A DNA stretch of 64,000 nt from Acetatifactor muris. GTDB taxonomy: Bacteria > Bacillota > Clostridia > Lachnospirales > Lachnospiraceae. Under the pieces are notes generated by a model. It was not told where the DNA came from. It saw only the letters and a list, made by a program, of their open reading frames with translations, and made no database searches. Both the position numbers and the translations under genes were made by a program. The stretch is taken from assembly GCA_023663635.1 (NCBI GenBank), contig JAMPHD010000002.1, positions 1 to 64,000 of the forward strand, given 5' to 3'. Of the stretch, positions 1 through 64,000 are shown piece after piece (positions within the stretch are counted from its first letter, which is position 1; each line of letters opens with the position of its first letter).

Positions 1-6
1 TCCCAT
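1..6 (-). CDS. Probable start of a gene running off the left edge
   Basis: Only the first two codons (ATG GGA, minus strand) are visible. They are preceded by a purine-rich ribosome site, AAGGAGGAGT, directly before the ATG. The site is strong but sits only about 3 bases from the start codon, so the true start could lie further left. A promoter at 190-218 and a structured leader point at this start. Nothing can be said about the product. Confidence 0.35.
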
Positions 7-43
7 ACTCCTCCTTCCGCAGAGGAGTCTTCGTGTCCTCTGC
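7..43 (-). promoter_or_regulatory. Structured leader with two competing hairpins over a ribosome site
   Basis: Positions 19-26 and 36-43 form a perfect 8-bp inverted repeat with a 9-nt loop. In the minus-strand transcript, the 3' arm and adjoining loop bases (28 to 22, ACTCCTC) are also perfectly complementary to the ribosome-site bases (13 to 7, GAGGAGT). The two pairings are mutually exclusive: the first frees the ribosome site and the second hides it. This is the geometry of a translational switch, but a chance match of purine-rich bases is possible. Confidence 0.4.
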
Positions 44-189
44 CGCTGTGTGTTTTGTTGTCCTGTTTCTGATTAAATTTGGTAAAATCTGATAAAACGG
101 CAGAAGAACCTTGCCATGGCGGAACCGCCGGATAATGAAACAATAAAGATCTCAAATAGATTTGGAATCTTGATTTTAAGATATCTATA

Positions 190-218
190 ATGTTAGTACA
201 AATCGGGGAGCTTGTCAA
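190..218 (-). promoter_or_regulatory. Promoter for the leftward gene at the window edge
   Basis: On the minus strand a perfect -35 TTGACA (218-213) is followed after 17 bp by TAACAT (195-190), a 4/6 match to the -10 consensus. Transcription would start near 183 and give a leader of about 177 nt before the ATG at 6. It lies just after the last gene of operon 1, suggesting a separate transcription unit. The 60-180 stretch between holds only weak hairpins (99-115, 118-129), none with a good T tract. Confidence 0.5.
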
Positions 219-228
219 GCGCGGATGT

Positions 229-837
229 TTAATATTGATCAAAATAGTACAGCATATTGCGGTAAACTTCAAACAACTCACTTGCCTTATACATTAACTC
301 TGTCTTTTGCTCATCACTCTCATTTGGTCTCAGCCGGACAATGTCCTGTAAGCAGCTTGTGACCATCTTTTCCAATTCATCAGCATCATAGGTCAACCTG
401 CCCGTAAACGGGTATGGTCGTTCCAAGTCCTTATACCGCTCAGCATAATCAGAATACGCAGCGTCAAACAGGGGATGGAAATCCGCAAAATCGTCCCAGA
501 AACCGATATGATCCGAATGAAAGACAGAGTGCGCAAGCGAGAGCATCACCTCGGCATAATATTGCATTCTTAAGCCCGCATCGAACTTGGGAGCACCGTG
601 AATGATATCCTTATATCTGTTTAGAAATTCTTTGTATGATTCGTCTGCCTCATCCATAAGCTCCTTCAGGCGCGGATTTTGGAGAGCCTCCCGCGCCAGA
701 GCGCCCATAGACTTCAGAACCTCCTGCAGGTTTTCCTCACTCTGATCCTCCCGGAGTCTCTCGGCGGCCTCCGCGAGATCCGCGTCCGCCTCGGCAAAAG
801 AATCCATGTAATTGATGATATTAATGATATCGCCCAT
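229..837 (-). CDS. Small helical protein of unknown function
   Basis: This 202-residue protein is not recognised. It is predicted soluble, acidic and largely alpha-helical, with heptad-like stretches in the first 70 residues and an aromatic-rich centre (FWDDFADFHPLF). No signal peptide or membrane segment is seen. The ATG at 837 overlaps the TGA of the upstream gene by one base (TGATG), so it is translationally coupled and probably the last gene of the 19.6-kb operon beginning at 19852. An open frame continues upstream of this start but only inside the neighbouring gene, so I reject it. Position at the end of a polysaccharide export operon hints at an accessory role, but there is no functional evidence. 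Confidence 0.7.
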   Translation of the reverse strand: MGDIINIINYMDSFAEADADLAEAAERLREDQSEENLQEVLKSMGALAREALQNPRLKELMDEADESYKEFLNRYKDIIHGAPKFDAGLRMQYYAEVMLSLAHSVFHSDHIGFWDDFADFHPLFDAAYSDYAERYKDLERPYPFTGRLTYDADELEKMVTSCLQDIVRLRPNESDEQKTELMYKASELFEVYRNMLYYFDQY

Positions 838-2708
838 CAGTATCTTTCGCCTCCCTCCCGCGGCATGAACAACACCGCCGCCAAAACCGGCACAAACAAA
901 ATAAACGGAAATACATAGCGCACGTTCACCGTGGGCCCCAGGAACATGGTCCCCAGATAGGACAGCGGATACAGGACCACCGTAAGCTTGGCCCGATCCC
1001 GCCGATACAGGGCAAAGACGGCAAAGAACGCCAATGCCAGACACCAAAAGGCCGGCTTGAAAAGGGTGGAGAGTACCGGAAGCCTGTAATAGGCATTGTC
1101 GCTGAGCAGCGTCTCCATTTTGTCCTCAAGCCACGGGAATTTGGAGATGTGCTGCATGCCCGGCAGAGATTCCTCGGCGGCGCTGTTATAGGTAAAGAGA
1201 AGACCCATGCGCTCCTCTCTCCCCACGCCCAGCATCTCCGCGTGGGAGATATCGTCAAGGAACCAGTAGCCCCTCGTGAGATCCAGAAACGCGTCCATAT
1301 ATTCATTGGGATACTGCAGCCCCAACCGCGCCCACACGGCCAGAACCTCCCCCATGTCATTCCAACTTTCTCTCTCATACAGATTGGTGTAGAGCACCCC
1401 GGTCTTGATGGAGTCCGCCAAGACCGGATTGTACGATCCCCAACTCTCTTCCGTCACATACCAGTCCAACAGATCGTGGGTCTCCTCCGACAGAGCCGCC
1501 CCCTGCATCCGCCCCACTCGGGCCATGGTCTGGTAGAGCACGCTGTACTTTTCTATCCGATTCCCCGAGGAGGCGTCGAGACCGTACTGAAGTCCCAGAA
1601 GAGCTCCCTTGCCGCCGATGATCAGGATCAGTGAGAGGATCAGCGCCTGACGTCTGTGTCCCCGTCGGCTGCACAGCACAAACAGGACGCCGAATACCGC
1701 CATGGCATACCACGCGTTGTTGCGAAAGAGCATCATCAGAATGCCCGTCAACACACAGAGAATATCCTTGGGCAGAGTCCGTCCGAACAGCTGTCTGTCC
1801 AGAAAGACAAGCATAAACAGCAGGAAAAATCCCCCGAACAGCACATCTTTGGTGGTACACATGACCATGACGGAGACCAGGGGAAAGAGTCCCCAGAAGA
1901 GCGCCGTGACCACGGTCACCCATTTCCTGCGGCTGATCCGCCAAACCATCACACAGGCATATCCCAACACCGCCGACACGATCATCTGCTGCAGAAACGC
2001 AAAACAGGCAAATCCGGCCTCATAGGAGCCAAGCCTCTCCCCCAGATTCCGAAACGCCCAGATCAGACAGGTATGCACCAGAGGATGATGCGCGGTAAAA
2101 AATTCCGGCCCCCACAGCGCCTCCAGAGACTGCATGTGAAAATCATAGGACATGATAACGGGCCAGTATGCCAGCCACACGGGAATCCAACAGATCCAGA
2201 TCAGCGCCTGGCTGCAGAGAAACACGACGGGACTCTTCCAAGTCTTCGCGGCGTTTTCTCCATCCGCATGCCCCCCCGTTGTCTCCATCCGCTCCATCCC
2301 GACAAACAATCGGTCCATCAGGGGCAATATAGCGGCTCCCACGCAGATTCCCCGCAACAGGATCATGCCTTTTCCCTTAAAGCCGGGATCCGTGTAGCCC
2401 TGCCACTGAAGCTGATAGCCCATCACCAAGAGTATGCCCATCAGGAGACTGAAAGCTCCCGCAAAGAGCAGCCGCCTTGCGCGCGCCGCCCGGTCCGTCT
2501 CGGCGGCCCAAGTCTTCCACGCATACAGATAAAGCGCGGACAGCCCGACCCACAAGAGCAGGGACCACGCGCTGAACGCCAGGGATTCCTCACCTCTTAA
2601 GTCGATCAGATAACAGATATTGCAGACGCTCAGGAAAGCCGCCAACGCGCAGCCCGCCCGCAGTATCCTGCCGTCTCCCGTCTTTTTCTCCATTTCGCCA
2701 TCGCTCAT
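837..2708 (-). CDS. Polytopic membrane protein, DUF6020-like, putative GT-C glycosyltransferase
   Basis: The product has 623 residues and about 12 hydrophobic segments. After six or so helices comes a conserved block, YWPVIMSYDFHMQ, followed by an HHPLVH motif. This pattern, an acidic residue in an early external loop and a later HHPL, is what I recall for DUF6020 proteins common in Lachnospiraceae and streptococci. The layout resembles GT-C enzymes that use polyprenyl-phosphate sugars at the outer face of the membrane, but activity is inferred. The long final loop (about residues 370-520) contains no recognised domain. It follows the two large GT2 genes with a 7-nt gap and is coupled to the small gene after it. 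It could instead be a flippase-like or polymerase protein. Confidence 0.7.
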   Translation of the reverse strand: MSDGEMEKKTGDGRILRAGCALAAFLSVCNICYLIDLRGEESLAFSAWSLLLWVGLSALYLYAWKTWAAETDRAARARRLLFAGAFSLLMGILLVMGYQLQWQGYTDPGFKGKGMILLRGICVGAAILPLMDRLFVGMERMETTGGHADGENAAKTWKSPVVFLCSQALIWICWIPVWLAYWPVIMSYDFHMQSLEALWGPEFFTAHHPLVHTCLIWAFRNLGERLGSYEAGFACFAFLQQMIVSAVLGYACVMVWRISRRKWVTVVTALFWGLFPLVSVMVMCTTKDVLFGGFFLLFMLVFLDRQLFGRTLPKDILCVLTGILMMLFRNNAWYAMAVFGVLFVLCSRRGHRRQALILSLILIIGGKGALLGLQYGLDASSGNRIEKYSVLYQTMARVGRMQGAALSEETHDLLDWYVTEESWGSYNPVLADSIKTGVLYTNLYERESWNDMGEVLAVWARLGLQYPNEYMDAFLDLTRGYWFLDDISHAEMLGVGREERMGLLFTYNSAAEESLPGMQHISKFPWLEDKMETLLSDNAYYRLPVLSTLFKPAFWCLALAFFAVFALYRRDRAKLTVVLYPLSYLGTMFLGPTVNVRYVFPFILFVPVLAAVLFMPREGGERY

Positions 2709-2715
2709 GCCCTGA

Positions 2716-4830
2716 TCAGCCCTGCCTTTCCGATGTCTGTCCGTTTAATTTGAGGGAAAAATCGCTGCGATCCAAAGAAAAGTTCGGATTGTAGTAGGGA
2801 TCTCCCGCCTCCAGCACCGCTTTCCATTTCTCGCGAAATCTCTCCGACTCCCTGTTATATCGCTCCGCCCTCTCATCCGTCAGATCCGAACCCCTGGACG
2901 CCGACTCATAGTGGTAGAGCTCCGCAAAGGGCGTGAACACGTTGAGCAGACCCCTTTCCCGCAGTTTCAGGCAGAAGTCCACATCGTTTAAGGCCACCGC
3001 GAACTCCTCCTCCAAGCCGCCGACCTCCCCGTACAGTGTCTTTCGGACCATGAGGCAGGCTCCCGTCACCGCGCTGACGTTCTGAGCGTAGCAGAGCCGT
3101 CCCATATATCCCAGATTTTGTCCGGCCTGTTTGTAGTGGGTATGCCCCGCCGTGCGGTGCGCCCCCAGTCCGAGCACCACCCCCGCGTGCTGGATGGTGT
3201 AGTCCGCGTAATACAGCTTGGCTCCCACTGCCCCCACGTCCTCCCGCTGCGCGTACATCAAAAGCTCCTCCATCCAGTTGACGGTGATCACCTCCGTGTC
3301 ATTGTTCAGGAGCAGGATGTAATCTCCGGAGGCATGGCGCACTCCCAGATTGTTCACTGCGGAGTAATTGAATCCGCCTTTATAAATAACTAGTGTTATG
3401 TTTTCATTTTGTATGCTCTCTTCGGTCTTCCGTATGCTCCCGTCGGCCTCCTGTACGTCTCCTTCAACTCCCTGTATGGCCTCTCTCACCGCCTGTCCAG
3501 AATCAAGTCCCAAAAGTTCTCCATAGTAGTCCCAAATCTCCGAGGTCTCACTGTTGTTCTCCACGATCACGATCTCATAATTGTCGTAGGTGGATTTTGT
3601 CCTGATGGAGTTCACGCAGCGGCGCAGATCCTCCACATGGTCCTTATTGGCAATGACGATGCTGATCTTGGGTGTCCCCTTGATCTCGTAACTGATGCGG
3701 AAAATGGTCTCAAAGGCCCGGGTGCTCGTGATGCGGAAATTCTCGAAACCGTGTTTGCTCAAGTGCTCCGCCACCGCGCCCTTCGCGGCCGCGATCGCAT
3801 AGGGCTTGGCCCCGATGCCGGACGCCACGCTCTCCGCGTGGCTCCTCCAATAGTACATGGCCCTCGGCACATGGACGATCTTCTCCGCGTTGTCCGTCAG
3901 GCGCAGGATCATGTCGTGGTCCTGGCTGCCGTCAAATTTGGTGCGGAACAACTCGCCTCCGTCCAAGAGTTTGGCGGCGAATACGCTGAAATGGCAGATA
4001 TAGTTGTTGGCCCGCAGATTGTCCGGGGCATAATCCGGCTTGAAATGCATGGTCAGCATATGGTTGATGTCACCGCTCTTAAACGTGATCTCATCGCAAT
4101 AAATGTAATCCGCGTCCTGTTCGTTGATGGCCTTCACATACTCATACAGCACGGAGGGATGCAGGATGTCGTCCTGATCAAAAAGCCCGATATACTCTCC
4201 CGTGGCCAACTCCAGGCAGGCGTTGGTATTGCCCGATATCCCCAGATTTTTCTCCAGTTTCTTATATACGATGCGCCCGTTCGCCCGGGCCGCGTACTCC
4301 CTGCACAGCTCCCCGATATAGGCGTGCTCCTCATCGGAACCGTCCGCCAGACACAGCTCCCAGTTTTCATAGGTCTGATTCATGACGGAATCCAACATCT
4401 CGATCTGAAATTCCCTCCTGTTATTCCAAAGCGGCACCAAAATGCTGATCTTCACCATGCGGGGAAAGACTCTCTCCCTCTCCCGCGCCGCCTGTTGCGC
4501 GCTCGGAAAACTGTCCGTGCCATAGCTGCCCCGGACCGCCCGCTCCCTCTTTTTGTAGTCGAGTTTGCGGAAGATCCCCCGAATGCCGCCGCAGTTTTTC
4601 ACGCGGTCCCACTGTCTGACGATCCAATGCATCAGCTTGCGGAAGGGTGTGCCGAGCCTCCAGAAGGGATTGTTCCTGATATGGTTCAACTGTCTCTCCA
4701 ACTCCCCGTTGGCGGCCTCCAACTCCGCAATGCGGGTGGCCAGTCCGGCGCATTTGAGACGCTCCCTCTCATACTCCTCTCTGAAATTTACATTGGCTTG
4801 ATCGCTTGCGTGATCTTTTGTCTTATCCAT
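2716..4830 (-). CDS. Two-domain GT2 glycosyltransferase
   Basis: The 704-residue cytoplasmic enzyme has a coiled-coil-like N-terminus (residues 15-55), then an NNPFWRLG motif typical of polysaccharide glycosyltransferases. Two GT-A folds follow. Domain 1 runs over about 126-340 with DQDD at 218-221. Domain 2 runs over about 386-640 with LNNDTE at 508-513 and ALNDVD near the end. A 38-residue acidic insert (about 441-478) interrupts domain 2. Such tandem GT2 proteins often add rhamnose or related sugars to wall polysaccharides. The start at 4830 is chosen because GAGAGGA lies just upstream; the longer frame would overlap the previous gene with a nonsense-like basic sequence. The gap to the upstream gene is 14 nt. 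Donor and linkage are unknown. Confidence 0.85.
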   Translation of the reverse strand: MDKTKDHASDQANVNFREEYERERLKCAGLATRIAELEAANGELERQLNHIRNNPFWRLGTPFRKLMHWIVRQWDRVKNCGGIRGIFRKLDYKKRERAVRGSYGTDSFPSAQQAARERERVFPRMVKISILVPLWNNRREFQIEMLDSVMNQTYENWELCLADGSDEEHAYIGELCREYAARANGRIVYKKLEKNLGISGNTNACLELATGEYIGLFDQDDILHPSVLYEYVKAINEQDADYIYCDEITFKSGDINHMLTMHFKPDYAPDNLRANNYICHFSVFAAKLLDGGELFRTKFDGSQDHDMILRLTDNAEKIVHVPRAMYYWRSHAESVASGIGAKPYAIAAAKGAVAEHLSKHGFENFRITSTRAFETIFRISYEIKGTPKISIVIANKDHVEDLRRCVNSIRTKSTYDNYEIVIVENNSETSEIWDYYGELLGLDSGQAVREAIQGVEGDVQEADGSIRKTEESIQNENITLVIYKGGFNYSAVNNLGVRHASGDYILLLNNDTEVITVNWMEELLMYAQREDVGAVGAKLYYADYTIQHAGVVLGLGAHRTAGHTHYKQAGQNLGYMGRLCYAQNVSAVTGACLMVRKTLYGEVGGLEEEFAVALNDVDFCLKLRERGLLNVFTPFAELYHYESASRGSDLTDERAERYNRESERFREKWKAVLEAGDPYYNPNFSLDRSDFSLKLNGQTSERQG

Positions 4831-4844
4831 TCCGCATTTTCCTC

Positions 4845-6959
4845 TCACATTGTCACCGTGCGCTCCACCCGGTTCAGCAGCCTCGTCCCGGTCACCCGAT
4901 TTCTCGCAAGGATGCCGATCCGGTATTCTCCGGGCTCCAATACTCCCCCGGCCAATTCCACCCGGTATCCGCACAAGCCCACATTGACCTGATCCGGCAT
5001 GTTCTCCAACAGATCCGGACGATATTGTCCCCTCAGGGGAAAAGCCCTGCAGGGAATGTCCGGATCCGGCTCCCCCTTGCCGTCACAGCGCCAAAAGACA
5101 ATTCTTTTATCATAACATGCGTTATTGTCTCCCAATATCACACTCCAACCGGACAGGATCCTGCCTTCCCCATTCTCTGTGGACTCCGCGGACTCCAGGC
5201 ACGCCATCAGACAGGCGTCTTCTCTAAAGAGAGCCAATTCCCTCGGTCTGACCGGGGCAAGATCGCCCGTCTCTATCTGCTGCGCGCGGTTTTTACAGGT
5301 CTTATAAACAGGCCTAATCTGCATGTCCACGCCGTCCCGGTTCAGGTAAACGGAATAATAGGGATCCGGCCGTCCCTCGCATCCGGGATGTCTCTCATAC
5401 AATTTCCGGCGCTCCCGCAACAGTCTCTCCCGCTTTTCGGGCGAATCGTCCAATCCCCGACTGTAGGACTCGTCATGCCAAGCGAAACCGTCGCACTGAC
5501 AGACATTTTCATAGCCCTGCTCCCAAAGGCGCATACACAGATCCACATCGTTGAAAGCCACGGGCAGCTCCTCCGCAAAACCTCCGACCTCTTCGAACTT
5601 GCCGCGCTCCACCATCAGACAGGCTCCCGTCACCGCCCACACATTCTGTCTGCCCCGGTTCCTGCCAAAGTAGTAAGGCCTGTCGTCCCTGCAAAACTGC
5701 AGCTTGTGCACCGGCCCCACCGAGACTTGGGTGATGCCCACATGCTGAATCTGCTTAAGTTCCCTGACATCCGGATAGAGCAGCTTTAAACCCACGGCCC
5801 CGGTATAAGGCCGCACCGCCAATTCCGTCATATTTTTAAGACTGTCCCGCACCGCCAATTCCACATCGTCATTCAGAAACAGCAGGATATTCCCGTTTGC
5901 CTCGGCGGCCCCCAGATTGCACATTCTCGAAAAATTAAAATCCCCGGGCTCATAATCATAGACGATCCTGCTAAGCCCCGGCGTCCCGGCGGATTGAAGT
6001 CCCCGCAAAAACGCCTGAATCCGCGCCTTTTCCTCCGGAGCCGAGCCGTTGTCCACCACGATGATCTCATATCGCAGCGCCGTCTCCAACCGTAATATAC
6101 TCTGTATACAAGTCACCAACAGATCGGGATTGTCCTTGGAGGGAATGACGATGGAGAGCAGCCGGGCCTCCTCGGGTTGCGCGGCCGATGAGACATCTCC
6201 GACGCCCGTCCCTCCCACCTCCGCGGATCGCGTGCCCGATGAGCCGTCTCCGGCGCCTGTTCCGTCCGCCTCCGCCCCGTACTGCATCCAAGCCTCCTGC
6301 GTGTCCTCGTCCGCGTTGTGCCAGAGCACTCTCGGCAGATGTCGGATCGTCTCTCTGCCCTTCCCTCTCTCATATCCTCCCGCCCAAAGGACTGCCCGCC
6401 TCACCAATCGCCTGCAGACATCCCCGTATGCCCTGAAAGCCTCATCGCTCTCCCGCGCGTCCTTTTGCAGTTCCTCCAACTGCCCGAGCAGCGGTTTCAG
6501 TTCCTCCTCATGTCCGTCCAAAAGATCTCTTCTGACCGCCACAAGACCGCCCGGATAGAATTGCGTGTCAAACAGATCCGGAGACCAGTCATGGGTGAAA
6601 TGCGGCGAACGCCTCTCGCCGCCCTCCGGCCACACATCCTCATTGCCGTACAGCACCATCGCTTTGGGAAACTCTGTCGCGTAGCGGCCTATCCACTCTG
6701 CGGCGTGCGCCGCGGGTCTGCCCTTGGGATTGCGGATCAGAACAAACCGCTCCGCCGCCTTTCGGAAGGTCTCGGGAGCCGTCGGATCCTCGGCCTCCGC
6801 CGTGTGAATCTCCTCCGCCCAACCTCTCTCCAACTCCTCCACCCACTCCCGGTAATCGCCGCGACGGGTATGCAGCTCTTTTTCGTAACGCTCGTTATTT
6901 ATATTGATGCAATATTGTTTGACGCGTTCTTTCCATTTCATACCTTTCATATCTTTCAT
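4845..6959 (-). CDS. Large GT2 glycosyltransferase with degenerate first domain
   Basis: The 704-residue protein has one clear GT-A domain (about 268-520) with PSKDNPDLL, an LNDDVE metal motif at 362-367 and FNDVDL further on. The N-terminal part (about 60-150) keeps only remnants of a first GT2 domain (NEDVW, HDWSPDL), so one half may be inactive. A low-complexity Gly/Ser/Ala linker (about 229-265), built from two imperfect repeats containing GTGAGD and GTGVGD, joins the halves. The C-terminus (about 590-704) is beta-rich and may be a sugar-binding module. The ATGA overlap with the upstream methyltransferase-kinase gene indicates coupling. It likely works with the next GT2 gene on the Wzm/Wzt-exported polymer. 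Confidence 0.82.
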   Translation of the reverse strand: MKDMKGMKWKERVKQYCININNERYEKELHTRRGDYREWVEELERGWAEEIHTAEAEDPTAPETFRKAAERFVLIRNPKGRPAAHAAEWIGRYATEFPKAMVLYGNEDVWPEGGERRSPHFTHDWSPDLFDTQFYPGGLVAVRRDLLDGHEEELKPLLGQLEELQKDARESDEAFRAYGDVCRRLVRRAVLWAGGYERGKGRETIRHLPRVLWHNADEDTQEAWMQYGAEADGTGAGDGSSGTRSAEVGGTGVGDVSSAAQPEEARLLSIVIPSKDNPDLLVTCIQSILRLETALRYEIIVVDNGSAPEEKARIQAFLRGLQSAGTPGLSRIVYDYEPGDFNFSRMCNLGAAEANGNILLFLNDDVELAVRDSLKNMTELAVRPYTGAVGLKLLYPDVRELKQIQHVGITQVSVGPVHKLQFCRDDRPYYFGRNRGRQNVWAVTGACLMVERGKFEEVGGFAEELPVAFNDVDLCMRLWEQGYENVCQCDGFAWHDESYSRGLDDSPEKRERLLRERRKLYERHPGCEGRPDPYYSVYLNRDGVDMQIRPVYKTCKNRAQQIETGDLAPVRPRELALFREDACLMACLESAESTENGEGRILSGWSVILGDNNACYDKRIVFWRCDGKGEPDPDIPCRAFPLRGQYRPDLLENMPDQVNVGLCGYRVELAGGVLEPGEYRIGILARNRVTGTRLLNRVERTVTM

Positions 6960-9037
6960 ATCAGCTTTTTTACCGCCCCGGCCATATCCTGCGCCATGTT
7001 CAGCGGCAGTCGGACGATCTCCATCTTCGCGCTCAGGATATTCTCCGCCCCTCTCGCCAGAGAGGTCAGGTCGATCAAAATATTGGGATCTTTGGTGGGG
7101 AACACGATCCCCGGCTGATAAACGGTCTCCCCTTTGGCGGGTTTCAGGATCTTGCCGTTAGCCGCGAGAAGTTTCCGTTTTTCCAGGGGGACACGCTCCC
7201 CGTTGAGACTCATCTCCAAAATCTTCACCATACAGGAGTCGAAAGCCGGATCAATGCGCAATACCCGCACATTGCCGTCCACCGCCAGTTCCAGTTCGAT
7301 CATCCCCTCCTCGGGAGACGGCTCTTTTACAAAATAGGATTCCTCTTCCTTAAAGCCTTCGCCCCTGTCCTCATAGATCTGCACACGATTGACCGTCTCG
7401 TCTTCTTTGTATCTCTCCACCCATTTCTGCGGCACCATACAGCGATATCCGATGGCGTCTCTGAGCTGCGCCATGGACATCCGGTTTCCGTTTACAAACT
7501 TTTGGAAGTCCAGTTCCTGTTCCCTGTAATTCTCCGCGTCCGCCTCGCTGACCCCCAGTTCCGTCATTATCAAATCAAGATTTAACTTTTCCCTCTTCTC
7601 ATCCTCCAACAGATAACAGTATATGGATCTGAAAGCCAATTCCTTGGTGCTGATGGGCTTTCCGAAAGTCCACTCATAATCGATCAGGGTCCATTTGTCC
7701 CCGCTCACCAATATGTTGGAGAAAATAGGGTCGAAATCCGCCACCGCGCATTCGCTGTTGTAGCCGATCCGCTCCACATACTCCCGAAAATAATTGTAGA
7801 ACCCTTCCAGGTCATCGTCCTCCAGACACTGATCCATATACTCCGACAGCGGGATCCCCTCCACAAAGGCGAACTCCGCGTACAATTCATCCTTCTCCAC
7901 CAGTTTGCACCGGTTGATCTCCAGATTGCCGCCCTCATACTTCCTGCGCAGATTCTCATAGGCCAACGCCATGCTCCGCACATGCTCCCGGGCCGCCTCG
8001 GTCAGCGGATATTTGCGCACATAGGCCTTGCCTCTCTTACCCTTGCCGATCTCCGTGCGGATCATGTACTCCTCGGCGCGGTCATTGGAATATCGGGTGT
8101 ATTTTAATGGGAAACCCGCGCCCAGGACCGCCACATAAGAATTGGCGAACACCGGGAACAGATCGTCCTCCACCACCCCGCCAAAGGCCGCCTTCTCAGA
8201 GAAGAGCACCATCCTGTCCCTGTCAAAATTGCGGATATTGTTGGTGAGCTCTCCCTTCCCGGGCAGATAGGAATCGCTGTAAAGTGTGGTCATGAACTTA
8301 TAATCCGGATAGGGATAATAGAAATGGTATTCCTCCACACCGCATTTTTGGAAGATGCGTTCCAGTCCGGTCCGGCTGAAAGTCCTGACTCCGCCTCCAT
8401 CCTCATAATTCTCGATCCCGGCAAAATATGTCCCCAGATGATCCTCCTTACATCCCGCAAAATATTTCATGCCGTATTTGTTTTCTATGGCGATGATGAT
8501 CCTGCCGCCCTTCTTCAGATGAGGCAGCAAAATCCGCAGAAACTCCGAATAGGGGCTGCGCCCGCCGATGTATGCTTTCCCGTACTCGAACACCCCTATC
8601 AGCATGATAAAGTCATAGTCATCGGGCAGATCCGGCTCGATATCCTTGAAATTGCCCACATGTATGGTGATATTGTTGCATTCGCTGTGCCTGTGCGCGT
8701 TGATGAGACTCCGTTTCTTGGACAGATCCACACAGGTGACGGATCCGGCCTTTCTCGCCAGCGCGCCCGTGACGGCTCCGCAGCCGCTGCCCACCTCCAA
8801 CACCCTATCCGACTTGTCCATGGGGATCCACTCCACGATGTTCTCCCTAAGGGGCGAGAGATGATAGAGGATGGGCCAGCTCTTGCGCTCGTCTATGATG
8901 CGGGCATACTCCACAGGGGAGTAATTCCGCGCGATATCCAACAGCTCGTCCTCCACCTTGCCGTCACTGTAGAGATCCTCCCCGGAATATCTGCCGTAAT
9001 CCAATACCACATTGCCCACGGTCTCATTTTTGCTCAT
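6956..9037 (-). CDS. Methyltransferase-kinase fusion, WbdD-like chain-terminator candidate
   Basis: This 693-residue protein begins with a class I SAM methyltransferase domain (about 45-240; motif I EVGSGCGAVTG at 81-91, acidic CVDLS at 102-106). A phosphotransferase domain like APH or LPS kinases follows (about 300-480). Its catalytic loop, DPIFSN at 436-441, has Asp436 and Asn441 at kinase spacing, and IDYEW (Asp453, Glu455) supplies the metal site; VRK (Lys342) may bind ATP. The C-terminal 110 residues look beta-rich. Methyltransferase plus kinase in one chain, next to Wzt with a sugar-binding domain, is the arrangement of E. coli WbdD, which caps O9a chains and sets their length. I infer the same job here. 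ATG 9037 is preferred over the TTG 6 nt upstream because AGGAGG lies 8 nt before it. Confidence 0.78.
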   Translation of the reverse strand: MSKNETVGNVVLDYGRYSGEDLYSDGKVEDELLDIARNYSPVEYARIIDERKSWPILYHLSPLRENIVEWIPMDKSDRVLEVGSGCGAVTGALARKAGSVTCVDLSKKRSLINAHRHSECNNITIHVGNFKDIEPDLPDDYDFIMLIGVFEYGKAYIGGRSPYSEFLRILLPHLKKGGRIIIAIENKYGMKYFAGCKEDHLGTYFAGIENYEDGGGVRTFSRTGLERIFQKCGVEEYHFYYPYPDYKFMTTLYSDSYLPGKGELTNNIRNFDRDRMVLFSEKAAFGGVVEDDLFPVFANSYVAVLGAGFPLKYTRYSNDRAEEYMIRTEIGKGKRGKAYVRKYPLTEAAREHVRSMALAYENLRRKYEGGNLEINRCKLVEKDELYAEFAFVEGIPLSEYMDQCLEDDDLEGFYNYFREYVERIGYNSECAVADFDPIFSNILVSGDKWTLIDYEWTFGKPISTKELAFRSIYCYLLEDEKREKLNLDLIMTELGVSEADAENYREQELDFQKFVNGNRMSMAQLRDAIGYRCMVPQKWVERYKEDETVNRVQIYEDRGEGFKEEESYFVKEPSPEEGMIELELAVDGNVRVLRIDPAFDSCMVKILEMSLNGERVPLEKRKLLAANGKILKPAKGETVYQPGIVFPTKDPNILIDLTSLARGAENILSAKMEIVRLPLNMAQDMAGAVKKLI

Positions 9038-9049
9038 CTGCAATTCCTC

Positions 9050-10384
9050 CTATGCGTCCGTCACCCTCACCACGGACCCCATATCATAGTATCCCACCGT
9101 ATTCTTATCCGATACCACCGTGATGTTCAGCACATCATACAATCTGTGGTACACCTGAAAGGTATCCCCCTCAAATCCCGTCACGCCCAATGAGAGCAGA
9201 TATTCCCCTCCCTGCAGACTCATCTTCTGCGTGAAGGTCACATCCTTCACCTGCCCCGACTCCACCGGCTCTAAGAATGCCTTCTCGATCATGGAATTGG
9301 TGCCCGTGATCTCCGTGCCCTGCACATTCTTGATGGAGAAAGCAAAGATCGGAGACGGCAGCGCGTCCGTAAAACGCACTCTCATATGCACGGCAAACTC
9401 CGTGTCCTTTAGGACCGCCGCAGTCCGCGCATCTCTGTCATCCGTGATATAAAACTCCTCTATCACGGCCTGACCCGTGCCATACTCCTGGACCTGCGGG
9501 TTCTGCCCCTCCTTGGCGCTCTCCTGCTCCGGTCGGTCTCCTTTGGACTTTGCATCTGCCCCTGCCACCGGGTTCTCCCCGGGTTTCGCATCCTCCCCGT
9601 CTGCCGCGACATCCCCTTCCTGTTTCTCCCCGGGGATCTCATACTGTCCCACCAACACCCGTTTGTAGGCATCGATCATCTCCCTGGCGCTGCCCTCCCC
9701 CAGGAGATTTCCCTTGTTCAGCAAAAACACCCTGTCGCAATACTTGCTGATGCTGCTCAGATCGTGGCTGACAAACACGATGGTCTTGCCCATCTGCCGA
9801 AATTCCTCGAATTTATGATAGCACTTGGCCTGAAAGAACACATCCCCCACGGAGAGCGCCTCATCCACGATCAAAATCTCCGGCTCAATATTGATGGCCA
9901 CCGCGAAGGCCAGGCGCACGAACATACCGCTGGAATAGGTCTTCACCGGCTGATACACATAGTCGCCGATGTCCGCAAACTCCAGAATGGACGGCAGTTT
10001 TTCCTCGATCTCCCTCTCGGAAAATCCCATCATGGTGCCGTTTAAATAAATATTTTCTATGCCGTTGTACTCCTGATTGAAACCCGCGCCCAACTCAAGC
10101 AGCGCCGAGATCCTGCCGTTCACCGCCACCTCGCCCTCCGTGGGATTCAGCACGCCGGTGATGATCTTCAATATCGTGGACTTTCCGGACCCGTTGGTGC
10201 CGATGATGCCCACGGTCTCCCCGCGATAAATATTCATGCTGACGCCGTTCAGCGCAAAATGCAGCTTGTGGCTGCCCCGTCCCAGTCCTAAGGCCTCCTT
10301 CAGCCGATCCTGGGGTCTGTCATATAATTTGTAGACCTTGCGGACATTCCTGACCGCAATGGCGATTTCTCTCTGCTCACTCAT
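9050..10384 (-). CDS. wzt: Polysaccharide ABC exporter ATPase with C-terminal sugar-binding domain (Wzt)
   Basis: The 444-residue protein is the ATPase of an ABC-2 polysaccharide exporter. Visible motifs are Walker A GTNGSGKST (62-70), signature YSSGM (150-154, the form usual in Wzt), Walker B LIVDEALSVGD (171-181) and the switch His207. Residues about 306-424 form a beta-sandwich like the Wzt C-terminal domain that, in O8/O9a systems, recognises the capped end of the glycan. A hydrophilic linker (253-300) rich in Gly, Glu, Asp and Lys joins the two and is unusually long. It works with Wzm (12047-13030), although a membrane-protein gene sits between them. The ATG at 10384 has an AGGAG upstream. 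Presence of both this domain and a WbdD-like cap enzyme suggests cap-dependent export. Confidence 0.92.
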   Translation of the reverse strand: MSEQREIAIAVRNVRKVYKLYDRPQDRLKEALGLGRGSHKLHFALNGVSMNIYRGETVGIIGTNGSGKSTILKIITGVLNPTEGEVAVNGRISALLELGAGFNQEYNGIENIYLNGTMMGFSEREIEEKLPSILEFADIGDYVYQPVKTYSSGMFVRLAFAVAINIEPEILIVDEALSVGDVFFQAKCYHKFEEFRQMGKTIVFVSHDLSSISKYCDRVFLLNKGNLLGEGSAREMIDAYKRVLVGQYEIPGEKQEGDVAADGEDAKPGENPVAGADAKSKGDRPEQESAKEGQNPQVQEYGTGQAVIEEFYITDDRDARTAAVLKDTEFAVHMRVRFTDALPSPIFAFSIKNVQGTEITGTNSMIEKAFLEPVESGQVKDVTFTQKMSLQGGEYLLSLGVTGFEGDTFQVYHRLYDVLNITVVSDKNTVGYYDMGSVVRVTDA

Positions 10385-10396
10385 ACGCTCCGGCTC

Positions 10397-11929
10397 CTAT
10401 TCTTCGCGCTCCACACAGATCACGCCGTCTTTGCCATAGTAGGCCTCCAGCGCGCGATTGGACTCATCCTGCGGATTCCCGGACAGATCTCCCATACAGA
10501 TCGGCCAGGGTCTCCAGTGATAGGGCGTAAACTCCGCGATGGCCGCGTCGCTCTTCAAGATCTCCACCCTCTCCAGATACTCCTGATAAAAATTATAGGC
10601 CTCCCCAGTATGTACATAATGATAAGCCCCATAGGAGGAAAAATGCAATACCCTGTCAGGCTCCGCCCAAAACGCCGCGAGCGCCGCCGCTGCCATGGCG
10701 GGGTAAAACCACCATCGGTACATCCGGCCCGAAAGATTTTTCTTTTGACAGAGCCAACCGCACCAGTACACCAAATTTAATATCAACAACATCTGCCATG
10801 TGAGTTTCACCGCGTTTAAAGCCCTGTCCAGTCCGGCATGTCCCAGAGAGTACAGACTGGGGGTAAATCCCGTGGCATACAGGCAAAAGGACCACAGGCT
10901 CACCATCCCGGGCAGTCGGAAACGAAATCCGGTCCGCTTTACCATATGAGCGATCATCGGCAGCATCAGCGCCGCCAACACGATCGTCATCCATCCCGTG
11001 AACTCCCAAACATGTCCGGCCGCCTCCACAAAGGAATACAGGATCGAGCGGAGCGGGGACATGCCCCAACCCACATAGCTCGCCGCGCGGTTGGCATTGC
11101 CCGGGGCGCCCACGTTCCATGAAAATCCCCTGACATACACCGCCAACACCGGCAACAGGAATACGGTCTGTTTCCTTCGTCCGATACAGCCCGCCCCGAT
11201 CAGGCTTAAGACCAAAAGCAGTCCCTGCAGACAGGTGACATAGTTTCCTCCGGCCACCACAAAGCCCAATCCGGCTCCCGCGACCATCCATATACATTGT
11301 TTCCAAACGCGGTCCGCGCAGAGGATCTTCACGCACACGGCCGTCAGAAGAAGGGCAAAGGAATGCATCCCCACATAGTGAACGCCCCCGTTATACCAAT
11401 AAAATCCCTGTTGAGACGTATAGATCAAAAATTCCGCCATTGCCGCACTGACGGCCGCGATCCCCACCGCGTGGACCCGGTCCGCCCGCAGCACGTCGCG
11501 CAGCAGGACATACACCAATACACCCACGGACACGGCCAACAAAAGGATCAAAAATACCGGTCCCAAGTGATAATACTCCTCCCCCCACACACCGGGCATC
11601 AGAGTCATGAAAAAGATCGATCCATAGGTCCCCTGCCACGCGTACCAGGACATGGTGATACAGTCCTTTGCGCCCTTTAAGGCGCCGCGTATCGTGGGAT
11701 CCGCCTCGAGAGCCGTCTTGGCGTATCTGCCGTAATTGTAATCATCATACCAGGGCACGGAGTACCCGGCCATCCTGAGAAGAGGCCACAACAACAGGAT
11801 CAGCGCTGTCACGGCGCACGCCGCGTACAGGCCGGGTCCCGGGCGCCACTTTGCGATCCCTCGCAGTCTCTCTTTGATCCCCGCGACCGACGCACTTTTG
11901 CCGGCTTCGGTCTTATCATCTCCGACCAT
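10397..11929 (-). CDS. Polytopic membrane protein, putative GT-C enzyme
   Basis: The product has 510 residues and about 11 predicted membrane helices. After the first helix there is an external loop with WYDDYNYGRY, an acidic motif in the place where GT-C glycosyltransferases and related proteins carry their catalytic acidic residues. It is reminiscent of DUF6056 proteins, though I am not sure of the family. It lies between wzm and wzt, with good spacing of GGAGG to the ATG at 11929. The position suggests it modifies or anchors the exported polysaccharide outside the membrane. The C-terminal 60 residues are hydrophilic and mention no known motif. Confidence 0.65.
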   Translation of the reverse strand: MVGDDKTEAGKSASVAGIKERLRGIAKWRPGPGLYAACAVTALILLLWPLLRMAGYSVPWYDDYNYGRYAKTALEADPTIRGALKGAKDCITMSWYAWQGTYGSIFFMTLMPGVWGEEYYHLGPVFLILLLAVSVGVLVYVLLRDVLRADRVHAVGIAAVSAAMAEFLIYTSQQGFYWYNGGVHYVGMHSFALLLTAVCVKILCADRVWKQCIWMVAGAGLGFVVAGGNYVTCLQGLLLVLSLIGAGCIGRRKQTVFLLPVLAVYVRGFSWNVGAPGNANRAASYVGWGMSPLRSILYSFVEAAGHVWEFTGWMTIVLAALMLPMIAHMVKRTGFRFRLPGMVSLWSFCLYATGFTPSLYSLGHAGLDRALNAVKLTWQMLLILNLVYWCGWLCQKKNLSGRMYRWWFYPAMAAAALAAFWAEPDRVLHFSSYGAYHYVHTGEAYNFYQEYLERVEILKSDAAIAEFTPYHWRPWPICMGDLSGNPQDESNRALEAYYGKDGVICVEREE

Positions 11930-11966
11930 TTTAAACAGCCTCCGTCATTCCGTCCGCTCCCGCAAA

Positions 11967-12054
11967 GCCAAACCTACAATAGTCAAACCTACAGTATCAA
12001 ACCTATGATATCAAACCTATAACAGCCAAGCTTACGATGATCCGACTTACAATA
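11967..12054. repeat. Six degenerate 14-16 bp tandem repeats after wzm
   Basis: Six head-to-tail units occur at 11967-11981, 11982-11996, 11997-12010, 12011-12024, 12025-12040 and 12041-12054. The first four share the core TCAAACCTA(C/T) closely; the last two are diverged (CCAAGCTTAC, TCCGACTTAC). The last unit overlaps the wzm stop codon (12047-12049). The tract fills the gap between wzm and the next gene and is likely transcribed. It may be a slippage product; no stable hairpin is evident. Confidence 0.7.
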
Positions 12055-13030
12055 CATCCGCAAAATGCACTTTCAACCGCTTAAAGATCAACGCGCCGAT
12101 GCCGAACAGCACCACCGTCGCGATCCAAAAATACATTGTGGAAAAGAAATCCTCAAAGAACCACTGTCTCTCATAGATGGCGCTGCGATATCCGTTCACG
12201 ATGTAGACCAACGGATTCAGCTTGAGGATCGTCACCCATTTGTGACTGCCGATGGACCCCATGTCCCACAGGATCGGGGTGGCCCACATGCCGATCTGCA
12301 GCACAATGCCGATGATCTGTGACAGATCCTTAAAGAACACCACCACCGCGCAGGTGGTATAGCTGAGCGCCAACACAAAGACGAACAGACAGGCGCTGTA
12401 ATACACAAGCTGTATCGTGTAAATATTCGGATAATAACCGTAGACTGCCGCCACCACGAGCAGCACACCCACAAAGAAGACATGAATAAATGTGGCCGCG
12501 ATCACCTTGATGATGGGCAGGATACTGATCTTGAACACCACCTTTTTCACCAGATAATCGTATTCCCGCAGCGCGTTCGTGCCGTTGTTCCACGCCTCGC
12601 TGAAGAAAAACCATGGCACCAGCCCCGCCGTCAGAAACAGCACAAAGGGCACGTCCGCCGATGTCCTGCTCGCGTTGCCCCCCATGATGACATCGAACAC
12701 CACATAGTACATACCCACCGTGACCACCGGCTGCGCCATGGCCCAGAAACCGCCCAGATAGGACCCCGCGTATCGTTTCTTAAAGTCATTCTTCGCCAGT
12801 TTCCAGATGAGATGTCTGTTCTGCCACAACTCCACGGGCAGCACGGTAAATTTGTCATACCATCTGATAAAAATAAAACAAGAGACCAGGATCACCGCCA
12901 CCGATATGCCCTTCTTGAGCATCTCCTGCTCTGCGTCCGCGTTGGGATTGCTATGTAGCAGGATGACGGCCGCAAGCAGGAACGCCGCCGTGAGGAACAG
13001 GGTGATCCCGCCCTTTTTACTAATGTTCAT
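12047..13030 (-). CDS. wzm: Polysaccharide ABC exporter permease (Wzm)
   Basis: The 327-residue protein is an ABC-2 type permease. The family core starts near residue 65 with LIWKLAKNDFKKRYAGS, the amphipathic gate helix and cytoplasmic entry typical of Wzm/TagG, followed by six membrane helices (about 100-320) and the PILWDMG and LNPL motifs. The first 50 residues add two extra hydrophobic segments not usual for the family, whose typical length is about 260. It pairs with Wzt (9050-10384) to export an undecaprenyl-linked polymer. Its ATG lies inside the end of rfbC (11-nt overlap) with AAGGAG seven bases upstream, so translation is coupled to dTDP-sugar synthesis. Confidence 0.92.
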   Translation of the reverse strand: MNISKKGGITLFLTAAFLLAAVILLHSNPNADAEQEMLKKGISVAVILVSCFIFIRWYDKFTVLPVELWQNRHLIWKLAKNDFKKRYAGSYLGGFWAMAQPVVTVGMYYVVFDVIMGGNASRTSADVPFVLFLTAGLVPWFFFSEAWNNGTNALREYDYLVKKVVFKISILPIIKVIAATFIHVFFVGVLLVVAAVYGYYPNIYTIQLVYYSACLFVFVLALSYTTCAVVVFFKDLSQIIGIVLQIGMWATPILWDMGSIGSHKWVTILKLNPLVYIVNGYRSAIYERQWFFEDFFSTMYFWIATVVLFGIGALIFKRLKVHFADVL

Positions 13031-13577
13031 TCAAATACTCCTTCAGGCCGCCCCAATTTAAGTCCCGCTCCACCAGAAGAAGATTCATGTCCGGCGCGAT
13101 GGGCCAGTCTATGCCGATCTCGGGATCGTTGTAGCGAATGCCGCCCTCATCCCCGGGATGATAGAAATCCGTGCATTTATAACAAAATTCCGCATATTCC
13201 GACAACACCAGATAACCGTGGGCAAAATTCTTGGGAACGAAGAACTGTTTCTTGTTCTCCTCCGACAGCACGACGCCAAACCACTTGCCGAAGGTGGGAG
13301 AGCCCTGGCGCAGATCCACGGCCACATCAAACACCTCGCCCCTGATGGCGCGCACCAGCTTGTCCTGGGGAAATTCCTTCTGGAAGTGCAGCCCCCTGAG
13401 CACACCCCTCTTGGAGGCGGACTGATTGTCCTGCACGAACACTTCCGGGATGCCGGCCTCCTTGTACGCCTCATAGTGGTAGGTCTCCATGAAATACCCT
13501 CTCTCATCCCCAAACACCTTGGGGGTGATGATCTTCAATCCCTCGATCTCACATGTCTCCACTGTAATCTGTCCCAT
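13020..13577 (-). CDS. rfbC: dTDP-4-dehydrorhamnose 3,5-epimerase
   Basis: The 185-residue cupin enzyme epimerises dTDP-4-keto-6-deoxyglucose at C3 and C5 on the way to dTDP-L-rhamnose. The catalytic base His64 is in RGLHFQ (61-66), the acid Tyr133 in FCYK, and AHGY (119-122) is the usual downstream motif. Length matches the family. AAGGAG lies seven bases before the ATG. It is third of the dTDP-sugar genes in the operon, separated from rfbA by a GH25 gene. The final reductase, RfbD, is not in this window, so rhamnose synthesis must be completed by a gene elsewhere, or the keto sugar is used differently. Confidence 0.97.
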   Translation of the reverse strand: MGQITVETCEIEGLKIITPKVFGDERGYFMETYHYEAYKEAGIPEVFVQDNQSASKRGVLRGLHFQKEFPQDKLVRAIRGEVFDVAVDLRQGSPTFGKWFGVVLSEENKKQFFVPKNFAHGYLVLSEYAEFCYKCTDFYHPGDEGGIRYNDPEIGIDWPIAPDMNLLLVERDLNWGGLKEYLNEH

Positions 13578-13646
13578 TTTAACACTCCTTCTCTTTTTTG
13601 TCTGACCGTCTTGGCCGTCACTGCCTTCGGTCCCACACCTTGTCGT

Positions 13647-14942
13647 CTATTCATACATGATGTTCATATCCACATTGCCGCTTATGCCGTCGATCTTGCC
13701 CTTGGAGCTGTACTGCCACATACGGTAATACCCCTGATACAGAGGTACGCTGCGATACTCAGCGAGCCATATGTAATAATCTTCCAGTCTCTCCGTGTGC
13801 AGATTGTGATTGTACCAGTTACGGCTGGCGTAGACGCCCGACTTATAACCCGCGTTCTCAATGGTTCTGCAGAAAGCCTCGCAGACCAGAGTGCGCGTAT
13901 CCGCGTCCAATCCGTCCGCCCTGCCGTTTCCGCCCGCGCCCTCCGTGTCGATGAAGATGGGATAAGTGATGTCATATTCCCGCACCCACTTGAGTACCGC
14001 CGACGCCTCCTCCACGGCCTCCACCTCGTTGGTGGCCTGCGTGAAGAAATAGATCCCCACCGGGATGCCGGATGAGGACGCGCCCTTCATATTGGCGTCA
14101 AAATAGATATCCTGCACCAGACTGCCCGTGACGGAGCCCCGATAACCCGCGCGGACGATGGCAAATTCCACGCCGGCGTTCTTGACCTTGTCCCAGTCGA
14201 TGTCCCCGTTCCACTTGGAGACATCAATGCCGGTGAGCGTGCGCCCGGAGAAGAATTTCAGATCCGTCATCTCCGTCTTGTCCGCGTCCGCCAAAGCGTC
14301 TCTCACCCGGCTGTCCTCGGCCTCCGCGTCCACCTCATCCTCGGTCTTTATCAAAAGGGAGATGTCGTCTATGGCCAGATATTCCACCTTGTCCTTGACC
14401 CGCACCCTCGTCTGACTGACAGGCACTTTATAGCCGCTGATCGGCGAAAGCTGCACAAAGTACTCCCCCGCCGCCAGATCTCCGATATAGATGACGCCGT
14501 CCTGATCCAGATCCTTGTAGGAACCCTCCCTATCCGATTCGGTCTCTCCGGCTCCGGTCAGCTCCACAAAGAATCCCTCTCCCTCCACGGGTATGCCCTC
14601 GTTGTTCACCACCTGAATGCGCAGATCCTTCTCCACGGAAGTCACCACAAGAGACAGACGGTTACTCATATCCTTCGCCGCCTCCAGCACCGGATTGAGT
14701 ATGGGGTCAAAGAATCCCTCATCCCTCTCAAAAGCCTTCAGATCATTGCCGATCTGCCCGTTCCGGATCGCCTGTCCTCCGCTCTGCGATTCATCCCGGG
14801 TCTGCGTCTCATCCTGTGTCTTGTTTGAAACCTGCGGCCTGTCGGGAGTCACATCGCGGTTGGCGTAGAGCACCGTGGCCGCCACGATCAGGATTGCGGC
14901 CATGCAGGACAGGACGGCCGTTTTCTTTAATTTAGAGTCCAT
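13647..14942 (-). CDS. Membrane-anchored GH25 muramidase-like protein, short paralog
   Basis: The 431-residue protein has one N-terminal membrane anchor (about 8-27), a hydrophilic spacer, a small beta domain (about 95-192) resembling SpaA/Cna-B modules, and a GH25 domain (about 235-431). Catalytic acidic residues are visible: Asp240 in GIDVSKWNG and Asp332/Glu334 in FIDTEG. It should face the wall and cleave or bind peptidoglycan next to N-acetylmuramate. It is a shorter relative of the protein at 16943-19852, sharing the anchor, beta module and GH25 order. It sits between rfbA and rfbC with an 11-nt overlap to rfbA, so wall hydrolysis is expressed with glycan synthesis. Activity on its own wall is inferred. 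Confidence 0.88.
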
Positions 14943-15801
14943 TCGCTACCTCTGTCAAATACTTGCCGTAATTCGTCTTCATCAGGGGCTTGGCCAGTTC
15001 CAAGAGCTGCTCCCTGTCGATGAAACCGCGCTTGTACGCGATCTCCTCAATGCAGGAAATGTAGAGCCCCTGCCTTTTTTGGAATGCCGCCACGAAATCC
15101 GACGCGTCCAGCAGCGCATCGTGATTGCCCGTATCCAACCATGCAAAACCGCGCCCGAGCTGCTGCACTTTGAGCGTCCCCCTGCGGAGATACTCATTGT
15201 TGATGCTCGTGATCTCTATCTCACCTCTGGCGGAGGGTTTCACATTCCTCGCGATCTCCACCACGTCATTGTCATAAAAGTACAGCCCCGGCACCGCGTA
15301 GTTGGACTTGGGATGCTCCGGTTTCTCCTCGATGGACAGAGCCCGTCCCTCCTCGTCAAACTCCACCACGCCGTACTCTCTGGGATCTCTCACATAGTAT
15401 CCGAAGATCGTGGCGCCCTCCTCTCTGGAGGCCACCTCCCTGAGCACTTTCGAGAAACTCTGTCCATAGAAGATATTGTCCCCGAGGACCAGAGCCACTC
15501 TGTCTGTTCCGATAAAATCCGCCCCGATGATGAAAGCGTCCGCCAACCCTCTGGGCTGCTCCTGCACCGCATAGGAAATCTCCATGCCCAACTGATGTCC
15601 GGTCCCCAAGAGTTCCTCAAACACCGGCAGATCTCTGGGCGTGGAAATGATCAGCACCTCTCTGATCCCCGCCAACATCAAAGTGGACAGCGGATAGTAG
15701 ATCATGGGCTTGTCATAGACAGGCATGATCTGTTTGGAGATCGCCTTTGTCAAAGGATACAGTCTGGTGCCGGAACCTCCGGCCAAAATAATACCTTTCA
15801 T
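14932..15801 (-). CDS. rfbA: Glucose-1-phosphate thymidylyltransferase
   Basis: The 289-residue enzyme joins glucose-1-phosphate and dTTP to give dTDP-glucose, the first step of the dTDP-6-deoxysugar pathway. The nucleotide-binding signature [11 protein letters not shown] is at residues 8-18, followed by the typical [16 protein letters not shown] stretch. Length and colinearity match RmlA/RfbA. It follows rfbB with a 42-nt gap and overlaps the start of the next GH25 gene. Its product supplies both the RfbC branch here and the WecE branch in operon 2. A purine-rich GGGGGAAG stretch precedes the ATG at 15801. Confidence 0.97.
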
Positions 15802-15843
15802 ACTTCCCCCATTTCGCCGCCTTGCGGTATTTGTTATCGCGTG

Positions 15844-16929
15844 TTATCTGTTGCCGTACATATCCTCATAATATTTCTGATAGTCGCCGCTTGTCACGTT
15901 CTTCATCCATTCCGCGTGCTCGAAATACCACGCGATGGTCTTTCGGATCCCTTCTTTGAACATGGTCTCCGGCTCCCAACCGATCTCGGATCTGATCTTG
16001 TCCGGCGCGATGGCATATCTGCGGTCATGTCCCTTGCGGTCCTCCACATAAGTGATGAGCTCTTCGCTCACCAAAGCCTTGCGGGGATCCGTATCCGGCA
16101 GCATCTCCTGCAGAGTGTCCAGAATAATATGCAGGATCTCGATATTTTGTTTCTCATTGTGTCCGCCGATATTGTAGGTCTCGAAGAGTCTTCCCTGCTC
16201 CTGTACCATGTCTATGGCCTTGGCATGATCCTCCACATACAGCCAGTCGCGGACATTTTTGCCGTCCCCGTACACGGGCAGTTTCTTGCCCTGCAGCGCG
16301 TTATTGATCATCAGCGGGATAAATTTCTCCGGGAACTGATAGGGCCCGTAGTTGTTGGAACAGTTCGTGATATTGGCCGGAAATCCGTAGGTGTCCATAT
16401 AGGCCTTCACCAACAGATCCGAGCTCGCCTTGCTGGCGGAGTAGGGACTGTGGGGATCATAGGGCGTGGTCTCATAGAAAAACGCCGTCTCATCGTCCGG
16501 AAGACTGCCGTACACTTCGTCCGTGGACACATGCAGGAATTTTTTGCCCTCCTTAAAACTGCCGTCCGGCTGTTCCCATGCGGCCTTGGCGCAGTTGAGC
16601 ATCACTGCGGTGCCAAGCACATTGGTCTGCACGAACACCTCAGGATTGACGATGCTGCGGTCCACATGGCTCTCCGCCGCGAAATGCACCACCCGGTCGA
16701 TGTCATTCTCCGCGAAAATCTTACTGATGGCATCTTTGTCACAGATATCCGCATGTACAAAAGTATAATTGGCTCTGTTCTCCACATCCTTCAGATTCTC
16801 CAAATTGCCCGCATAAGTCAGGAGATCCACATTGATGATGCGGATCTTGTCACCATATTTGCGAAACATATAGTGAATGTAATTGGAGCCGATAAACCCT
16901 GCTCCTCCCGTCACGAGATAAGTTCTCAT
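15844..16929 (-). CDS. rfbB: dTDP-glucose 4,6-dehydratase
   Basis: The 361-residue extended SDR enzyme converts dTDP-glucose to dTDP-4-keto-6-deoxyglucose. The NAD motif GGAGFIGSN is at 8-16, the STDEVYG block at 135-141 carries the catalytic Asp137/Glu138, and YSASK places Tyr163 and Lys167. Length matches the family. AAGGAGG lies eight bases before the ATG. It follows the long GH25 gene with a 13-nt gap. Its product is the branch point between RfbC (13020-13577) and the aminotransferase WecE (26079-27209). Confidence 0.97.
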   Translation of the reverse strand: MRTYLVTGGAGFIGSNYIHYMFRKYGDKIRIINVDLLTYAGNLENLKDVENRANYTFVHADICDKDAISKIFAENDIDRVVHFAAESHVDRSIVNPEVFVQTNVLGTAVMLNCAKAAWEQPDGSFKEGKKFLHVSTDEVYGSLPDDETAFFYETTPYDPHSPYSASKASSDLLVKAYMDTYGFPANITNCSNNYGPYQFPEKFIPLMINNALQGKKLPVYGDGKNVRDWLYVEDHAKAIDMVQEQGRLFETYNIGGHNEKQNIEILHIILDTLQEMLPDTDPRKALVSEELITYVEDRKGHDRRYAIAPDKIRSEIGWEPETMFKEGIRKTIAWYFEHAEWMKNVTSGDYQKYYEDMYGNR

Positions 16930-16942
16930 TGTTTTATCCTCC

Positions 16943-19852
16943 TTAATATCCCAGATAACTGAGATTCATATCCACACTGCCGCTGATACCGCTGACCTTG
17001 CCCGTGGACTTGTACTGCCACAGATCATATCTGCCCGTATAAGTGGGAGACGCGGCGTACTGTGCCAGCCAGATCTTATAGGACCCGAGCTGCCCGGGAT
17101 CCAATTTGGTCTCCAGCCAGGTCTTGTTCGCGTAGATGCCCGCCGTGTAACCGCCGGAGCGGATGGTCTCGCAGAACGCCTTGCAGACCGAAGTTCTCCC
17201 GGCCGATCCCAATCCGTCCGCGCGCCCCTTGTTGCCCGCCGCGCCGCTGTACTCCACATCCAGAAAGATCGGATAGGAGATCTGATAATTTCTCACGCAG
17301 TCCAACACGAAAGAGGCCTCTTCCACCGCCTCCACTTCATCCACGGCCTGACTGAAGAAATAGACACCCACCTTCAATCCCGCGGAGTTGGCCCCCTTAA
17401 TATTCTGCTCAAATTTCGGGTCGATAATCAGCGAACCCTGTGTATAACCTCTGTATCCGCAGCGGATGATCACATAGGACACGCCGGAATTCTTTACCGC
17501 GTTCCAATCGATGGTCCCATTGTGCTTGGACACGTCAATGCCCATGATGCCATCCCCCGTCACGAGAGCTCCGTCGGATCCAAAATTGTATTTGGCGCCC
17601 TGGATCACCTGCTCGCCCGTGACTTTATTTCCCGCGCCGTCAAAGAAATACACTCTTCCGTCCAATGTCTGCCAACCGGTGTATCTGACATCTCCCTTTC
17701 GGAAAAACGTCATGCCCTCTTTATAGTAATCCGCGTACACGGCCTCTCTGTACTCCCCGTTCTCCTGCACATAGAGCTGATTGCCACTGTTGTCCTTAAG
17801 CCGGGAGGAGGAATCGTCCTTGGGATGGGCTTTGACCGTCACCGCGCAGGTGGCGGATAATGTGCCGATCCCGTTGGCCGCGTACACCGTCACCGTGGCC
17901 GTTCCCTCTCTGATGCCCGTCACCGTGACCACCTGGCCGTTCACCGCCGCAGAGACCGTCTCCCCGTCGGAGGATACGGCCGTCACCGTCGCGTTGGTCA
18001 TACCGTTTAGGGTCACATTCATATTTTCTGACAGACCCGCGCGGACCGTCAATTCCGTTCTGTCCAATCCTATGGCGCCCGACGCGGTCACCGTGACGTG
18101 AATCTCCACCACCGGAGGATCGGACACGGGGACATCCTGATAGTTGACATTGGCCACCAAATCCGTCTCGCCCTCGCCGACTCCCACAATGCTCACCGTG
18201 CCCGCGCCATCCACACTGGCCTGTGCCACATTGGCATTCACACTGTACACACCATATGTCAGCGCCCGACCCTCGGCAAATCCCGCCGGCACGATCTGCG
18301 CCGTGCCCGATGCCCCCACAGTCAGTGTCACGGAGGGCACATTCACGGACACCGTCCCCGCGGGGGGCTGCTCCACAGTCGGCTGCGGTACAGGCTCCGC
18401 GCTCGGAACAGGCGTCGGCTCCGCGCCCGGGACAGCGCCCGTCGCCGGATCTGCAGCAGGATTGTCCGTAATCTCCGACATCCGCATGAAACTGCCCTGC
18501 TTTACCGCCGTCAACATCAGAGGATCCGTTATACTGTTCCTGTTTACCTCAATATAAGTGTTGGGCACCGCCGTGCTCTCCACCCACTCCACGGTATCCG
18601 TCAGAGCGGATTCCACTACCGGAGTCACTTTCTTCTGTTCCTCCGTGGCCAGATTGACCTGCGATTCCGTCTTCACTTCGTCAGCCACATCGATCTTCTT
18701 GTAGGCGATATCCTTCTTGACCTCCACGGTCTGCGCCGTCTCGGGAAGGGTATATCCCGCGTATTTTTCATTGCTCAGCGCGTTGACGGACACCTTGTAA
18801 TTGCCCGGCGCAATGTTCTTTTTGTAGATGATGCCGTCCATGTCATCGTCAGACCATGTCTCCGTCTTGTTGTCCGGGGTCGTGACCGTCACGATAAAGG
18901 GCACATTGGAGATCAGCTTATCGCTGCTCTTGTTGACAAATTTGATCTTCAGATCTTTCTGCACGGACACCATCTTCAGCGACACCGTCACGTTTTTATT
19001 GTAATCCGCCTCGTTGTAGTTCTTGTCCTCCTCCTGCTGCCTGCGCTGCTCCTGCTCCAGGATCCTCAGCGCCTCCTGTTTGGCGATGGTGGCATCCGCC
19101 ACCGCCAGAAGTCCCTCGTCCCCGATCACTTCAATTCCCTCCAGATCGGTTCCCACCGTTGCCAGTTCGGATATCCACCCCGGGGTCTTGTTGGAGCGCA
19201 GGACGAACACCCCCGCTGCCACCACCAGACATATGACGCATATGCCCGCGATCAGCATGGCCCTGTCCATGCCGGACATATCCGTAAACCATGTCACGAT
19301 CCCCGGGCGGGACTTGGGACGGCTGTCCGCGTCCGCATATCCCCCGGCGTCATAGGGCTCGTCCTCATAATATTCCTCTTCGACGTACTCCTCCGAATAG
19401 GAATCTTCGTAGTATGCATCCTCATATTCTTCGGCGTATTCTTCTTCGGAGTACTCCGCATCGGCATATTCCACGCCCCCATATTCTCCTTCGGCGTACT
19501 CTCCATTGACGTATTCTCCGTCTTCGTAATCTCCGTCAGCGTAGTCCGTGCCTACATATTCTCCGTCAGCGTATTCTTCCGCAACATATTCTCCGTCCTC
19601 ATAGTCCCCTGCGCCGGTATCGGTCACATCGTCCCGGTCTTCATAATATTCCTCATCTTCATAATACTCTACGTCTTCATATTCCTGATCGTCATATTCC
19701 CCATCAGTATACTCCACGCTTTCATATTCTCCGTCGGCATATTCTCCGTCGGCATACTCTATGTCTTCGTACTCTTCTCCGGTATATTCCTCTTCCCAAA
19801 TCTCGGTTTCCCGGATCTCGTCCTGCCCGTCCGGCTCGGCAGATCTGTACAT
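16943..19852 (-). CDS. Large membrane-anchored GH25 wall hydrolase with acidic Tyr-repeat cytoplasmic domain
   Basis: The 969-residue protein starts with a cytoplasmic acidic region (about 23-172) built from five-residue units of the form xxxEY, holding 33 tyrosines. One membrane helix follows (about 198-218). Outside come a SpaA-like module, two Ig-like (BIG2-type) beta domains, a short wall-binding-like repeat (GWQTLDGRVYFFD), and a C-terminal GH25 domain with Asp773 (GIDVSKHNG) and Asp865/Glu867 (LDVEY). The start at 19852 is chosen over ATGs at 19861 and 19897: AAGGAG (19868-19863) is spaced 10 nt from it, and the promoter -10 at 19906-19901 puts transcription start beyond 19897. It is the first gene of operon 1. 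GH25 hydrolysis is inferred from motifs; the role of the repeat region is unknown. Confidence 0.88.
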   Translation of the reverse strand: MYRSAEPDGQDEIRETEIWEEEYTGEEYEDIEYADGEYADGEYESVEYTDGEYDDQEYEDVEYYEDEEYYEDRDDVTDTGAGDYEDGEYVAEEYADGEYVGTDYADGDYEDGEYVNGEYAEGEYGGVEYADAEYSEEEYAEEYEDAYYEDSYSEEYVEEEYYEDEPYDAGGYADADSRPKSRPGIVTWFTDMSGMDRAMLIAGICVICLVVAAGVFVLRSNKTPGWISELATVGTDLEGIEVIGDEGLLAVADATIAKQEALRILEQEQRRQQEEDKNYNEADYNKNVTVSLKMVSVQKDLKIKFVNKSSDKLISNVPFIVTVTTPDNKTETWSDDDMDGIIYKKNIAPGNYKVSVNALSNEKYAGYTLPETAQTVEVKKDIAYKKIDVADEVKTESQVNLATEEQKKVTPVVESALTDTVEWVESTAVPNTYIEVNRNSITDPLMLTAVKQGSFMRMSEITDNPAADPATGAVPGAEPTPVPSAEPVPQPTVEQPPAGTVSVNVPSVTLTVGASGTAQIVPAGFAEGRALTYGVYSVNANVAQASVDGAGTVSIVGVGEGETDLVANVNYQDVPVSDPPVVEIHVTVTASGAIGLDRTELTVRAGLSENMNVTLNGMTNATVTAVSSDGETVSAAVNGQVVTVTGIREGTATVTVYAANGIGTLSATCAVTVKAHPKDDSSSRLKDNSGNQLYVQENGEYREAVYADYYKEGMTFFRKGDVRYTGWQTLDGRVYFFDGAGNKVTGEQVIQGAKYNFGSDGALVTGDGIMGIDVSKHNGTIDWNAVKNSGVSYVIIRCGYRGYTQGSLIIDPKFEQNIKGANSAGLKVGVYFFSQAVDEVEAVEEASFVLDCVRNYQISYPIFLDVEYSGAAGNKGRADGLGSAGRTSVCKAFCETIRSGGYTAGIYANKTWLETKLDPGQLGSYKIWLAQYAASPTYTGRYDLWQYKSTGKVSGISGSVDMNLSYLGY
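19337..19786 (-). repeat. In-gene 15-bp repeat tract encoding acidic Tyr pentapeptides
   Basis: Within the long GH25 gene, units of 15 bp (5 codons, consensus xxxEY with frequent DGEY) repeat imperfectly about 28 times. The codons vary (TAC/TAT, GAA/GAG), so the tract is old or selected at protein level rather than freshly expanded. Gains or losses of whole units would keep the frame. Confidence 0.85.
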
Positions 19853-19900
19853 TCTTCTCATACTCCTTAGTCCCTTTCCTCGGCAAACTAAACCCATAAT

Positions 19901-19929
19901 ATTATAGCATCCTCATTCTTCCACTTCAA
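19901..19929 (-). promoter_or_regulatory. Promoter of operon 1
   Basis: Minus-strand TTGAAG (19929-19924) lies 17 bp from a perfect TATAAT (19906-19901), which is preceded by TG at the extended -10 position (TGCTATAAT). Transcription would begin near 19894, just ahead of the AAGGAG ribosome site at 19868-19863. It is the only convincing promoter upstream of the 19.6-kb run of overlapping genes. Confidence 0.75.
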
Positions 19930-20012
19930 GCAAATATGCCATTTATTCAGAATTTCTTAAATATTCTTGAATAATTCGGAATACTGTGGACTTTTGAAAT
20001 CAAAAATAGTAA

Positions 20013-20018
20013 TATAAT
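20013..20018 (+). promoter_or_regulatory. Candidate -10 element for the divergent SGNH-like gene
   Basis: A perfect TATAAT lies 45 bp before the ATG at 20063, in the divergent AT-rich spacer 19898-20062. No good -35 is found at 16-18 bp (TGGACT is 20 bp away), so the call is tentative. Confidence 0.35.
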
Positions 20019-20062
20019 TTCAAACTCAGAAAAGAGCCAACCGGCGGAAAACAGGAGACTAC

Positions 20063-21028
20063 ATGCAAATCAAGCGCTTTATCAATATACACACGATCTT
20101 ATTACTGGTGTTCCTTCTCGCGATCGGAGGAGCGGTCTACCGCATCAACAACTGGGGAGAGAAAGTGGATCCCGATCAGATTGAATCAGAGGGAGATACC
20201 ATGGATGTCATGGATCTGATACTGCCGGTGATGGACGAAAAGGGAAATGTGTTGGAGACTCCCTCCGAGATCTCCACCATCGTCTGTTTCGGCAATGCCC
20301 CTTTCGCGGACGACAGGGATTCTAAGGACAGTCTGGCCAATATGATCGCCGAGCGCACCGGTGCCACCGTGTACAACTGTTCCATCGGCAAGAGTTATCT
20401 GATGGCCTACCACAGCACGCTCAATCCGTCCATTGCCCCTTTGGACTCCTATAATTTTTACTGGCTGACACAGTTGGCGGTCAAAGCCCCCGATCTCACC
20501 GACAAATGCGCCGAGACGGACGCGCTGTTGGGCGAGGATGCCGACCCCGCGGCACAGGGCGTCTGTGATACCCTTCTGGCTCTGGATTTTTCCACCGTTG
20601 ACGTGGTGGTCATCATGTATGACGCCGCGGACTATCTGGCGGGAAACGGCATCTACAACATTGGCAATGACACCGACATCGAATATTTCACGGGCAATCT
20701 GGAGGCCGGAATCGAGCTTTTGCAGAACAACTATCCCACCATACGCATCATCGTGATGTCCCCCACCTATGCCTTCGGCGTGGACGAAAACGGCAATTAT
20801 GTGAGCAGCGATATACAGACCTACGGGCAGGATGTGCTGTCCACTTATTCCATCAAAGAGTGTGACAGCTGTTTCCACAGGAGCGTCACTTTCATTGACC
20901 ATCTCTACGGCACCATCAACGAGGATAACGCGGCGGATTATCTGATCGACAACCGCCGGCTGAATGTGGCCGGCAGGGAATTGGTGGCGGACCGGTTTGT
21001 GGACGCTCTCTATTACTTTCAGCGCTAA
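20063..21028 (+). CDS. Membrane-anchored SGNH-like protein with lost catalytic residues
   Basis: The 321-residue protein has an N-terminal membrane anchor (about 9-27) and an extracytoplasmic SGNH-hydrolase-like fold. The usual motifs have decayed: the GDS block reads GNA (77-79), the GxND block reads YDAAD (186-190), and the DxxH block reads DNRRLN (296-301) where the paralogs have DGLHPN. The flanking sequence NVAGRELVADRF still mirrors the active paralog at 29824-30669. It is probably not an esterase and may bind glycan or a partner enzyme. AGGAG precedes the ATG. It is a single gene, divergent from operon 1 and convergent with the end of operon 2. Confidence 0.75.
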   Translation: MQIKRFINIHTILLLVFLLAIGGAVYRINNWGEKVDPDQIESEGDTMDVMDLILPVMDEKGNVLETPSEISTIVCFGNAPFADDRDSKDSLANMIAERTGATVYNCSIGKSYLMAYHSTLNPSIAPLDSYNFYWLTQLAVKAPDLTDKCAETDALLGEDADPAAQGVCDTLLALDFSTVDVVVIMYDAADYLAGNGIYNIGNDTDIEYFTGNLEAGIELLQNNYPTIRIIVMSPTYAFGVDENGNYVSSDIQTYGQDVLSTYSIKECDSCFHRSVTFIDHLYGTINEDNAADYLIDNRRLNVAGRELVADRFVDALYYFQR

Positions 21029-21029
21029 A

Positions 21030-21049
21030 CCCGGATGATCGCCGCCGGG
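21030..21049. terminator. Weak bidirectional hairpin between convergent genes
   Basis: CCCGG (21030-21034) and CCGGG (21045-21049) form a 5-bp stem with a 10-nt loop between the SGNH-like gene and the convergent end of operon 2. A T6 run on the plus strand follows but is 17 nt away. Placement fits a terminator; the structure is weak. Confidence 0.3.
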
Positions 21050-21080
21050 CATCCCGTTCTTCCGTATTTTTTCGACAGGA

Positions 21081-22979
21081 TCATCGGGCTGTCCTGAACA
21101 AAAAGATCGAATCTCCAAAGGGCTCTCCCTGTTCCAACAGCGTTTTCTCACAACGCATTCCGTACTCATTCTCCAGAATATTTCGCACCCGTTCCCCATC
21201 CGTTCCATGCTTGAGCAGGATCACCACGGATCCTCCGGCCGTGACGGATTCTCTGTCCCGTCTGTTCTCAAGCTCCGCCTCCGTCAAAAGAAGCGTGCTC
21301 TCATATCGGGCCAGTTCCGGAAGATTCTCATAATAACTCACGCCGTCATAGACACAGACACAGGGATGATCCGCGTACTCCTCCGCGATCTTCTCCTGCT
21401 CTCCATATCCCTTATACATATAAGGATTCTGCCATACGGCGGGATTTGCGATCTGACACAGGATGGCGGCGGATATCCATATGCACATCACCGTCCGCGC
21501 CGCGCGGGTGTCCGGATGCCATGTCCGCTCCCATTTTGCCACCGCCGCGCAGCCCAAGATCGCGCCGCACAGCATGACAAAGGGAAAGACGGGCATCACA
21601 TATCGGTCCGTCAGATAGGGAGACATGCGGGCCGCCAACAGGAAATACGCCGTGACCGGAAGGAGCAGCACGATCAGAGAGTCCCTCACAACCCGCGGCG
21701 CTTTCTCCGACCGCAGACTTTCCTCCGCGGATCGCTCTGTCTCCTTTTCACCGTATGATTTTACGAAAACTAAAATCATAAATATAAAACAGATCGCCGC
21801 CGCGATCACAATGCCCGGCCCCATACTCCGCAACAGGATCCCGCCGAAAGTCGCTAAGCGTTTTCCATATCCGGCAAAGCCCGAGGAGAGATTTTCCAAG
21901 GCCTCCACTCCCCTGCCGCTGGAAAATACATCGGATATGGAAAAGGGAAAGACCGCCACACCGATCACCGCCGCCGTCACCATGGAACGGATATAGCGCC
22001 ACAGCTCCTTCCCGCGTTTTTGCGCCCGGAGGATCACCGCCGTCACGGCGGCCAGAACCAGACAATAGAACAGGAAGAAATACTGTGTCCAAAATCCCAA
22101 CAGAGTCACTGCGATCAATCCTTTGTTGCGGCTCCCAAAGTCCCCGCCGCCAAGCCTTGCGCCGAACAGTTTGCGCAGATGGATGTGAAACAGCGCGACA
22201 CAGAAAAATGTCAGCATGGCATACATGCGGATCAGCAAAGTGGTGGACATGGCCCCCGCGGACAGCCCGTACAATACTGCCGCACAGATCCCGGCCGCCC
22301 GGCCGTATCGCTCACATCCCCACAGTGTCATCATATCCCGGCCCGACCGCATCAGCAGCGCCATCACCCCCAACACACAGAGCAGATTGATGACGCATCC
22401 CATGAGCGGCGCGATCCGTCCCCGAAAGAGGGAACACACCGTGTGCAATGCCATAAAATGCAGAGGAGGATGATTGTCGTCCTTGACGTTAAAGTACACG
22501 GACAGATAGTTGAAGGCATCCCTCTCTCCCACCGTGATATAGTCCTCAAAAGCCTGCCCGGTTATCCGAACGGGCTCGTCATACACATCCGCCCGGTAGG
22601 ACAATAGTTTGCTGCCGCCGCGATTTTGCAGCACATCCCTCACCGTGTCCGCCAGGTTGCCAAGAGTCTCCCGGAGCGTGTCCCTCCGCAGTTCCCGCTC
22701 CACATACTTTGCCAGCCGCCCCTGCGGCTGCGTGGGCACGATCCACGGGTTGAACTCCGCGTTGGCCAGTTCAAAACTCAAGAGCTCGTCCATGTGATAG
22801 CCCTCTTTGGCTCCGATCCCCCCGAGCAATAACACCGCGCAGATGAACAAAATCAGAATCTCCGGAACGCGCGCGCGAATCCGGGACATACATGTGCCCG
22901 CCCTCCGGTCTCCGATCCTGTCTTCGACTTTATTTCCTGCCCTATTTTCGCCCTTATGTTCTTTCTTTTCTCTCGTCAC
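21081..22979 (-). CDS. Polytopic GT39/ArnT-like glycosyltransferase
   Basis: The 632-residue protein has about 11 membrane helices. The first outer loop carries HMDELLS and, after a long extracellular insert, DDNHPPLHF, the paired acidic and NHPPL-type motifs of PMT/ArnT-like GT-C enzymes that take sugars from polyprenyl phosphate. The C-terminal 120 residues form a soluble outer domain. The GTG start at 22979 overlaps the TGA of the upstream gene (GTGA) and has GAGGTGG seven bases before it. It is the last gene of operon 2. Sugar donor and acceptor are unknown, but a GtrB-like lipid-sugar synthase lies in the same operon. Confidence 0.82.
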   Translation of the reverse strand: MTREKKEHKGENRAGNKVEDRIGDRRAGTCMSRIRARVPEILILFICAVLLLGGIGAKEGYHMDELLSFELANAEFNPWIVPTQPQGRLAKYVERELRRDTLRETLGNLADTVRDVLQNRGGSKLLSYRADVYDEPVRITGQAFEDYITVGERDAFNYLSVYFNVKDDNHPPLHFMALHTVCSLFRGRIAPLMGCVINLLCVLGVMALLMRSGRDMMTLWGCERYGRAAGICAAVLYGLSAGAMSTTLLIRMYAMLTFFCVALFHIHLRKLFGARLGGGDFGSRNKGLIAVTLLGFWTQYFFLFYCLVLAAVTAVILRAQKRGKELWRYIRSMVTAAVIGVAVFPFSISDVFSSGRGVEALENLSSGFAGYGKRLATFGGILLRSMGPGIVIAAAICFIFMILVFVKSYGEKETERSAEESLRSEKAPRVVRDSLIVLLLPVTAYFLLAARMSPYLTDRYVMPVFPFVMLCGAILGCAAVAKWERTWHPDTRAARTVMCIWISAAILCQIANPAVWQNPYMYKGYGEQEKIAEEYADHPCVCVYDGVSYYENLPELARYESTLLLTEAELENRRDRESVTAGGSVVILLKHGTDGERVRNILENEYGMRCEKTLLEQGEPFGDSIFLFRTAR

Positions 22980-24832
22980 GGTCTTTCCACCTCATACACA
23001 TAGATGTGATAATAGCTGTCCTCCGCGCGGAAGGGCTCCTCCCGCAGAAGCTTAAGATCCAACTCCTCCGCGTTGGCGATATAGGCGGCGGACAACAGAT
23101 AATTCCCCCCCAGTTCGCGCAACGCCTCCGTGTCCAACTCCAAATGCGTGAAATAAAATCCGTCCCTCTCGATCGTGTAATACCCCGGACACTCGGAGCC
23201 GAAGAGATAACAGCGGTTGCCCCAGTTGTCATAATACTCCCTCAGATAATCGCTGACCTCAAGCGCCGGCGCGATCACCCTTCGGAAGGCATGCTTATAT
23301 TCAAGATCATAGTTGTTGGAATACCCGTCCAGACAATAAAATCCATGGTACAGCGCGGCGGCAGGGTCTATGCCCAGGCTGACCACATGATACCGCGACT
23401 GCTCCAGATCAGTCTCCTCCCGCAGAAAATCCTCCACTTGGTCCATGACCCCGATGGCATAATAATCCGCGTAACTCATGGCCGCGTAATCCGCGTCGCG
23501 CAGTTTCTGCACATTGGATTTGATATCGCTGTTTTTAAGGATCTGCAGACCGCTCGCGGCCACAGCCGCCGCCAGACCCGCCGTCAGGATCACTCGGCCG
23601 GACGACCGGATCGCGCGGGACAGACCCTTTCCGTCCTGACCTTTCTCCCGCCCCTTCTCTTTCCGGCTCTCCCGAACGCTCCACAGTTCCCACACCGCCG
23701 CCATGTCACAGGCCAGGACCAGATACCACAGGCAGGGCGCAAGCCACAGCAGACGATCCAACTGAAACGCGCCCAACGCCCCCATCCGGGAGCGCAATGC
23801 CACGCCCGCGGCGCTGTTCCAGAGGGCGGATATCCCCGTGAGCGCCACGTTGGCGCACAGAGCGTACCGTATCGCCCGGATGCTCCGCCGCGACTGCACC
23901 GTGTCCTTCCACAGGACAGCGACAGGCAACACCGCCACGGCGACGATCGCTATGCCGAGATGATAGTCCGTGCTGTATTGGGCACCGTACAGGAAACCGT
24001 TGAGCCATCCGCTCCAAAAGCCCTGCGCCGTCAGCACATACTCCGACTTGTGCGATGCCGCCGAGCCGTCCAAGCCCAGAACCTGAGCGAACAGAGACAG
24101 ATTGCACAACACATAGCACAGACACAGGATCAGCCACATTCCGGTCAGATACCAAAACGGCTGCGTTTTCCGATCCTGCGACCGCAAATCCCGACTCCCG
24201 CTTTGCGACTGCGAATCCCGCCGACTCCCGCTCCGGGCCCTCAAAATCTTAACCCCTTCCACGGCGATCACCGCCGCGAGAACTGCCAACACCGCAAATC
24301 CCACCAATACCGGGGAGGAATTCAGGGCATAAAAGGCCGCGTATCCATAGGCCAACCCGACCCGCTCTCCTCTCCCAAGCCGGATGGCGCACCAGAGCAG
24401 CAACGGCAGTCCGTACTGGGCAAGCCCGTATACGGGCAGGAAGGGCAGACATGCGTACAGCCCCGCCGCGCAGACCGCCGGCACTTCCCGCCCCGTCACG
24501 TCCTTTGCCAAAAGATACATACCCGTATACCCGATCAGGCTGCCCGCGATCCGCATCACCCAAAACGCGGTAAGGGGACTGCACACGCGAAATAAGAACA
24601 CACAGCCGGGAGCCGGAGGTGTCAGCGCGGTCTTGGACGCGCCGCCCATGAATTCCGGCAGCCCGCCCCCCTGCAGCAGATGTTTCGCCTGCAAAATATA
24701 GGCGATCATCTCTCCGTCCAACTGATCGTGGTAAGTGATGATCGCGTTTTCGCCCAAGAGCAGCCCCGGCACCGCCGTCAGAAATACGATCGCCAGACCC
24801 GCCGCCGCAAGCCATCTACCGCGTCTGTTCAT
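22976..24832 (-). CDS. Polytopic membrane protein, DUF6044-like, paralog 1
   Basis: The 618-residue protein has about 11 helices and a soluble C-terminal domain. Near the N-terminus, YHDQLDGEM lies in an outer loop, and the C-terminal domain contains HGFYCLDGYSNNYDLEY and HAFRRVIAP. Both blocks recur in the protein at 40083-41846 (HDQWDESM; HGFYTVDGYSNNYPLEY), so the two are paralogs. I recall the pattern as DUF6044, a GT-C-like family. The start at 24832 is chosen because GGGAGG lies seven bases before it; a TTG at 24856 has no such site. It overlaps the preceding gene by 17 nt. A basic Arg/Ser-rich loop (about residues 205-230) is probably cytoplasmic. Confidence 0.75.
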   Translation of the reverse strand: MNRRGRWLAAAGLAIVFLTAVPGLLLGENAIITYHDQLDGEMIAYILQAKHLLQGGGLPEFMGGASKTALTPPAPGCVFLFRVCSPLTAFWVMRIAGSLIGYTGMYLLAKDVTGREVPAVCAAGLYACLPFLPVYGLAQYGLPLLLWCAIRLGRGERVGLAYGYAAFYALNSSPVLVGFAVLAVLAAVIAVEGVKILRARSGSRRDSQSQSGSRDLRSQDRKTQPFWYLTGMWLILCLCYVLCNLSLFAQVLGLDGSAASHKSEYVLTAQGFWSGWLNGFLYGAQYSTDYHLGIAIVAVAVLPVAVLWKDTVQSRRSIRAIRYALCANVALTGISALWNSAAGVALRSRMGALGAFQLDRLLWLAPCLWYLVLACDMAAVWELWSVRESRKEKGREKGQDGKGLSRAIRSSGRVILTAGLAAAVAASGLQILKNSDIKSNVQKLRDADYAAMSYADYYAIGVMDQVEDFLREETDLEQSRYHVVSLGIDPAAALYHGFYCLDGYSNNYDLEYKHAFRRVIAPALEVSDYLREYYDNWGNRCYLFGSECPGYYTIERDGFYFTHLELDTEALRELGGNYLLSAAYIANAEELDLKLLREEPFRAEDSYYHIYVYEVERP

Positions 24833-26048
24833 CCGGTTTACCTCCCGTCCGCGCAACGCCCCTCACGGCGACCTCCCAAATACAGATGATCCCGACGCAG
24901 AGGACGAAGATCGTATTTTTATAGTCCATCTTTCCGGCCCAACTTGCGGTATAGAGCGCGCACATCCCCAATCCCGCAAGGAGCGGGATTCCTTTTCCCC
25001 TGCTCATGGGGCGCATACCCGTCAACACTCCCGTGACGACCGCAAGGACGCAGGCCGTGATATACCATCTGCAGCCATACTGCATATACAGCCTTCCCCA
25101 TCCCGGATCGGGCTCCAGGATCTGTCGGTAATTGATCCCCGAATAAGATTCGTAGCCTCTCCCCTTTAGCTGCAGCGGCAGCACCGCCGGCGCCAAGAGA
25201 TAGCCTGCCATATCCCACGCCGTTTCCTTCAGGATCTGCCCTTTTCCGTTCTGCCAGGCGATGGAGGACAGCTCATAGAGAATCCGGTCCGCCTCCCGCT
25301 CCCCCAAATTTTGCTCCAGAGAAGGGCGCAGATTTGTCTCAATTCCCGTGGCCTCATAGGTGCCGTAAGCCAGTTCCAGATAATCGATATCCTGACGGCT
25401 CTCCTCGGGCATGGCGGCATAACTGTTATAGAGCGTGGTCCATGCAACGCGGCTCGCCACATGCGTGCTGAGTCTCGTCCGATCCCGGTACAGACTCCCG
25501 ACTCCCGCCGCAATGCCTCCCGCGGCCAGGATCAGCAGCCATCGATTCAGGATCCTGCGCCGCCTGAGCGTCCGTTCCTCGCCGCGTCCTCTCACCGCAA
25601 ACCATATACCGTAACATACCATGGGGATCGCGCCAATACAGAGATACTCCGCGCGGATCAGCGCCGCGGCCGCCCACGCGCACAATCCCGCGCAGAAAAA
25701 TCTCATGTCCGTCTCATCCTCCATGGCGCGGCGGACACAGGCGATCTGCGCCAACAGCAGCGCGACGGCCCACACTCTCGCGTCCGGCCTCACCGTACAC
25801 TGCGCCACCATGGGAAAGGTCAGCGCGCTCAGGACCATAAAAATTTTGCCCCGCGTTTTCCCTCCCAAGAAATACAGGGCAACCCCCAAGACCGCGATCT
25901 GCGCCGCGCAGACCACGCCCTCTCCCCAACCTTTCAAGAGAGAGAACGCGCGGCACATCCAAACAATTCCCAACAGGATCTGGACACCGAAACCTATGAA
26001 GATCACCCTCCCCAAAACGGCGGCACAGCGCTCCGGAAATTTTCGCAT
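24816..26048 (-). CDS. Polytopic membrane protein of unknown function
   Basis: I do not recognise this 410-residue protein. It has about nine hydrophobic segments and a hydrophilic outer loop (about 195-300) containing YNSYAAMPEESRQDIDYLE, and it ends in a basic hydrophilic tail. Similar loops with alternating helices occur in glycosyltransferases that act on lipid-linked sugars, which would suit the operon. The ATG at 26048 is spaced five bases from AAGGAG; a GTG six bases upstream lies inside that site. It stands between wecE and the DUF6044-like gene. Confidence 0.65.
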   Translation of the reverse strand: MRKFPERCAAVLGRVIFIGFGVQILLGIVWMCRAFSLLKGWGEGVVCAAQIAVLGVALYFLGGKTRGKIFMVLSALTFPMVAQCTVRPDARVWAVALLLAQIACVRRAMEDETDMRFFCAGLCAWAAAALIRAEYLCIGAIPMVCYGIWFAVRGRGEERTLRRRRILNRWLLILAAGGIAAGVGSLYRDRTRLSTHVASRVAWTTLYNSYAAMPEESRQDIDYLELAYGTYEATGIETNLRPSLEQNLGEREADRILYELSSIAWQNGKGQILKETAWDMAGYLLAPAVLPLQLKGRGYESYSGINYRQILEPDPGWGRLYMQYGCRWYITACVLAVVTGVLTGMRPMSRGKGIPLLAGLGMCALYTASWAGKMDYKNTIFVLCVGIICIWEVAVRGVARTGGKPDEQTR

Positions 26049-26078
26049 ACACACTCCTTCGGACTAAGATCGTCCCAT

Positions 26079-27209
26079 TCAACAGCCGTAAAACTCCTCC
26101 ACCTTATCGCATATATAGTCCGTCTGCTCCCGCGTCAGACCATAGTACATGGGCAGTCTGGCGAGACGCTCACTCTCTTTTGTGGTATACACGTCCTCCC
26201 CGTGGAAACGGCCGTACCGCAGACCTGCGGGAGCGGTGTGCAGCGGAATATAGTGGAATACCGCGTAGACATCCCTCTCCTTGAGATATGCCAGCAATGC
26301 CGTGCGCTCCTCAAGATCCTTCGCCTTGATATAAAACATATGGCCGTTGTGCGCGCAGCCCTCCGGCACCGTGGGGAGCTCAATGCGCCCTGCCCCGGCA
26401 AGATCGCTGAGTCTCTCATAATATCTGTTCCAAACGGCCCGTCTGGCCTCATTGATCTCATCCGCGATCTCCAACTGCGCGTACAGATAGGCCGCGTTCA
26501 TGTCGCTGGGCAGATAGGAAGAGCCCGCGTTCACCCATGTGTATTTGTCGATCTGTCCCCTGAAGAATTTACTCCGGTTGGTGCCTTTCTCGCGGATGAT
26601 CTCCGCCTCCTCCACCTTTTCGGCATCGCGTATGAGCAGGGCGCCGCCCTCTCCCATGCTGTAGTTCTTGGTCTCATGAAAGCTGAAACACCCGTAGTCG
26701 CCAAAGGTGCCCAAAGCCTTTCCCTTATAGGAGGCCATGATCCCCTGAGCCGCGTCCTCCACCACCCAGAGCCCGTGTCTGTCCGCAATATCCATGATGG
26801 CGTCCATCTCGCAGGCAACGCCCGCGTAATGCACGGGCACGATCCCCTTCGTCCTCTCCGTGATGGCAGCCTCGATCTTGGTCTCATCGATATTCATGGT
26901 GTCCGGACGGATATCCGTGAACACCGGAGTGGCTCCCCGCAGCACAAAGGCATCCGCCGTGGACACGAAAGTGTAAGCCGGCATGATGACCTCATCCCCG
27001 GGTCCCACTCCGGTCAGAAGAGCCGCCATCTCCAACGCGTGGGTACAGGAGGTCGTCAACAGGCTCTTCGCCGTCCCGGTGCGCTCCTCAATCCATTTGC
27101 CGCACTTTCCGGTATATATGCCGTCTCCGCAGATTTTTTGTCTCTTCACACATTCCTGTATATAGCCCGCCGCCGTATCCACATAGGGCGGCACATTAAA
27201 GTTTATCAT
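26079..27209 (-). CDS. wecE: dTDP-4-amino-4,6-dideoxygalactose transaminase (WecE/RffA)
   Basis: The 376-residue PLP enzyme has the same length as E. coli WecE and follows it closely throughout: CGDG near residue 28, SLLTTSCTHALEMAALL, VPVHYAGVACEMD, and SFHETKNY with the PLP lysine at 181. It would transfer an amino group from glutamate to dTDP-4-keto-6-deoxyglucose to give dTDP-Fuc4N. The substrate can come from RfbA and RfbB in operon 1. The start at 27209 has GGAGGAGAGG upstream and matches the family N-terminus. No fourth-position N-acyltransferase such as WecD is evident nearby. A different 4-amino sugar epimer is possible but less likely. Confidence 0.92.
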   Translation of the reverse strand: MINFNVPPYVDTAAGYIQECVKRQKICGDGIYTGKCGKWIEERTGTAKSLLTTSCTHALEMAALLTGVGPGDEVIMPAYTFVSTADAFVLRGATPVFTDIRPDTMNIDETKIEAAITERTKGIVPVHYAGVACEMDAIMDIADRHGLWVVEDAAQGIMASYKGKALGTFGDYGCFSFHETKNYSMGEGGALLIRDAEKVEEAEIIREKGTNRSKFFRGQIDKYTWVNAGSSYLPSDMNAAYLYAQLEIADEINEARRAVWNRYYERLSDLAGAGRIELPTVPEGCAHNGHMFYIKAKDLEERTALLAYLKERDVYAVFHYIPLHTAPAGLRYGRFHGEDVYTTKESERLARLPMYYGLTREQTDYICDKVEEFYGC

Positions 27210-27229
27210 GATCCTCTCCTCCCTTGTCC

Positions 27230-28183
27230 TCACCTGTGCCATGTTCCCGTCACGTTTCCGTTCACATTGTCCGTGACCCGGCTGATAATATATTTCGGTC
27301 TGCCCTTGACCTCCTCATAGATCCTGGCGATGTAATGACCGATGATCCCCAGACTCAGCATCAGGAATCCCCCGATGATCAGGAGCAGCAGGATCACCGT
27401 GGTAAATCCCTCCACCGACGCGCCCATGAAATATCTCACCAGAGTCTGTATGAACAGAACCACGCTTCCCAGAATGGAGATCACTCCCGTCACCGTCACG
27501 ATCTGCAGCGGCATCGTGCTGAAGGACGTGGCATTGGTGACGGCATATTTCATCAGACTCCAAAGAGACCATTTGCTCTGCCCGTATTTTCTCTCCTGCA
27601 CCTTGTACTCCACCGTCTCCGTGCGAAACCCCGCCCAGAAGGTCAGCGCCCGGAAGAAAGTGTTGCGCTCCGGAAGTTCCAGCAGCACGTTCACCACTTT
27701 CCTGTCCAAGAGCTTAAAATCCGAGGAGGCACTCATGTCGATCTTGATCAGGCTGCTCATGATCTTGTAGAACAGCCCGGCGGAGAGCTTGTATCCCAGG
27801 CTTTCCTTTCCTCTGTCCGCCTTGATCCCCTCCACGATCTCCGCGCCGTTCTTCCACTTTTCCCACATCAGGGGGATCGCCTCCGGCGGGTGCTGCAGAT
27901 CGCAGTCCATGACCACCACCGCGTCCCCCTCCGCCAATTCCAAGCCGGCAAAGATCCCCGCCTCCTTGCCGAAGTTGCGGGAAAACTGCGCCCCTTTGAC
28001 GCGCGGATCGCGCCCGGCCGCCTTCAGGATCTCCTCATAGGTATTGTCCTTGGAGCCGTCGCTGATGAACACCAGCTCGTAGTCGATGCCCTGCTCTTTC
28101 AGAAAGGAGGACAGCACCTCCGCCGTGTTCGCAATATTGCTCTCTTCGTTATAGGCCGGCAAAACAATCGATAACACCGCCAT
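27230..28183 (-). CDS. gtrB: Polyprenyl-phosphate glycosyltransferase (GtrB/ArnC-like)
   Basis: The 317-residue membrane-bound GT2 transfers a sugar, commonly glucose, from a nucleotide donor to undecaprenyl phosphate on the cytoplasmic side. It has SIVLPAYNEESNI at the N-terminus, an MDCDLQHPPE block (DxD) near residue 93, the SASSDFKLLDR motif, and two C-terminal helices (about 230-285) as in GtrB. It lies two bases after the GtrII-like gene and together they form a bacteriophage-type side-chain glycosylation pair. ATG 28183 is preferred because GGGGAGA is eight bases upstream. No gtrA flippase gene is seen beside it. Confidence 0.9.
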   Translation of the reverse strand: MAVLSIVLPAYNEESNIANTAEVLSSFLKEQGIDYELVFISDGSKDNTYEEILKAAGRDPRVKGAQFSRNFGKEAGIFAGLELAEGDAVVVMDCDLQHPPEAIPLMWEKWKNGAEIVEGIKADRGKESLGYKLSAGLFYKIMSSLIKIDMSASSDFKLLDRKVVNVLLELPERNTFFRALTFWAGFRTETVEYKVQERKYGQSKWSLWSLMKYAVTNATSFSTMPLQIVTVTGVISILGSVVLFIQTLVRYFMGASVEGFTTVILLLLIIGGFLMLSLGIIGHYIARIYEEVKGRPKYIISRVTDNVNGNVTGTWHR

Positions 28184-28185
28184 CT

Positions 28186-29748
28186 TCAATCTCTCCCCGC
28201 ATTTTCTGTCTTGATATACATGATCCCGTCCACGATCTTCACGGAGGACTCCGCCGGAAAACTCTCCATCCCGATATACTCAGGGGAGTAATAGATATCT
28301 CCCATCTCCTCCACCGTCATGATATTCAGAGTGGCTCCCAGATAATTTTGCATGAATATCCTGTAGTTCTCACCCGTATACAGCAGGAAATCCCCATTGA
28401 GTCCGATCATATTGGAAGTCACGGGCAGGGTGATGTCCGTCACCGGATAGGGATCATCCCCCACCACGCCCACCATGGCGATGGGGATACCCTGATAATA
28501 GCCTTCCGTCTGCTCAATGCGGTCCAACAGCCGCGCACAGTAAGCATAGGTCTTCTCATATTTTCTCTGCAGATTGGAATAGCCGATATTGTCCGTCACC
28601 GCATAGTGAAACACCAACACCAACGCGGCTCCCAATCCCACCCACTGCAGCAGATTCCCCTTTGCGTCCTCCCCCGCGAAACGGCTCACGAGAGCCACCG
28701 CCAGGATCAGCCAGACCACCCACTGATAGCGCATCAGCAGATGATAGGTCAGCTCCGGGGAGATGAGCAGGATCACATTGGTGGCAAAAGGCGCCGCCAC
28801 AGCCATCACAGCCATTATAGCGAAAAATCCCGGACACTTCCACCATTTTCTCCGCAGAGCGAGCCTGCACACCGCAAGCAGGGCCGCGCACAACAGCAGC
28901 GCGCATGCCGCAAAGGACAGCGGACCATGAAAGACCACATTGCCCTTTAAGCTGAAACCGACAAAATCCCGATAAATATGCGCGATCCCGTCCCAATCCC
29001 ATCCCGCGGCGCCGGTCCCCAATCCGTCGATCCCCTGATAGGAGGCCAGTTCCTTTCCCTGAATGAGCAAAAGAACCTGCAGGATCACATAATAGAGCGC
29101 CACTCCGAGCAATCCCATATACAGATAGCGCAGCGCGGCGCGGCATCTCTCCCACAGACTGCCCCCATCCATGAAGACCATGGCCACCCCATACATACAC
29201 AGAAGAATGGCAAAGGGAAGATAGGCCTGGTAGATCCCCATGCTGAAGGCCAGACATACCGCCCCCGGGATAAATCCCTTCTTCCAATTCTTCGTACATG
29301 CCACCGCCGCCACCGCCAGACAGAGCGCGAGCATATAGCCGTCCATCGTAAAGACATAGGCAAAGGTGGATGCCAACGCCGGAAAACTCACCAACAGCCC
29401 GCTGACAGAGACGATGGCGGGCGCGTCCTTAAGCTCCAGAAAATCCGTCAGCGCCACCGCCGCGCAGGATAAGAACAAAAGCCCCAAGAGCCCTATCACC
29501 CACGGAATCGTATAAAAAGAGGAGAAACCGCAGGCCACCATGAGGAACCAACGCCCGGAGGTGATCATATTTTGATCAAAGTACATACTGCTCAATCCGT
29601 CATGGTTGGGAATATCCGAAAGCAGTGCCGGCATATGGATCAGAAGACCCATGACAAAGGCCGACACAAAAGCTGTCCTATGCTCTTTTTTCACTCTGCC
29701 AAGCCACCCCGTCATGACCTGCGCAGGCGATTTGATCGTCACACTCAT
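28186..29748 (-). CDS. GtrII-like membrane glucosyltransferase, paralog 1
   Basis: The 520-residue protein has about 11 membrane helices. Its first outer loop contains HDGLSSMYFDQNMITSGRW, the signature region of the GtrII family, which moves glucose from undecaprenyl-phosphate-glucose to a polysaccharide outside the membrane. The C-terminal 100 residues form a soluble outer domain. It directly precedes gtrB, which would make the lipid donor. AAAGGAA lies upstream of the ATG at 29748. A second GtrII-like gene lies at 41909-43645. The acceptor glycan is unknown. Confidence 0.88.
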   Translation of the reverse strand: MSVTIKSPAQVMTGWLGRVKKEHRTAFVSAFVMGLLIHMPALLSDIPNHDGLSSMYFDQNMITSGRWFLMVACGFSSFYTIPWVIGLLGLLFLSCAAVALTDFLELKDAPAIVSVSGLLVSFPALASTFAYVFTMDGYMLALCLAVAAVACTKNWKKGFIPGAVCLAFSMGIYQAYLPFAILLCMYGVAMVFMDGGSLWERCRAALRYLYMGLLGVALYYVILQVLLLIQGKELASYQGIDGLGTGAAGWDWDGIAHIYRDFVGFSLKGNVVFHGPLSFAACALLLCAALLAVCRLALRRKWWKCPGFFAIMAVMAVAAPFATNVILLISPELTYHLLMRYQWVVWLILAVALVSRFAGEDAKGNLLQWVGLGAALVLVFHYAVTDNIGYSNLQRKYEKTYAYCARLLDRIEQTEGYYQGIPIAMVGVVGDDPYPVTDITLPVTSNMIGLNGDFLLYTGENYRIFMQNYLGATLNIMTVEEMGDIYYSPEYIGMESFPAESSVKIVDGIMYIKTENAGRD

Positions 29749-29823
29749 CTATATTTCCTTTCCGCCGTATCCACAAACAGCGACGCCGGTCTCCCCTCGG
29801 TCGATCCTACAATCTATCCGCGT

Positions 29824-30669
29824 TCAATCCTCAAACAGCGCCGCCAGCCTCTCCGCGATCAGCCTCCTGCCGGCCGCATTGGGATGCAGACCGTCCTCCG
29901 TGTAGATCTGCCAGTCCTCAAAATTGTCATGGGGATACAGATCATGATACAGATCCACGGCCTCTATCCCGCATTCCTCCGCCACAGCCAGACCCGCGTT
30001 CACATACTCCTCCAGGAAAGCCTGTCCCGTCTCATACTCCTCACAGGTGAGTCCGCCCGCGGGATACCATGCGTAGGTGGGCGTCGCGTACACGATCCGC
30101 AGATTCGGGCGCGCGCCCTGCAGAGTCCGCACCGCGCTCCTGAACGCGCCGCAGTAAGTGCGCTCATCCAAAGGATCGTCCGGATTGTCTATCGGCACTC
30201 CCGCATGATAATCGTTCAGGCCAAATTCAAAGATCAGAACTTCCGTCTCCGCAAAATCGATCTCGTCCAATCCATCCACGGTGTCCCCGAAATAATAGGT
30301 GCTCTCCCTCCTGCCCCGCAAGGTCTGCTGCGCTCCGAGATCACCCGCGGCAATGCCCTTGGAGAGGCTGACCATGTTCAACAGTCCCATGGTGTAATCA
30401 TTCCAAATATTTTGTGTCAGCGTCGAGAGACATGTCCCGCCAAAGGCCCCGTTGTATACCGGCTGCCGCAGAATGTCCGACAGATTCTCCGACACGGAGG
30501 TCTCGTCACGGCACAGTCCCATGACGCTGTCCCCCAGGATCACAATGGGATGATCCGCGCCCTGCGCCTTGGTCCTGCCGCCAAAGAGCGGCACGCACAG
30601 GACCGCAAACACCGCAAGAGCCGACAACGCGTATGCAATTTTTTGCTTTTCCGTCCCATTGTCTCTCAA
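29824..30669 (-). CDS. Membrane-anchored SGNH/GDSL esterase
   Basis: The 281-residue enzyme has an N-terminal anchor (about 11-29) and an extracytoplasmic SGNH domain with all motifs: GDS at 46-48, the Gly of FGG (77-78), LND at 151-153 and DGLH at 259-262. It is likely an O-acyl esterase or acyltransferase acting on a glycan. I choose a TTG start at 30669: GGAGG is six bases before it and TTGA overlaps the pseG stop by four bases. A GTG at 30684 is less well placed. Its position after pseG suggests it edits acyl groups on the pseudaminic-acid glycan. Confidence 0.85.
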   Translation of the reverse strand: MRDNGTEKQKIAYALSALAVFAVLCVPLFGGRTKAQGADHPIVILGDSVMGLCRDETSVSENLSDILRQPVYNGAFGGTCLSTLTQNIWNDYTMGLLNMVSLSKGIAAGDLGAQQTLRGRRESTYYFGDTVDGLDEIDFAETEVLIFEFGLNDYHAGVPIDNPDDPLDERTYCGAFRSAVRTLQGARPNLRIVYATPTYAWYPAGGLTCEEYETGQAFLEEYVNAGLAVAEECGIEAVDLYHDLYPHDNFEDWQIYTEDGLHPNAAGRRLIAERLAALFED

Positions 30670-31688
30670 CGGATACCTCCACACAAAGCCTCCGCGATCC
30701 GATCCGCGCCCAGACCGTCCACGAGCCGTCTCCCTCTCTGAGAATACTGCTGCCTGAGCGCCTCGCTCTCACAGATCCGGTCAAAAAGCTCCCGCATCCG
30801 GTCCAAAGTGCCCGCCCGGTCACGATGCCATGCCCCCGCGTTGCCCGCGGTCTGCGTCCGCCCCATATAATCCGCCAAAGCCTCCTGATTGGCCGCATAG
30901 GCAAAACACAAAATGGGAATTCCCACCGCCGCCAGTTCATACAGCGTGCTGCCCCCCGCGCTCACCGCCAGATCGCAGCCGCGCATCAGGGATGCCATAT
31001 CCTGCACATCAAAACTGATCCTCAGATTATCAGTCTTGGAGGCTCTCTCCTGCCAACTCTCAAGCCACGGGCTGAACCGTCCCACCAACACATGGTATGT
31101 GATCTCCGGCCGATAGAGCGCGTCCAGGATCGCCCCGGCGATATTGGCCTCGTCTCCGCCTCCCGTGGTGAGCAGCACATCCCGCACCTGAGGACGAACC
31201 TCATAGGACACATTCCGAAACTGCTGCCGCAGAGGGATGTAATCCCTGCCGGTCAGGATCCGAACCTGTCTCCCCGCGTACAGACTCTGATATATCCTCT
31301 CCTCCGCAAAGAGATTATAGTTGATCACGCCACTCACGGGATAGGCGTGTTCCTGCAGATCGTCCAACAGATACACGCTGCCGTACCGTCCCAGCGCGTC
31401 CAGATAGCCGTCCGTCACATAATAGCTGTCCACGAGAATGATATGATCCGAACCGCTCACCCACCGGTCCCACACGGCAGTCTCCGGCTCCGGCCGCCTG
31501 TAATCCATGTGCAGCACGGCCGTGCGGAATCCGTGACTCTCCGCCAATGCCGCGGAATCCTCATCCGCGCATATAAATAAGATCTCCAACTCCGGATCCC
31601 GTCCGCGCACCGCCTCCCCGATGGTGAGACAGCGCATCAGATGTCCGGCGCCTATCTTTGCGTTTCCATCTGCCCGAATAATGAACAT
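30666..31688 (-). CDS. pseG: UDP-2,4-diacetamido-2,4,6-trideoxy-altropyranose hydrolase (PseG)
   Basis: The 340-residue protein has the GT28/MurG-like fold of PseG, which removes UDP from the diacetamido sugar before condensation with phosphoenolpyruvate. The N-terminal GAGHLMRC (13-20) carries the catalytic His16. DVLLTTGGGDEAN and SAGGSTLYELAAVGIP mark the UDP-binding C-terminal domain. Length fits, slightly longer than Campylobacter PseG. GAGGAG is six bases before the ATG, and it follows pseI by three bases. A GT28 glycosyltransferase is the alternative, but the flanking pseI, pseH-like and pseF genes settle the role. Confidence 0.93.
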   Translation of the reverse strand: MFIIRADGNAKIGAGHLMRCLTIGEAVRGRDPELEILFICADEDSAALAESHGFRTAVLHMDYRRPEPETAVWDRWVSGSDHIILVDSYYVTDGYLDALGRYGSVYLLDDLQEHAYPVSGVINYNLFAEERIYQSLYAGRQVRILTGRDYIPLRQQFRNVSYEVRPQVRDVLLTTGGGDEANIAGAILDALYRPEITYHVLVGRFSPWLESWQERASKTDNLRISFDVQDMASLMRGCDLAVSAGGSTLYELAAVGIPILCFAYAANQEALADYMGRTQTAGNAGAWHRDRAGTLDRMRELFDRICESEALRQQYSQRGRRLVDGLGADRIAEALCGGIR

Positions 31689-31691
31689 TTT

Positions 31692-32753
31692 CTACTCCTC
31701 AAAATTCACAAGATCCCAACTCATGGGAGTGCCAAGGGATGCGTCCCTGCTGATCCTTTTGCCCAGGATCTCCCCGTAATACATGGTGTGCAGTCCGCAG
31801 GCCGGCCGCACGGAGCGAAGATTCTCGGGAGTAAACACATCTCCCGCCTTCATATCTCTCGCCACAAAGAGCGAGCGGGAATGCTCCCTCTCCCTGCTCT
31901 GTTTCTCCGTCAGATCATAGGTGACGGAGCCCAGAGCCTTCTCTATCTTGCGGATGTTCTCCACCATGAGCCCGAACTCCCGAGGCTCCATGGAGAATGC
32001 CGCGTCCGCTCCCCCGTCCGCGCGGGACAGAGTCAGATGTTTCTCCACCACTCTCGCTCCCAGCGCCACCGCCGCGTCCGCCACCGCGTGTCCCATGCTG
32101 TGATCCGACAGCCCTGCGAGACAGTCAAAAGTCTGCGCCATATTAGGGATGGTGCGCAGGTTGATATCCTCATAGGGAGCCGGATAGGAGGAGGTGCATT
32201 TTAAGAGGATCACATCCTCATTGCCCGCCTCCCGGCAGGTGCGAAGAGCCAGATCGATATCCGCGAGCCTCGCGACACCCGTGGCGAAGATCATCGGTTT
32301 GCCAAGCGCGGCGATCTTTTGGATCAGGGGAATGTCATTGATCTCAAAACTGGCGATCTTGTAGGCCGGGACATCCATCTCCTCCAGAAAATCCACCGCC
32401 GTAAAGTCAAAGGGCGAGGAGAAAAACTCCAGTCCCATCTCCCCCGCGATCTTCTGCAGTTTGGGCTGCCACTCCCAAGGCGTGTATGCCGTCTCATAGA
32501 GCCTGTGCAGCGTGGTCCCGTCCCAGATGGTCCCCTGCGTGATCTGAAAACAGGGATCGTCACAGTCCAATGTGATGGTGTCCGCCGTGTATGTCTGGAT
32601 CTTCACCGCGTCGGCTCCGGCATCCTTCGCCGCCCGCATGATGGCCACCGCCCGGTCAAAATCCATCAGATGATTGGCGGACATCTCCGCTATGATAAAA
32701 GTCGGGGACTGTTCGCTGATCTTATGTCCGCCGATCGTGATCTCTTTGTTCAA
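31692..32753 (-). CDS. pseI: Pseudaminic acid synthase (PseI)
   Basis: The 353-residue enzyme condenses the trideoxy altrose with phosphoenolpyruvate to make pseudaminic acid. The NeuB-type TIM barrel runs over about 15-280 with IAEMSANH, DAVKIQTY, and LSDHSMGHAVADAAVALGA; a C-terminal SAF antifreeze-like domain (about 290-350) completes the family layout. I choose a TTG start at 32753 because GGGAGG lies nine bases upstream and the length then equals the family's; the longer frame from 32834 adds 27 basic residues unlike PseI. An 81-nt gap separates it from the acetyltransferase gene. Confidence 0.94.
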   Translation of the reverse strand: MNKEITIGGHKISEQSPTFIIAEMSANHLMDFDRAVAIMRAAKDAGADAVKIQTYTADTITLDCDDPCFQITQGTIWDGTTLHRLYETAYTPWEWQPKLQKIAGEMGLEFFSSPFDFTAVDFLEEMDVPAYKIASFEINDIPLIQKIAALGKPMIFATGVARLADIDLALRTCREAGNEDVILLKCTSSYPAPYEDINLRTIPNMAQTFDCLAGLSDHSMGHAVADAAVALGARVVEKHLTLSRADGGADAAFSMEPREFGLMVENIRKIEKALGSVTYDLTEKQSREREHSRSLFVARDMKAGDVFTPENLRSVRPACGLHTMYYGEILGKRISRDASLGTPMSWDLVNFEE

Positions 32754-32834
32754 GTTCCTGTTCCTCCCTGTTTTCTGTCTCCGATTCCGGCGCGTTCCCG
32801 CTTTCGGAAAGACTCCTCTGTCCTTGGAAATCAC

Positions 32835-33389
32835 TCATTCCGGGAATTGGATCTTCGCGTATTTTTTGCCTGCCCGGATCTCGGCCCAATGCTCCGCGGT
32901 CATGCGCATATAGGTGACATCATAGTACACGCCCCCCTTGCACACCGCGTTCTTTCGCTCCTCCACCACCTCACAGCCGCAGAGTTTGTGCAGTTGGATC
33001 ACTCCCGCGTTTAGGGTGAACACATCGCTGTATACGGCCTGTTTGCGCAGGGTGATCAAAGCGTGGTCATACATGCTCATCTCCAGAGCCAGCGCGGTCT
33101 GAATGCTCCGCAGTCTCTTTTCTCCCACATAATAGGCCCAGCCGATGCAGCCGTCCGGTTTCAGGAGTCCCGTGAGATTGATCACCCCCGCGGGCTCGCC
33201 GTTTATCCCGATCAGCCAATACCGCACATCCGGATTCTCCCGAAGGGCGGCAAGCCATTTCCGCTGTCCCTCCAAGGTCAGTTTCGGATCCGTGTTCATA
33301 TAGCGGGTGACATCCTCGGACATACGCCATCTCATGATATTCTCCAGATCTCCGTCCTCAATGTCCCGCAATGTCACGCTCACAGGCAT
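32835..33389 (-). CDS. pseH: GNAT N-acyltransferase, PseH-like
   Basis: The 184-residue GNAT-fold protein resembles PseH, which acetylates the 4-amino group of UDP-4-amino-4,6-dideoxy-AltNAc. RWRMSEDVTRYM and the YWLIGINGEPAGVINL block fit the family. The usual acetyl-CoA loop is not clearly Q/RxxGxG/A: the segment reads GEKRLRSIQ. It overlaps the acyl carrier protein gene by 10 nt, with GGAG eight bases before its ATG. That close link suggests the acyl donor could be the carrier protein at 33380-33616 rather than acetyl-CoA, so the group added may differ from acetyl. Confidence 0.83.
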   Translation of the reverse strand: MPVSVTLRDIEDGDLENIMRWRMSEDVTRYMNTDPKLTLEGQRKWLAALRENPDVRYWLIGINGEPAGVINLTGLLKPDGCIGWAYYVGEKRLRSIQTALALEMSMYDHALITLRKQAVYSDVFTLNAGVIQLHKLCGCEVVEERKNAVCKGGVYYDVTYMRMTAEHWAEIRAGKKYAKIQFPE

Positions 33390-33616
33390 CCCGCTTTCTC
33401 CAACAGCTCCCTCACGCTGTCAAGTTCAATGGCCTCCTCCAACGGGATGGACACTCCCAGTTGTTCCTCCAACTCCCCGATGATCGTCACATGCTCCAGA
33501 GAATCCCACTCCTCCACATCCTCGATCAGGGTGTCCTCCGTGATGCTGCCCGCGGGCAGTTTTAACTCTTCTTCGATCAGGGCAAGTATATCCCTCTTCA
33601 GTCTCTCTTTATCCAT
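33380..33616 (-). CDS. Acyl carrier protein
   Basis: The 78-residue acidic four-helix protein has the phosphopantetheine site DSL with Ser39 (EEWDSLEH). It carries an acyl group as a thioester. AAAGGAG lies six bases before the ATG at 33616. It lies between the FkbH-like gene and the PseH-like acyltransferase, overlapping the latter. This is a dedicated carrier, since fatty-acid genes are absent; with FkbH the likely load is a glyceryl or related hydroxyacyl unit. Confidence 0.93.
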   Translation of the reverse strand: MDKERLKRDILALIEEELKLPAGSITEDTLIEDVEEWDSLEHVTIIGELEEQLGVSIPLEEAIELDSVRELLEKAGCL

Positions 33617-33670
33617 ATGACTCTCCTTTACGCGGCGGGCGATCCCGCCTGTTTGCCGATGGCAAAGTTC

Positions 33671-35347
33671 TCAATCGCCGATATCCCGCACTTCCCCCAC
33701 AAAGGATCTGCGGGGACGCTCATCCAACGCCAACTCATAAACTTTCAGATCCGTTTCAGCGGTCCCGCCTGTCTCCTGCTGTATGACATGATACCCCGCC
33801 TGCTCGTACATTTGCGCCACCGGCCTGTTCCGGGCCGTTGGAATATACATCCCCCGAACCCTCTCAAAACCCTCCCGCCGCAGGCTGTCCTCCACATGGC
33901 TCAGGATGCCCTGCTCTATATTTTTGCCCATGACGCGACAGCTCATGACGAACTCCTCCAGAACCGGGATCTCCTTCGACACGTCCGCGATCACCGCGGC
34001 CACCGTGCCATAATCGCCAAAACAATCCCGCACGCCATAGAGAAAGACTCTCTTGGCTGCATCCTCCACCATGGACTGCACCTGTCCCATGTCATGTCTC
34101 TTAGTGGTCAGGTTGAACTGATTGGTCTTGTTGAGCAGATCCGTCAGACGGTTGATCCGCTCCGTCGGCTCCTCTCTTGTCACCACGATCCGCAGCTGCC
34201 GCAGATACTCCTCAAAGCTCCCCGCGCTCTGTCGCAGATCTTCCCGTTTCCCGTTATCCGCGTACTGCGCCGTCTTTTGCAGATCCTCCGCCGTCAGAGC
34301 GGCCTTCTCGAAATAATTGTGATAAACGGCGGTCATGGCGGGCGCCAGATCCTCCACCCTCTCCGGGAAATCGGGCACCGTCACCTCCGGGAGCATCCGG
34401 CTCACCAACAGGCGCTCCTCGGGGCTGTCATCCCAGAACACGAAGGAATCCGTGCTTAAGTTTAATTCCTCCGCCAACTCTTTTATGTTCTCACTCTTGT
34501 CTCTCCAATTAATGCGTTTCGCCGCGAACTGCTCCGGGCGAAGGACCATATGGGGATGATGCTGCAGGATTTCCTCCGCGTCTTCCGGATTGTTCTTGGA
34601 GACGATGGCCAGGATCACACCCTGTCTCTCCATGCGGTCGATCACGCGCTGCAGATTCTTGTAGGCCAAACCCGCATGTTCCTCCGAGAGCGCTATGGGC
34701 GTTTGGTCATGCTCTCCCGCCAGACCACCCCACAGCACATTGTCCAGATCCAATATCAACACCTTCTTCGGCGTTCGTCTCTCCAGACGCACCCTGTCCG
34801 CCATCAGAGCCGCGAGACGCTTTCCCGCCTCCCCGCTTAAGAGGATCCGTCCCATGTACCACATCTTGAGAGAAAACGCATTCTCCTCGCCCAACTTCGC
34901 GATCATGCGGTGATAGGGCAGGATCCGCACATTGGCATGGGTTTTGCACAGCCTGTGGAGTCTATCGTCCCAGATCCGCTCTATGGATGACCTGTCCGTC
35001 AGAGCGTCCGCCTCCGACTCGGGCCCCCACAGCCAGGCGTCATTCACATAATAGACGCCGCGGGCGCGCAAGGCGCTCTCAAAGGACGCGAACCAATTCT
35101 CTATGAGCGTTTCCGCGGTCTTCTCATCCGTCCGGTGATCCAACAGTTCCATGAGATCCGTCACCACGAAAGTGATGTCCGGATCAAAGGCATGGTAGGA
35201 GGACCCGGGGTTCATCAGAAGTCCCAACTCATTGCCGTACCCTTCCGCCTCATAGATTTCCATCTCCCTGCCAAGCGCGCGGATCACGGCGTTCATATTC
35301 ACATTGGACAGCAGGGCGATCCGCCCTCCGGTATCATGATTGTCCAT
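33671..35347 (-). CDS. FkbH-like HAD protein with C-terminal acyltransferase domain
   Basis: The 558-residue protein has an N-terminal SGNH-like region (about 10-185), a HAD subfamily IIIC domain (about 195-340) with the catalytic LDLDNVLWGG (Asp200, Asp202), and a GNAT-like C-terminal domain (about 390-545). In polyketide clusters FkbH takes 1,3-bisphosphoglycerate, dephosphorylates it and loads D-glycerate on a carrier protein. The Thr of DxDxT is Val here, as also in some active family members. The next gene is a carrier protein, so the pair can be read as an acyl-loading unit. It overlaps pseF by 14 nt and is placed within the pse genes, suggesting that pseudaminic acid or a linked sugar receives an unusual acyl group. 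The substrate is inferred. Confidence 0.85.
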   Translation of the reverse strand: MDNHDTGGRIALLSNVNMNAVIRALGREMEIYEAEGYGNELGLLMNPGSSYHAFDPDITFVVTDLMELLDHRTDEKTAETLIENWFASFESALRARGVYYVNDAWLWGPESEADALTDRSSIERIWDDRLHRLCKTHANVRILPYHRMIAKLGEENAFSLKMWYMGRILLSGEAGKRLAALMADRVRLERRTPKKVLILDLDNVLWGGLAGEHDQTPIALSEEHAGLAYKNLQRVIDRMERQGVILAIVSKNNPEDAEEILQHHPHMVLRPEQFAAKRINWRDKSENIKELAEELNLSTDSFVFWDDSPEERLLVSRMLPEVTVPDFPERVEDLAPAMTAVYHNYFEKAALTAEDLQKTAQYADNGKREDLRQSAGSFEEYLRQLRIVVTREEPTERINRLTDLLNKTNQFNLTTKRHDMGQVQSMVEDAAKRVFLYGVRDCFGDYGTVAAVIADVSKEIPVLEEFVMSCRVMGKNIEQGILSHVEDSLRREGFERVRGMYIPTARNRPVAQMYEQAGYHVIQQETGGTAETDLKVYELALDERPRRSFVGEVRDIGD

Positions 35348-36044
35348 ATTGCGATCCCTTCATCATGCGATATTTGATCTCCGCGATCTCCCAGTCCGTC
35401 TCATTGTCGATGTCCTGTACCTCCATCTCGGATACCACCATGGGCAGGATATTGCCCACCATCAGTTTCCGGTTGACCCGATAAGCCGCCGTGCGGAACA
35501 CATAGAACTGTCCCACATCGTGATAGTAGGGCTCAAGATCCTGAGAGCGGCTGTCCAGATACTCCGGATGGCGGAACACCAACCGCCCGCCCGTCTCCAC
35601 CATGGCCCTCTGGGGCGGATAGGAGAACGCCACCACCGGGATCAGCGTGTCCGCGTCGCTCTGCTCCAGTCTCTCCACCGCGTCCCGCAGTTTCCCCGCC
35701 GTCACAAAGGGAGCCGTGGGATAAACGCACACTCCCGTATCAAATCCCTCCCCGCGCTTTGCATACTCAGACAACACCTCCAACAGCACGTCATTGGTGG
35801 TGGCTTTGTCATCAGCGGTCCCGGCGCTCCTGTAAAAGGGAACCTCCGCGCCGTATTGCCTTGCGATATCCGCGATCTCCTCATCGTCCGTGGACACCAT
35901 CACCGTATGAAACAGTCCGGATTCCAGAGCCGCCCCGATGGAATAGGCCAATATGGGTCTGCCGCAGAATTCTCTGATGTTTTTGCGGGGGATGCGCTTG
36001 CTGCCGCCCCGCGCCGTGATGATCGCTATTCTCTTCGCATTCAT
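35334..36044 (-). CDS. pseF: CMP-pseudaminic acid cytidylyltransferase (PseF)
   Basis: The 236-residue enzyme activates pseudaminic acid with CTP. The N-terminal IITARGGSKRIPRKNI (8-23) is the CMP-sugar synthase loop, and the rest follows PseF/NeuA, including YPTAPFV and the DIDNETDWEIAE end. Length fits PseF. Its ATG overlaps the TGA of the upstream GT2 gene by four bases, and GGGAG lies six bases before it. Its product would be used by the sialyltransferase-like protein at 38831-39922 in the same operon. Confidence 0.95.
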   Translation of the reverse strand: MNAKRIAIITARGGSKRIPRKNIREFCGRPILAYSIGAALESGLFHTVMVSTDDEEIADIARQYGAEVPFYRSAGTADDKATTNDVLLEVLSEYAKRGEGFDTGVCVYPTAPFVTAGKLRDAVERLEQSDADTLIPVVAFSYPPQRAMVETGGRLVFRHPEYLDSRSQDLEPYYHDVGQFYVFRTAAYRVNRKLMVGNILPMVVSEMEVQDIDNETDWEIAEIKYRMMKGSQYGQS

Positions 36045-37084
36045 GTCTTACTCCCTGCTCTCTTCCGTCTTAAGTTCCGCACCCATAATTTCAGCCGGTA
36101 ATAAAGATAAAATTTCAGATCTGACCCCGCCTGCATGGCGATCAGTTCCTGCTCCTCCTCCCCGGTCCACTGTCTGTAATAGGGATTGGTCCTGAAACGG
36201 GGAAATCTGACCCGCACGCCCCTGCGCAATTCTTTCACAAAGGACAGTTTCGGATGCTTTACTCCTGACATATAGGAAAAAAGTGTGTTCACATAATACA
36301 GTTCGCCGAAACGATATTCGATCTCCTGATGATAGCGGTCCAAAAAGCCCCGCATCCTGCACTCGCCGTACAGAAGTTCCGCCGCCGCCATGCGGTCCCT
36401 GCATCTGCTCTCCGTAATATGATGCACCGTGGAGACATCGTGCTGATAGTAATAATACATGGGCTCCTCCACCCGCTCAAACCGGGTGAAATACAGCGAC
36501 CACAGCGATCCCGCGCAGTTGTCCTCATAGAAGATCCCCTCCGGGAAATCCAGCTTATTGTCCCGGATCACATCGTGCCTGTAAATCTTGATCACCATAC
36601 TGCCCGGGCGCATGAACAGCTTTTTATGTTTATCCTCATTCAACACCCCGGTCTGATCCGCGGAGTTGTTGCGCACCACTTTGCCCGTCTCCATGGTGTG
36701 CTCACTGACCAGATTGTAGTCGCAGCCCACCATGTCCGCCCCGGTCTCCTCCGCTTTGGCGAGAAGTTTCTCATAATAGTCGGAGGTCACCCAGTCATCG
36801 CTGTCGATGAAACCGATCCACTCCCCCCAGGCAGCCTTGAGTCCCTCATTTTTGGCGCCGCCCTGACGGCGGTTGCGCTCATTTCGGATCACCCGCACCA
36901 ATCCCGGATACTGCCGCTCATACCCTCGCAGGATCTCTGCGGAATCGTCCGTGGAGGCGTCGTCCACCGCGATGATCTCATAATCCGATCTCGGCAATGT
37001 CTGCCCCACCAGAGAGTCCAGACAGAAATTCAGTTTTCCCTCGGATGCCATATTGTAGACCGGCACGATCACACTGAGCCGCAT
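36041..37084 (-). CDS. GT2 glycosyltransferase
   Basis: The 347-residue protein has a single GT-A domain: SVIVPVYN (4-11), DASTDDS and the metal motif IDSDDW near residue 100, followed by a C-terminal helical and basic tail that likely sits at the membrane. The start at 37084 is chosen because GGGAGG precedes it and the family N-terminus begins there; the longer frame lies over the upstream gene. It probably adds one sugar to the repeat unit flipped by the ABC protein upstream (4-nt gap). Donor unknown. Confidence 0.9.
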   Translation of the reverse strand: MRLSVIVPVYNMASEGKLNFCLDSLVGQTLPRSDYEIIAVDDASTDDSAEILRGYERQYPGLVRVIRNERNRRQGGAKNEGLKAAWGEWIGFIDSDDWVTSDYYEKLLAKAEETGADMVGCDYNLVSEHTMETGKVVRNNSADQTGVLNEDKHKKLFMRPGSMVIKIYRHDVIRDNKLDFPEGIFYEDNCAGSLWSLYFTRFERVEEPMYYYYQHDVSTVHHITESRCRDRMAAAELLYGECRMRGFLDRYHQEIEYRFGELYYVNTLFSYMSGVKHPKLSFVKELRRGVRVRFPRFRTNPYYRQWTGEEEQELIAMQAGSDLKFYLYYRLKLWVRNLRRKRAGSKT

Positions 37085-37088
37085 ACCC

Positions 37089-38831
37089 TCACAGCCTCCC
37101 TCTCTCAATGACGGCCTTTCCGTTCTCCACGCGATACACCAGATCGCATTTCTCAATGGTCTGCAGCCTGTGCGCGATGATGATCAGCGTCTTTCTGCCG
37201 TGGAGACTGTTGATGGACTCCATGATGGCCGCCTCGGTGTCATTGTCCAGGGCGGAGGTGGCCTCGTCCAGGATCAGCAACTCCGGATTGTTATACAGCG
37301 CCCTGGCGATACCGATGCGCTGTCTCTGCCCCCCGGAGAGGCGGATTCCCCTCTCGCCGATACCGGTGTCAAGCCCCTCAGGCAATGTTTTTACAAACTC
37401 ATCCAGTCTGGCCTCCCTGAGAACCTCCCACAGACGCTCCTCGTCAATTCTGTCCTCCGGCACGCCAAAAGCCACGTTTTTGCGGATGGTATCGTCCAAC
37501 ATGAAGATCATCTGGGGAATATAACCCACATTTTTGAGCCACTTGCGGTATTGGGTCCGGGTGTCCACGCCGTCCGCCAACACCACGCCGCCCCGCACTT
37601 CCAACAGCCCCAACAGGATGTCCACCACCGTGCTCTTGCCCGCCCCGGTGGTGCCCACGATCCCCACGGAGGCTCCCACCGGCACCGTCAGATCCGCGTG
37701 GTCAAAGATCAGCTTGTCCGTCCCCGGATAGGCGTAGGTGATATCTTTGAGTTCGATGGCTCTCTTAAGGGGCATCTTCTCCTCCTCATCGGTGGCGAAG
37801 GACATGTCCACCTTCTCCCCGGTGATCTCATCCTGCAGATTGTCGCTGACTCCCATGAAGAAGGGCTCAAAATACGCGATGGAATTCAACTGATTGTTGA
37901 TCCGGTTCACACAGGGCAGCAGGACAAAGGCTGCCGCCGCCAATGTGGAGAACACGGTCAGCATATTCTCCGTGGGCACCCCCGTCACCACGAGGTAGAT
38001 CATATAGCCCACCATGGTGGCCACACAGGCCGTCTCGATGAGGAGCTTTGGCACATTATTGTAGAGGCTGTATCGCTGCACCGCGTCCACATACCCTTTG
38101 CCGCATTTCTTGTACTCGTCCACAAAATACTGTTCCTTGGCGGCGATCTTCACTTCCTTGATGCCCTGCACCGTCTGGGAGATCCACTTGAACAGTCCGC
38201 TGTAATAGTCCTGATTGTCCTTGCCCGCCTTATACATAACGGGTTTCAGCACCACCTTGACTCCCAGCATCAGCGCCAGCATCACCACCGCCAACAGGAC
38301 GGTCATGGTACCGTTGGTGATAAAGCAGTACAAAATGATGAACAGAGACACCACCCCGTCGGACAGCATCTGCAAAAGCGCGAGGATCAGGGCGTACATA
38401 TTGTTCACATCCGAGGTGATATTCCTCTGCACCACCGCCGTGTCCGCGTTCAGGTAAAACTCATATCCCCGGCGCAGATAGTTGCGCATCATGCGCTCGG
38501 AGGTGCGAAACTGATTGGTATAGATAAAGGCAAAAGTCAGTTTCTGCTGAACGAACAGGAAGACGTTCTTGACCGCGAATACCGCGATCAAAAGCGCCAT
38601 GACCGTCACCGCGAAATGCTCATAGTCCGGCGCCAATTCATAAAACCGCGCGATGATCCGGTTACTCCGCACCGCCTCCGGATCTATGACGATATTCACC
38701 ACCTGCACCAGAAGTCCCACGCCCGCGGTCTGGAGAAACGCGCCGATCACCATGAGGACCATCAGGCCCGCCATGGTGCGTTTTTGTTTTTGGTCCAACA
38801 GGACTCTCAACTTTCTCAGTATCTGCGACAT
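37089..38831 (-). CDS. ABC flippase-like transporter (PglK/MsbA type)
   Basis: The 580-residue half transporter has six membrane helices (about 20-320) and a nucleotide-binding domain with Walker A GTTGAGKST (393-401), signature LSGGQ (498-502) and Walker B LLILDEATS (518-526). PglK and related proteins flip lipid-linked oligosaccharides, and no Wzx-type flippase appears in the window, so this role is likely. ATG 38831 is preferred over the GTG three bases earlier on spacing to AAAGGAA. It overlaps the stop of the upstream gene by one base. A multidrug or lipid exporter is the alternative. Confidence 0.85.
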   Translation of the reverse strand: MSQILRKLRVLLDQKQKRTMAGLMVLMVIGAFLQTAGVGLLVQVVNIVIDPEAVRSNRIIARFYELAPDYEHFAVTVMALLIAVFAVKNVFLFVQQKLTFAFIYTNQFRTSERMMRNYLRRGYEFYLNADTAVVQRNITSDVNNMYALILALLQMLSDGVVSLFIILYCFITNGTMTVLLAVVMLALMLGVKVVLKPVMYKAGKDNQDYYSGLFKWISQTVQGIKEVKIAAKEQYFVDEYKKCGKGYVDAVQRYSLYNNVPKLLIETACVATMVGYMIYLVVTGVPTENMLTVFSTLAAAAFVLLPCVNRINNQLNSIAYFEPFFMGVSDNLQDEITGEKVDMSFATDEEEKMPLKRAIELKDITYAYPGTDKLIFDHADLTVPVGASVGIVGTTGAGKSTVVDILLGLLEVRGGVVLADGVDTRTQYRKWLKNVGYIPQMIFMLDDTIRKNVAFGVPEDRIDEERLWEVLREARLDEFVKTLPEGLDTGIGERGIRLSGGQRQRIGIARALYNNPELLILDEATSALDNDTEAAIMESINSLHGRKTLIIIAHRLQTIEKCDLVYRVENGKAVIERGRL

Positions 38832-39922
38832 CACTGTTTCCTTTCGATCCCGACCTGCTCATTCTGTCTGTGGATCAGCGGATCCTCATAGAGATCCATA
38901 AAGTCCTCCCCCAGACGCACGATCTCGTCCGCAAACCGGATGGCTTTCACCTCCGTCAGCACGGCCACCGCCTTCCTAAATCGCAGTCCCGGGAAAAAGT
39001 TCAGGACCTCCATGGGCACCGTGGCGTCAAATTGGGGATACTCCCCGAATATTTTCCGATAGTCCAGTTCATCCCTCGGATGGGGCTTGATAAAAATAGT
39101 CCCCTCCTTTTCATATCTGTGAATGATATCCCTGAAGATCCGCTCCCGCACATCCAATGTGCACAGCGGATCCGTCAGTATCAATATCTGATCCCCCGCC
39201 GCGCTGCTCTCCGCAATCCGGCGCTCCAGCGTTTCCCGATCCCGGATAAAGGCCTGCAGGATGATCCGTCTGTCCTCCTCCGTCAGCCTGTCCGCCAGAG
39301 CCTGCCTGGGCTCCTCGATATAGCGCGGGCAGGGATATTGGATGGCCGATATGTCATTGACCTCCATGTCCAGACAATATTTTCCATAACCGTTCTGCAC
39401 GAAGATCAGATTCAGTCTGCGGGACAGGAAAGCCTTCCACTCAAAATGTCCTCTGTTGTCATAGCGGGCCGCGTCAAAATTTTTCAGACAGTTCAACCCG
39501 TCCTCCAGAGCGTGGTAATAAATATGCTTTTGATTCAGATAATACCCTATGGGATCGGAGTCGCAGTACACATACACATCTCTGTACTCTCCAAAATCCA
39601 CCGGTATGTAAGGCTCCTGCAGCTTGGCGTACCGCTTGGTGAACCGGATCCGTCTCCACAGATTCCCGATAAAATTTCCCGTCCCTTCTCTCCATTTGGC
39701 AAGCTCCGGGAAAAAACTCTCGTGTTTCTCGTCAAACTCCAGCACCTCAGCGAACAGTCCCGTGCTCTCCACCCGCGCCTTCAGATTTTCAAAATCGCAG
39801 GACATCCGGGACAGCACCAAAGTCGCCCCGCCCCGTTTCTCTATGGGAAGTTTCAACTCCTTCAAAAAAGTCACATATACATGATAGTAAGTGTGACATA
39901 CATAAATCCTATCCCTGCTCAT
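38831..39922 (-). CDS. Sialyltransferase-like (GT52-like) candidate pseudaminyltransferase
   Basis: The 363-residue soluble protein shows the two motifs shared by several bacterial sialyltransferase families: an E/D-D-G motif (Glu140-Asp141-Gly142 in LEDGLNC) and an HP motif (His281-Pro282 in KPHPRDE). The N-terminus (CHTYYHVYV) and the Rossmann-like second half fit GT52, LPS or polysialyl-type enzymes that use CMP-sugars. As CMP-pseudaminic acid is made in the same operon, it is the best candidate for transferring that sugar. It is the first gene of operon 2, with its own promoter at 39970-39998. Family assignment is from short motifs only. Confidence 0.7.
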   Translation of the reverse strand: MSRDRIYVCHTYYHVYVTFLKELKLPIEKRGGATLVLSRMSCDFENLKARVESTGLFAEVLEFDEKHESFFPELAKWREGTGNFIGNLWRRIRFTKRYAKLQEPYIPVDFGEYRDVYVYCDSDPIGYYLNQKHIYYHALEDGLNCLKNFDAARYDNRGHFEWKAFLSRRLNLIFVQNGYGKYCLDMEVNDISAIQYPCPRYIEEPRQALADRLTEEDRRIILQAFIRDRETLERRIAESSAAGDQILILTDPLCTLDVRERIFRDIIHRYEKEGTIFIKPHPRDELDYRKIFGEYPQFDATVPMEVLNFFPGLRFRKAVAVLTEVKAIRFADEIVRLGEDFMDLYEDPLIHRQNEQVGIERKQ

Positions 39923-39969
39923 ATCCGTTTCGTCTCTCCGCGAATCCCGACATTTCCAAACATGGAATT

Positions 39970-39998
39970 ATTCTATCACATCTTCCGCGTTTAGTAAA
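39970..39998 (-). promoter_or_regulatory. Promoter of operon 2
   Basis: Minus-strand TTTACT (39998-39993) is 17 bp from TAGAAT (39975-39970), preceded by TG at the extended position (TGATAGAAT). It would start an 18.9-kb transcript down to 21081. The 39923-40082 spacer is AT-rich and otherwise contains only weak hairpins and T-rich stretches that may end operon 3. Confidence 0.6.
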
Positions 39999-40082
39999 AC
40001 TTTCCGGGGAATATTCAGAAAAAACCATTCTAAAAATTAAGAAAAACGCAAGAATTATGTCGTATTCCGGCGATTTCGGATC

Positions 40083-41846
40083 CTAATTCAGCGCGTACAG
40101 CCAAATCCCCCAATAAGATTCTTCCGTCTCATAATACCCCATGGAATGAAGTCCCATCCTCTCCGCGTCCGCGATCTCCGCTCCCGAGAGCAGATATTCA
40201 CAGCCCAAGTCCGCAAGGGCCTCCATGTCAAGATCCAATCCCTCATAGACCACGCCGTTGCCCTTCGGCAGCATCCAATAGTTTCCGGTCTGCGCGTTGA
40301 ACAGATAGCATCTGCTGCCCCATGTGTCAAAATACACCGCCATCTCCGCGTTCTTGTCCAATTCCCCCGCGATCACGCGCCGAAAGGCATGTTTGTATTC
40401 CAGCGGATAATTGTTGGAATACCCGTCCACGGTATAGAAACCGTGCATCAGCGCCGGCGCGGGACTGATGCCCAGATGCGCCACCCGATACTCCGCGGGA
40501 TCCCGGCCGATGGCCTCCTCGATCCGCCCCATCAGTTCCTCCGCGTACCAACTCTCCCAGGATATATAGCCCGTGATGCCGGAACCGTTGTTTCTCTGAT
40601 TGACATTCATGTAAAAATAGGAATCGTACAGCACCTTGTCCGCCGTCGGCAGAATCAGCAGAGCGGTCGCCGCGCACAGCGCGGGCAACATCCGGCGGCT
40701 CTGCTTTGCCGCCGTCCACGGCACGGAAAACGCCAGCGCGAACTCCAGATACCAACCCGCGGGATAGATCCAGTAAAACCGTTCCGCCTGAAAATAGCGC
40801 AGAAATCCGCTCATACCGTTCTTCCATGCCGCCGCGACTTCGGATCTGCAGATGCCATAGAACACCGCTATGAGCGCCAATATCACCATGCCGCACAGCG
40901 CCATGAGATAACGGTTCTTAACCGATCTCTCCATCTTCGCGTAACAGAATCCCCCGATCACCAATACGGCCAAAATGGGCAGGATCAGCCCCTCATGATA
41001 GGCGGGCGCGTGCTGCGAACTGTGCAGGAACACCTCCTTCACCGTATTCCAAAAGGGCTCCGCCCCGTTCACCATCTCCTCCCGATGGCTCACATACGCG
41101 GGGGCGCCCCCCGGAGATCTGCCCAACAAAAATTCCGCCAAGAGATTCAGATTCGTCAGCACATATGTCAGGAGCAGACACACAAAGCCCAGGCCAAACC
41201 ACTTGGAAAATTTTCCGCGCAGAGCCGTGACACACATGGCAAGCACGGCGAAAGCCAACACCACATATCCCGTACAGACCAGGTGGCTGCTGCCTCCAAA
41301 CAGGATCACAAGCGCCAAAGACAGCGGAATCCTCTTCTTTTTATAGAGACACACAAAGGCATAGAGCGCCAGCGGAATGCCCGACTGAGACAGCCCATAG
41401 ATCGGATACAGGGGCAACATGCCAAAAATCCCGGCCGCGAGCGCCGAGAGAAGACTGCTGTCCGTCAGTTCTTTCACCGCCGCATACATTCCCATAAAGC
41501 CGCACAGCATCATCAGCGCGTAGGTACAAAGGAACGCCCAAAAGGGCGGCAGGAGTTGATAGAGCGGCACGAAGAACACCGCCGCGGGCGCCAGTCCGCC
41601 GGCGCTGATGCCCCCCAACATCTCCGGTATGAGCCCCTCCATGGGATGCCTTGCCGTGAGCACATAATTCATCATGGACTCATCCCACTGGTCATGGATC
41701 ACAAAGACGCTTCCCTCGCCCAACGACAGATTGGGGAGCAGCAGGATCACAAGCTCCAGGATCCCGATCCACCAAAGTGGCAGCCCGTCCAATTTGACCG
41801 CTATACAGTTCAACCGTTCCAAGCCGTTCGAGAGTTTCTTTTTCAT
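40083..41846 (-). CDS. Polytopic membrane protein, DUF6044-like, paralog 2
   Basis: The 587-residue protein has about 11 helices and a soluble C-terminal domain. It shares with the protein at 22976-24832 an early outer-loop motif (HDQWDESM) and the C-terminal block HGFYTVDGYSNNYPLEY, AFRRVIAGE. A GT-C-like glycosyltransferase role fits, but the reaction is unknown. GGAGAGG precedes the ATG at 41846. It is the last gene of operon 3, 62 nt after the GtrII-like gene. The presence of one paralog per operon suggests parallel roles on two glycans or at two positions. Confidence 0.75.
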   Translation of the reverse strand: MKKKLSNGLERLNCIAVKLDGLPLWWIGILELVILLLPNLSLGEGSVFVIHDQWDESMMNYVLTARHPMEGLIPEMLGGISAGGLAPAAVFFVPLYQLLPPFWAFLCTYALMMLCGFMGMYAAVKELTDSSLLSALAAGIFGMLPLYPIYGLSQSGIPLALYAFVCLYKKKRIPLSLALVILFGGSSHLVCTGYVVLAFAVLAMCVTALRGKFSKWFGLGFVCLLLTYVLTNLNLLAEFLLGRSPGGAPAYVSHREEMVNGAEPFWNTVKEVFLHSSQHAPAYHEGLILPILAVLVIGGFCYAKMERSVKNRYLMALCGMVILALIAVFYGICRSEVAAAWKNGMSGFLRYFQAERFYWIYPAGWYLEFALAFSVPWTAAKQSRRMLPALCAATALLILPTADKVLYDSYFYMNVNQRNNGSGITGYISWESWYAEELMGRIEEAIGRDPAEYRVAHLGISPAPALMHGFYTVDGYSNNYPLEYKHAFRRVIAGELDKNAEMAVYFDTWGSRCYLFNAQTGNYWMLPKGNGVVYEGLDLDMEALADLGCEYLLSGAEIADAERMGLHSMGYYETEESYWGIWLYALN

Positions 41847-41908
41847 GCCAACCTCTCCATGTCAATCGCGTCAATCCGAATCAGTTCATCGGTCCAAATC
41901 TGTCCGCA

Positions 41909-43645
41909 TCAAAAATGCACGATGATGTAATCCCCCGCGTCCACAATGGATCCCTCACGGGGAAAATGCGGCATGTCCGCCGCGTAATTTTCCGCCTCCG
42001 TATAGTAGGAGCCGTCCGCGTGGGGCAGCAATCCATGCCCGTGAAAGGCCATAAACCGAATCAGTTCTTCATCATTGTCAAAGGCATATTTGCCCCAACT
42101 GATAACGGAGAGCGCCGGCGTCTGCGCCACCCACACGCCATATCCCCGATAATATTTCTCCAGAAGATGCTCGTCCACCAAATCCGTGATCCGTTTCATC
42201 TCATAAAACCGCGGATCATCATACCGCACATAGGCATCCTCCACCAACCCTTCCGGATTCTCCCACTCCCCCGTGAACACCACGGGCTTGGAGGTATCAA
42301 AGTTCTGTTCCAATTCGAGCGCCACCTGCGCCATATACTCTTTGGCGTATTCATACTTGCGATAATCCACATAGAACCAGTGATTCAGATCGGCACACTG
42401 ATTCCACAGGATCACGGCCGAGACGACCGCGCACACCGCTCCCGCGCCCCTGCGCAGCGCGGTATTCCCGATCCCCCTTCGCTTGGCCGCGCCCATAGCT
42501 CCACTGACGGCGTAGACCGCCATCAATATCCCATATCCGCAGATGAGAGGCACAAACTGCGCCGAGCGGTATAATGTGGCCTTGCCCTCCACCACCGTCA
42601 GCAGAAAGGCCGCCACAAAACAGCCCGCCGTCAGGAGCAATATACCGACATCTCTCCTGCGAATGCTCATCCCCAGACTGCACAGGCAGATCACAAGCGA
42701 CGCGAGCACAAAGATTTTGATGGGATAATAGGCATGGGCAAACACCACATACTGCACAAACACTCTCTTTAAGACCATGGCAAATTCCGCCCGCGCCCCG
42801 GGCTGCAGCATCCAACCCGCGATCTCCGCAAGGGAGCGCTGTACCGCTGCCTCCCGCAGATAGCCGAGGCCGAATGCCGCGATCACGATCTTCAACACAA
42901 TACTCCTGAGCAGCATGGCCGCCGCTGCCGTGACCGCCGCCACTGCCAATTTTATACACGGCAGACCAAACACTCCCGATGGTCCGCGCGCCTTCGACAG
43001 CCCCCGCGTTGCCGCCGGTCTGCGCGTCCCCCCCGCCAGTCTCTCGGACAGAAGGATCAGAAAAATCCCCACCAACCACACGATCATAAAGGATTCATAG
43101 CATCCCATGGCCACGACCAACAGCGCCGCCGACAGCGCAAACAGTCCCACGGCTTGGCGAGACTTTCTTCTCTCCACGCGCTCCAATCCTTCCTGCATCA
43201 GGCCAAGACTCAGGCCGCAGCTCAGATAACCGATGGCGATCCCGTTGTGCAGAAAGTAAGTGAAGACCTCACTGATGAGCGGACAGCTTAAGAATATACA
43301 GGAAAAGAGCCAATATCCGTATTTGGGAATCCTGTCACCCAAAACCCTGTAAAAAAGCAGCCCCCACACGCTCACCGCCGCCATCAGCAAAAGCACCGCC
43401 GCCAGATCCGTTATGAACGGGGCAAACTCCGCGATATGCACCACCTTGTTCAACAGGAACAGGACCCAACGTCCCACCACGGCCGCCAGACCCTCCTCGA
43501 AATAATATGCATAGGGAGTATCATCGATCCCCATGACCGGATGGACGATCTTGAATCCGTAACCGCATGCCGCCACCAGGGACAACAACAGAATATAGGC
43601 CCTGTCCCCGTAGACTCTCCGCCAATCCGATCTCCACTTCTCCAT
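41909..43645 (-). CDS. GtrII-like membrane glucosyltransferase, paralog 2
   Basis: The 578-residue protein has about 11 helices. The first outer loop has GIDDTPYAYYFEEGLAAVVGRW, the counterpart of HDG...SGRW in the GtrII paralog at 28186-29748, and a C-terminal outer domain follows. It likely transfers a sugar from undecaprenyl phosphate to a glycan outside the membrane. The ATG at 43645, with AAGGAT upstream, is preferred over a TTG at 43678 that would overlap pseC. No gtrB gene lies beside it, so it may depend on the gtrB at 27230-28183 or the one at the right edge. An Arg/Ala/Pro-rich cytoplasmic loop (about 205-240) is unusual. Confidence 0.82.
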   Translation of the reverse strand: MEKWRSDWRRVYGDRAYILLLSLVAACGYGFKIVHPVMGIDDTPYAYYFEEGLAAVVGRWVLFLLNKVVHIAEFAPFITDLAAVLLLMAAVSVWGLLFYRVLGDRIPKYGYWLFSCIFLSCPLISEVFTYFLHNGIAIGYLSCGLSLGLMQEGLERVERRKSRQAVGLFALSAALLVVAMGCYESFMIVWLVGIFLILLSERLAGGTRRPAATRGLSKARGPSGVFGLPCIKLAVAAVTAAAAMLLRSIVLKIVIAAFGLGYLREAAVQRSLAEIAGWMLQPGARAEFAMVLKRVFVQYVVFAHAYYPIKIFVLASLVICLCSLGMSIRRRDVGILLLTAGCFVAAFLLTVVEGKATLYRSAQFVPLICGYGILMAVYAVSGAMGAAKRRGIGNTALRRGAGAVCAVVSAVILWNQCADLNHWFYVDYRKYEYAKEYMAQVALELEQNFDTSKPVVFTGEWENPEGLVEDAYVRYDDPRFYEMKRITDLVDEHLLEKYYRGYGVWVAQTPALSVISWGKYAFDNDEELIRFMAFHGHGLLPHADGSYYTEAENYAADMPHFPREGSIVDAGDYIIVHF

Positions 43646-43655
43646 CACACGATCC

Positions 43656-44852
43656 TTATTGTTTCCCGTAATACGCAACCACCTTTTTCACCGCGCGAAT
43701 CACATCCGACACTTCCTCATCCGTGAGGGAATAATACAGCGGGATACTCATCACCTCGTCATAAAACTTCTCCGCGTTGGGACAGATTCCCTTCCCGTAG
43801 CCCAGTTTCTCATAATAGGAATGATAGTACACCGGCATATAATGTACCTGGGGACAGGTGTTCTCCGCGTACAGTGCGTCAAAGAACTGTCTCCTGTCAC
43901 AGTTTAGTCTCTCCAAATTCAGACGCAGGATATAGAGATGTCTCGTGGTGTCCGACTCCGGGATCTCCCGCTGCACGATGATCTCCGGCATCCCCGCGAA
44001 CTCCCTGTCATACCGCTCCACGATCTCGCGTCTGCGGGCGGCAAATTTCGGCAGCTTGCGCAACTGGCTGACCAACAGCGCAGCCTGAAAATCCGTCATC
44101 CTGTAATTGTATCCCAACTCCACCTGCTCATTGTACCATTTGGCATCCGTGGGATGCGCCATCTCCCCGCGGTCGCGCGTGATTCCATGGGTCCTAAGAC
44201 GCATCAGCCTGTGATACATCTGCTCATCGTTGGTGGTGATGGCGCCGCCCTCACCGCCCGTGACCGTCTTCACCGGATGAAAACTGAAACACGTCATATC
44301 CGCGATACTGCCCACGGGTCTGCCCTTATACTTTGTGCCGATGGCATGTGCCGCGTCCTCGATCAGAATCAGATCATGTTCCCTGCAGATTGCCCTGATC
44401 TCATCCAATTCCACCGCCTGACCCGTGAAATCCACGGCCACGATCCCCTTGGTGCGGGGCGTGATCAGACTCCTGACGGAGGCCGGATCCATGTTGTAAG
44501 TCTCCGGATCAATATCCGCAAATACAGGTTTCGCCCCACAGTAGAGCACACAGTTGGCGGAGGCCGCAAATGTGATGGAACTGACGATCACCTCATCCCC
44601 CTCGCCGAATCCCGCGGTCATCGCCGCCAGATGAAGAGCCGCCGTGCCATTGCTCACCACCACGGCATACTTGGCCCCCGTCACCTCACAGAGCGTCTGC
44701 TCCAGCTCGGCCACCTTGGGGCCGCAGGTGATGTAATCACTTGTCAATGTGGCCACCACCGCGTCCACATCGTCCTGCTCAATGCACTGTCTCCCATAGA
44801 AAATTTGTTTCTCCCGCACCGGACTGCCGCCGAATATGGCTAACCGTTCCAT
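43656..44852 (-). CDS. pseC: UDP-4-amino-4,6-dideoxy-AltNAc transaminase (PseC)
   Basis: The 398-residue PLP enzyme aminates the 4-keto product of the inverting UDP-GlcNAc dehydratase in pseudaminic acid synthesis. VDFTGQAVELDEI, IEDAAHAIGTKYKG and FHPVKTVTGGEGGA fit PseC, with the PLP lysine at 195. ATG 44852 has AAGGAGG seven bases upstream; a longer open frame is only the overlap with the gene before it (13 nt). It is away from the other pse genes, inside the UDP-L-FucNAc operon just after fnlA, fnlB and fnlC. This hints that FnlA supplies its substrate. A QuiNAc4N-type transaminase is the alternative. Confidence 0.9.
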   Translation of the reverse strand: MERLAIFGGSPVREKQIFYGRQCIEQDDVDAVVATLTSDYITCGPKVAELEQTLCEVTGAKYAVVVSNGTAALHLAAMTAGFGEGDEVIVSSITFAASANCVLYCGAKPVFADIDPETYNMDPASVRSLITPRTKGIVAVDFTGQAVELDEIRAICREHDLILIEDAAHAIGTKYKGRPVGSIADMTCFSFHPVKTVTGGEGGAITTNDEQMYHRLMRLRTHGITRDRGEMAHPTDAKWYNEQVELGYNYRMTDFQAALLVSQLRKLPKFAARRREIVERYDREFAGMPEIIVQREIPESDTTRHLYILRLNLERLNCDRRQFFDALYAENTCPQVHYMPVYYHSYYEKLGYGKGICPNAEKFYDEVMSIPLYYSLTDEEVSDVIRAVKKVVAYYGKQ

Positions 44853-46441
44853 TCCGTATCCTCCTTCTTCTCCCGTAAAGCCTGTCCCCAGGCGATAAAC
44901 AACATTGTGATACTCAGGCTGCCCACGCCCCACGCGTACTCCAACAATCCGAACACCGCGGGGATCATCGCGAAGAACATCGCGGCGATGTCCTCCATGG
45001 AACCGGTCCTGCCTCCCCGCATCCCGCATCGTATGATGCTCCATACGATCAAAATGATAAAGAGTATCATGACCGGGATCCCAAAGTCCGTCCCGTACTG
45101 CAGATAGATATTGTGGGCATGTCCTATCCAATAATATCTGGTCAACTGAAATCCCTGTTCCTCATAGGGATGTCCCCGCCAGTTCAAACGCTCAAAATAA
45201 TGCCTGTAGATGATGCCCCTCACCAACAGGGTGTCGGCCTCCTGCTCCGGCTCCAGGATCGCCGCCGCGACCCTCGGATCCTCCTCTTCCTCCAAAGCCG
45301 CCGCCCGGGCCTGTATATGCAGGGGGGAATGCTCCAACAGATTCTCCACGCTGCCCGCGATCCGCCCCACGGCCGCCTCCAAAAACTCATCCAGATCCAC
45401 ATATTTGTCCGAATCCCAAGGATCCCAAGAATGCACTTTATCCTCAGCCCACTCACCCCAGAGCCAGACGGGATGGTGAAACACCGGCGGCAGATATCTC
45501 GTCGCCCCAAAACAGATCGGAAACATCAGCCCGAAACAGAGTATCAAAAGTATGCCGTTGCGGATAAATTTTTTCTTATGCGCGACCACATTCCACAGAC
45601 CCAAAAACGCAAGTCCCATGACAAAAGCCGTGATCCAGGCGATCCTCCCGATGGTCATAAACAAGAAAGAAAGCACTGCCCCCGCCATCAGCCACCATAT
45701 CACTCTGACCCGCTTGGCGGCGCCCGATCTTGTCAGCTCAATGATCCTGACAAACACTGCCCCCAAAACCACCAGATAATAGAGCGCGTTCATATTGCTG
45801 TTGCTTTGGATCCCGATGTAGCGGACCACGTCATAGGGGCGAAAGATACAGCAAAATCCCTGAAACAACACAAAGCTGAGCACAATGCCGTCCACACATC
45901 CCTGCCACAGATCCCGTCGCTCCTCCTCACTAAAATCCGTCAGATACAGGCATCCGAACAGGAGCAGATAAGCAGACGGCCAGAGTGACCCGTTCCTCGA
46001 GACGATCATCCATAACATCATCACCGCCCAGAGGATTGCCAATCGCTTATCGAGCAGGGGACGGCGCCGCTCCAAAAGCAGATCCGTCACCATACGGATC
46101 AATATATGTCCCCACAGCCAGACATCCGCGCACAGCACGATCCTGTCGTTGAGAAAGGGAAAGAGGTCCGATCCGAAGAGGATCAGTCCCACACCCGCCG
46201 CAATGCCCAAACCGCTCCACACCATATGGGGTATCTTCCACCTGCGAAAATCTTCCCATTTATAATGAGACAGAATGACCGCTTCCACCACAATGCCCGT
46301 GAGATCCCGAAAGGACTCGTTGACGCCGTTTAATCCGGAGCCGGTCTTCACTCTCTGATCGATGACGGCAAACATCAGAAAGCACAGCGCATACAACAGT
46401 CTTTTGGGAGAATACCCGTCACTTTTAAGATGCATGACCAT
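44840..46441 (-). CDS. O-antigen polymerase or ligase-like membrane protein
   Basis: The 533-residue protein has about 11-12 helices and a large outer loop (about 320-440) followed by WIGHAHNIYLQYGTDFG, the HxHN motif of the Wzy_C/WaaL superfamily. Such proteins polymerise lipid-linked repeat units or ligate glycans to an acceptor. The long loop carries an acidic run (EEEEDPR) and is likely the catalytic outer domain. The ATG at 46441 overlaps the upstream TGA by one base, with GGAGG eight bases ahead. As the only such protein in the window it is probably the polymerase for the repeat unit flipped by the PglK-like transporter. Whether it is polymerase or ligase cannot be told. Confidence 0.85.
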   Translation of the reverse strand: MVMHLKSDGYSPKRLLYALCFLMFAVIDQRVKTGSGLNGVNESFRDLTGIVVEAVILSHYKWEDFRRWKIPHMVWSGLGIAAGVGLILFGSDLFPFLNDRIVLCADVWLWGHILIRMVTDLLLERRRPLLDKRLAILWAVMMLWMIVSRNGSLWPSAYLLLFGCLYLTDFSEEERRDLWQGCVDGIVLSFVLFQGFCCIFRPYDVVRYIGIQSNSNMNALYYLVVLGAVFVRIIELTRSGAAKRVRVIWWLMAGAVLSFLFMTIGRIAWITAFVMGLAFLGLWNVVAHKKKFIRNGILLILCFGLMFPICFGATRYLPPVFHHPVWLWGEWAEDKVHSWDPWDSDKYVDLDEFLEAAVGRIAGSVENLLEHSPLHIQARAAALEEEEDPRVAAAILEPEQEADTLLVRGIIYRHYFERLNWRGHPYEEQGFQLTRYYWIGHAHNIYLQYGTDFGIPVMILFIILIVWSIIRCGMRGGRTGSMEDIAAMFFAMIPAVFGLLEYAWGVGSLSITMLFIAWGQALREKKEDTEWNG

Positions 46442-47583
46442 CAGGACTGCCTCCACACCATTTTATTGACAATACCCGTGTAGCTCTGGATCAGCCGCAC
46501 CACCTTGGCGCTGACGTTCTCGTCCTCATAGGCCGGAACCGCCGCGCTGCGATCTCCCTCGCTGCTCATGCTCACAGCCATATCCACGGCCTGCAGCACC
46601 TGCTCGGTGGTGATGCTGCCCAAGATAAAATTCCCCTTGTCCAAAGCCTCCGGCCTCTCGGTGGAAGTCCTGACACACACAGCGGGAAAAGGATAGCCTT
46701 TGCGACTCAAACAGGATGCCTCCTCCGGCAGCGTGCCACTGTCCGACACCACGCAGAAGGCGTTCATCTGCAGATAATTGTAGTCCGAATATCCGAAGGG
46801 TTCCAGACTCCGCACCAGAGGATGAAATTTAAAATCCCGCTGCTCGATATATTTCCGGCTTCTGGGATGCGTGCTGTAGATGATCGGCATGTCATAATGC
46901 TCCGCCATGCGGTTCACCGCCTCCATCAGCGCAAAGAAATTTTTCTCCTGATCTATGTTCTCCTCCCTGTGGGCGGACAGAAGGATATATTGACCCTTGG
47001 AAAGCCCCAGTGTCTCCAAGATCTTACTGTCCAGGATCTTGTCCAGATTGGCCGCCAACACCTCCGCCATGGGGGAGCCCGTCACATAGGTACGGTCCCT
47101 CGCCGTACCCTCCGCGTTCAGATACCTTCTGGCATGTTCGCTGTAGCACAGATTCACGTCCGCAATGTGATCCACAATACGTCTGTTCGTCTCCTCCGGA
47201 AGATTTTCGTCGAAACAGCGATTGCCCGCCTCCATGTGAAAAATGGGAATCTTCAGGCGTTTCGCCGAGATGGCAGCCAACGCGGAATTGGTATCGCCCA
47301 ACACTAAAAAAGCGTCCGGCTTGAGCTCACTCATCAGCTTATAACTCTTGGAGATGATGTTGCCGATGGTCTCTCCCAGATCGTTTCCCACCGCCTGCAG
47401 ATCATAGTCCGGCTTTCTCAAATGCAGATCCTCAAAGAAGATCTGATTCAGATTATAGTCATAATTCTGTCCCGTATGTACCAGAATATGATCGAAATAT
47501 TTGTCACACTTTTTGATGATCTCCGACAGGCGGATGATCTCCGGTCTGGTCCCGATGACCGTCATCACCTTCAATTTACTCAT
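46441..47583 (-). CDS. fnlC: UDP-N-acetyl-L-talosamine 2-epimerase (FnlC/CapG type)
   Basis: The 380-residue protein is a non-hydrolysing UDP-GlcNAc 2-epimerase homolog with GTRPEIIRLS (11-20), the GDTNSALA and HMEAGNRCFDE blocks, PEETNRRIVDH and SDSGTLPEEA. It follows a CapE-type dehydratase and a CapF-type protein, an order that marks it as the last enzyme of UDP-L-FucNAc synthesis, not a ManNAc-forming WecB. ATGA overlap couples it to fnlB. Length is typical. Confidence 0.92.
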   Translation of the reverse strand: MSKLKVMTVIGTRPEIIRLSEIIKKCDKYFDHILVHTGQNYDYNLNQIFFEDLHLRKPDYDLQAVGNDLGETIGNIISKSYKLMSELKPDAFLVLGDTNSALAAISAKRLKIPIFHMEAGNRCFDENLPEETNRRIVDHIADVNLCYSEHARRYLNAEGTARDRTYVTGSPMAEVLAANLDKILDSKILETLGLSKGQYILLSAHREENIDQEKNFFALMEAVNRMAEHYDMPIIYSTHPRSRKYIEQRDFKFHPLVRSLEPFGYSDYNYLQMNAFCVVSDSGTLPEEASCLSRKGYPFPAVCVRTSTERPEALDKGNFILGSITTEQVLQAVDMAVSMSSEGDRSAAVPAYEDENVSAKVVRLIQSYTGIVNKMVWRQS

Positions 47584-48593
47584 ATCTCTCCATTCCTTTC
47601 CACCGGCTCCGCCACCGTGTCCGGTCTCTCGGGGTCAAAGCACTCGCTGCACCAGATCAGGACCACCAGATCCGCGTCTCCCGTGTTCGCGATGGTGTGA
47701 GTGTATCCCACGGGGATCTCCACCACCTCGGGATGCCCTCCGTCCACGGGATATTCCACCACCCGCTCCCCGCCATGCCGGCGCAGACGGATCAGCCCTT
47801 TTCCGCTGACTGCCACAAATTTCTCGTTTTTGGTGTGATGCCAGTGATCGCCCTTGACAATGCCCGGCCTGATCACATTGACGGACACCTGCCCTCTGTC
47901 CGCGCTCTTCCATATCTCGGTAAAGCTGCCCCTCTCATCCGCATGCACACATAAGGGATAGGCAAACTCATCCTCCGGCAGATAACTCAGATAGGTCGCG
48001 TACAGCTTTTGAGTAAAACTCCCCTCCGTCATGTCGGGGATCATCAGATTCTCCCTGCTCTCCCTGAAACTCCGCAGCAGATCCGCCACTTCCCGGACGG
48101 TCACTTCATATTTCGTTTCCACGGGGACATGATAATAACCCTCCGCATCCGCATGGCCGTCCACGCTCAACCGGCTCTCCGCATCCGCGCGGCCGTCCAA
48201 TATCCCCATCAGTTCTTCCATCACATCATCAATATAGACCAAGCGCAGGATCTCTCCCGCATTTTCCGTCTCCGGGGACATCCCGCGCGCCGCGCGGCGG
48301 CACATTTCCGCCACGATATTGTCCTCATCCTCACCGCACCACTTGCCAAACACGGTTCCAAGGCGATAAATCCGAACCGGCGCCCCCGTCCGTCCGCCAT
48401 AGTTGCGGATCTCCTCCTCCCAAGCCCCGGATAACGACACCACGGGGCAGGGTTCGCCCTGACGCTCCAAATCCCGCAGAAACGCAGCCACATCCTCACC
48501 AAGCGACAGAATCTTTACATCCTGCCGTCTCTCCAATTTCGCGGTCAGATTGTGCCCGACGCATCCTTCGGTTTCCGTCACTACGATCTTCAT
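47580..48593 (-). CDS. fnlB: FnlB/CapF-type reductase-cupin with degenerate SDR domain
   Basis: CapF proteins (about 369 residues) combine an N-terminal NADPH-dependent SDR reductase and a C-terminal zinc cupin that acts as a C3 epimerase. Here the cupin (about 205-330) is intact, with DHWHHTKNEKF and PVGYTHTI. The SDR part is about 50 residues shorter before the YRLGTVFGKWC block, the dinucleotide loop reads TETEGCVGHN instead of TGxxGxxG, and no YxxxK catalytic pair remains. A 20-residue extra linker with an ADAES/ADAEG repeat follows. The reductase may be inactive, with the reduction done by another enzyme, while the cupin still acts. ATGA overlaps link it to fnlA and fnlC. Confidence 0.82.
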   Translation of the reverse strand: MKIVVTETEGCVGHNLTAKLERRQDVKILSLGEDVAAFLRDLERQGEPCPVVSLSGAWEEEIRNYGGRTGAPVRIYRLGTVFGKWCGEDEDNIVAEMCRRAARGMSPETENAGEILRLVYIDDVMEELMGILDGRADAESRLSVDGHADAEGYYHVPVETKYEVTVREVADLLRSFRESRENLMIPDMTEGSFTQKLYATYLSYLPEDEFAYPLCVHADERGSFTEIWKSADRGQVSVNVIRPGIVKGDHWHHTKNEKFVAVSGKGLIRLRRHGGERVVEYPVDGGHPEVVEIPVGYTHTIANTGDADLVVLIWCSECFDPERPDTVAEPVERNGEI

Positions 48594-49633
48594 GCCTTAT
48601 GCTCCCACGCGGCGATCTCGTCTCTGATATAGGATAATGTCAACAGTTTCTCCTTCACCTGCTCCACATCCATCAGAACCGTATTGTTGGAGTTGAACTC
48701 AGACAGCTTGCTGCGCTCCAGGTTGCCGTCCGTAAAATATTTGTCATAGTTGAGTCCCCGGTTGTCCGCGGGCACTCTGTAAAAACTTCCCATGTCGATG
48801 GCATGGGCGCACTCCTCATTGGTGAGCAACGTCTCATACATCTTCTCCCCGTGACGGATGCCGATCACCTTGATCTCCGTGTCCGCTTTAAACAGTTCTT
48901 TCACCGCCTGCGCCAACACGCCGATGGTACAGGCGGGCGCTTTCTGCACCATGATGTCTCCGCTCTCCGCGTTTTGGAACGCGTACAGCACCAGATCCAC
49001 CGCCTCCTCCAGACTCATGACGAACCGGGTCATGGTGGGCTCCGTGACGGTCAGCGGTTTGCCCTCCTTGATCTGGCTGATGAAGAGCGGCACGACCGAC
49101 CCTCTGGAACACAGCACATTGCCATACCGGGTACAATAAATGCTTGTCTGCTCCGGAGAGATCGTTCTGGCTTTGGCCACCACCACCTTCTCCATCAGCG
49201 CCTTGGAAGTCCCCATGGCATTGACCGGATAGGCCGCCTTGTCAGTGGACAGACAGACCACCTTTTTGACGCCCGCGTCAATGGCCTCCTGCAGCACGTT
49301 CTCCGTGCCCAACACATTGGTCTTCACCGCCTCGATCGGGAAAAATTCGCAGGAGGGCACCTGTTTCAACGCCGCCGCGTGAAAGATGAAATCCACCCCA
49401 TAGATCGCCTTCCGGATACTCTGGGGATCCCGCACGTCCCCGATAAAAAATTTCAACTTGTTGCTGTACTCAGGGTATTCCCGCTGATATTGATGCCGCA
49501 TCTCATCCTGTTTTAACTCATCCCGGGAGAAAATGCGGATCTCCCCCACATCCGTGGCCAAAAACCGGTTTAACACCGCGTTTCCGAAGGATCCGGTCCC
49601 GCCGGTGATCATCAATGTCTTCCCTGCAAACAT
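48590..49633 (-). CDS. fnlA: UDP-GlcNAc 4,6-dehydratase/5-epimerase (FnlA/CapE type)
   Basis: The 347-residue SDR enzyme starts UDP-L-FucNAc synthesis by making the 6-deoxy-4-keto L-sugar. GGTGSFGNAV (11-20) binds NAD(P). The active site reads STDKAAYPVNAMGTSK with Lys132, Met140 and Lys144; the Met in place of the usual Tyr is what I recall for CapE/WbjB and separates it from PseB. The start at 49633 matches the family N-terminus and has GAGAGG upstream. It is the first gene of operon 3. Because its first product equals the PseB product, it may also feed pseC in the same operon. Confidence 0.93.
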   Translation of the reverse strand: MFAGKTLMITGGTGSFGNAVLNRFLATDVGEIRIFSRDELKQDEMRHQYQREYPEYSNKLKFFIGDVRDPQSIRKAIYGVDFIFHAAALKQVPSCEFFPIEAVKTNVLGTENVLQEAIDAGVKKVVCLSTDKAAYPVNAMGTSKALMEKVVVAKARTISPEQTSIYCTRYGNVLCSRGSVVPLFISQIKEGKPLTVTEPTMTRFVMSLEEAVDLVLYAFQNAESGDIMVQKAPACTIGVLAQAVKELFKADTEIKVIGIRHGEKMYETLLTNEECAHAIDMGSFYRVPADNRGLNYDKYFTDGNLERSKLSEFNSNNTVLMDVEQVKEKLLTLSYIRDEIAAWEHKA

Positions 49634-49745
49634 ACTGCCTCTCATTCCGCCGCAGACGCGGCTCACCGTTTTCTATCGTATTTCCATCGCATCCGGCATA
49701 CAATTCTTATGGTATCCAATTTTTGACAAAAATATCAACGTTATC

Positions 49746-49774
49746 ATTCTATCATGTTTTGTGCAAAATATCCA
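49746..49774 (-). promoter_or_regulatory. Promoter of operon 3
   Basis: Minus-strand TGGATA (49774-49769) is 17 bp from TAGAAT (49751-49746), with TG at the extended position (TGATAGAAT). The same -10 block occurs at operon 2. It gives a leader of about 105 nt to fnlA. The 49634-49927 stretch between fnlA and the XRE gene holds this promoter and those of the regulator, no coding gene. Confidence 0.55.
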
Positions 49775-49893
49775 CCTAAAAAATTCCCCGTCATGAGCCA
49801 TTTGGGGTATAGTAAAGATATAATTGGAGAAAGAGGTGCATTTTAGCGACTTTCACGCAACTCTACGATTCATCGGTTGATAAAACGCGGAAA

Positions 49894-49912
49894 TATAATA
49901 CAATTTATTGTA
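49894..49912 (+). promoter_or_regulatory. -10 element overlapping a palindromic operator candidate before the XRE gene
   Basis: TATAAT (49894-49899) runs into the inverted repeat TACAAT-tt-ATTGTA (49899-49912), just ahead of the ribosome site GGGAGGG (49916-49922). A repressor bound there would block its own gene. A second TATAAT (49819-49824) lies further up; neither has a clear -35. The operator role is inferred. Confidence 0.4.
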
Positions 49913-49927
49913 CCGGGAGGGAAAAGC

Positions 49928-50503
49928 ATGGACAGCAGGAAGTTTGGAGAATTTATAGCAGCGGTCAGAAAGGAGAAAGGATGGACGCAGGCAGAATTAG
50001 CGGAAAAATTGAACGTAACAGATAAAGCGGTTTCCCGATGGGAACGAGGATTGGGATTTCCGGACATTAACACCGTAAAACCGCTGGCGGATGCTTTGGA
50101 AGTCAGTGTATCAGAGATAATGCAATCTGAAAAAGATGTCAAAGAAGAACAGGACGGGAGGATAAATCGGATGAACAGATATAAAAATGCATTTCCCATA
50201 ATCATCTATGCGGGTAGTCTGGTTTTGCATACAATAAGCGCCGGGGATCTGATGTTGAGAACGCTAAGCATACTGCCGGTACTTATCTGCGGCGTATGCA
50301 TGGGGATCAATGTATGGAATTTGCCTCTTTCTCAAAGAAAGCAATGCGCGGCGGCCGAATTGCTGTTTTGTGTTATATCATTTTTGACAAGCTGCTTATC
50401 GGGATTTATGGGAAATATACTATCGTCCATATGCATCATTTTCGTAACCTGTGTGTATGTTTGCTTTGTTTCTCCAAAATTGCTGCAACGAAAGATACTA
50501 TGA
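49928..50503 (+). CDS. XRE-family regulator with C-terminal membrane helices
   Basis: The 191-residue protein begins with a Cro/C1-type helix-turn-helix (about 5-60; WTQAELAEKLNVTDKAVSRWERG, recognised from its TQxxLA..L.V...AVSxWE spacing) and ends in three or four hydrophobic segments (about 90-185). Membrane-attached XRE proteins of this size are common in Clostridia and may sense envelope signals. ATG 49928 follows GGGAGGG closely and begins the HTH. It is convergent to the array of small membrane proteins at 50575-52015, an arrangement suggesting it controls them, although its operator there is unproven. Confidence 0.85.
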   Translation: MDSRKFGEFIAAVRKEKGWTQAELAEKLNVTDKAVSRWERGLGFPDINTVKPLADALEVSVSEIMQSEKDVKEEQDGRINRMNRYKNAFPIIIYAGSLVLHTISAGDLMLRTLSILPVLICGVCMGINVWNLPLSQRKQCAAAELLFCVISFLTSCLSGFMGNILSSICIIFVTCVYVCFVSPKLLQRKIL

Positions 50504-50515
50504 TTGGTGAACGGA

Positions 50516-50542
50516 AGGGACTACCCAAAACAGGTAGTCCCT
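50516..50542. terminator. Perfect 10-bp hairpin between convergent genes
   Basis: AGGGACTACC (50516-50525) and GGTAGTCCCT (50533-50542) form a 10-bp perfect stem with a 7-nt loop between the XRE gene and the last small membrane gene. No T run follows on either strand, so it is not a standard intrinsic terminator, but position fits a bidirectional one. Confidence 0.55.
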
Positions 50543-50574
50543 CCATGTAACAACTTGCATCTAAATTAGAAATT

Positions 50575-50919
50575 TTAGGGGGATCTCCAGATAAGTTCTA
50601 TCAACTCATAGTGCCAATCCGACAGCTTAAACGGAATCAGCGCGCACACTGCCCCAACGATCAAAGTTGCCGGCACATCCCACCATCGCCACCCGGGTAT
50701 ACGCCAAAAACCATAGATCAAAGAGAGCAGCATTGCTATGGGAAACAAAAAAAACGGAAGTATAGCTCCGGCCATACAGTAAAATTCTATGTACCATGGT
50801 AATTGCACATCGGCAAGCCCGCCTCCAACGACCCATACCGTCATCAAGCCTATGTATTCACTTGCGCCCAGAATAAAAGCCACAACCCCCGGTATCGCGT
50901 AAAAAGTTTTCTTTGACAT
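50575..50919 (-). CDS. Small four-helix membrane protein, type A, copy 1
   Basis: This 114-residue protein is the last in a four-gene unit (52015 down to 50575). It has four hydrophobic segments, an MSKK start, LPWYIEFY in an outer loop, and PGWRWWDVP before the last helix. The same layout occurs in the products of 51309-51668 and 55291-55635: M(S/P)KKxxY, AFxxG, PWY, W(R/A)W(W/Q). The type-B neighbours are more distantly alike (W.AW...P.VG). No known family is recognised. Function could be immunity to the secreted lipase, or membrane stress. Confidence 0.75.
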   Translation of the reverse strand: MSKKTFYAIPGVVAFILGASEYIGLMTVWVVGGGLADVQLPWYIEFYCMAGAILPFFLFPIAMLLSLIYGFWRIPGWRWWDVPATLIVGAVCALIPFKLSDWHYELIELIWRSP

Positions 50920-50966
50920 ATTTGCCTCCCTCTAATTCTTACAAGTCCCTTTCCGTAATCTTGTGT

Positions 50967-51278
50967 TTAAACATGCCGCAAAGTTATGACCCACGGCAAT
51001 ATGCCCGGTATGATCCCGACGGGGAGAATGGCCAAAGCATGCCATGCTTTCCATCTTGTCACATGTTTCTCGCCATAAGGCCATGACAAATATATAATCA
51101 AAACATGCAAAACAAACACTATGGCAAACAGACCCAAGGAAATTTCCAACATACTGTCTGCCGATATTGCCATCGTGCTGCCTAATACCCATCCGTATGC
51201 CATCACTGATAATACCGACAATACCCCGCATCCTAAGGACAGAAAGCCTAATATTGTGTAAAACTTTATATGTGACAT
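50967..51278 (-). CDS. Small four-helix membrane protein, type B, copy 1
   Basis: This 103-residue protein has four hydrophobic segments, starts MSHIKFYTILGFLSLGCG, and has the cytoplasmic loop PYGEKHVTRWKAWHALAILPVG. The products of 51704-52015 and 55736-56053 share both blocks. AAAGGAA precedes its ATG at 51278. It precedes the type-A gene by 47 nt. A longer frame on the same strand upstream of 50967 is only overlap. Function unknown. Confidence 0.75.
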   Translation of the reverse strand: MSHIKFYTILGFLSLGCGVLSVLSVMAYGWVLGSTMAISADSMLEISLGLFAIVFVLHVLIIYLSWPYGEKHVTRWKAWHALAILPVGIIPGILPWVITLRHV

Positions 51279-51308
51279 ATACTGTTTCCTTTCTACTTAT
51301 GTTTCATT

Positions 51309-51668
51309 TCAAATCCTTATATCTCCCCAAAAAAGCCATAACAAACTTGAAAAAAGCACAAATATTCCAAAAGGCATTATTGCTCCTGCAATTCCTATTA
51401 CCGGTACAGCCAAAATGTCCTGCCACGCCCACTTCTTTACATAACGATACCCGCAAAACCATCCAATGCATATCGCGGCAATCAACAAAATAAACGGCAA
51501 AAGGAATAAAAGCAACCCCAAAACCATCACATACCAAGGCTCTGATTCTACCCTGGGCGAGCTATATGACATAAGCACCACAAAAACCATAACCCATGAT
51601 AAAATGCTCACTATTCCCAACCGGAAGGCTGTAATGCCCACTGCGGCATAATAAACTTTCTTTGGCAT
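51309..51668 (-). CDS. Small four-helix membrane protein, type A, copy 2
   Basis: The 119-residue type-A copy has MPKKVYYAAVGITAFRLG, EPWYVMVL and KKWAWQDI, and ends in a hydrophobic tail. ATG 51668 has AAAGGAA upstream. It lies 35 nt after its type-B partner (51704-52015), and 30 nt before the next type-B gene. Paired order B-A recurs three times in this locus. No known domain is recognised. Confidence 0.75.
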   Translation of the reverse strand: MPKKVYYAAVGITAFRLGIVSILSWVMVFVVLMSYSSPRVESEPWYVMVLGLLLFLLPFILLIAAICIGWFCGYRYVKKWAWQDILAVPVIGIAGAIMPFGIFVLFSSLLWLFWGDIRI

Positions 51669-51703
51669 ATCGCATTTCCTTTCTGCAAATGACATATGAT
51701 TCT

Positions 51704-52015
51704 CTAAATGCATAGTGACATAACAATCCAAGGAACTGCCGCAGCTAATGTACCGACCGTAGGGATTCCCCATACATGCCACACTTTCCAACACTTCACA
51801 TTCTTCTCTCCATAGAGCCAGGATAAATAAAGTATTGAACTGTAGATAATGATGGACAACGCAAACATACAAAGCGCCAAAAAGTAAATATTTGCATCCA
51901 ATATCTTAGTGGTGCTGTCTAATTGCCATCCACACAACAACACAGCTGTTACCGAAAGACAACTGCATCCAAAGGACAACACTCCCAAAATCGTGAAAAA
52001 TTTTCTATGTGACAT
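51704..52015 (-). CDS. Small four-helix membrane protein, type B, copy 2
   Basis: The 103-residue type-B copy has MSHRKFFTILGVLSFGCS and LYGEKNVKCWKVWHVWGIP. The start at 52015 has GGGAGG ten bases upstream; a longer frame starts in the promoter region. It is the first gene of a four-gene unit, 51704 down to 50575, with its own promoter at 52053-52081. The unit lies downstream of the lipase gene on the same strand. Confidence 0.75.
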   Translation of the reverse strand: MSHRKFFTILGVLSFGCSCLSVTAVLLCGWQLDSTTKILDANIYFLALCMFALSIIIYSSILYLSWLYGEKNVKCWKVWHVWGIPTVGTLAAAVPWIVMSLCI

Positions 52016-52052
52016 GCGCTGTTTCCTCCCTGCGCTATTGTAATTCCTTTTC

Positions 52053-52081
52053 ATGATAGATGCGCATGGTTTTTATGTCAA
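52053..52081 (-). promoter_or_regulatory. Promoter of the four-gene small-membrane-protein unit
   Basis: Minus-strand perfect TTGACA (52081-52076) is 17 bp from TATCAT (52058-52053), ahead of the type-B gene at 52015. A nearly identical layout, TTGACAT(A/G), occurs at 56088-56116 before another type-B gene. Confidence 0.7.
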
Positions 52082-52106
52082 GAATTTCCTGACCGAACCA
52101 TACACC

Positions 52107-55100
52107 CTAGCGGAACTTTCTGAGAATATAGTACAGCCATCTCCAAAAAGCAGTTCTGTCTTTGGGTTGCACGACAATGGTCACTTCCCGTACTGTTTCT
52201 TCAAACTGTCCATCCACCGCGGGCGCTACGATTCGGATGACTGCCATGCCCGCTCCTTTGATGCTGACCCTTCCCTTTTCCGATACCGTGACCACCCTCA
52301 CATCTGAAGATGTATAGAGCAGACGAGCCTGTGGATTGTTGCCGTTTCGGGCATTCAACAGAAAATCTCCGTCCCCGACCCGTTTGGTGATACAGTCCCT
52401 GCACAGGATCGTCTGTCGGAGTAATTCCACAGCGCTTTCCTCCTCATCTTCAAATGACTCCTCTTCCAAATCGCTGTCCTGCGCGCCATTGATCCACGGG
52501 GTATCATTTGCCCATGTATTTTCATTCGTCGTTTCTCCGGTGTTTGTTTCACCTGTATTTTCGGAGGAAGACTGTGTCGGACGTTTGCCCGTTTCCGTCC
52601 CGCCATTGTCGGAAGAGACGGAACCGGATGAGGTATTGCCCGCGGGAATTTCCTCCGAAGGGACGGGCGATTCCGACTCTACAGGATTTCTTTCCGGAGT
52701 GACAGGCGATTCCGACTCTATGGGATTTCCCTCCGGAGCGGCAGGCGATTCCACCTCATCGGAGTCCTCTGATCCGGACGCGGAGATCCGTTCATTGGCC
52801 GCTGCCTCCCATGTAAGGTTGATAATGCCGTCACCATCCTCATCAATCTCCAAAACCGTGGTCTCTCCTCTGCCCGTCCTCGTATGCATGACCGTATCCG
52901 CGGTCACGGGAACACCCTCAAAGGTTCTCTCATCTGTCAGATTATCCTCCTCATCAAAGAAACGGATCGTATAATCCATCACGCCTGTCCCGGTTCCCTG
53001 CAATAACACATCCATGTCCTCCGGGTCCAGACACAGCATCTTGATCTCATCCTCCGCCCCCAGAATGTCCAGACGCCCAAAGGAAGAGGCGATATTCAAA
53101 TTTTCTGCAGCAGAACACAGCGCCTCCGCCCCATCAGACACCGTGACATCTACGGGACAGGCCACCCTGATGACCGTATAGGGGGTAGCCTGCGGGGCGG
53201 CTCCCGTCACATCGGAAGAACCATACCGCAGAATGTCCGTGACCCAGGACACACAGGCGGGATCCTGAACAGTTCCCATATGGTTTGTGCTAAAAGTCTC
53301 CCAATGGTTGTCATGCCGGTTTTCCACCTGTTTCATAATAGTGGCTGATAAATAAGGAACTGTTCCATCACCCAAAATATCATATTTAAGATCGCTTTCA
53401 TATAATCGTTGATCAACATCATCATTTGTAAATTGAAATTTAATAGCTGTTATCGTCTTTTGATTAGTACCTATTACAAAATATGCGTTTTCGTAATTCC
53501 TCAATAGGTTAAAATTTCCTGTATATCCCTGTGTAAGCAAAGAATTTTGGAATACTTGTGCATTTCGATAATTTTGATCACCAAATATTCTTTTGCAGGT
53601 TTCCACATATTCCTCATATGACATTTTCCGATCCGCTATTCCAACAGGCCATACACTGTCTTTCCACATTTGAGTTTTAGGATGATTAACATAGTTTTGG
53701 GATGGCGTAAGTTCTACCACTCCTTGAAAAGATGTTTTAAGCTCCTTAGTCATCCCCCCGGCTGCCCCTAAAACAAAATCATAAAAAGTATTTGTATTAA
53801 CGGTAATACCCTCTCCCAATACATCCCAATTTTGTACACTATTAATAAGCGCAGGAGCACCTTCATAAGGAGTACCGCAGGTAATAATTTTGTCCACTCT
53901 GTCTTTATCGGCATATTTTGCATAATAACTGGATACAACTAAGCCTCCCATGGAATGGCAAAGCAAATCTACCTTATCGGCATCTAATTCGTCTATAAAA
54001 CTATTCAACTTGTCTGCACTGTCACCATTACTTTTTCTCCAATCATAACTAAAAAAATAGATTTCTCTATCAGGAAATGCATTGCATAGCTCATTTACAA
54101 TGACCTTGTAGACCCCTTGTGTTCCGTATTCTCTATCACCAATACTTAAAGAATTCTGATTTTTACAAGGAGGCACATATAGCTGATTTTCAGGAGCCAT
54201 ACGATTATTAATTCTTTCTATTCTATAAAGAGTTTTTATCGAATTTACCGGATCAGACCAATCTAATGGAGGATCCCACACTTGATTAGTTTGATCATAT
54301 GTCTGATTGCTAACAAACAACCGACTTCCCATAATTCCCGGGACTATGATAATGGGATGCTCGTCCACCTCAAAAGACTTTCCCTCACTTACAAGCCCTT
54401 CTATGTCAAAATCCTTTATCAGATGTCGGTTCATTCCTCCCCCGGTTGCCGCGGAGATTCCCAAATATATCTCATCCGGCAATAAGATTTCCCCACATGA
54501 CAGGAGCTCTTCTCCATCCAGAGACACCTTCAGAACGGAGTGTTCGTAACGGACAGACAGGGTATGCCATCCGCTACCGCTTACATCTCCACTGTCATCC
54601 ACTCTGTTATCTATTACATAATCCAAATGCTTTTGCACACTTCCCTGTACAATGGCCACATGTCTGCCATCGGGGTCCCCCGCATTGTGATAAGAATCCA
54701 GTTCCACGCCGTAGGCATCCTGCCCCACAAAGCCCAGATATCCGCCTTGAGGCCCCAGCCCCGGTTCCTTTGACATGGTCAGCAGAATACCATCAGCGCC
54801 ATAATAGGGCCCTGTATGACGTCCGCCTCCGGCCCAATAGGAAAAAGTCACCGTAAATCCGTTTCGGGCGCTGATCTGATGCCCATACCAGATACTGCCC
54901 GCCCGCCATGTGGCCAGTTCCGTCAGTTCAATGATTCCCTCCTCCAACCGAACAGCATCTCCGTACAAGAGCAGGTCATCCTCACCACATACCTGTTCTT
55001 CCTCGGCGCGTTCAAGCGAGAACAGGCTCATTCCCTCGCCGGAAGAAAAGCTTTCCTCCCGGGCCTCCTCAGCACTCGGAACAGATTCTTCCACAAATTC

Positions 55101-55214
55101 CGCGGGCTCGGTAGACATCATGCTTTCTTCATCCGTCTCCGCCGCATACACCTGCTGCGGGCAGCTCATAACAACCATGCAAAAGATCAGTAGTGACAAT
55201 ACCGTTTTTTTCAT
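52107..55214 (-). CDS. Secreted lectin-lipase (LCAT-like alpha/beta-hydrolase) with Ig-like C-terminus
   Basis: The 1035-residue protein has a signal peptide (about 1-25, ending AYAA-type), a Glu/Ser-rich spacer, an L-type lectin-like domain (about 105-270), and an LCAT-like hydrolase (about 284-665). The oxyanion region is VPGIMGSR (291-298), the nucleophile Ser421 is in CHSMGG, Asp616 is in GDGTVP, and His645 is in NHMG. A low-complexity Pro/Ser/Glu region with repeats (ESPVTPE) and a C-terminal BIG2-like module with no sorting signal follow. It should act on lipids or acylated glycans outside the cell. Residues about 299-625 lie in strongly AT-rich DNA. AAAGGAG precedes the ATG. Type-B/type-A gene pairs stand on both sides. 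Confidence 0.85.
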   Translation of the reverse strand: MKKTVLSLLIFCMVVMSCPQQVYAAETDEESMMSTEPAEFVEESVPSAEEAREESFSSGEGMSLFSLERAEEEQVCGEDDLLLYGDAVRLEEGIIELTELATWRAGSIWYGHQISARNGFTVTFSYWAGGGRHTGPYYGADGILLTMSKEPGLGPQGGYLGFVGQDAYGVELDSYHNAGDPDGRHVAIVQGSVQKHLDYVIDNRVDDSGDVSGSGWHTLSVRYEHSVLKVSLDGEELLSCGEILLPDEIYLGISAATGGGMNRHLIKDFDIEGLVSEGKSFEVDEHPIIIVPGIMGSRLFVSNQTYDQTNQVWDPPLDWSDPVNSIKTLYRIERINNRMAPENQLYVPPCKNQNSLSIGDREYGTQGVYKVIVNELCNAFPDREIYFFSYDWRKSNGDSADKLNSFIDELDADKVDLLCHSMGGLVVSSYYAKYADKDRVDKIITCGTPYEGAPALINSVQNWDVLGEGITVNTNTFYDFVLGAAGGMTKELKTSFQGVVELTPSQNYVNHPKTQMWKDSVWPVGIADRKMSYEEYVETCKRIFGDQNYRNAQVFQNSLLTQGYTGNFNLLRNYENAYFVIGTNQKTITAIKFQFTNDDVDQRLYESDLKYDILGDGTVPYLSATIMKQVENRHDNHWETFSTNHMGTVQDPACVSWVTDILRYGSSDVTGAAPQATPYTVIRVACPVDVTVSDGAEALCSAAENLNIASSFGRLDILGAEDEIKMLCLDPEDMDVLLQGTGTGVMDYTIRFFDEEDNLTDERTFEGVPVTADTVMHTRTGRGETTVLEIDEDGDGIINLTWEAAANERISASGSEDSDEVESPAAPEGNPIESESPVTPERNPVESESPVPSEEIPAGNTSSGSVSSDNGGTETGKRPTQSSSENTGETNTGETTNENTWANDTPWINGAQDSDLEEESFEDEEESAVELLRQTILCRDCITKRVGDGDFLLNARNGNNPQARLLYTSSDVRVVTVSEKGRVSIKGAGMAVIRIVAPAVDGQFEETVREVTIVVQPKDRTAFWRWLYYILRKFR
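53340..54320. other. AT-rich segment within the lipase gene
   Basis: The stretch reads visibly AT-rich (runs such as aaaatatcatattt and tataaagagttttta) against GC-rich flanks in the same gene. It matches residues about 299-625, the catalytic domain. Change points are estimated by eye, about 50-100 bp uncertain. It suggests domain replacement by recombination from a low-GC source. Confidence 0.7.
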
Positions 55215-55277
55215 AATAATCTCCTTTGTTATTTTAATTTTAAGTAATCTTTTTATCTTGTAAAATATTGCTTACCG

Positions 55278-55299
55278 TATTACCATACTATTACCATAC
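55278..55299. repeat. Perfect 11-bp tandem repeat at a gene end
   Basis: TATTACCATAC occurs twice head to tail (55278-55288, 55289-55299) across the stop codon of the type-A gene and into the 76-bp spacer before the lipase start. The spacer otherwise has no clear promoter. Confidence 0.6.
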
Positions 55300-55635
55300 A
55301 CCCAACATTTGAGTCGCCTTAATATATCCGGCCGCTATCGCTATCGGGAAGACAAAGGCCACCGTACCAACTGTCAACATCCCTATGGCATTCCACCATC
55401 TCCATCCCATCACCCATTTGTATCCGCAGACTAAGCCCAAAATCAGCAAAATAACAGGCGCAGCAAAGGGCAAGCACAACATAAGTATTTCAAAAACATC
55501 CACATACCATGGCACTTTAACCTGATTGAAATGCGACAAAATTGAAATAAACGCAAGAAACCACGATGTCCATACATACGCCCCAAATTTAAATGCCATG
55601 ATCGCAAACGACCCGTAATAAATTTTCTTTGACAT
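55291..55635 (-). CDS. Small four-helix membrane protein, type A, copy 3
   Basis: The 114-residue type-A copy has MSKKIYYGSFAIMAFKFG, VPWYVDVF and MGWRWWNAIG. The ATG at 55635 follows a purine-rich GAGGGGAGAG stretch; a GTG-like extension upstream is less likely. It follows the type-B partner by 100 nt and precedes the lipase gene by 76 nt. With its partner it forms a B-A pair transcribed from the promoter at 56088-56116, probably continuing into the lipase gene. Confidence 0.75.
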   Translation of the reverse strand: MSKKIYYGSFAIMAFKFGAYVWTSWFLAFISILSHFNQVKVPWYVDVFEILMLCLPFAAPVILLILGLVCGYKWVMGWRWWNAIGMLTVGTVAFVFPIAIAAGYIKATQMLGVW

Positions 55636-55735
55636 ACTCTCCCCTCTCACCTCTCCTCATCCTATACCGAAAGCACCCTTCACTCCTCAATCACCACACC
55701 CCGAACAGCGGCGCTAAATTAACACCTGCGTCTGC

Positions 55736-56053
55736 TCATGCGCGCATGAATAAAAGCGCCAACACCCAGGGAATCGCAGCTGCCGCCACTCCGACCACGG
55801 GAATCCCCAACGCGTGCCAAGCTTTCCATTTCGCCACATGTTTCTCACCGTACAGCCATGCCAGAAAAAGCATGACCAATGTGATCAGTACAGACAAGCC
55901 AAATAAGTATAGTAAAATAAGCATCGGAATCACCTCTGTCGTCTCCACGGAAATCCCTGTGATCCAACATGGCAACAGCAGCGACATCAACGACAATACC
56001 CCGCATCCCAAGGACAAAAATCCCAATATCGTATAAAACTTTGTATGTGACAT
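55736..56053 (-). CDS. Small four-helix membrane protein, type B, copy 3
   Basis: The 105-residue type-B copy has MSHTKFYTILGFLSLGCG and WLYGEKHVAKWKAWHALGIP, close to the copy at 50967-51278. Its ATG is at 56053. The promoter at 56088-56116 has a consensus -35. It is the first gene of the unit containing a type-A gene and probably the lipase. Confidence 0.75.
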   Translation of the reverse strand: MSHTKFYTILGFLSLGCGVLSLMSLLLPCWITGISVETTEVIPMLILLYLFGLSVLITLVMLFLAWLYGEKHVAKWKAWHALGIPVVGVAAAAIPWVLALLFMRA

Positions 56054-56087
56054 ATGTATCCCCCAAAATTTTGCGTAATTGGCTTTT

Positions 56088-56116
56088 AATATAGCAAACC
56101 ATCACCTTCATGTCAA
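56088..56116 (-). promoter_or_regulatory. Promoter of the B-A-lipase unit
   Basis: Minus-strand perfect TTGACA (56116-56111) is 17 bp from TATATT (56093-56088), 34 bp before the ATG at 56053. Sequence and spacing match the promoter at 52053-52081. Confidence 0.75.
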
Positions 56117-56138
56117 GGAATATTTTCATAAAAAGCCA

Positions 56139-56182
56139 TAAAAACACAGCCCTGTTCCACACAATAGTGAAACAGGGCTGTG
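56139..56182 (-). terminator. Intrinsic terminator after the lipoprotein gene
   Basis: In the minus-strand transcript CACAGCCCTGTT (56182-56171) pairs perfectly with AACAGGGCTGTG (56156-56145), a 12-bp stem with a 14-nt loop, followed by TTTTTATGGCTTTTTA. It lies 12 bp past the stop of the lipoprotein gene and separates it from the next promoter. Confidence 0.9.
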
Positions 56183-56194
56183 CATATTGTCCTT

Positions 56195-57709
56195 TTACAG
56201 CAGATCCGGCGTCCACTCCACATCCACGTCATTTCCGCCGTCTCCGGAATTGTCCGATCCGCCGCCCGAACCTCCGCCGTCATCCGAGTTTCCATCGTCC
56301 GAACCGCTGTTATCCGGAGGATTGTCCGGACCGCCATTGTTCCCGCTGTCGCCGTCATTATCGTCATCATCCGGCACCGGAGCCGGAGCCGGCGTTGCGG
56401 GAGTGGCGGGCGTCACGGAAGGCGCCGGTTTAGAGGGCGCAGACGGTGTCGGCTTAGAAGGCGCGGGCGCAGACGGCGTCGGTGTGGAGGGTTTGGCCGA
56501 GGGAGTCTGCGGGTTCGGCAGCGCGATACCCTCCGGGTCTGTTCCCTCCTTCTGCATGGACGCGTCCGTCTGCCTCTTCCACTCGTCATAGACCCTGAAC
56601 GGATCCTCTCTGCAATACTCTTCCACACTGCCCAAGGCTACCCAAGTGTCACCCGAAAGCCATTGAATTTCTCCGTCATACACCCGAATCTGCGGGGATT
56701 CACTCTCCTTCCCGGAATCCTTGGAAACGGCCACAGGGGTATAGGGAGTAAATTCGGGACGGGAATCCAAGGCTCCGGCAAACTGCTCCAATTCACCCGC
56801 TCCCTCCTCATCGGCCTGCGCCGTGTAGGTTTTGTATTCCCTGTCTTCCCTGCCGTTCCACAGATCAAAGGGATCCCCCGGCGCGCTGCCCTGACAGATA
56901 TCCAGAGAATATTCGCCCGTGTAAATACCCTGCGCAAAAACTCCCTGTTCCTTATAAATGCTGCCCGTGATACTGTCCAGCACCCACAGGGTAAAGGGGC
57001 CGTCATAGTTTCCGTCCGCAAGTGTCGTCTCCATCACCTGTACATTTCCGTCTATGGCCTTCAGCACGGTCACATTGTCCTCTGAGCCATAGTACCACAC
57101 GGTGGAGTAAGACCGTCCCTCTCCGTCATATCCCGCGCGGATGACCAGTCTGACTCTGTCATTTTGCTGCACAAAATAATTTCGCGATCCCTCCGCAAGC
57201 TTGGGCATCATGTTCTGAAACCACTCGTCGCTGCCGATCAGATGTATGCCCTCGTTCAGATATCCCGGCGTCTCCAGATTCTGCAGCATCAGTTCCGCGT
57301 CCTCCCGCACACTCGGATCCTCTTCCACATTGACATACAGTTTCTGCAGGGGCTCAAACGCGGCGCTGTCGTCAAACAACCGATAACTCTGTTCCAAAAG
57401 GTCCCGCTGACGGCGGATCATTCCCTGCTCTCCATAGAGGGCGGCCAAGGCCTGATAGTCCTCCATGGTAAAAGTTCCCGTGGCGTATTTGATCTCATAA
57501 TCCCGTATGGCCTGTTCCGTCTCAGACAATTCTTCCTTGGAAGATGCCGCCGTGGAAGTGGGCAGATCCGAAAGATCATAGTCCGGTCCCTCACGTCTTC
57601 CCATGCCCGCGCATCCCGTTAAAACAATGGCACACAAAATACAAATGCCCAATCCGACTGTCTTATTTTGCTTATCCTGTTTTATTTCCAAATGTGATAA
57701 TTTCTTCAT
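56195..57709 (-). CDS. Secreted lipoprotein with low-complexity C-terminal tail
   Basis: The 504-residue protein has a lipobox, VLTGC, with Cys33 after a basic and hydrophobic signal. Residues about 60-150 are helical and TPR-like (DYQALAALYGEQG). The following 200 residues are beta-rich and include a twice-repeated pattern of extracellular beta strands with no known name. A Pro/Ser/Thr/Ala-rich stretch (about 400-440) leads into a Gly/Asp/Asn/Ser-rich acidic tail. GGGGAGG precedes the ATG at 57709, and the gene follows the glucosaminidase gene by 19 nt. It may be a wall-associated partner of the glucosaminidase. Function unknown. Confidence 0.75.
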   Translation of the reverse strand: MKKLSHLEIKQDKQNKTVGLGICILCAIVLTGCAGMGRREGPDYDLSDLPTSTAASSKEELSETEQAIRDYEIKYATGTFTMEDYQALAALYGEQGMIRRQRDLLEQSYRLFDDSAAFEPLQKLYVNVEEDPSVREDAELMLQNLETPGYLNEGIHLIGSDEWFQNMMPKLAEGSRNYFVQQNDRVRLVIRAGYDGEGRSYSTVWYYGSEDNVTVLKAIDGNVQVMETTLADGNYDGPFTLWVLDSITGSIYKEQGVFAQGIYTGEYSLDICQGSAPGDPFDLWNGREDREYKTYTAQADEEGAGELEQFAGALDSRPEFTPYTPVAVSKDSGKESESPQIRVYDGEIQWLSGDTWVALGSVEEYCREDPFRVYDEWKRQTDASMQKEGTDPEGIALPNPQTPSAKPSTPTPSAPAPSKPTPSAPSKPAPSVTPATPATPAPAPVPDDDDNDGDSGNNGGPDNPPDNSGSDDGNSDDGGGSGGGSDNSGDGGNDVDVEWTPDLL

Positions 57710-57728
57710 CCAATTCCTCCCCTGTCTC

Positions 57729-59948
57729 TCACTGCGCGTCAGCTATGAGCTGTCTCAAAAACGCGTCCGCGTCCGAACCCTCCGGATAAGTGCCCATGTT
57801 CAGCACCTGTTCCGCCAACGCGTAGATGCTCTTGGCCATCTTGGGCCCGTAGACGATGGTCGTCACGCCGTCCTTCTCCAACACCGCGTATCCGCGGAAC
57901 GCGTATTCGACCCGATACTGATCGGGCGGCAGTCCCACGAGCACGGAGGTAAAGCGATGTCTTCCGTCCACGGTCTCATATACTTTATCCTCCCACGCGC
58001 CGCTCTCATTGATTCCATAGGCGATTCCGCTGATGACTTTCTCCCCGCCTTTGACCATGGGATACTGCGCGCTGTTGGCATTGTTCATGACCAAAGTGCC
58101 GTATTCCTTCAGCACATATCCGTTCACGCCCTCAGAGGTCAGGACATCTCTCAGTTCCGCGGAAATACCCGTCTTGAAACGGATACCGGATTTGCCCGTG
58201 ATCCGGATGGAGAATCCGTGGTAGGTCAAAAGATTCACAAGCTGCGGCTGCTCCGTGGCCACATAGGCGTTGTTGCGATATTCCAAAGTCCACAGATACA
58301 TACCTGTGGGGACGCCGTTTTCATTGTACTGATAGACCACGGCATTTCCCATCTGCCCGTTGGGAGCCGTCACGATATATCGGCCGTTACGGACTGCCGG
58401 CGCATAGGGAAGGCCGTCCAGCCAGACCGTGGTGTCATAGCCCGCGGGAATCTGCAGCACCACATTGGTGGAGTAGGTGGGCATGGCACAGTTGCTCCCC
58501 GGCATGTTGCGATAGACCGGTATCCGGAAAGTAAAGGGGCTGTCCAACGCGCCGGCATCCCTGTAGATCTGCCAGGTGCTCCTCCCCTCCGTGTAAGCTG
58601 CCGACACATTCTGCATATACTGGTGTCCGTAGGTGCTGTTGGTGGTCACATTAAATTTTTGCAGATATAAGGTGTCCTGCCCCCGCTTGATATAGTTGCG
58701 CGATATGGTATCGGCGCCGCCCAAGATGGACCAATAAGCGCTGGTCCACCCCTGCGCGCGGGCATACTCCAGTCCGTTTACAATGACCTCATCGCCTCTG
58801 CCGGTGGCCCCCACATTAAAGTAATTATACAAATTTTCATACCCGGGGTAAGTTCCGGAGATCAGGGGAGAAGTTCCCTGCCCCTGCTCCTGGCGAACGC
58901 GCGCCGCCAGATGATAGGGGCTGACCTTTGACCCCTCCGCCACGGCCACGGCCCAGAAAATGGTAGAGAATGTCATATCCGTCCCGGGCGCGTTTTGGCT
59001 GTCATTCATAAAAGTATTATTCAGAAAGATATCCAAGGCCTCTTTGGTGTGAATGCTCTCATTGTAGACCAAATGCTCAAATTGAAAAATGGCGTCCTCG
59101 GTTAAGAAATTGCGGGGATCCATATAATATTTCAGCGCGTCCTCCGACACATAGTACCAGTTGCTGTCATAGGCTCCCTCCTTGGTATAGTCGCCGAAAG
59201 TCCTGTAGATCAGATTCTTGCTGCCTCCGATCTCATTGGCAATGACGGTATTCCAGTCGAGCTGCGTATCCATGGCGATGAACTGCCAGTTGGGATGCAG
59301 GGCTTTCAGCTGTTTGAGCGCCTCCCTGTAGCTCTCGGGGAACTGTTCCATCTCCGCGTTTGCCAGAGCATCCGCCGCGAGCGCAATGCCGGGATTCATA
59401 TTGTAAGTCTCCTCCCACGCAAGAAAACGCTCATCGGAACAGGCCAGATACTCCCTTTGCACATAGCCCCGATATTCCATGTCATGGTCATACAGACTCA
59501 CATAAGCCCATACGCTGTAGCCGTCCTCCTCCACGGAGAGCGCCACATCCTCGATCAGCACGGACTGACCCCCCGGCACATTCAGCACGACCTCACCGTC
59601 AGAGGAGGCCTCCGCCCGCACGGGGCACGTATCGCAGAGATAGATCAGAGCCAACACGGACTGCTCTGCCGTCAGCTCCGCCAATGCCTCCCTCGCCTCC
59701 CGAATCAGCTCGTTCACATCCGAATCCGTCATCCCGTCCCCGGCATATGTCTCCTCCGGCCCGGATACGGACTCCTGCGGCGCGGGAGCCGAAATCTCTG
59801 TGTTATGCTCCATACCGGCGGCATATGCCGTCATGGAGGAAATCGGGGTAAGGACCAAGGCCATAAAAACCGCCAAACATCTGCGCCAAAACTCTCCCTT
59901 TATTCCGATCCTTCCGGGTCTCTTATCAAATCTTTTATATTGCATCAT
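57729..59948 (-). CDS. Secreted SH3-glucosaminidase (LytG/GH73-like)
   Basis: The 739-residue protein has a basic N-terminus, a signal peptide with hydrophobic CLAVFMALVL and AYAA cleavage, an SH3-like wall-binding domain (about 98-168) and a beta-N-acetylglucosaminidase domain (about 180-470) with FPESYREALKQL, HPNWQF and HLAARVRQEQG. The C-terminal 230 residues form beta-rich modules. It should cut peptidoglycan glycan strands. The start is uncertain: the longest frame begins at 59999 within the -10 element, so I use ATG 59948; a GTG at 59957 has GGAG four bases before it. It is first in a two-gene operon with the lipoprotein, ending at 56139. Confidence 0.85.
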   Translation of the reverse strand: MMQYKRFDKRPGRIGIKGEFWRRCLAVFMALVLTPISSMTAYAAGMEHNTEISAPAPQESVSGPEETYAGDGMTDSDVNELIREAREALAELTAEQSVLALIYLCDTCPVRAEASSDGEVVLNVPGGQSVLIEDVALSVEEDGYSVWAYVSLYDHDMEYRGYVQREYLACSDERFLAWEETYNMNPGIALAADALANAEMEQFPESYREALKQLKALHPNWQFIAMDTQLDWNTVIANEIGGSKNLIYRTFGDYTKEGAYDSNWYYVSEDALKYYMDPRNFLTEDAIFQFEHLVYNESIHTKEALDIFLNNTFMNDSQNAPGTDMTFSTIFWAVAVAEGSKVSPYHLAARVRQEQGQGTSPLISGTYPGYENLYNYFNVGATGRGDEVIVNGLEYARAQGWTSAYWSILGGADTISRNYIKRGQDTLYLQKFNVTTNSTYGHQYMQNVSAAYTEGRSTWQIYRDAGALDSPFTFRIPVYRNMPGSNCAMPTYSTNVVLQIPAGYDTTVWLDGLPYAPAVRNGRYIVTAPNGQMGNAVVYQYNENGVPTGMYLWTLEYRNNAYVATEQPQLVNLLTYHGFSIRITGKSGIRFKTGISAELRDVLTSEGVNGYVLKEYGTLVMNNANSAQYPMVKGGEKVISGIAYGINESGAWEDKVYETVDGRHRFTSVLVGLPPDQYRVEYAFRGYAVLEKDGVTTIVYGPKMAKSIYALAEQVLNMGTYPEGSDADAFLRQLIADAQ

Positions 59949-59997
59949 CCGTATCACACATCTCCATTTCCGATCCCTTATCTTTCGGTTTCGTTTC

Positions 59998-60027
59998 ATT
60001 ATATCATACTTGTTCTACATTTGACAC
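59998..60027 (-). promoter_or_regulatory. Promoter of the glucosaminidase-lipoprotein operon
   Basis: Minus-strand GTGTCA (60027-60022, 4/6) lies 18 bp from a perfect TATAAT (60003-59998), with TG at the extended position (TGATATAAT). The -10 covers the first ATG of the open frame, which supports the downstream start. Confidence 0.55.
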
Positions 60028-60028
60028 T

Positions 60029-60060
60029 GGTATAATTTGTTTCAGGTATAATTTGTTTCG
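60029..60060. repeat. Tandem 16-bp duplication creating two TATAAT boxes
   Basis: GGTATAATTTGTTTCA (60029-60044) is followed by the same with final G (60045-60060). Each copy carries TATAAT on the plus strand (60031-60036, 60047-60052). A perfect plus-strand TTGACA at 60021-60026 is 4 and 20 bp from them, so spacing is not ideal. Another TATAAT lies at 60089-60094. The region is the divergent control zone of the glucosaminidase and SGNH genes. Confidence 0.75.
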
Positions 60061-60138
60061 ATAAAAAGTTTATTGCATTTACGGGAAATATAATTTAGAC
60101 TGTAAATATATTTCTATACTTCAAAATGGAGCGCGATC

Positions 60139-61584
60139 ATGAAAAAAATCATACATCTGCTGTTTATATTGGTATTGGCCGCCCTGGTCGGAGTCGGCGT
60201 ATATAAGTATGTGGAATATCAAAAGTACGCGCCTCTTCGGGCAGATTACGAGCGGATCGCCACGGAGGACTATAACGCGGTATTCTTCTCCACCTTTCCC
60301 ATAGACAATTTTACGGAGGAGGATTTCATCACCTACCGGGAGATTTATCCGCTGAAAGCTTCCTATCATATACCCGACATGGAAACTCTCAATGAATATT
60401 TTCTGAAGGTGTCCGAGACCCTGAACGAAGTCACCACCGTATATCTGGGTGTCCGTCCCGACATCGTCACCGCGGAGGATCTGCTCACGCTCATATCCGC
60501 CAACAGCGAAAAGCGTTTTGAAGTTCTGCTCGCCTATCCTTCTCTCGATTTCTGGCAGGATTTGGACGAGGAGGAATACGCTGCCGCCATGTCCGCGTAC
60601 ACGGATTTCATCCGGATCCTGATGGCGGACTATGAGGACAACGAATGGCTGCAGGCCAGACTTTCCCTCTATTTCTATGGCTCCACGGAATGGCTGGTAG
60701 GCAACTCCGCCAACTATGAGAGCGATTATAATGTCAACGCGGGTATCTCCCATGTGCTGTCCATGTACTCGGACCAAGATCACGGATACCTGTTGACCGC
60801 CGATAATTACGAGGAGATCCTGACGGATTTTGAGACTCTGGTGAGCGAAGGCCGCAACCCCGAGGGCCGGATTTGGCCGGACTTCTCTGATTGGGATTTC
60901 GTCTTCTTCGGCGACAGCATCATTGCCTTCTCCAATACTTCCTCCATCCCGGGCGCTTTCGGCGGAATCACCGGAGCGCATGTCTATAATTGCGGACAGG
61001 GGGGATACAGCGCCGCCCGACATCGGGAGGATGACTCCGCGCCGGGTGTGACGGCAGCCGTGGACGCGTTTCTCGCGGAGGACTTAAGTCCCTTCGCCGA
61101 GGATTCCCAAATTTACGCCGGCATGTCCGATTACTTTGAACATGGCAGCAGGAAACGCAAGAAATGTTTTGTGTTAGATTTCGGCATGAACGATTACTTT
61201 ATCGGAGCTCCCGTGTCCACTCAGGATCCCCTTGATCCCTATTCCTACACCGGCGCGCTGCGCTCCTGTGTGGAGAAACTGCAGGAGGCTTATCCGGACG
61301 CGGTGATCGTGATGATGACTCCCAACTTTACCTCTTATTTTGGCAACGGTCTGGAGGCTCAATCCGCGGAGGGCGGTCTGCTGCCCGACTATGTGGCGGC
61401 CGTACTCTCGCTCTGTGAAGAGAAGGATCTGCTGCTCTACGACAGCTACAACCGGCTGCCCATTGACAGCACCAACCACACCCGCTATCTCTTGGACGGA
61501 TGCCATCCCAACGAGTCCACACGCTATCTGATGGCGCAGGATCTGGCCAAGCTGCTGCGGCCTTTGACGGAAAATGCCGAGTGA
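60139..61584 (+). CDS. Membrane-anchored SGNH esterase with extra N-terminal domain
   Basis: The 481-residue protein has an N-terminal anchor (about 4-22), an unrecognised acidic helical region (about 30-245), and an SGNH domain with intact motifs: GDS at 258-260, the Gly of GQGGY, MND at 350-352 and DGCH at 453-456. It is likely an esterase or acyltransferase acting on wall glycans. GGAG lies eight bases before the ATG. It is monocistronic, divergent from the glucosaminidase operon and convergent with the following gene. Motif spacing and the loop DPLDPYSYTGALRS match the paralog at 29824-30669. Confidence 0.87.
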   Translation: MKKIIHLLFILVLAALVGVGVYKYVEYQKYAPLRADYERIATEDYNAVFFSTFPIDNFTEEDFITYREIYPLKASYHIPDMETLNEYFLKVSETLNEVTTVYLGVRPDIVTAEDLLTLISANSEKRFEVLLAYPSLDFWQDLDEEEYAAAMSAYTDFIRILMADYEDNEWLQARLSLYFYGSTEWLVGNSANYESDYNVNAGISHVLSMYSDQDHGYLLTADNYEEILTDFETLVSEGRNPEGRIWPDFSDWDFVFFGDSIIAFSNTSSIPGAFGGITGAHVYNCGQGGYSAARHREDDSAPGVTAAVDAFLAEDLSPFAEDSQIYAGMSDYFEHGSRKRKKCFVLDFGMNDYFIGAPVSTQDPLDPYSYTGALRSCVEKLQEAYPDAVIVMMTPNFTSYFGNGLEAQSAEGGLLPDYVAAVLSLCEEKDLLLYDSYNRLPIDSTNHTRYLLDGCHPNESTRYLMAQDLAKLLRPLTENAE

Positions 61585-61618
61585 CCCTTGCGGCCACTTG
61601 GCTCATTGCTCACGGGAA

Positions 61619-63304
61619 TCAATACCTCGCGTATAAGACGATATCTTCGTCCCGCGCAAGCTCCCTGAGACCTGCGGTCTCGCACCGGGCCGCCGTCTCC
61701 GCGCCGGTCTGCGCCACGATGTAACGGCTGTTCAGCCGGTCAAAATTCTCCAGGACATATTCCTTTTTGCAGCAACTGATGCCGAACCCTTCCGGCAGCG
61801 CGTACAGGAGCTGCCATTTCATGTTCTCACCGGAATCGTTTTGTTCGTTGAAGACCCAGATCACCACATTTTCATAGTTGGGTGTATTTTCCCTTGTCAG
61901 TTCCAGACTGTCCGCAAAGCGGACTCTCCATTCCTCCACCTGCGCCTGACGCTCCTTTTGCAGGTACGGCACCTGATAGTCATAGGCATCCACTGCCATA
62001 TAAGAGTACAGATAAGCAAACGCGGCTCCCAGAATGACGGCCTTCTTAAAAAAACGCGTCTCCATCAGAGCGACCACAAAGATTCCCGCGGCTATGAAAG
62101 TGAGCAGATGTTTGCTGCCCTCGATGAGTTTGTACATCAGCAGCAGCGCCACGAGCATTCCCACAAAGGACAGCGCCAGATGCGCCTCCGCCACAAACTG
62201 CGCGCGCAGCGAATCCGTCCGGTCCCGTGATCCCGTCCCCGCCGGACTCTTCCGTGAATCCGGATCAGCCAAAACTTCCCGCGGCCCCGGCTCGGCTGCG
62301 CTCCTCCGCAGCCGCATCCCGTCCGCAACTGTCTGCCAAATCAAAACGGCCATGGTCACCAGATATCCCACAAAGAACGCCCCCGATGTCCAACCCGTGC
62401 GTATTCCCTGAATCGCGTACGCACAGAAATCCAGACCCTTCCAATAAAGGGTGTGCAGGAAATTGAGCAGCCCTTCCCTGAACCCTGCCGTAAAGAAGGT
62501 GGTGATCCAATCGGTAAAAAACAAGGGAGCGAAATATTCCGCGCCAAAATAATGCTTGAGCAGCGCGTAGCAGACCAAAAAAGCGCCCGACACCGCCGCG
62601 GAGCCCAAAATGCCCTGCCACATCCTGCCCCGTCTGCGGGCAGCGCTGATCCAATAATACGCCGGCAGGAGCAGGAACAGTAACATATACGGGCGCATCA
62701 GCGTGAGCAGCCCCGCAATAGCGAAGAGTCCCGCCAACTTGCCCGGATGCTCTCTCCTTCCATGGCTCACGGCCAGACCGTAGAACACGATCAGATGGCT
62801 GATGCAGATGATCTCCGGCATACCCGATAGGATATAGCGCACAAAGAGCGTGTAGAGACAAAAGAGAAAGGTCAGCACACCCATCTGCTTCCATGTGGGC
62901 TTTACCAACCATACAAACACAAACATGGCCGCCATCATCAGCGCCATATTGCAGAGGACGGGCGACATCAGATTCCAACCGAACAAAAGCCCCCATACCA
63001 CCCAAGGCAGCACCAGCACGGGACTCCACGCGGCAAAGGACAGTTTCAGGCCATGGCTCTCATTAAACCCAAAGTACCCCTGCGGATAACCGAAACGCAC
63101 CATGTTTTCCACCTGCTTATAATAAAAGAGCTCGTCATTCCACTCGGAGCCCGGAAGATATACCTCCCCGATGTTCCTGCCCTCCGCCGCGGCGGAGACG
63201 ATACAACACACCGCCGGCAAGAGCGCCAGGAGCAACGCCTTGCACAGAACGACATAGCGCTTATCCCGTTTCCACCATGCCCAAAATCCGTCAAGCCCCT
63301 TCAT
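61619..63304 (-). CDS. Polytopic membrane protein, putative GT-C enzyme
   Basis: The 561-residue protein has about 12 helices. A first outer loop contains LPGSEWNDELFYYKQVENM, with DE in the place of GT-C catalytic acidic residues, then GYPQGYFGFNESHG. A hydrophilic cytoplasmic loop (about 335-365) is rich in Arg, Ser, Asp and Pro. The C-terminal 120 residues form a soluble outer domain. ATG 63304 has GGAGG nine bases before it; the longer frame is in the overlap with the upstream GtrB-like gene (14 nt). As it follows that gene, it probably uses its lipid-linked sugar. Family not firmly identified. Confidence 0.72.
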   Translation of the reverse strand: MKGLDGFWAWWKRDKRYVVLCKALLLALLPAVCCIVSAAAEGRNIGEVYLPGSEWNDELFYYKQVENMVRFGYPQGYFGFNESHGLKLSFAAWSPVLVLPWVVWGLLFGWNLMSPVLCNMALMMAAMFVFVWLVKPTWKQMGVLTFLFCLYTLFVRYILSGMPEIICISHLIVFYGLAVSHGRREHPGKLAGLFAIAGLLTLMRPYMLLFLLLPAYYWISAARRRGRMWQGILGSAAVSGAFLVCYALLKHYFGAEYFAPLFFTDWITTFFTAGFREGLLNFLHTLYWKGLDFCAYAIQGIRTGWTSGAFFVGYLVTMAVLIWQTVADGMRLRRSAAEPGPREVLADPDSRKSPAGTGSRDRTDSLRAQFVAEAHLALSFVGMLVALLLMYKLIEGSKHLLTFIAAGIFVVALMETRFFKKAVILGAAFAYLYSYMAVDAYDYQVPYLQKERQAQVEEWRVRFADSLELTRENTPNYENVVIWVFNEQNDSGENMKWQLLYALPEGFGISCCKKEYVLENFDRLNSRYIVAQTGAETAARCETAGLRELARDEDIVLYARY

Positions 63305-64000
63305 CCGCAGTTTCCTCCTCCGGAGACGATGCCCCGCCCTGTTCTCCACAGTTGATCCTCTCACGGATGACATACTGAGGCGAATTGTTCATGCTGATAT
63401 AAATTCTCCCGATGTATTCTCCGATCAATCCGAGCATCAGCATGATCATGCCTCCGAAAAACACCAACGCCGCCATCAGCGCGCTGAATCCCATGGGCAC
63501 ATTGGGATTGATCAATCGTTTGACGATGGTGTAGACTCCATACAGGAATCCCAAAACGGCGCTGAAACCGCCCATCGCCGTGGCAATGCGCAGCGGTTTG
63601 ACGGAGAAAGCCGTGAATCCGTTGAACCAGAGTCCCAAGAGTTTCTTCAGGGTATATCCCGAACTCCCCTCCTCCCGGTCTCTGTGTGTGACCGTCACAT
63701 TGGTGATGTTTTGGGTGGCCCGCAGCACCAGTCCGATCACATAGGGATAGGAATTCTCGTAGCGGATCATATCCTCCACCACAAACCTGCGGACGGCAAA
63801 GTAACTGGACACATACAATTCCTTGGGCTTGCCCAACATCAGTCGGGTCATCAGCTCATTGACCTTACTGCCCATATTGCGGAACATGGAGTGATGCTTG
63901 TGCTCATATTTGGCATAGACCGCGTCATACCCCTCCTCCAGTTTGTTCAAAAGCCTGTCCGCCTCATCGGCCGGTGTCTGACCGTCGTCATCCAGACAGA
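63291..64000 (-). CDS. Polyprenyl-phosphate glycosyltransferase (GtrB-like), partial
   Basis: This minus-strand gene runs off the right edge, so its N-terminus is missing; at least 236 residues are visible. Reading in from the edge, the frame begins LDDDGQTPADEA, the DxD region of GtrB/DPM-like GT2 enzymes, followed by an SSYFAVRRFVVE region and two C-terminal helices (about 100-190 of the visible part). A TTG at 63950 is an internal Leu, not a start. It would make an undecaprenyl-phosphate sugar, used by the polytopic protein after it. It is a paralog of the protein at 27230-28183. Confidence 0.88.
   Translation of the reverse strand, partial: CLDDDGQTPADEADRLLNKLEEGYDAVYAKYEHKHHSMFRNMGSKVNELMTRLMLGKPKELYVSSYFAVRRFVVEDMIRYENSYPYVIGLVLRATQNITNVTVTHRDREEGSSGYTLKKLLGLWFNGFTAFSVKPLRIATAMGGFSAVLGFLYGVYTIVKRLINPNVPMGFSALMAALVFFGGMIMLMLGLIGEYIGRIYISMNNSPQYVIRERINCGEQGGASSPEEETADEGA

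What the first reader, a model, noticed from the sequence alone, without database searches (positions are those of the whole stretch)
50575..56116. Three B-A pairs of small membrane proteins surround a secreted lectin-lipase
Six genes for 103-119 residue, four-helix proteins fall into two types. Type B starts MSHxKF(Y/F)TILG and has LYGEKHVxxWKAWHALGIP. Type A starts M(S/P)KKxxY with PWY and WxWW. They are ordered B-A, lipase, B-A-B-A on the minus strand, and two units have near-identical promoters. A large secreted hydrolase stands between the copies and a membrane-anchored XRE regulator faces them. Repeated small membrane genes beside a secreted enzyme look like immunity or self-protection against a lipase effector. 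Bacteriocin-type immunity arrays and lipase effectors with membrane immunity are known, but I know no such system of this composition. Function is inference.
Basis: partly seen in the sequence, partly recalled or inferred. Interest (0 to 1): 0.78.

Follow-up and report, generated by a model that had tools for sequence, protein, structure and literature searches.

The report
Orphan membrane-gene pairs flank mosaic lipase
A gut-type bacterium carries an apparently imported stretch of DNA in which a patchwork secreted fat-splitting enzyme is flanked by three pairs of related small membrane proteins found in no other genome searched; they may protect the cell from that enzyme, but nothing yet proves the link.

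Summary
Six real genes (103-119 aa) lie at the stated place as three B-A pairs around a secreted lectin plus LCAT-type lipase. B and A are ancient paralogues of one another, so this is one gene family expanded six-fold. They are predicted to have three membrane helices, not four; the promoters are similar, not near-identical; the XRE gene is convergent and belongs to a common, unlinked family. No relative of B or A was found in 138 genomes of the genus, 397 of the family, 398 of the phylum, a pattern scan of about 85,000 species genomes, plasmids or viral contigs. The stretch is A+T-rich and sits just past a conserved gene pair in a surface-polysaccharide locus, where relatives carry toxin-antitoxin-like genes, unknown genes or nothing. 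The lipase is a mosaic: its catalytic core has the five lowest-GC3 blocks of 298 in the window. Lipase relatives lack B/A, so the link cannot be tested by co-occurrence. Best guess (about 0.35): an immunity-like membrane protection array in a toxin-type island. Rivals: co-resident unrelated membrane complex, or lipase accessory. Interest moderate.

The parts
55736..56053 (-). B1: 105-aa membrane protein, first of unit 1
55291..55635 (-). A1: 114-aa membrane protein (119 aa if the upstream GTG is used)
52107..55214 (-). secreted lipase, 1035 aa: signal peptide, L-type lectin (about 79-272), LCAT-like alpha/beta hydrolase (about 285-655; predicted Ser421, Asp616, His645), C-terminal module (660-828), linker, Ig-like-type module (929-1021)
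53235..54377 (-). A+T-rich catalytic core of the lipase, apparently of other origin than its flanking modules
   Evidence: GC3 0.17-0.40 against 0.45-0.65 in the rest of the gene; the five lowest of 298 60-codon blocks in the window
51704..52015 (-). B2: 103-aa membrane protein, first of unit 2
51309..51668 (-). A2: 119-aa membrane protein
50967..51278 (-). B3: 103-aa membrane protein, first of unit 3
50575..50919 (-). A3: 114-aa membrane protein
56088..56116 (-). promoter-like site of unit 1 (TTGACA-17-TATATT)
52053..52081 (-). promoter-like site of units 2 and 3 (TTGACA-17-TATCAT)
56144..56183 (-). intrinsic terminator of the preceding lipoprotein gene; upstream edge of the island
   Evidence: z -6.8
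50512..50545 (-). strong hairpin between A3 and the convergent XRE gene; probable terminator, downstream edge of the array
   Evidence: z -3.6
49928..50503 (+). XRE regulator with C-terminal membrane helices; common family in the genus, link to the array not supported

Best explanation
The stretch 50.5-56.1 kb is a horizontally acquired, self-contained island in a hypervariable spot of a Lachnospiraceae surface-polysaccharide locus. It encodes a Sec-secreted, lectin-guided LCAT-type lipase and an array of three B-A pairs of paralogous three-helix membrane proteins. The most likely role of the array is protection at the producer's own membrane, as in arrays of non-identical immunity genes: the lipase, or another membrane-active agent carried by related strains, attacks lipids of rival cells, and each B-A pair, probably working as a heteromer in the membrane, protects against one variant. 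Shown: genes, homology, A+T-rich composition, mosaic lipase, variable spot, catalytic motif. Inferred: horizontal origin, heteromer, protection, antibacterial target.
For: Six diverged paralogues kept as intact ordered pairs under purifying selection; two transcription-like units bracketed by hairpins, the first of which (B1-A1-lipase) puts a pair 77 bp upstream of the lipase in the same direction; low GC of the whole stretch against about 55% around it; the same spot in congeners holds XRE plus ImmA-like, MqsR/MqsA-like or Fic/Doc genes, unknown genes, or nothing; lipase catalytic residues conserved; best solved relative of the lipase profile is 4r1d chain A, Tle4, an antibacterial lipase with an immunity partner; catalytic domain apparently exchanged between host-like modules, as in polymorphic toxins. 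Precedents from papers: TslA/TilA, a lipase toxin with multi-copy immunity genes (PMC10730906); tandem membrane TsaI genes next to tspA (PMC9484751).
Against: No relative of the pairs anywhere searched, so no co-occurrence. Lipase relatives do without them. Exposed loops of about 10-15 residues leave little surface for blocking a 40-kDa enzyme domain. Known lipase immunity proteins are extracytoplasmic lipoproteins or globular proteins, not three-helix pairs. A Sec-secreted lectin-lipase in a gut bacterium may simply digest host or dietary lipids. The three toxin-antitoxin-like cases at the spot have no background rate for comparison.
Confidence: 0.35

Rival explanations
1. Passenger reading: the pairs form a lineage-specific membrane complex of unrelated function (for example envelope or lipid homeostasis) that was amplified in the same island; the lipase is only a neighbour used for digesting lipids.
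For: No co-occurrence with lipases elsewhere; lipase modules (lectin here; S-layer-type or other surface modules in relatives) suit a surface enzyme; the array's second unit has its own promoter-like site.
Against: The lipase lies inside the array, in the same direction, and downstream of B1-A1 without a strong promoter of its own; six-fold expansion of one small gene family beside one enzyme needs some reason.
Confidence: 0.33
2. Lipase accessory: B-A pairs help the lipase fold, cross or stay at the membrane, rather than protect against it.
For: B1-A1 precede the lipase in the same direction; small membrane partners of secreted enzymes are known in general (own knowledge: lipase foldases).
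Against: One enzyme would not need three diverged pairs; the lipase has an ordinary signal peptide; relatives of the lipase lack any such partner.
Confidence: 0.14
3. The small proteins are themselves membrane-active agents (holin-like or bacteriocin-like), the array being a toxin rather than a protection store.
For: Small, very hydrophobic, five of six cationic, tryptophan-rich; genes at the same spot in relatives are partly toxin-antitoxin-like.
Against: No leader or cleavage site, no exporter beside them, a conserved loop motif predicted cytosolic and multi-helix topology more like resident membrane proteins.
Confidence: 0.1

Closest known systems
TslA/TilA of Staphylococcus aureus (lipase toxin with immunity lipoprotein family; PMC10730906)
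   Same: Lipase beside a variable number of immunity-gene copies on an island
   Different: TslA is exported by the type VII system with helical partners; TilA is a lipoprotein that binds the enzyme. Here the lipase has a Sec signal and a lectin, and the candidates are three-helix membrane proteins of an unrelated, unnamed family
Tandem tsaI (DUF443) membrane immunity genes next to tspA in S. aureus (PMC9484751)
   Same: String of non-identical membrane-protein paralogues beside a secreted toxin gene
   Different: TsaI counters a membrane-depolarising toxin, not a lipase; single type of protein, no B-A pairs; no Pfam match here
Tle4-Tli4 of Pseudomonas aeruginosa (PDB 4r1d)
   Same: Closest solved structure of the lipase catalytic profile (E 4.7e-11)
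   Different: Type VI effector; immunity partner is a soluble protein, not a membrane pair (own knowledge); similarity covers mainly the region around the catalytic serine
Two-peptide bacteriocin immunity proteins such as LagC (PMC8538875)
   Same: Small membrane immunity proteins
   Different: LagC has four transmembrane domains and counters small peptides; no sequence link was tested beyond the family libraries, which gave none

Membership tests
Immunity-gene array | Tandem, non-identical paralogues | tested here: met
   six homologous genes, B-B 44-48% and A-A 28-30% identical
Immunity-gene array | Adjacent cognate secreted toxin | tested here: inconclusive
   Secreted lipase is adjacent, but its toxicity is unknown
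Immunity-gene array | Co-occurrence with the toxin family across genomes | tested here: not met
   No relatives of the pairs found; lipase relatives lack them
Immunity-gene array | Protects producing cells | not testable with these tools
   Needs expression or deletion experiments
LCAT-like lipase (PF02450) | Profile match above the curated cut-off and conserved Ser-Asp-His | tested here: met
   38.9 bits against a cut-off of 21; Ser421, Asp616 and His645 invariant in the six aligned enzymes
Type VII lipase toxin TslA | Helical targeting domain at the C-terminus with small helical partners, no Sec signal | tested here: not met
   N-terminal signal peptide and lectin, other C-terminal modules
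TilA / TsaI / known immunity families | Match to a curated family model | tested here: not met
   No Pfam, NCBIfam, PHROGs or PADLOC match near threshold for any of the six
Paired small multidrug transporters | Four helices, conserved glutamate in helix 1, SMR family match | tested here: not met
   Three helices, no acidic residue in helix 1 of the B proteins, no family match

The most novel reading that the evidence does not exclude
A two-component membrane immunity system: B and A form a heteromer that shields the producer's membrane from a lectin-targeted, Sec-secreted phospholipase, with three diverged pairs covering lipase variants, in a family of proteins with no known relative.
Probability: 0.17. 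Interest if true: 0.68.

Novelty: new variant of a known kind. Interest (0 to 1): 0.42.

Why it matters
Sec-secreted lipases with dedicated immunity are little known in gut Clostridia. If the pairs protect against the lipase, they would be a new protein family and a new membrane-embedded way of resisting phospholipase attack, and the variable spot would be a place to look for further antagonism genes. Even if not, the locus is a clear case of a species-restricted gene family that expanded six-fold beside a domain-swapped enzyme.

Tried and rejected
Family libraries for the six small proteins: nothing near threshold. Weak hits of the profile in congeners and in the phylum were read and are noise: out-of-frame stretches, parts of large transporters, frames with stops. 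Foldseek of the B1 model: best E 2.7, no relative. Solved-structure sequence search for the six: nothing. AlphaFold2 of the lipase core gave pLDDT 45 and was not used for a fold search. XRE as dedicated regulator: rejected as unsupported, since close HTH relatives sit beside many unrelated genes. Small multidrug transporter pair: rejected (helix number, no acidic residue in helix 1 of the B proteins). Recent gene conversion between B1 and B3: not supported, synonymous sites differ (pS 0.73).

Full report
What is there. Six ORFs of 103-119 residues lie on the minus strand at 50575-56053, in the order B1-A1, lipase, B2-A2-B3-A3. B proteins are 44-48% identical to each other, A proteins 28-30%. 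So the array descends from one gene that first split into B and A, and the pair was then copied. Non-synonymous change is well below synonymous change for the B genes, with synonymous sites close to saturation, so these are old, selected proteins and not chance frames. A has diverged faster than B.

Topology. Hydropathy gives three segments in most of the proteins, and an AlphaFold2 model of B1 (six-sequence alignment, mean pLDDT 72, pTM 0.51) gives three helices, 3-31, 41-72 and 78-104. Charges suggest that the N-terminus and the conserved loop after helix 2 (G-x-K-x-V-x-x-W in B) are inside, and the short first loop (with PWY in A) and the C-terminus outside. The 'four-helix' description is therefore probably wrong. 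Foldseek found no similar solved structure.

Transcription. Promoter-like sites with a perfect TTGACA box stand before B1 and before B2 and the surrounding 47 bases are more alike than shuffles (30 against 17.5 +/- 2.0), yet about a third of the bases differ. Nothing similar precedes B3. A strong terminator hairpin ends the preceding lipoprotein gene and another hairpin separates A3 from the convergent XRE gene. The simplest reading is two messages: B1-A1-lipase and B2-A2-B3-A3. This is inference.

The lipase. P0007 has a signal peptide, an L-type lectin domain (E 6.5e-21) and an LCAT-type alpha/beta hydrolase (E 8.4e-10), followed by a module shared with von Willebrand-type surface proteins of other genomes of the family (660-828) and an Ig-like-type module (929-1021). 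Ser421, Asp616 and His645 are invariant in six aligned relatives. Its profile's best solved relative is chain A of 4r1d (E 4.7e-11), followed by bacterial lipases, lysosomal phospholipase A2 and LCAT; 4R1D is the Tle4-Tli4 complex (PMC5611513). The catalytic core is foreign to its own flanks: GC3 is 0.17-0.40 between residues 301 and 660 and 0.45-0.65 elsewhere, and the five lowest blocks of 298 in the whole window are all in this core. The compositional edges fall on the domain borders. The lipase thus looks like a domain-swapped mosaic.

The island. GC falls to 41-52% over 50-56 kb against about 55% around it. The gene pair to the right (a 756-aa and a 504-aa secreted protein, 56195-59999) is conserved in congeners, so I fetched ten of these loci. 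What follows the pair differs: polysaccharide genes directly in G458, G459 and G461; an XRE plus ImmA/IrrE-like pair in G441; an MqsR-like plus antitoxin-like pair in G022; a Fic/Doc gene in G531; three genes of no known family in G437; other genes elsewhere. The B/A-lipase stretch therefore occupies a hypervariable spot. Three of ten cases with toxin-antitoxin-like genes is suggestive, without a background rate.

Distribution. The six-protein profile found nothing convincing in 138 genomes of the genus, 397 of the family and 398 of the phylum; the best of the weak hits were read and are noise. A pattern scan for B over the species-genome collection, tblastn of B1 in plasmids, and scans for B and A in viral contigs found nothing. 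The genome itself has only these six copies. The family to which the genome belongs is Lachnospiraceae, judged from congener G413, whose contig 15 has the same length (54385) and the same genes as a contig titled Lachnospiraceae bacterium SIG331.

Is the lipase linked to the pairs? Proteins matching any part of the lipase occur in few family members (6 of 298 others), and relatives of the core occur more widely in Ruminococcus, Synergistaceae and others. None of these loci has a B/A relative (positive control passed). Among 18 lipase loci examined for neighbouring paralogues, one (G244) has two 91% identical, membrane-anchored 239-aa proteins directly downstream of its (interrupted) lipase gene, and one (G413) has a membrane-anchored protein resembling the lipase's own C-terminal part. 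These are the kind of partner expected for a lipase toxin, but two cases prove nothing.

The regulator. The XRE gene's DNA-binding part is common in the genus, and its closest relatives, with a similar three-helix tail, sit beside many different genes, none of them B or A. It may simply be another passenger of the variable spot.

Judgement. The arrangement resembles known strings of non-identical immunity genes: TslA with TilA copies (PMC10730906) and tspA with tandem membrane tsaI genes (PMC9484751). I give immunity-like protection about 0.35, an unrelated membrane complex 0.33, a lipase accessory 0.14 and self-acting membrane agents 0.10.

Noticed in passing
window 53235-54377 (-): The lipase catalytic core is compositionally foreign (GC3 0.17-0.40) between host-like lectin and C-terminal modules; the borders coincide with domain borders, as if the catalytic domain had been exchanged.
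   Followed up: partly
L088, L091, L092, L094 beside the conserved pair equivalent to window 56195-59999: The spot after this conserved gene pair is hypervariable in the genus and carries XRE/ImmA-like, MqsR/MqsA-like and Fic/Doc genes or an unknown three-gene module.
   Followed up: partly
L052:5796-7401: Two tandem, 91% identical, membrane-anchored proteins of about 239 aa without family match lie directly downstream of an interrupted VWA-LCAT lipase gene (G244); possible immunity duplicates.
   Followed up: no
L058:12989-13525: A membrane-anchored 178-aa protein is 42% identical over 132 residues to the C-terminal part of the nearby 1114-aa lipase (G413), like a detached copy of the enzyme's accessory domain.
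   Followed up: no
L053:1059-4949 and L055:7166-10384: Multi-domain surface proteins with a von Willebrand-type domain and an FHA-type end that share the 660-828 module of the window's lipase.
   Followed up: no
window 49928-50503 (+): XRE regulators with three C-terminal membrane helices, a near-constant DNA-binding part and a variable membrane part form a common family in this genus (two more HTH matches in this genome).
   Followed up: partly
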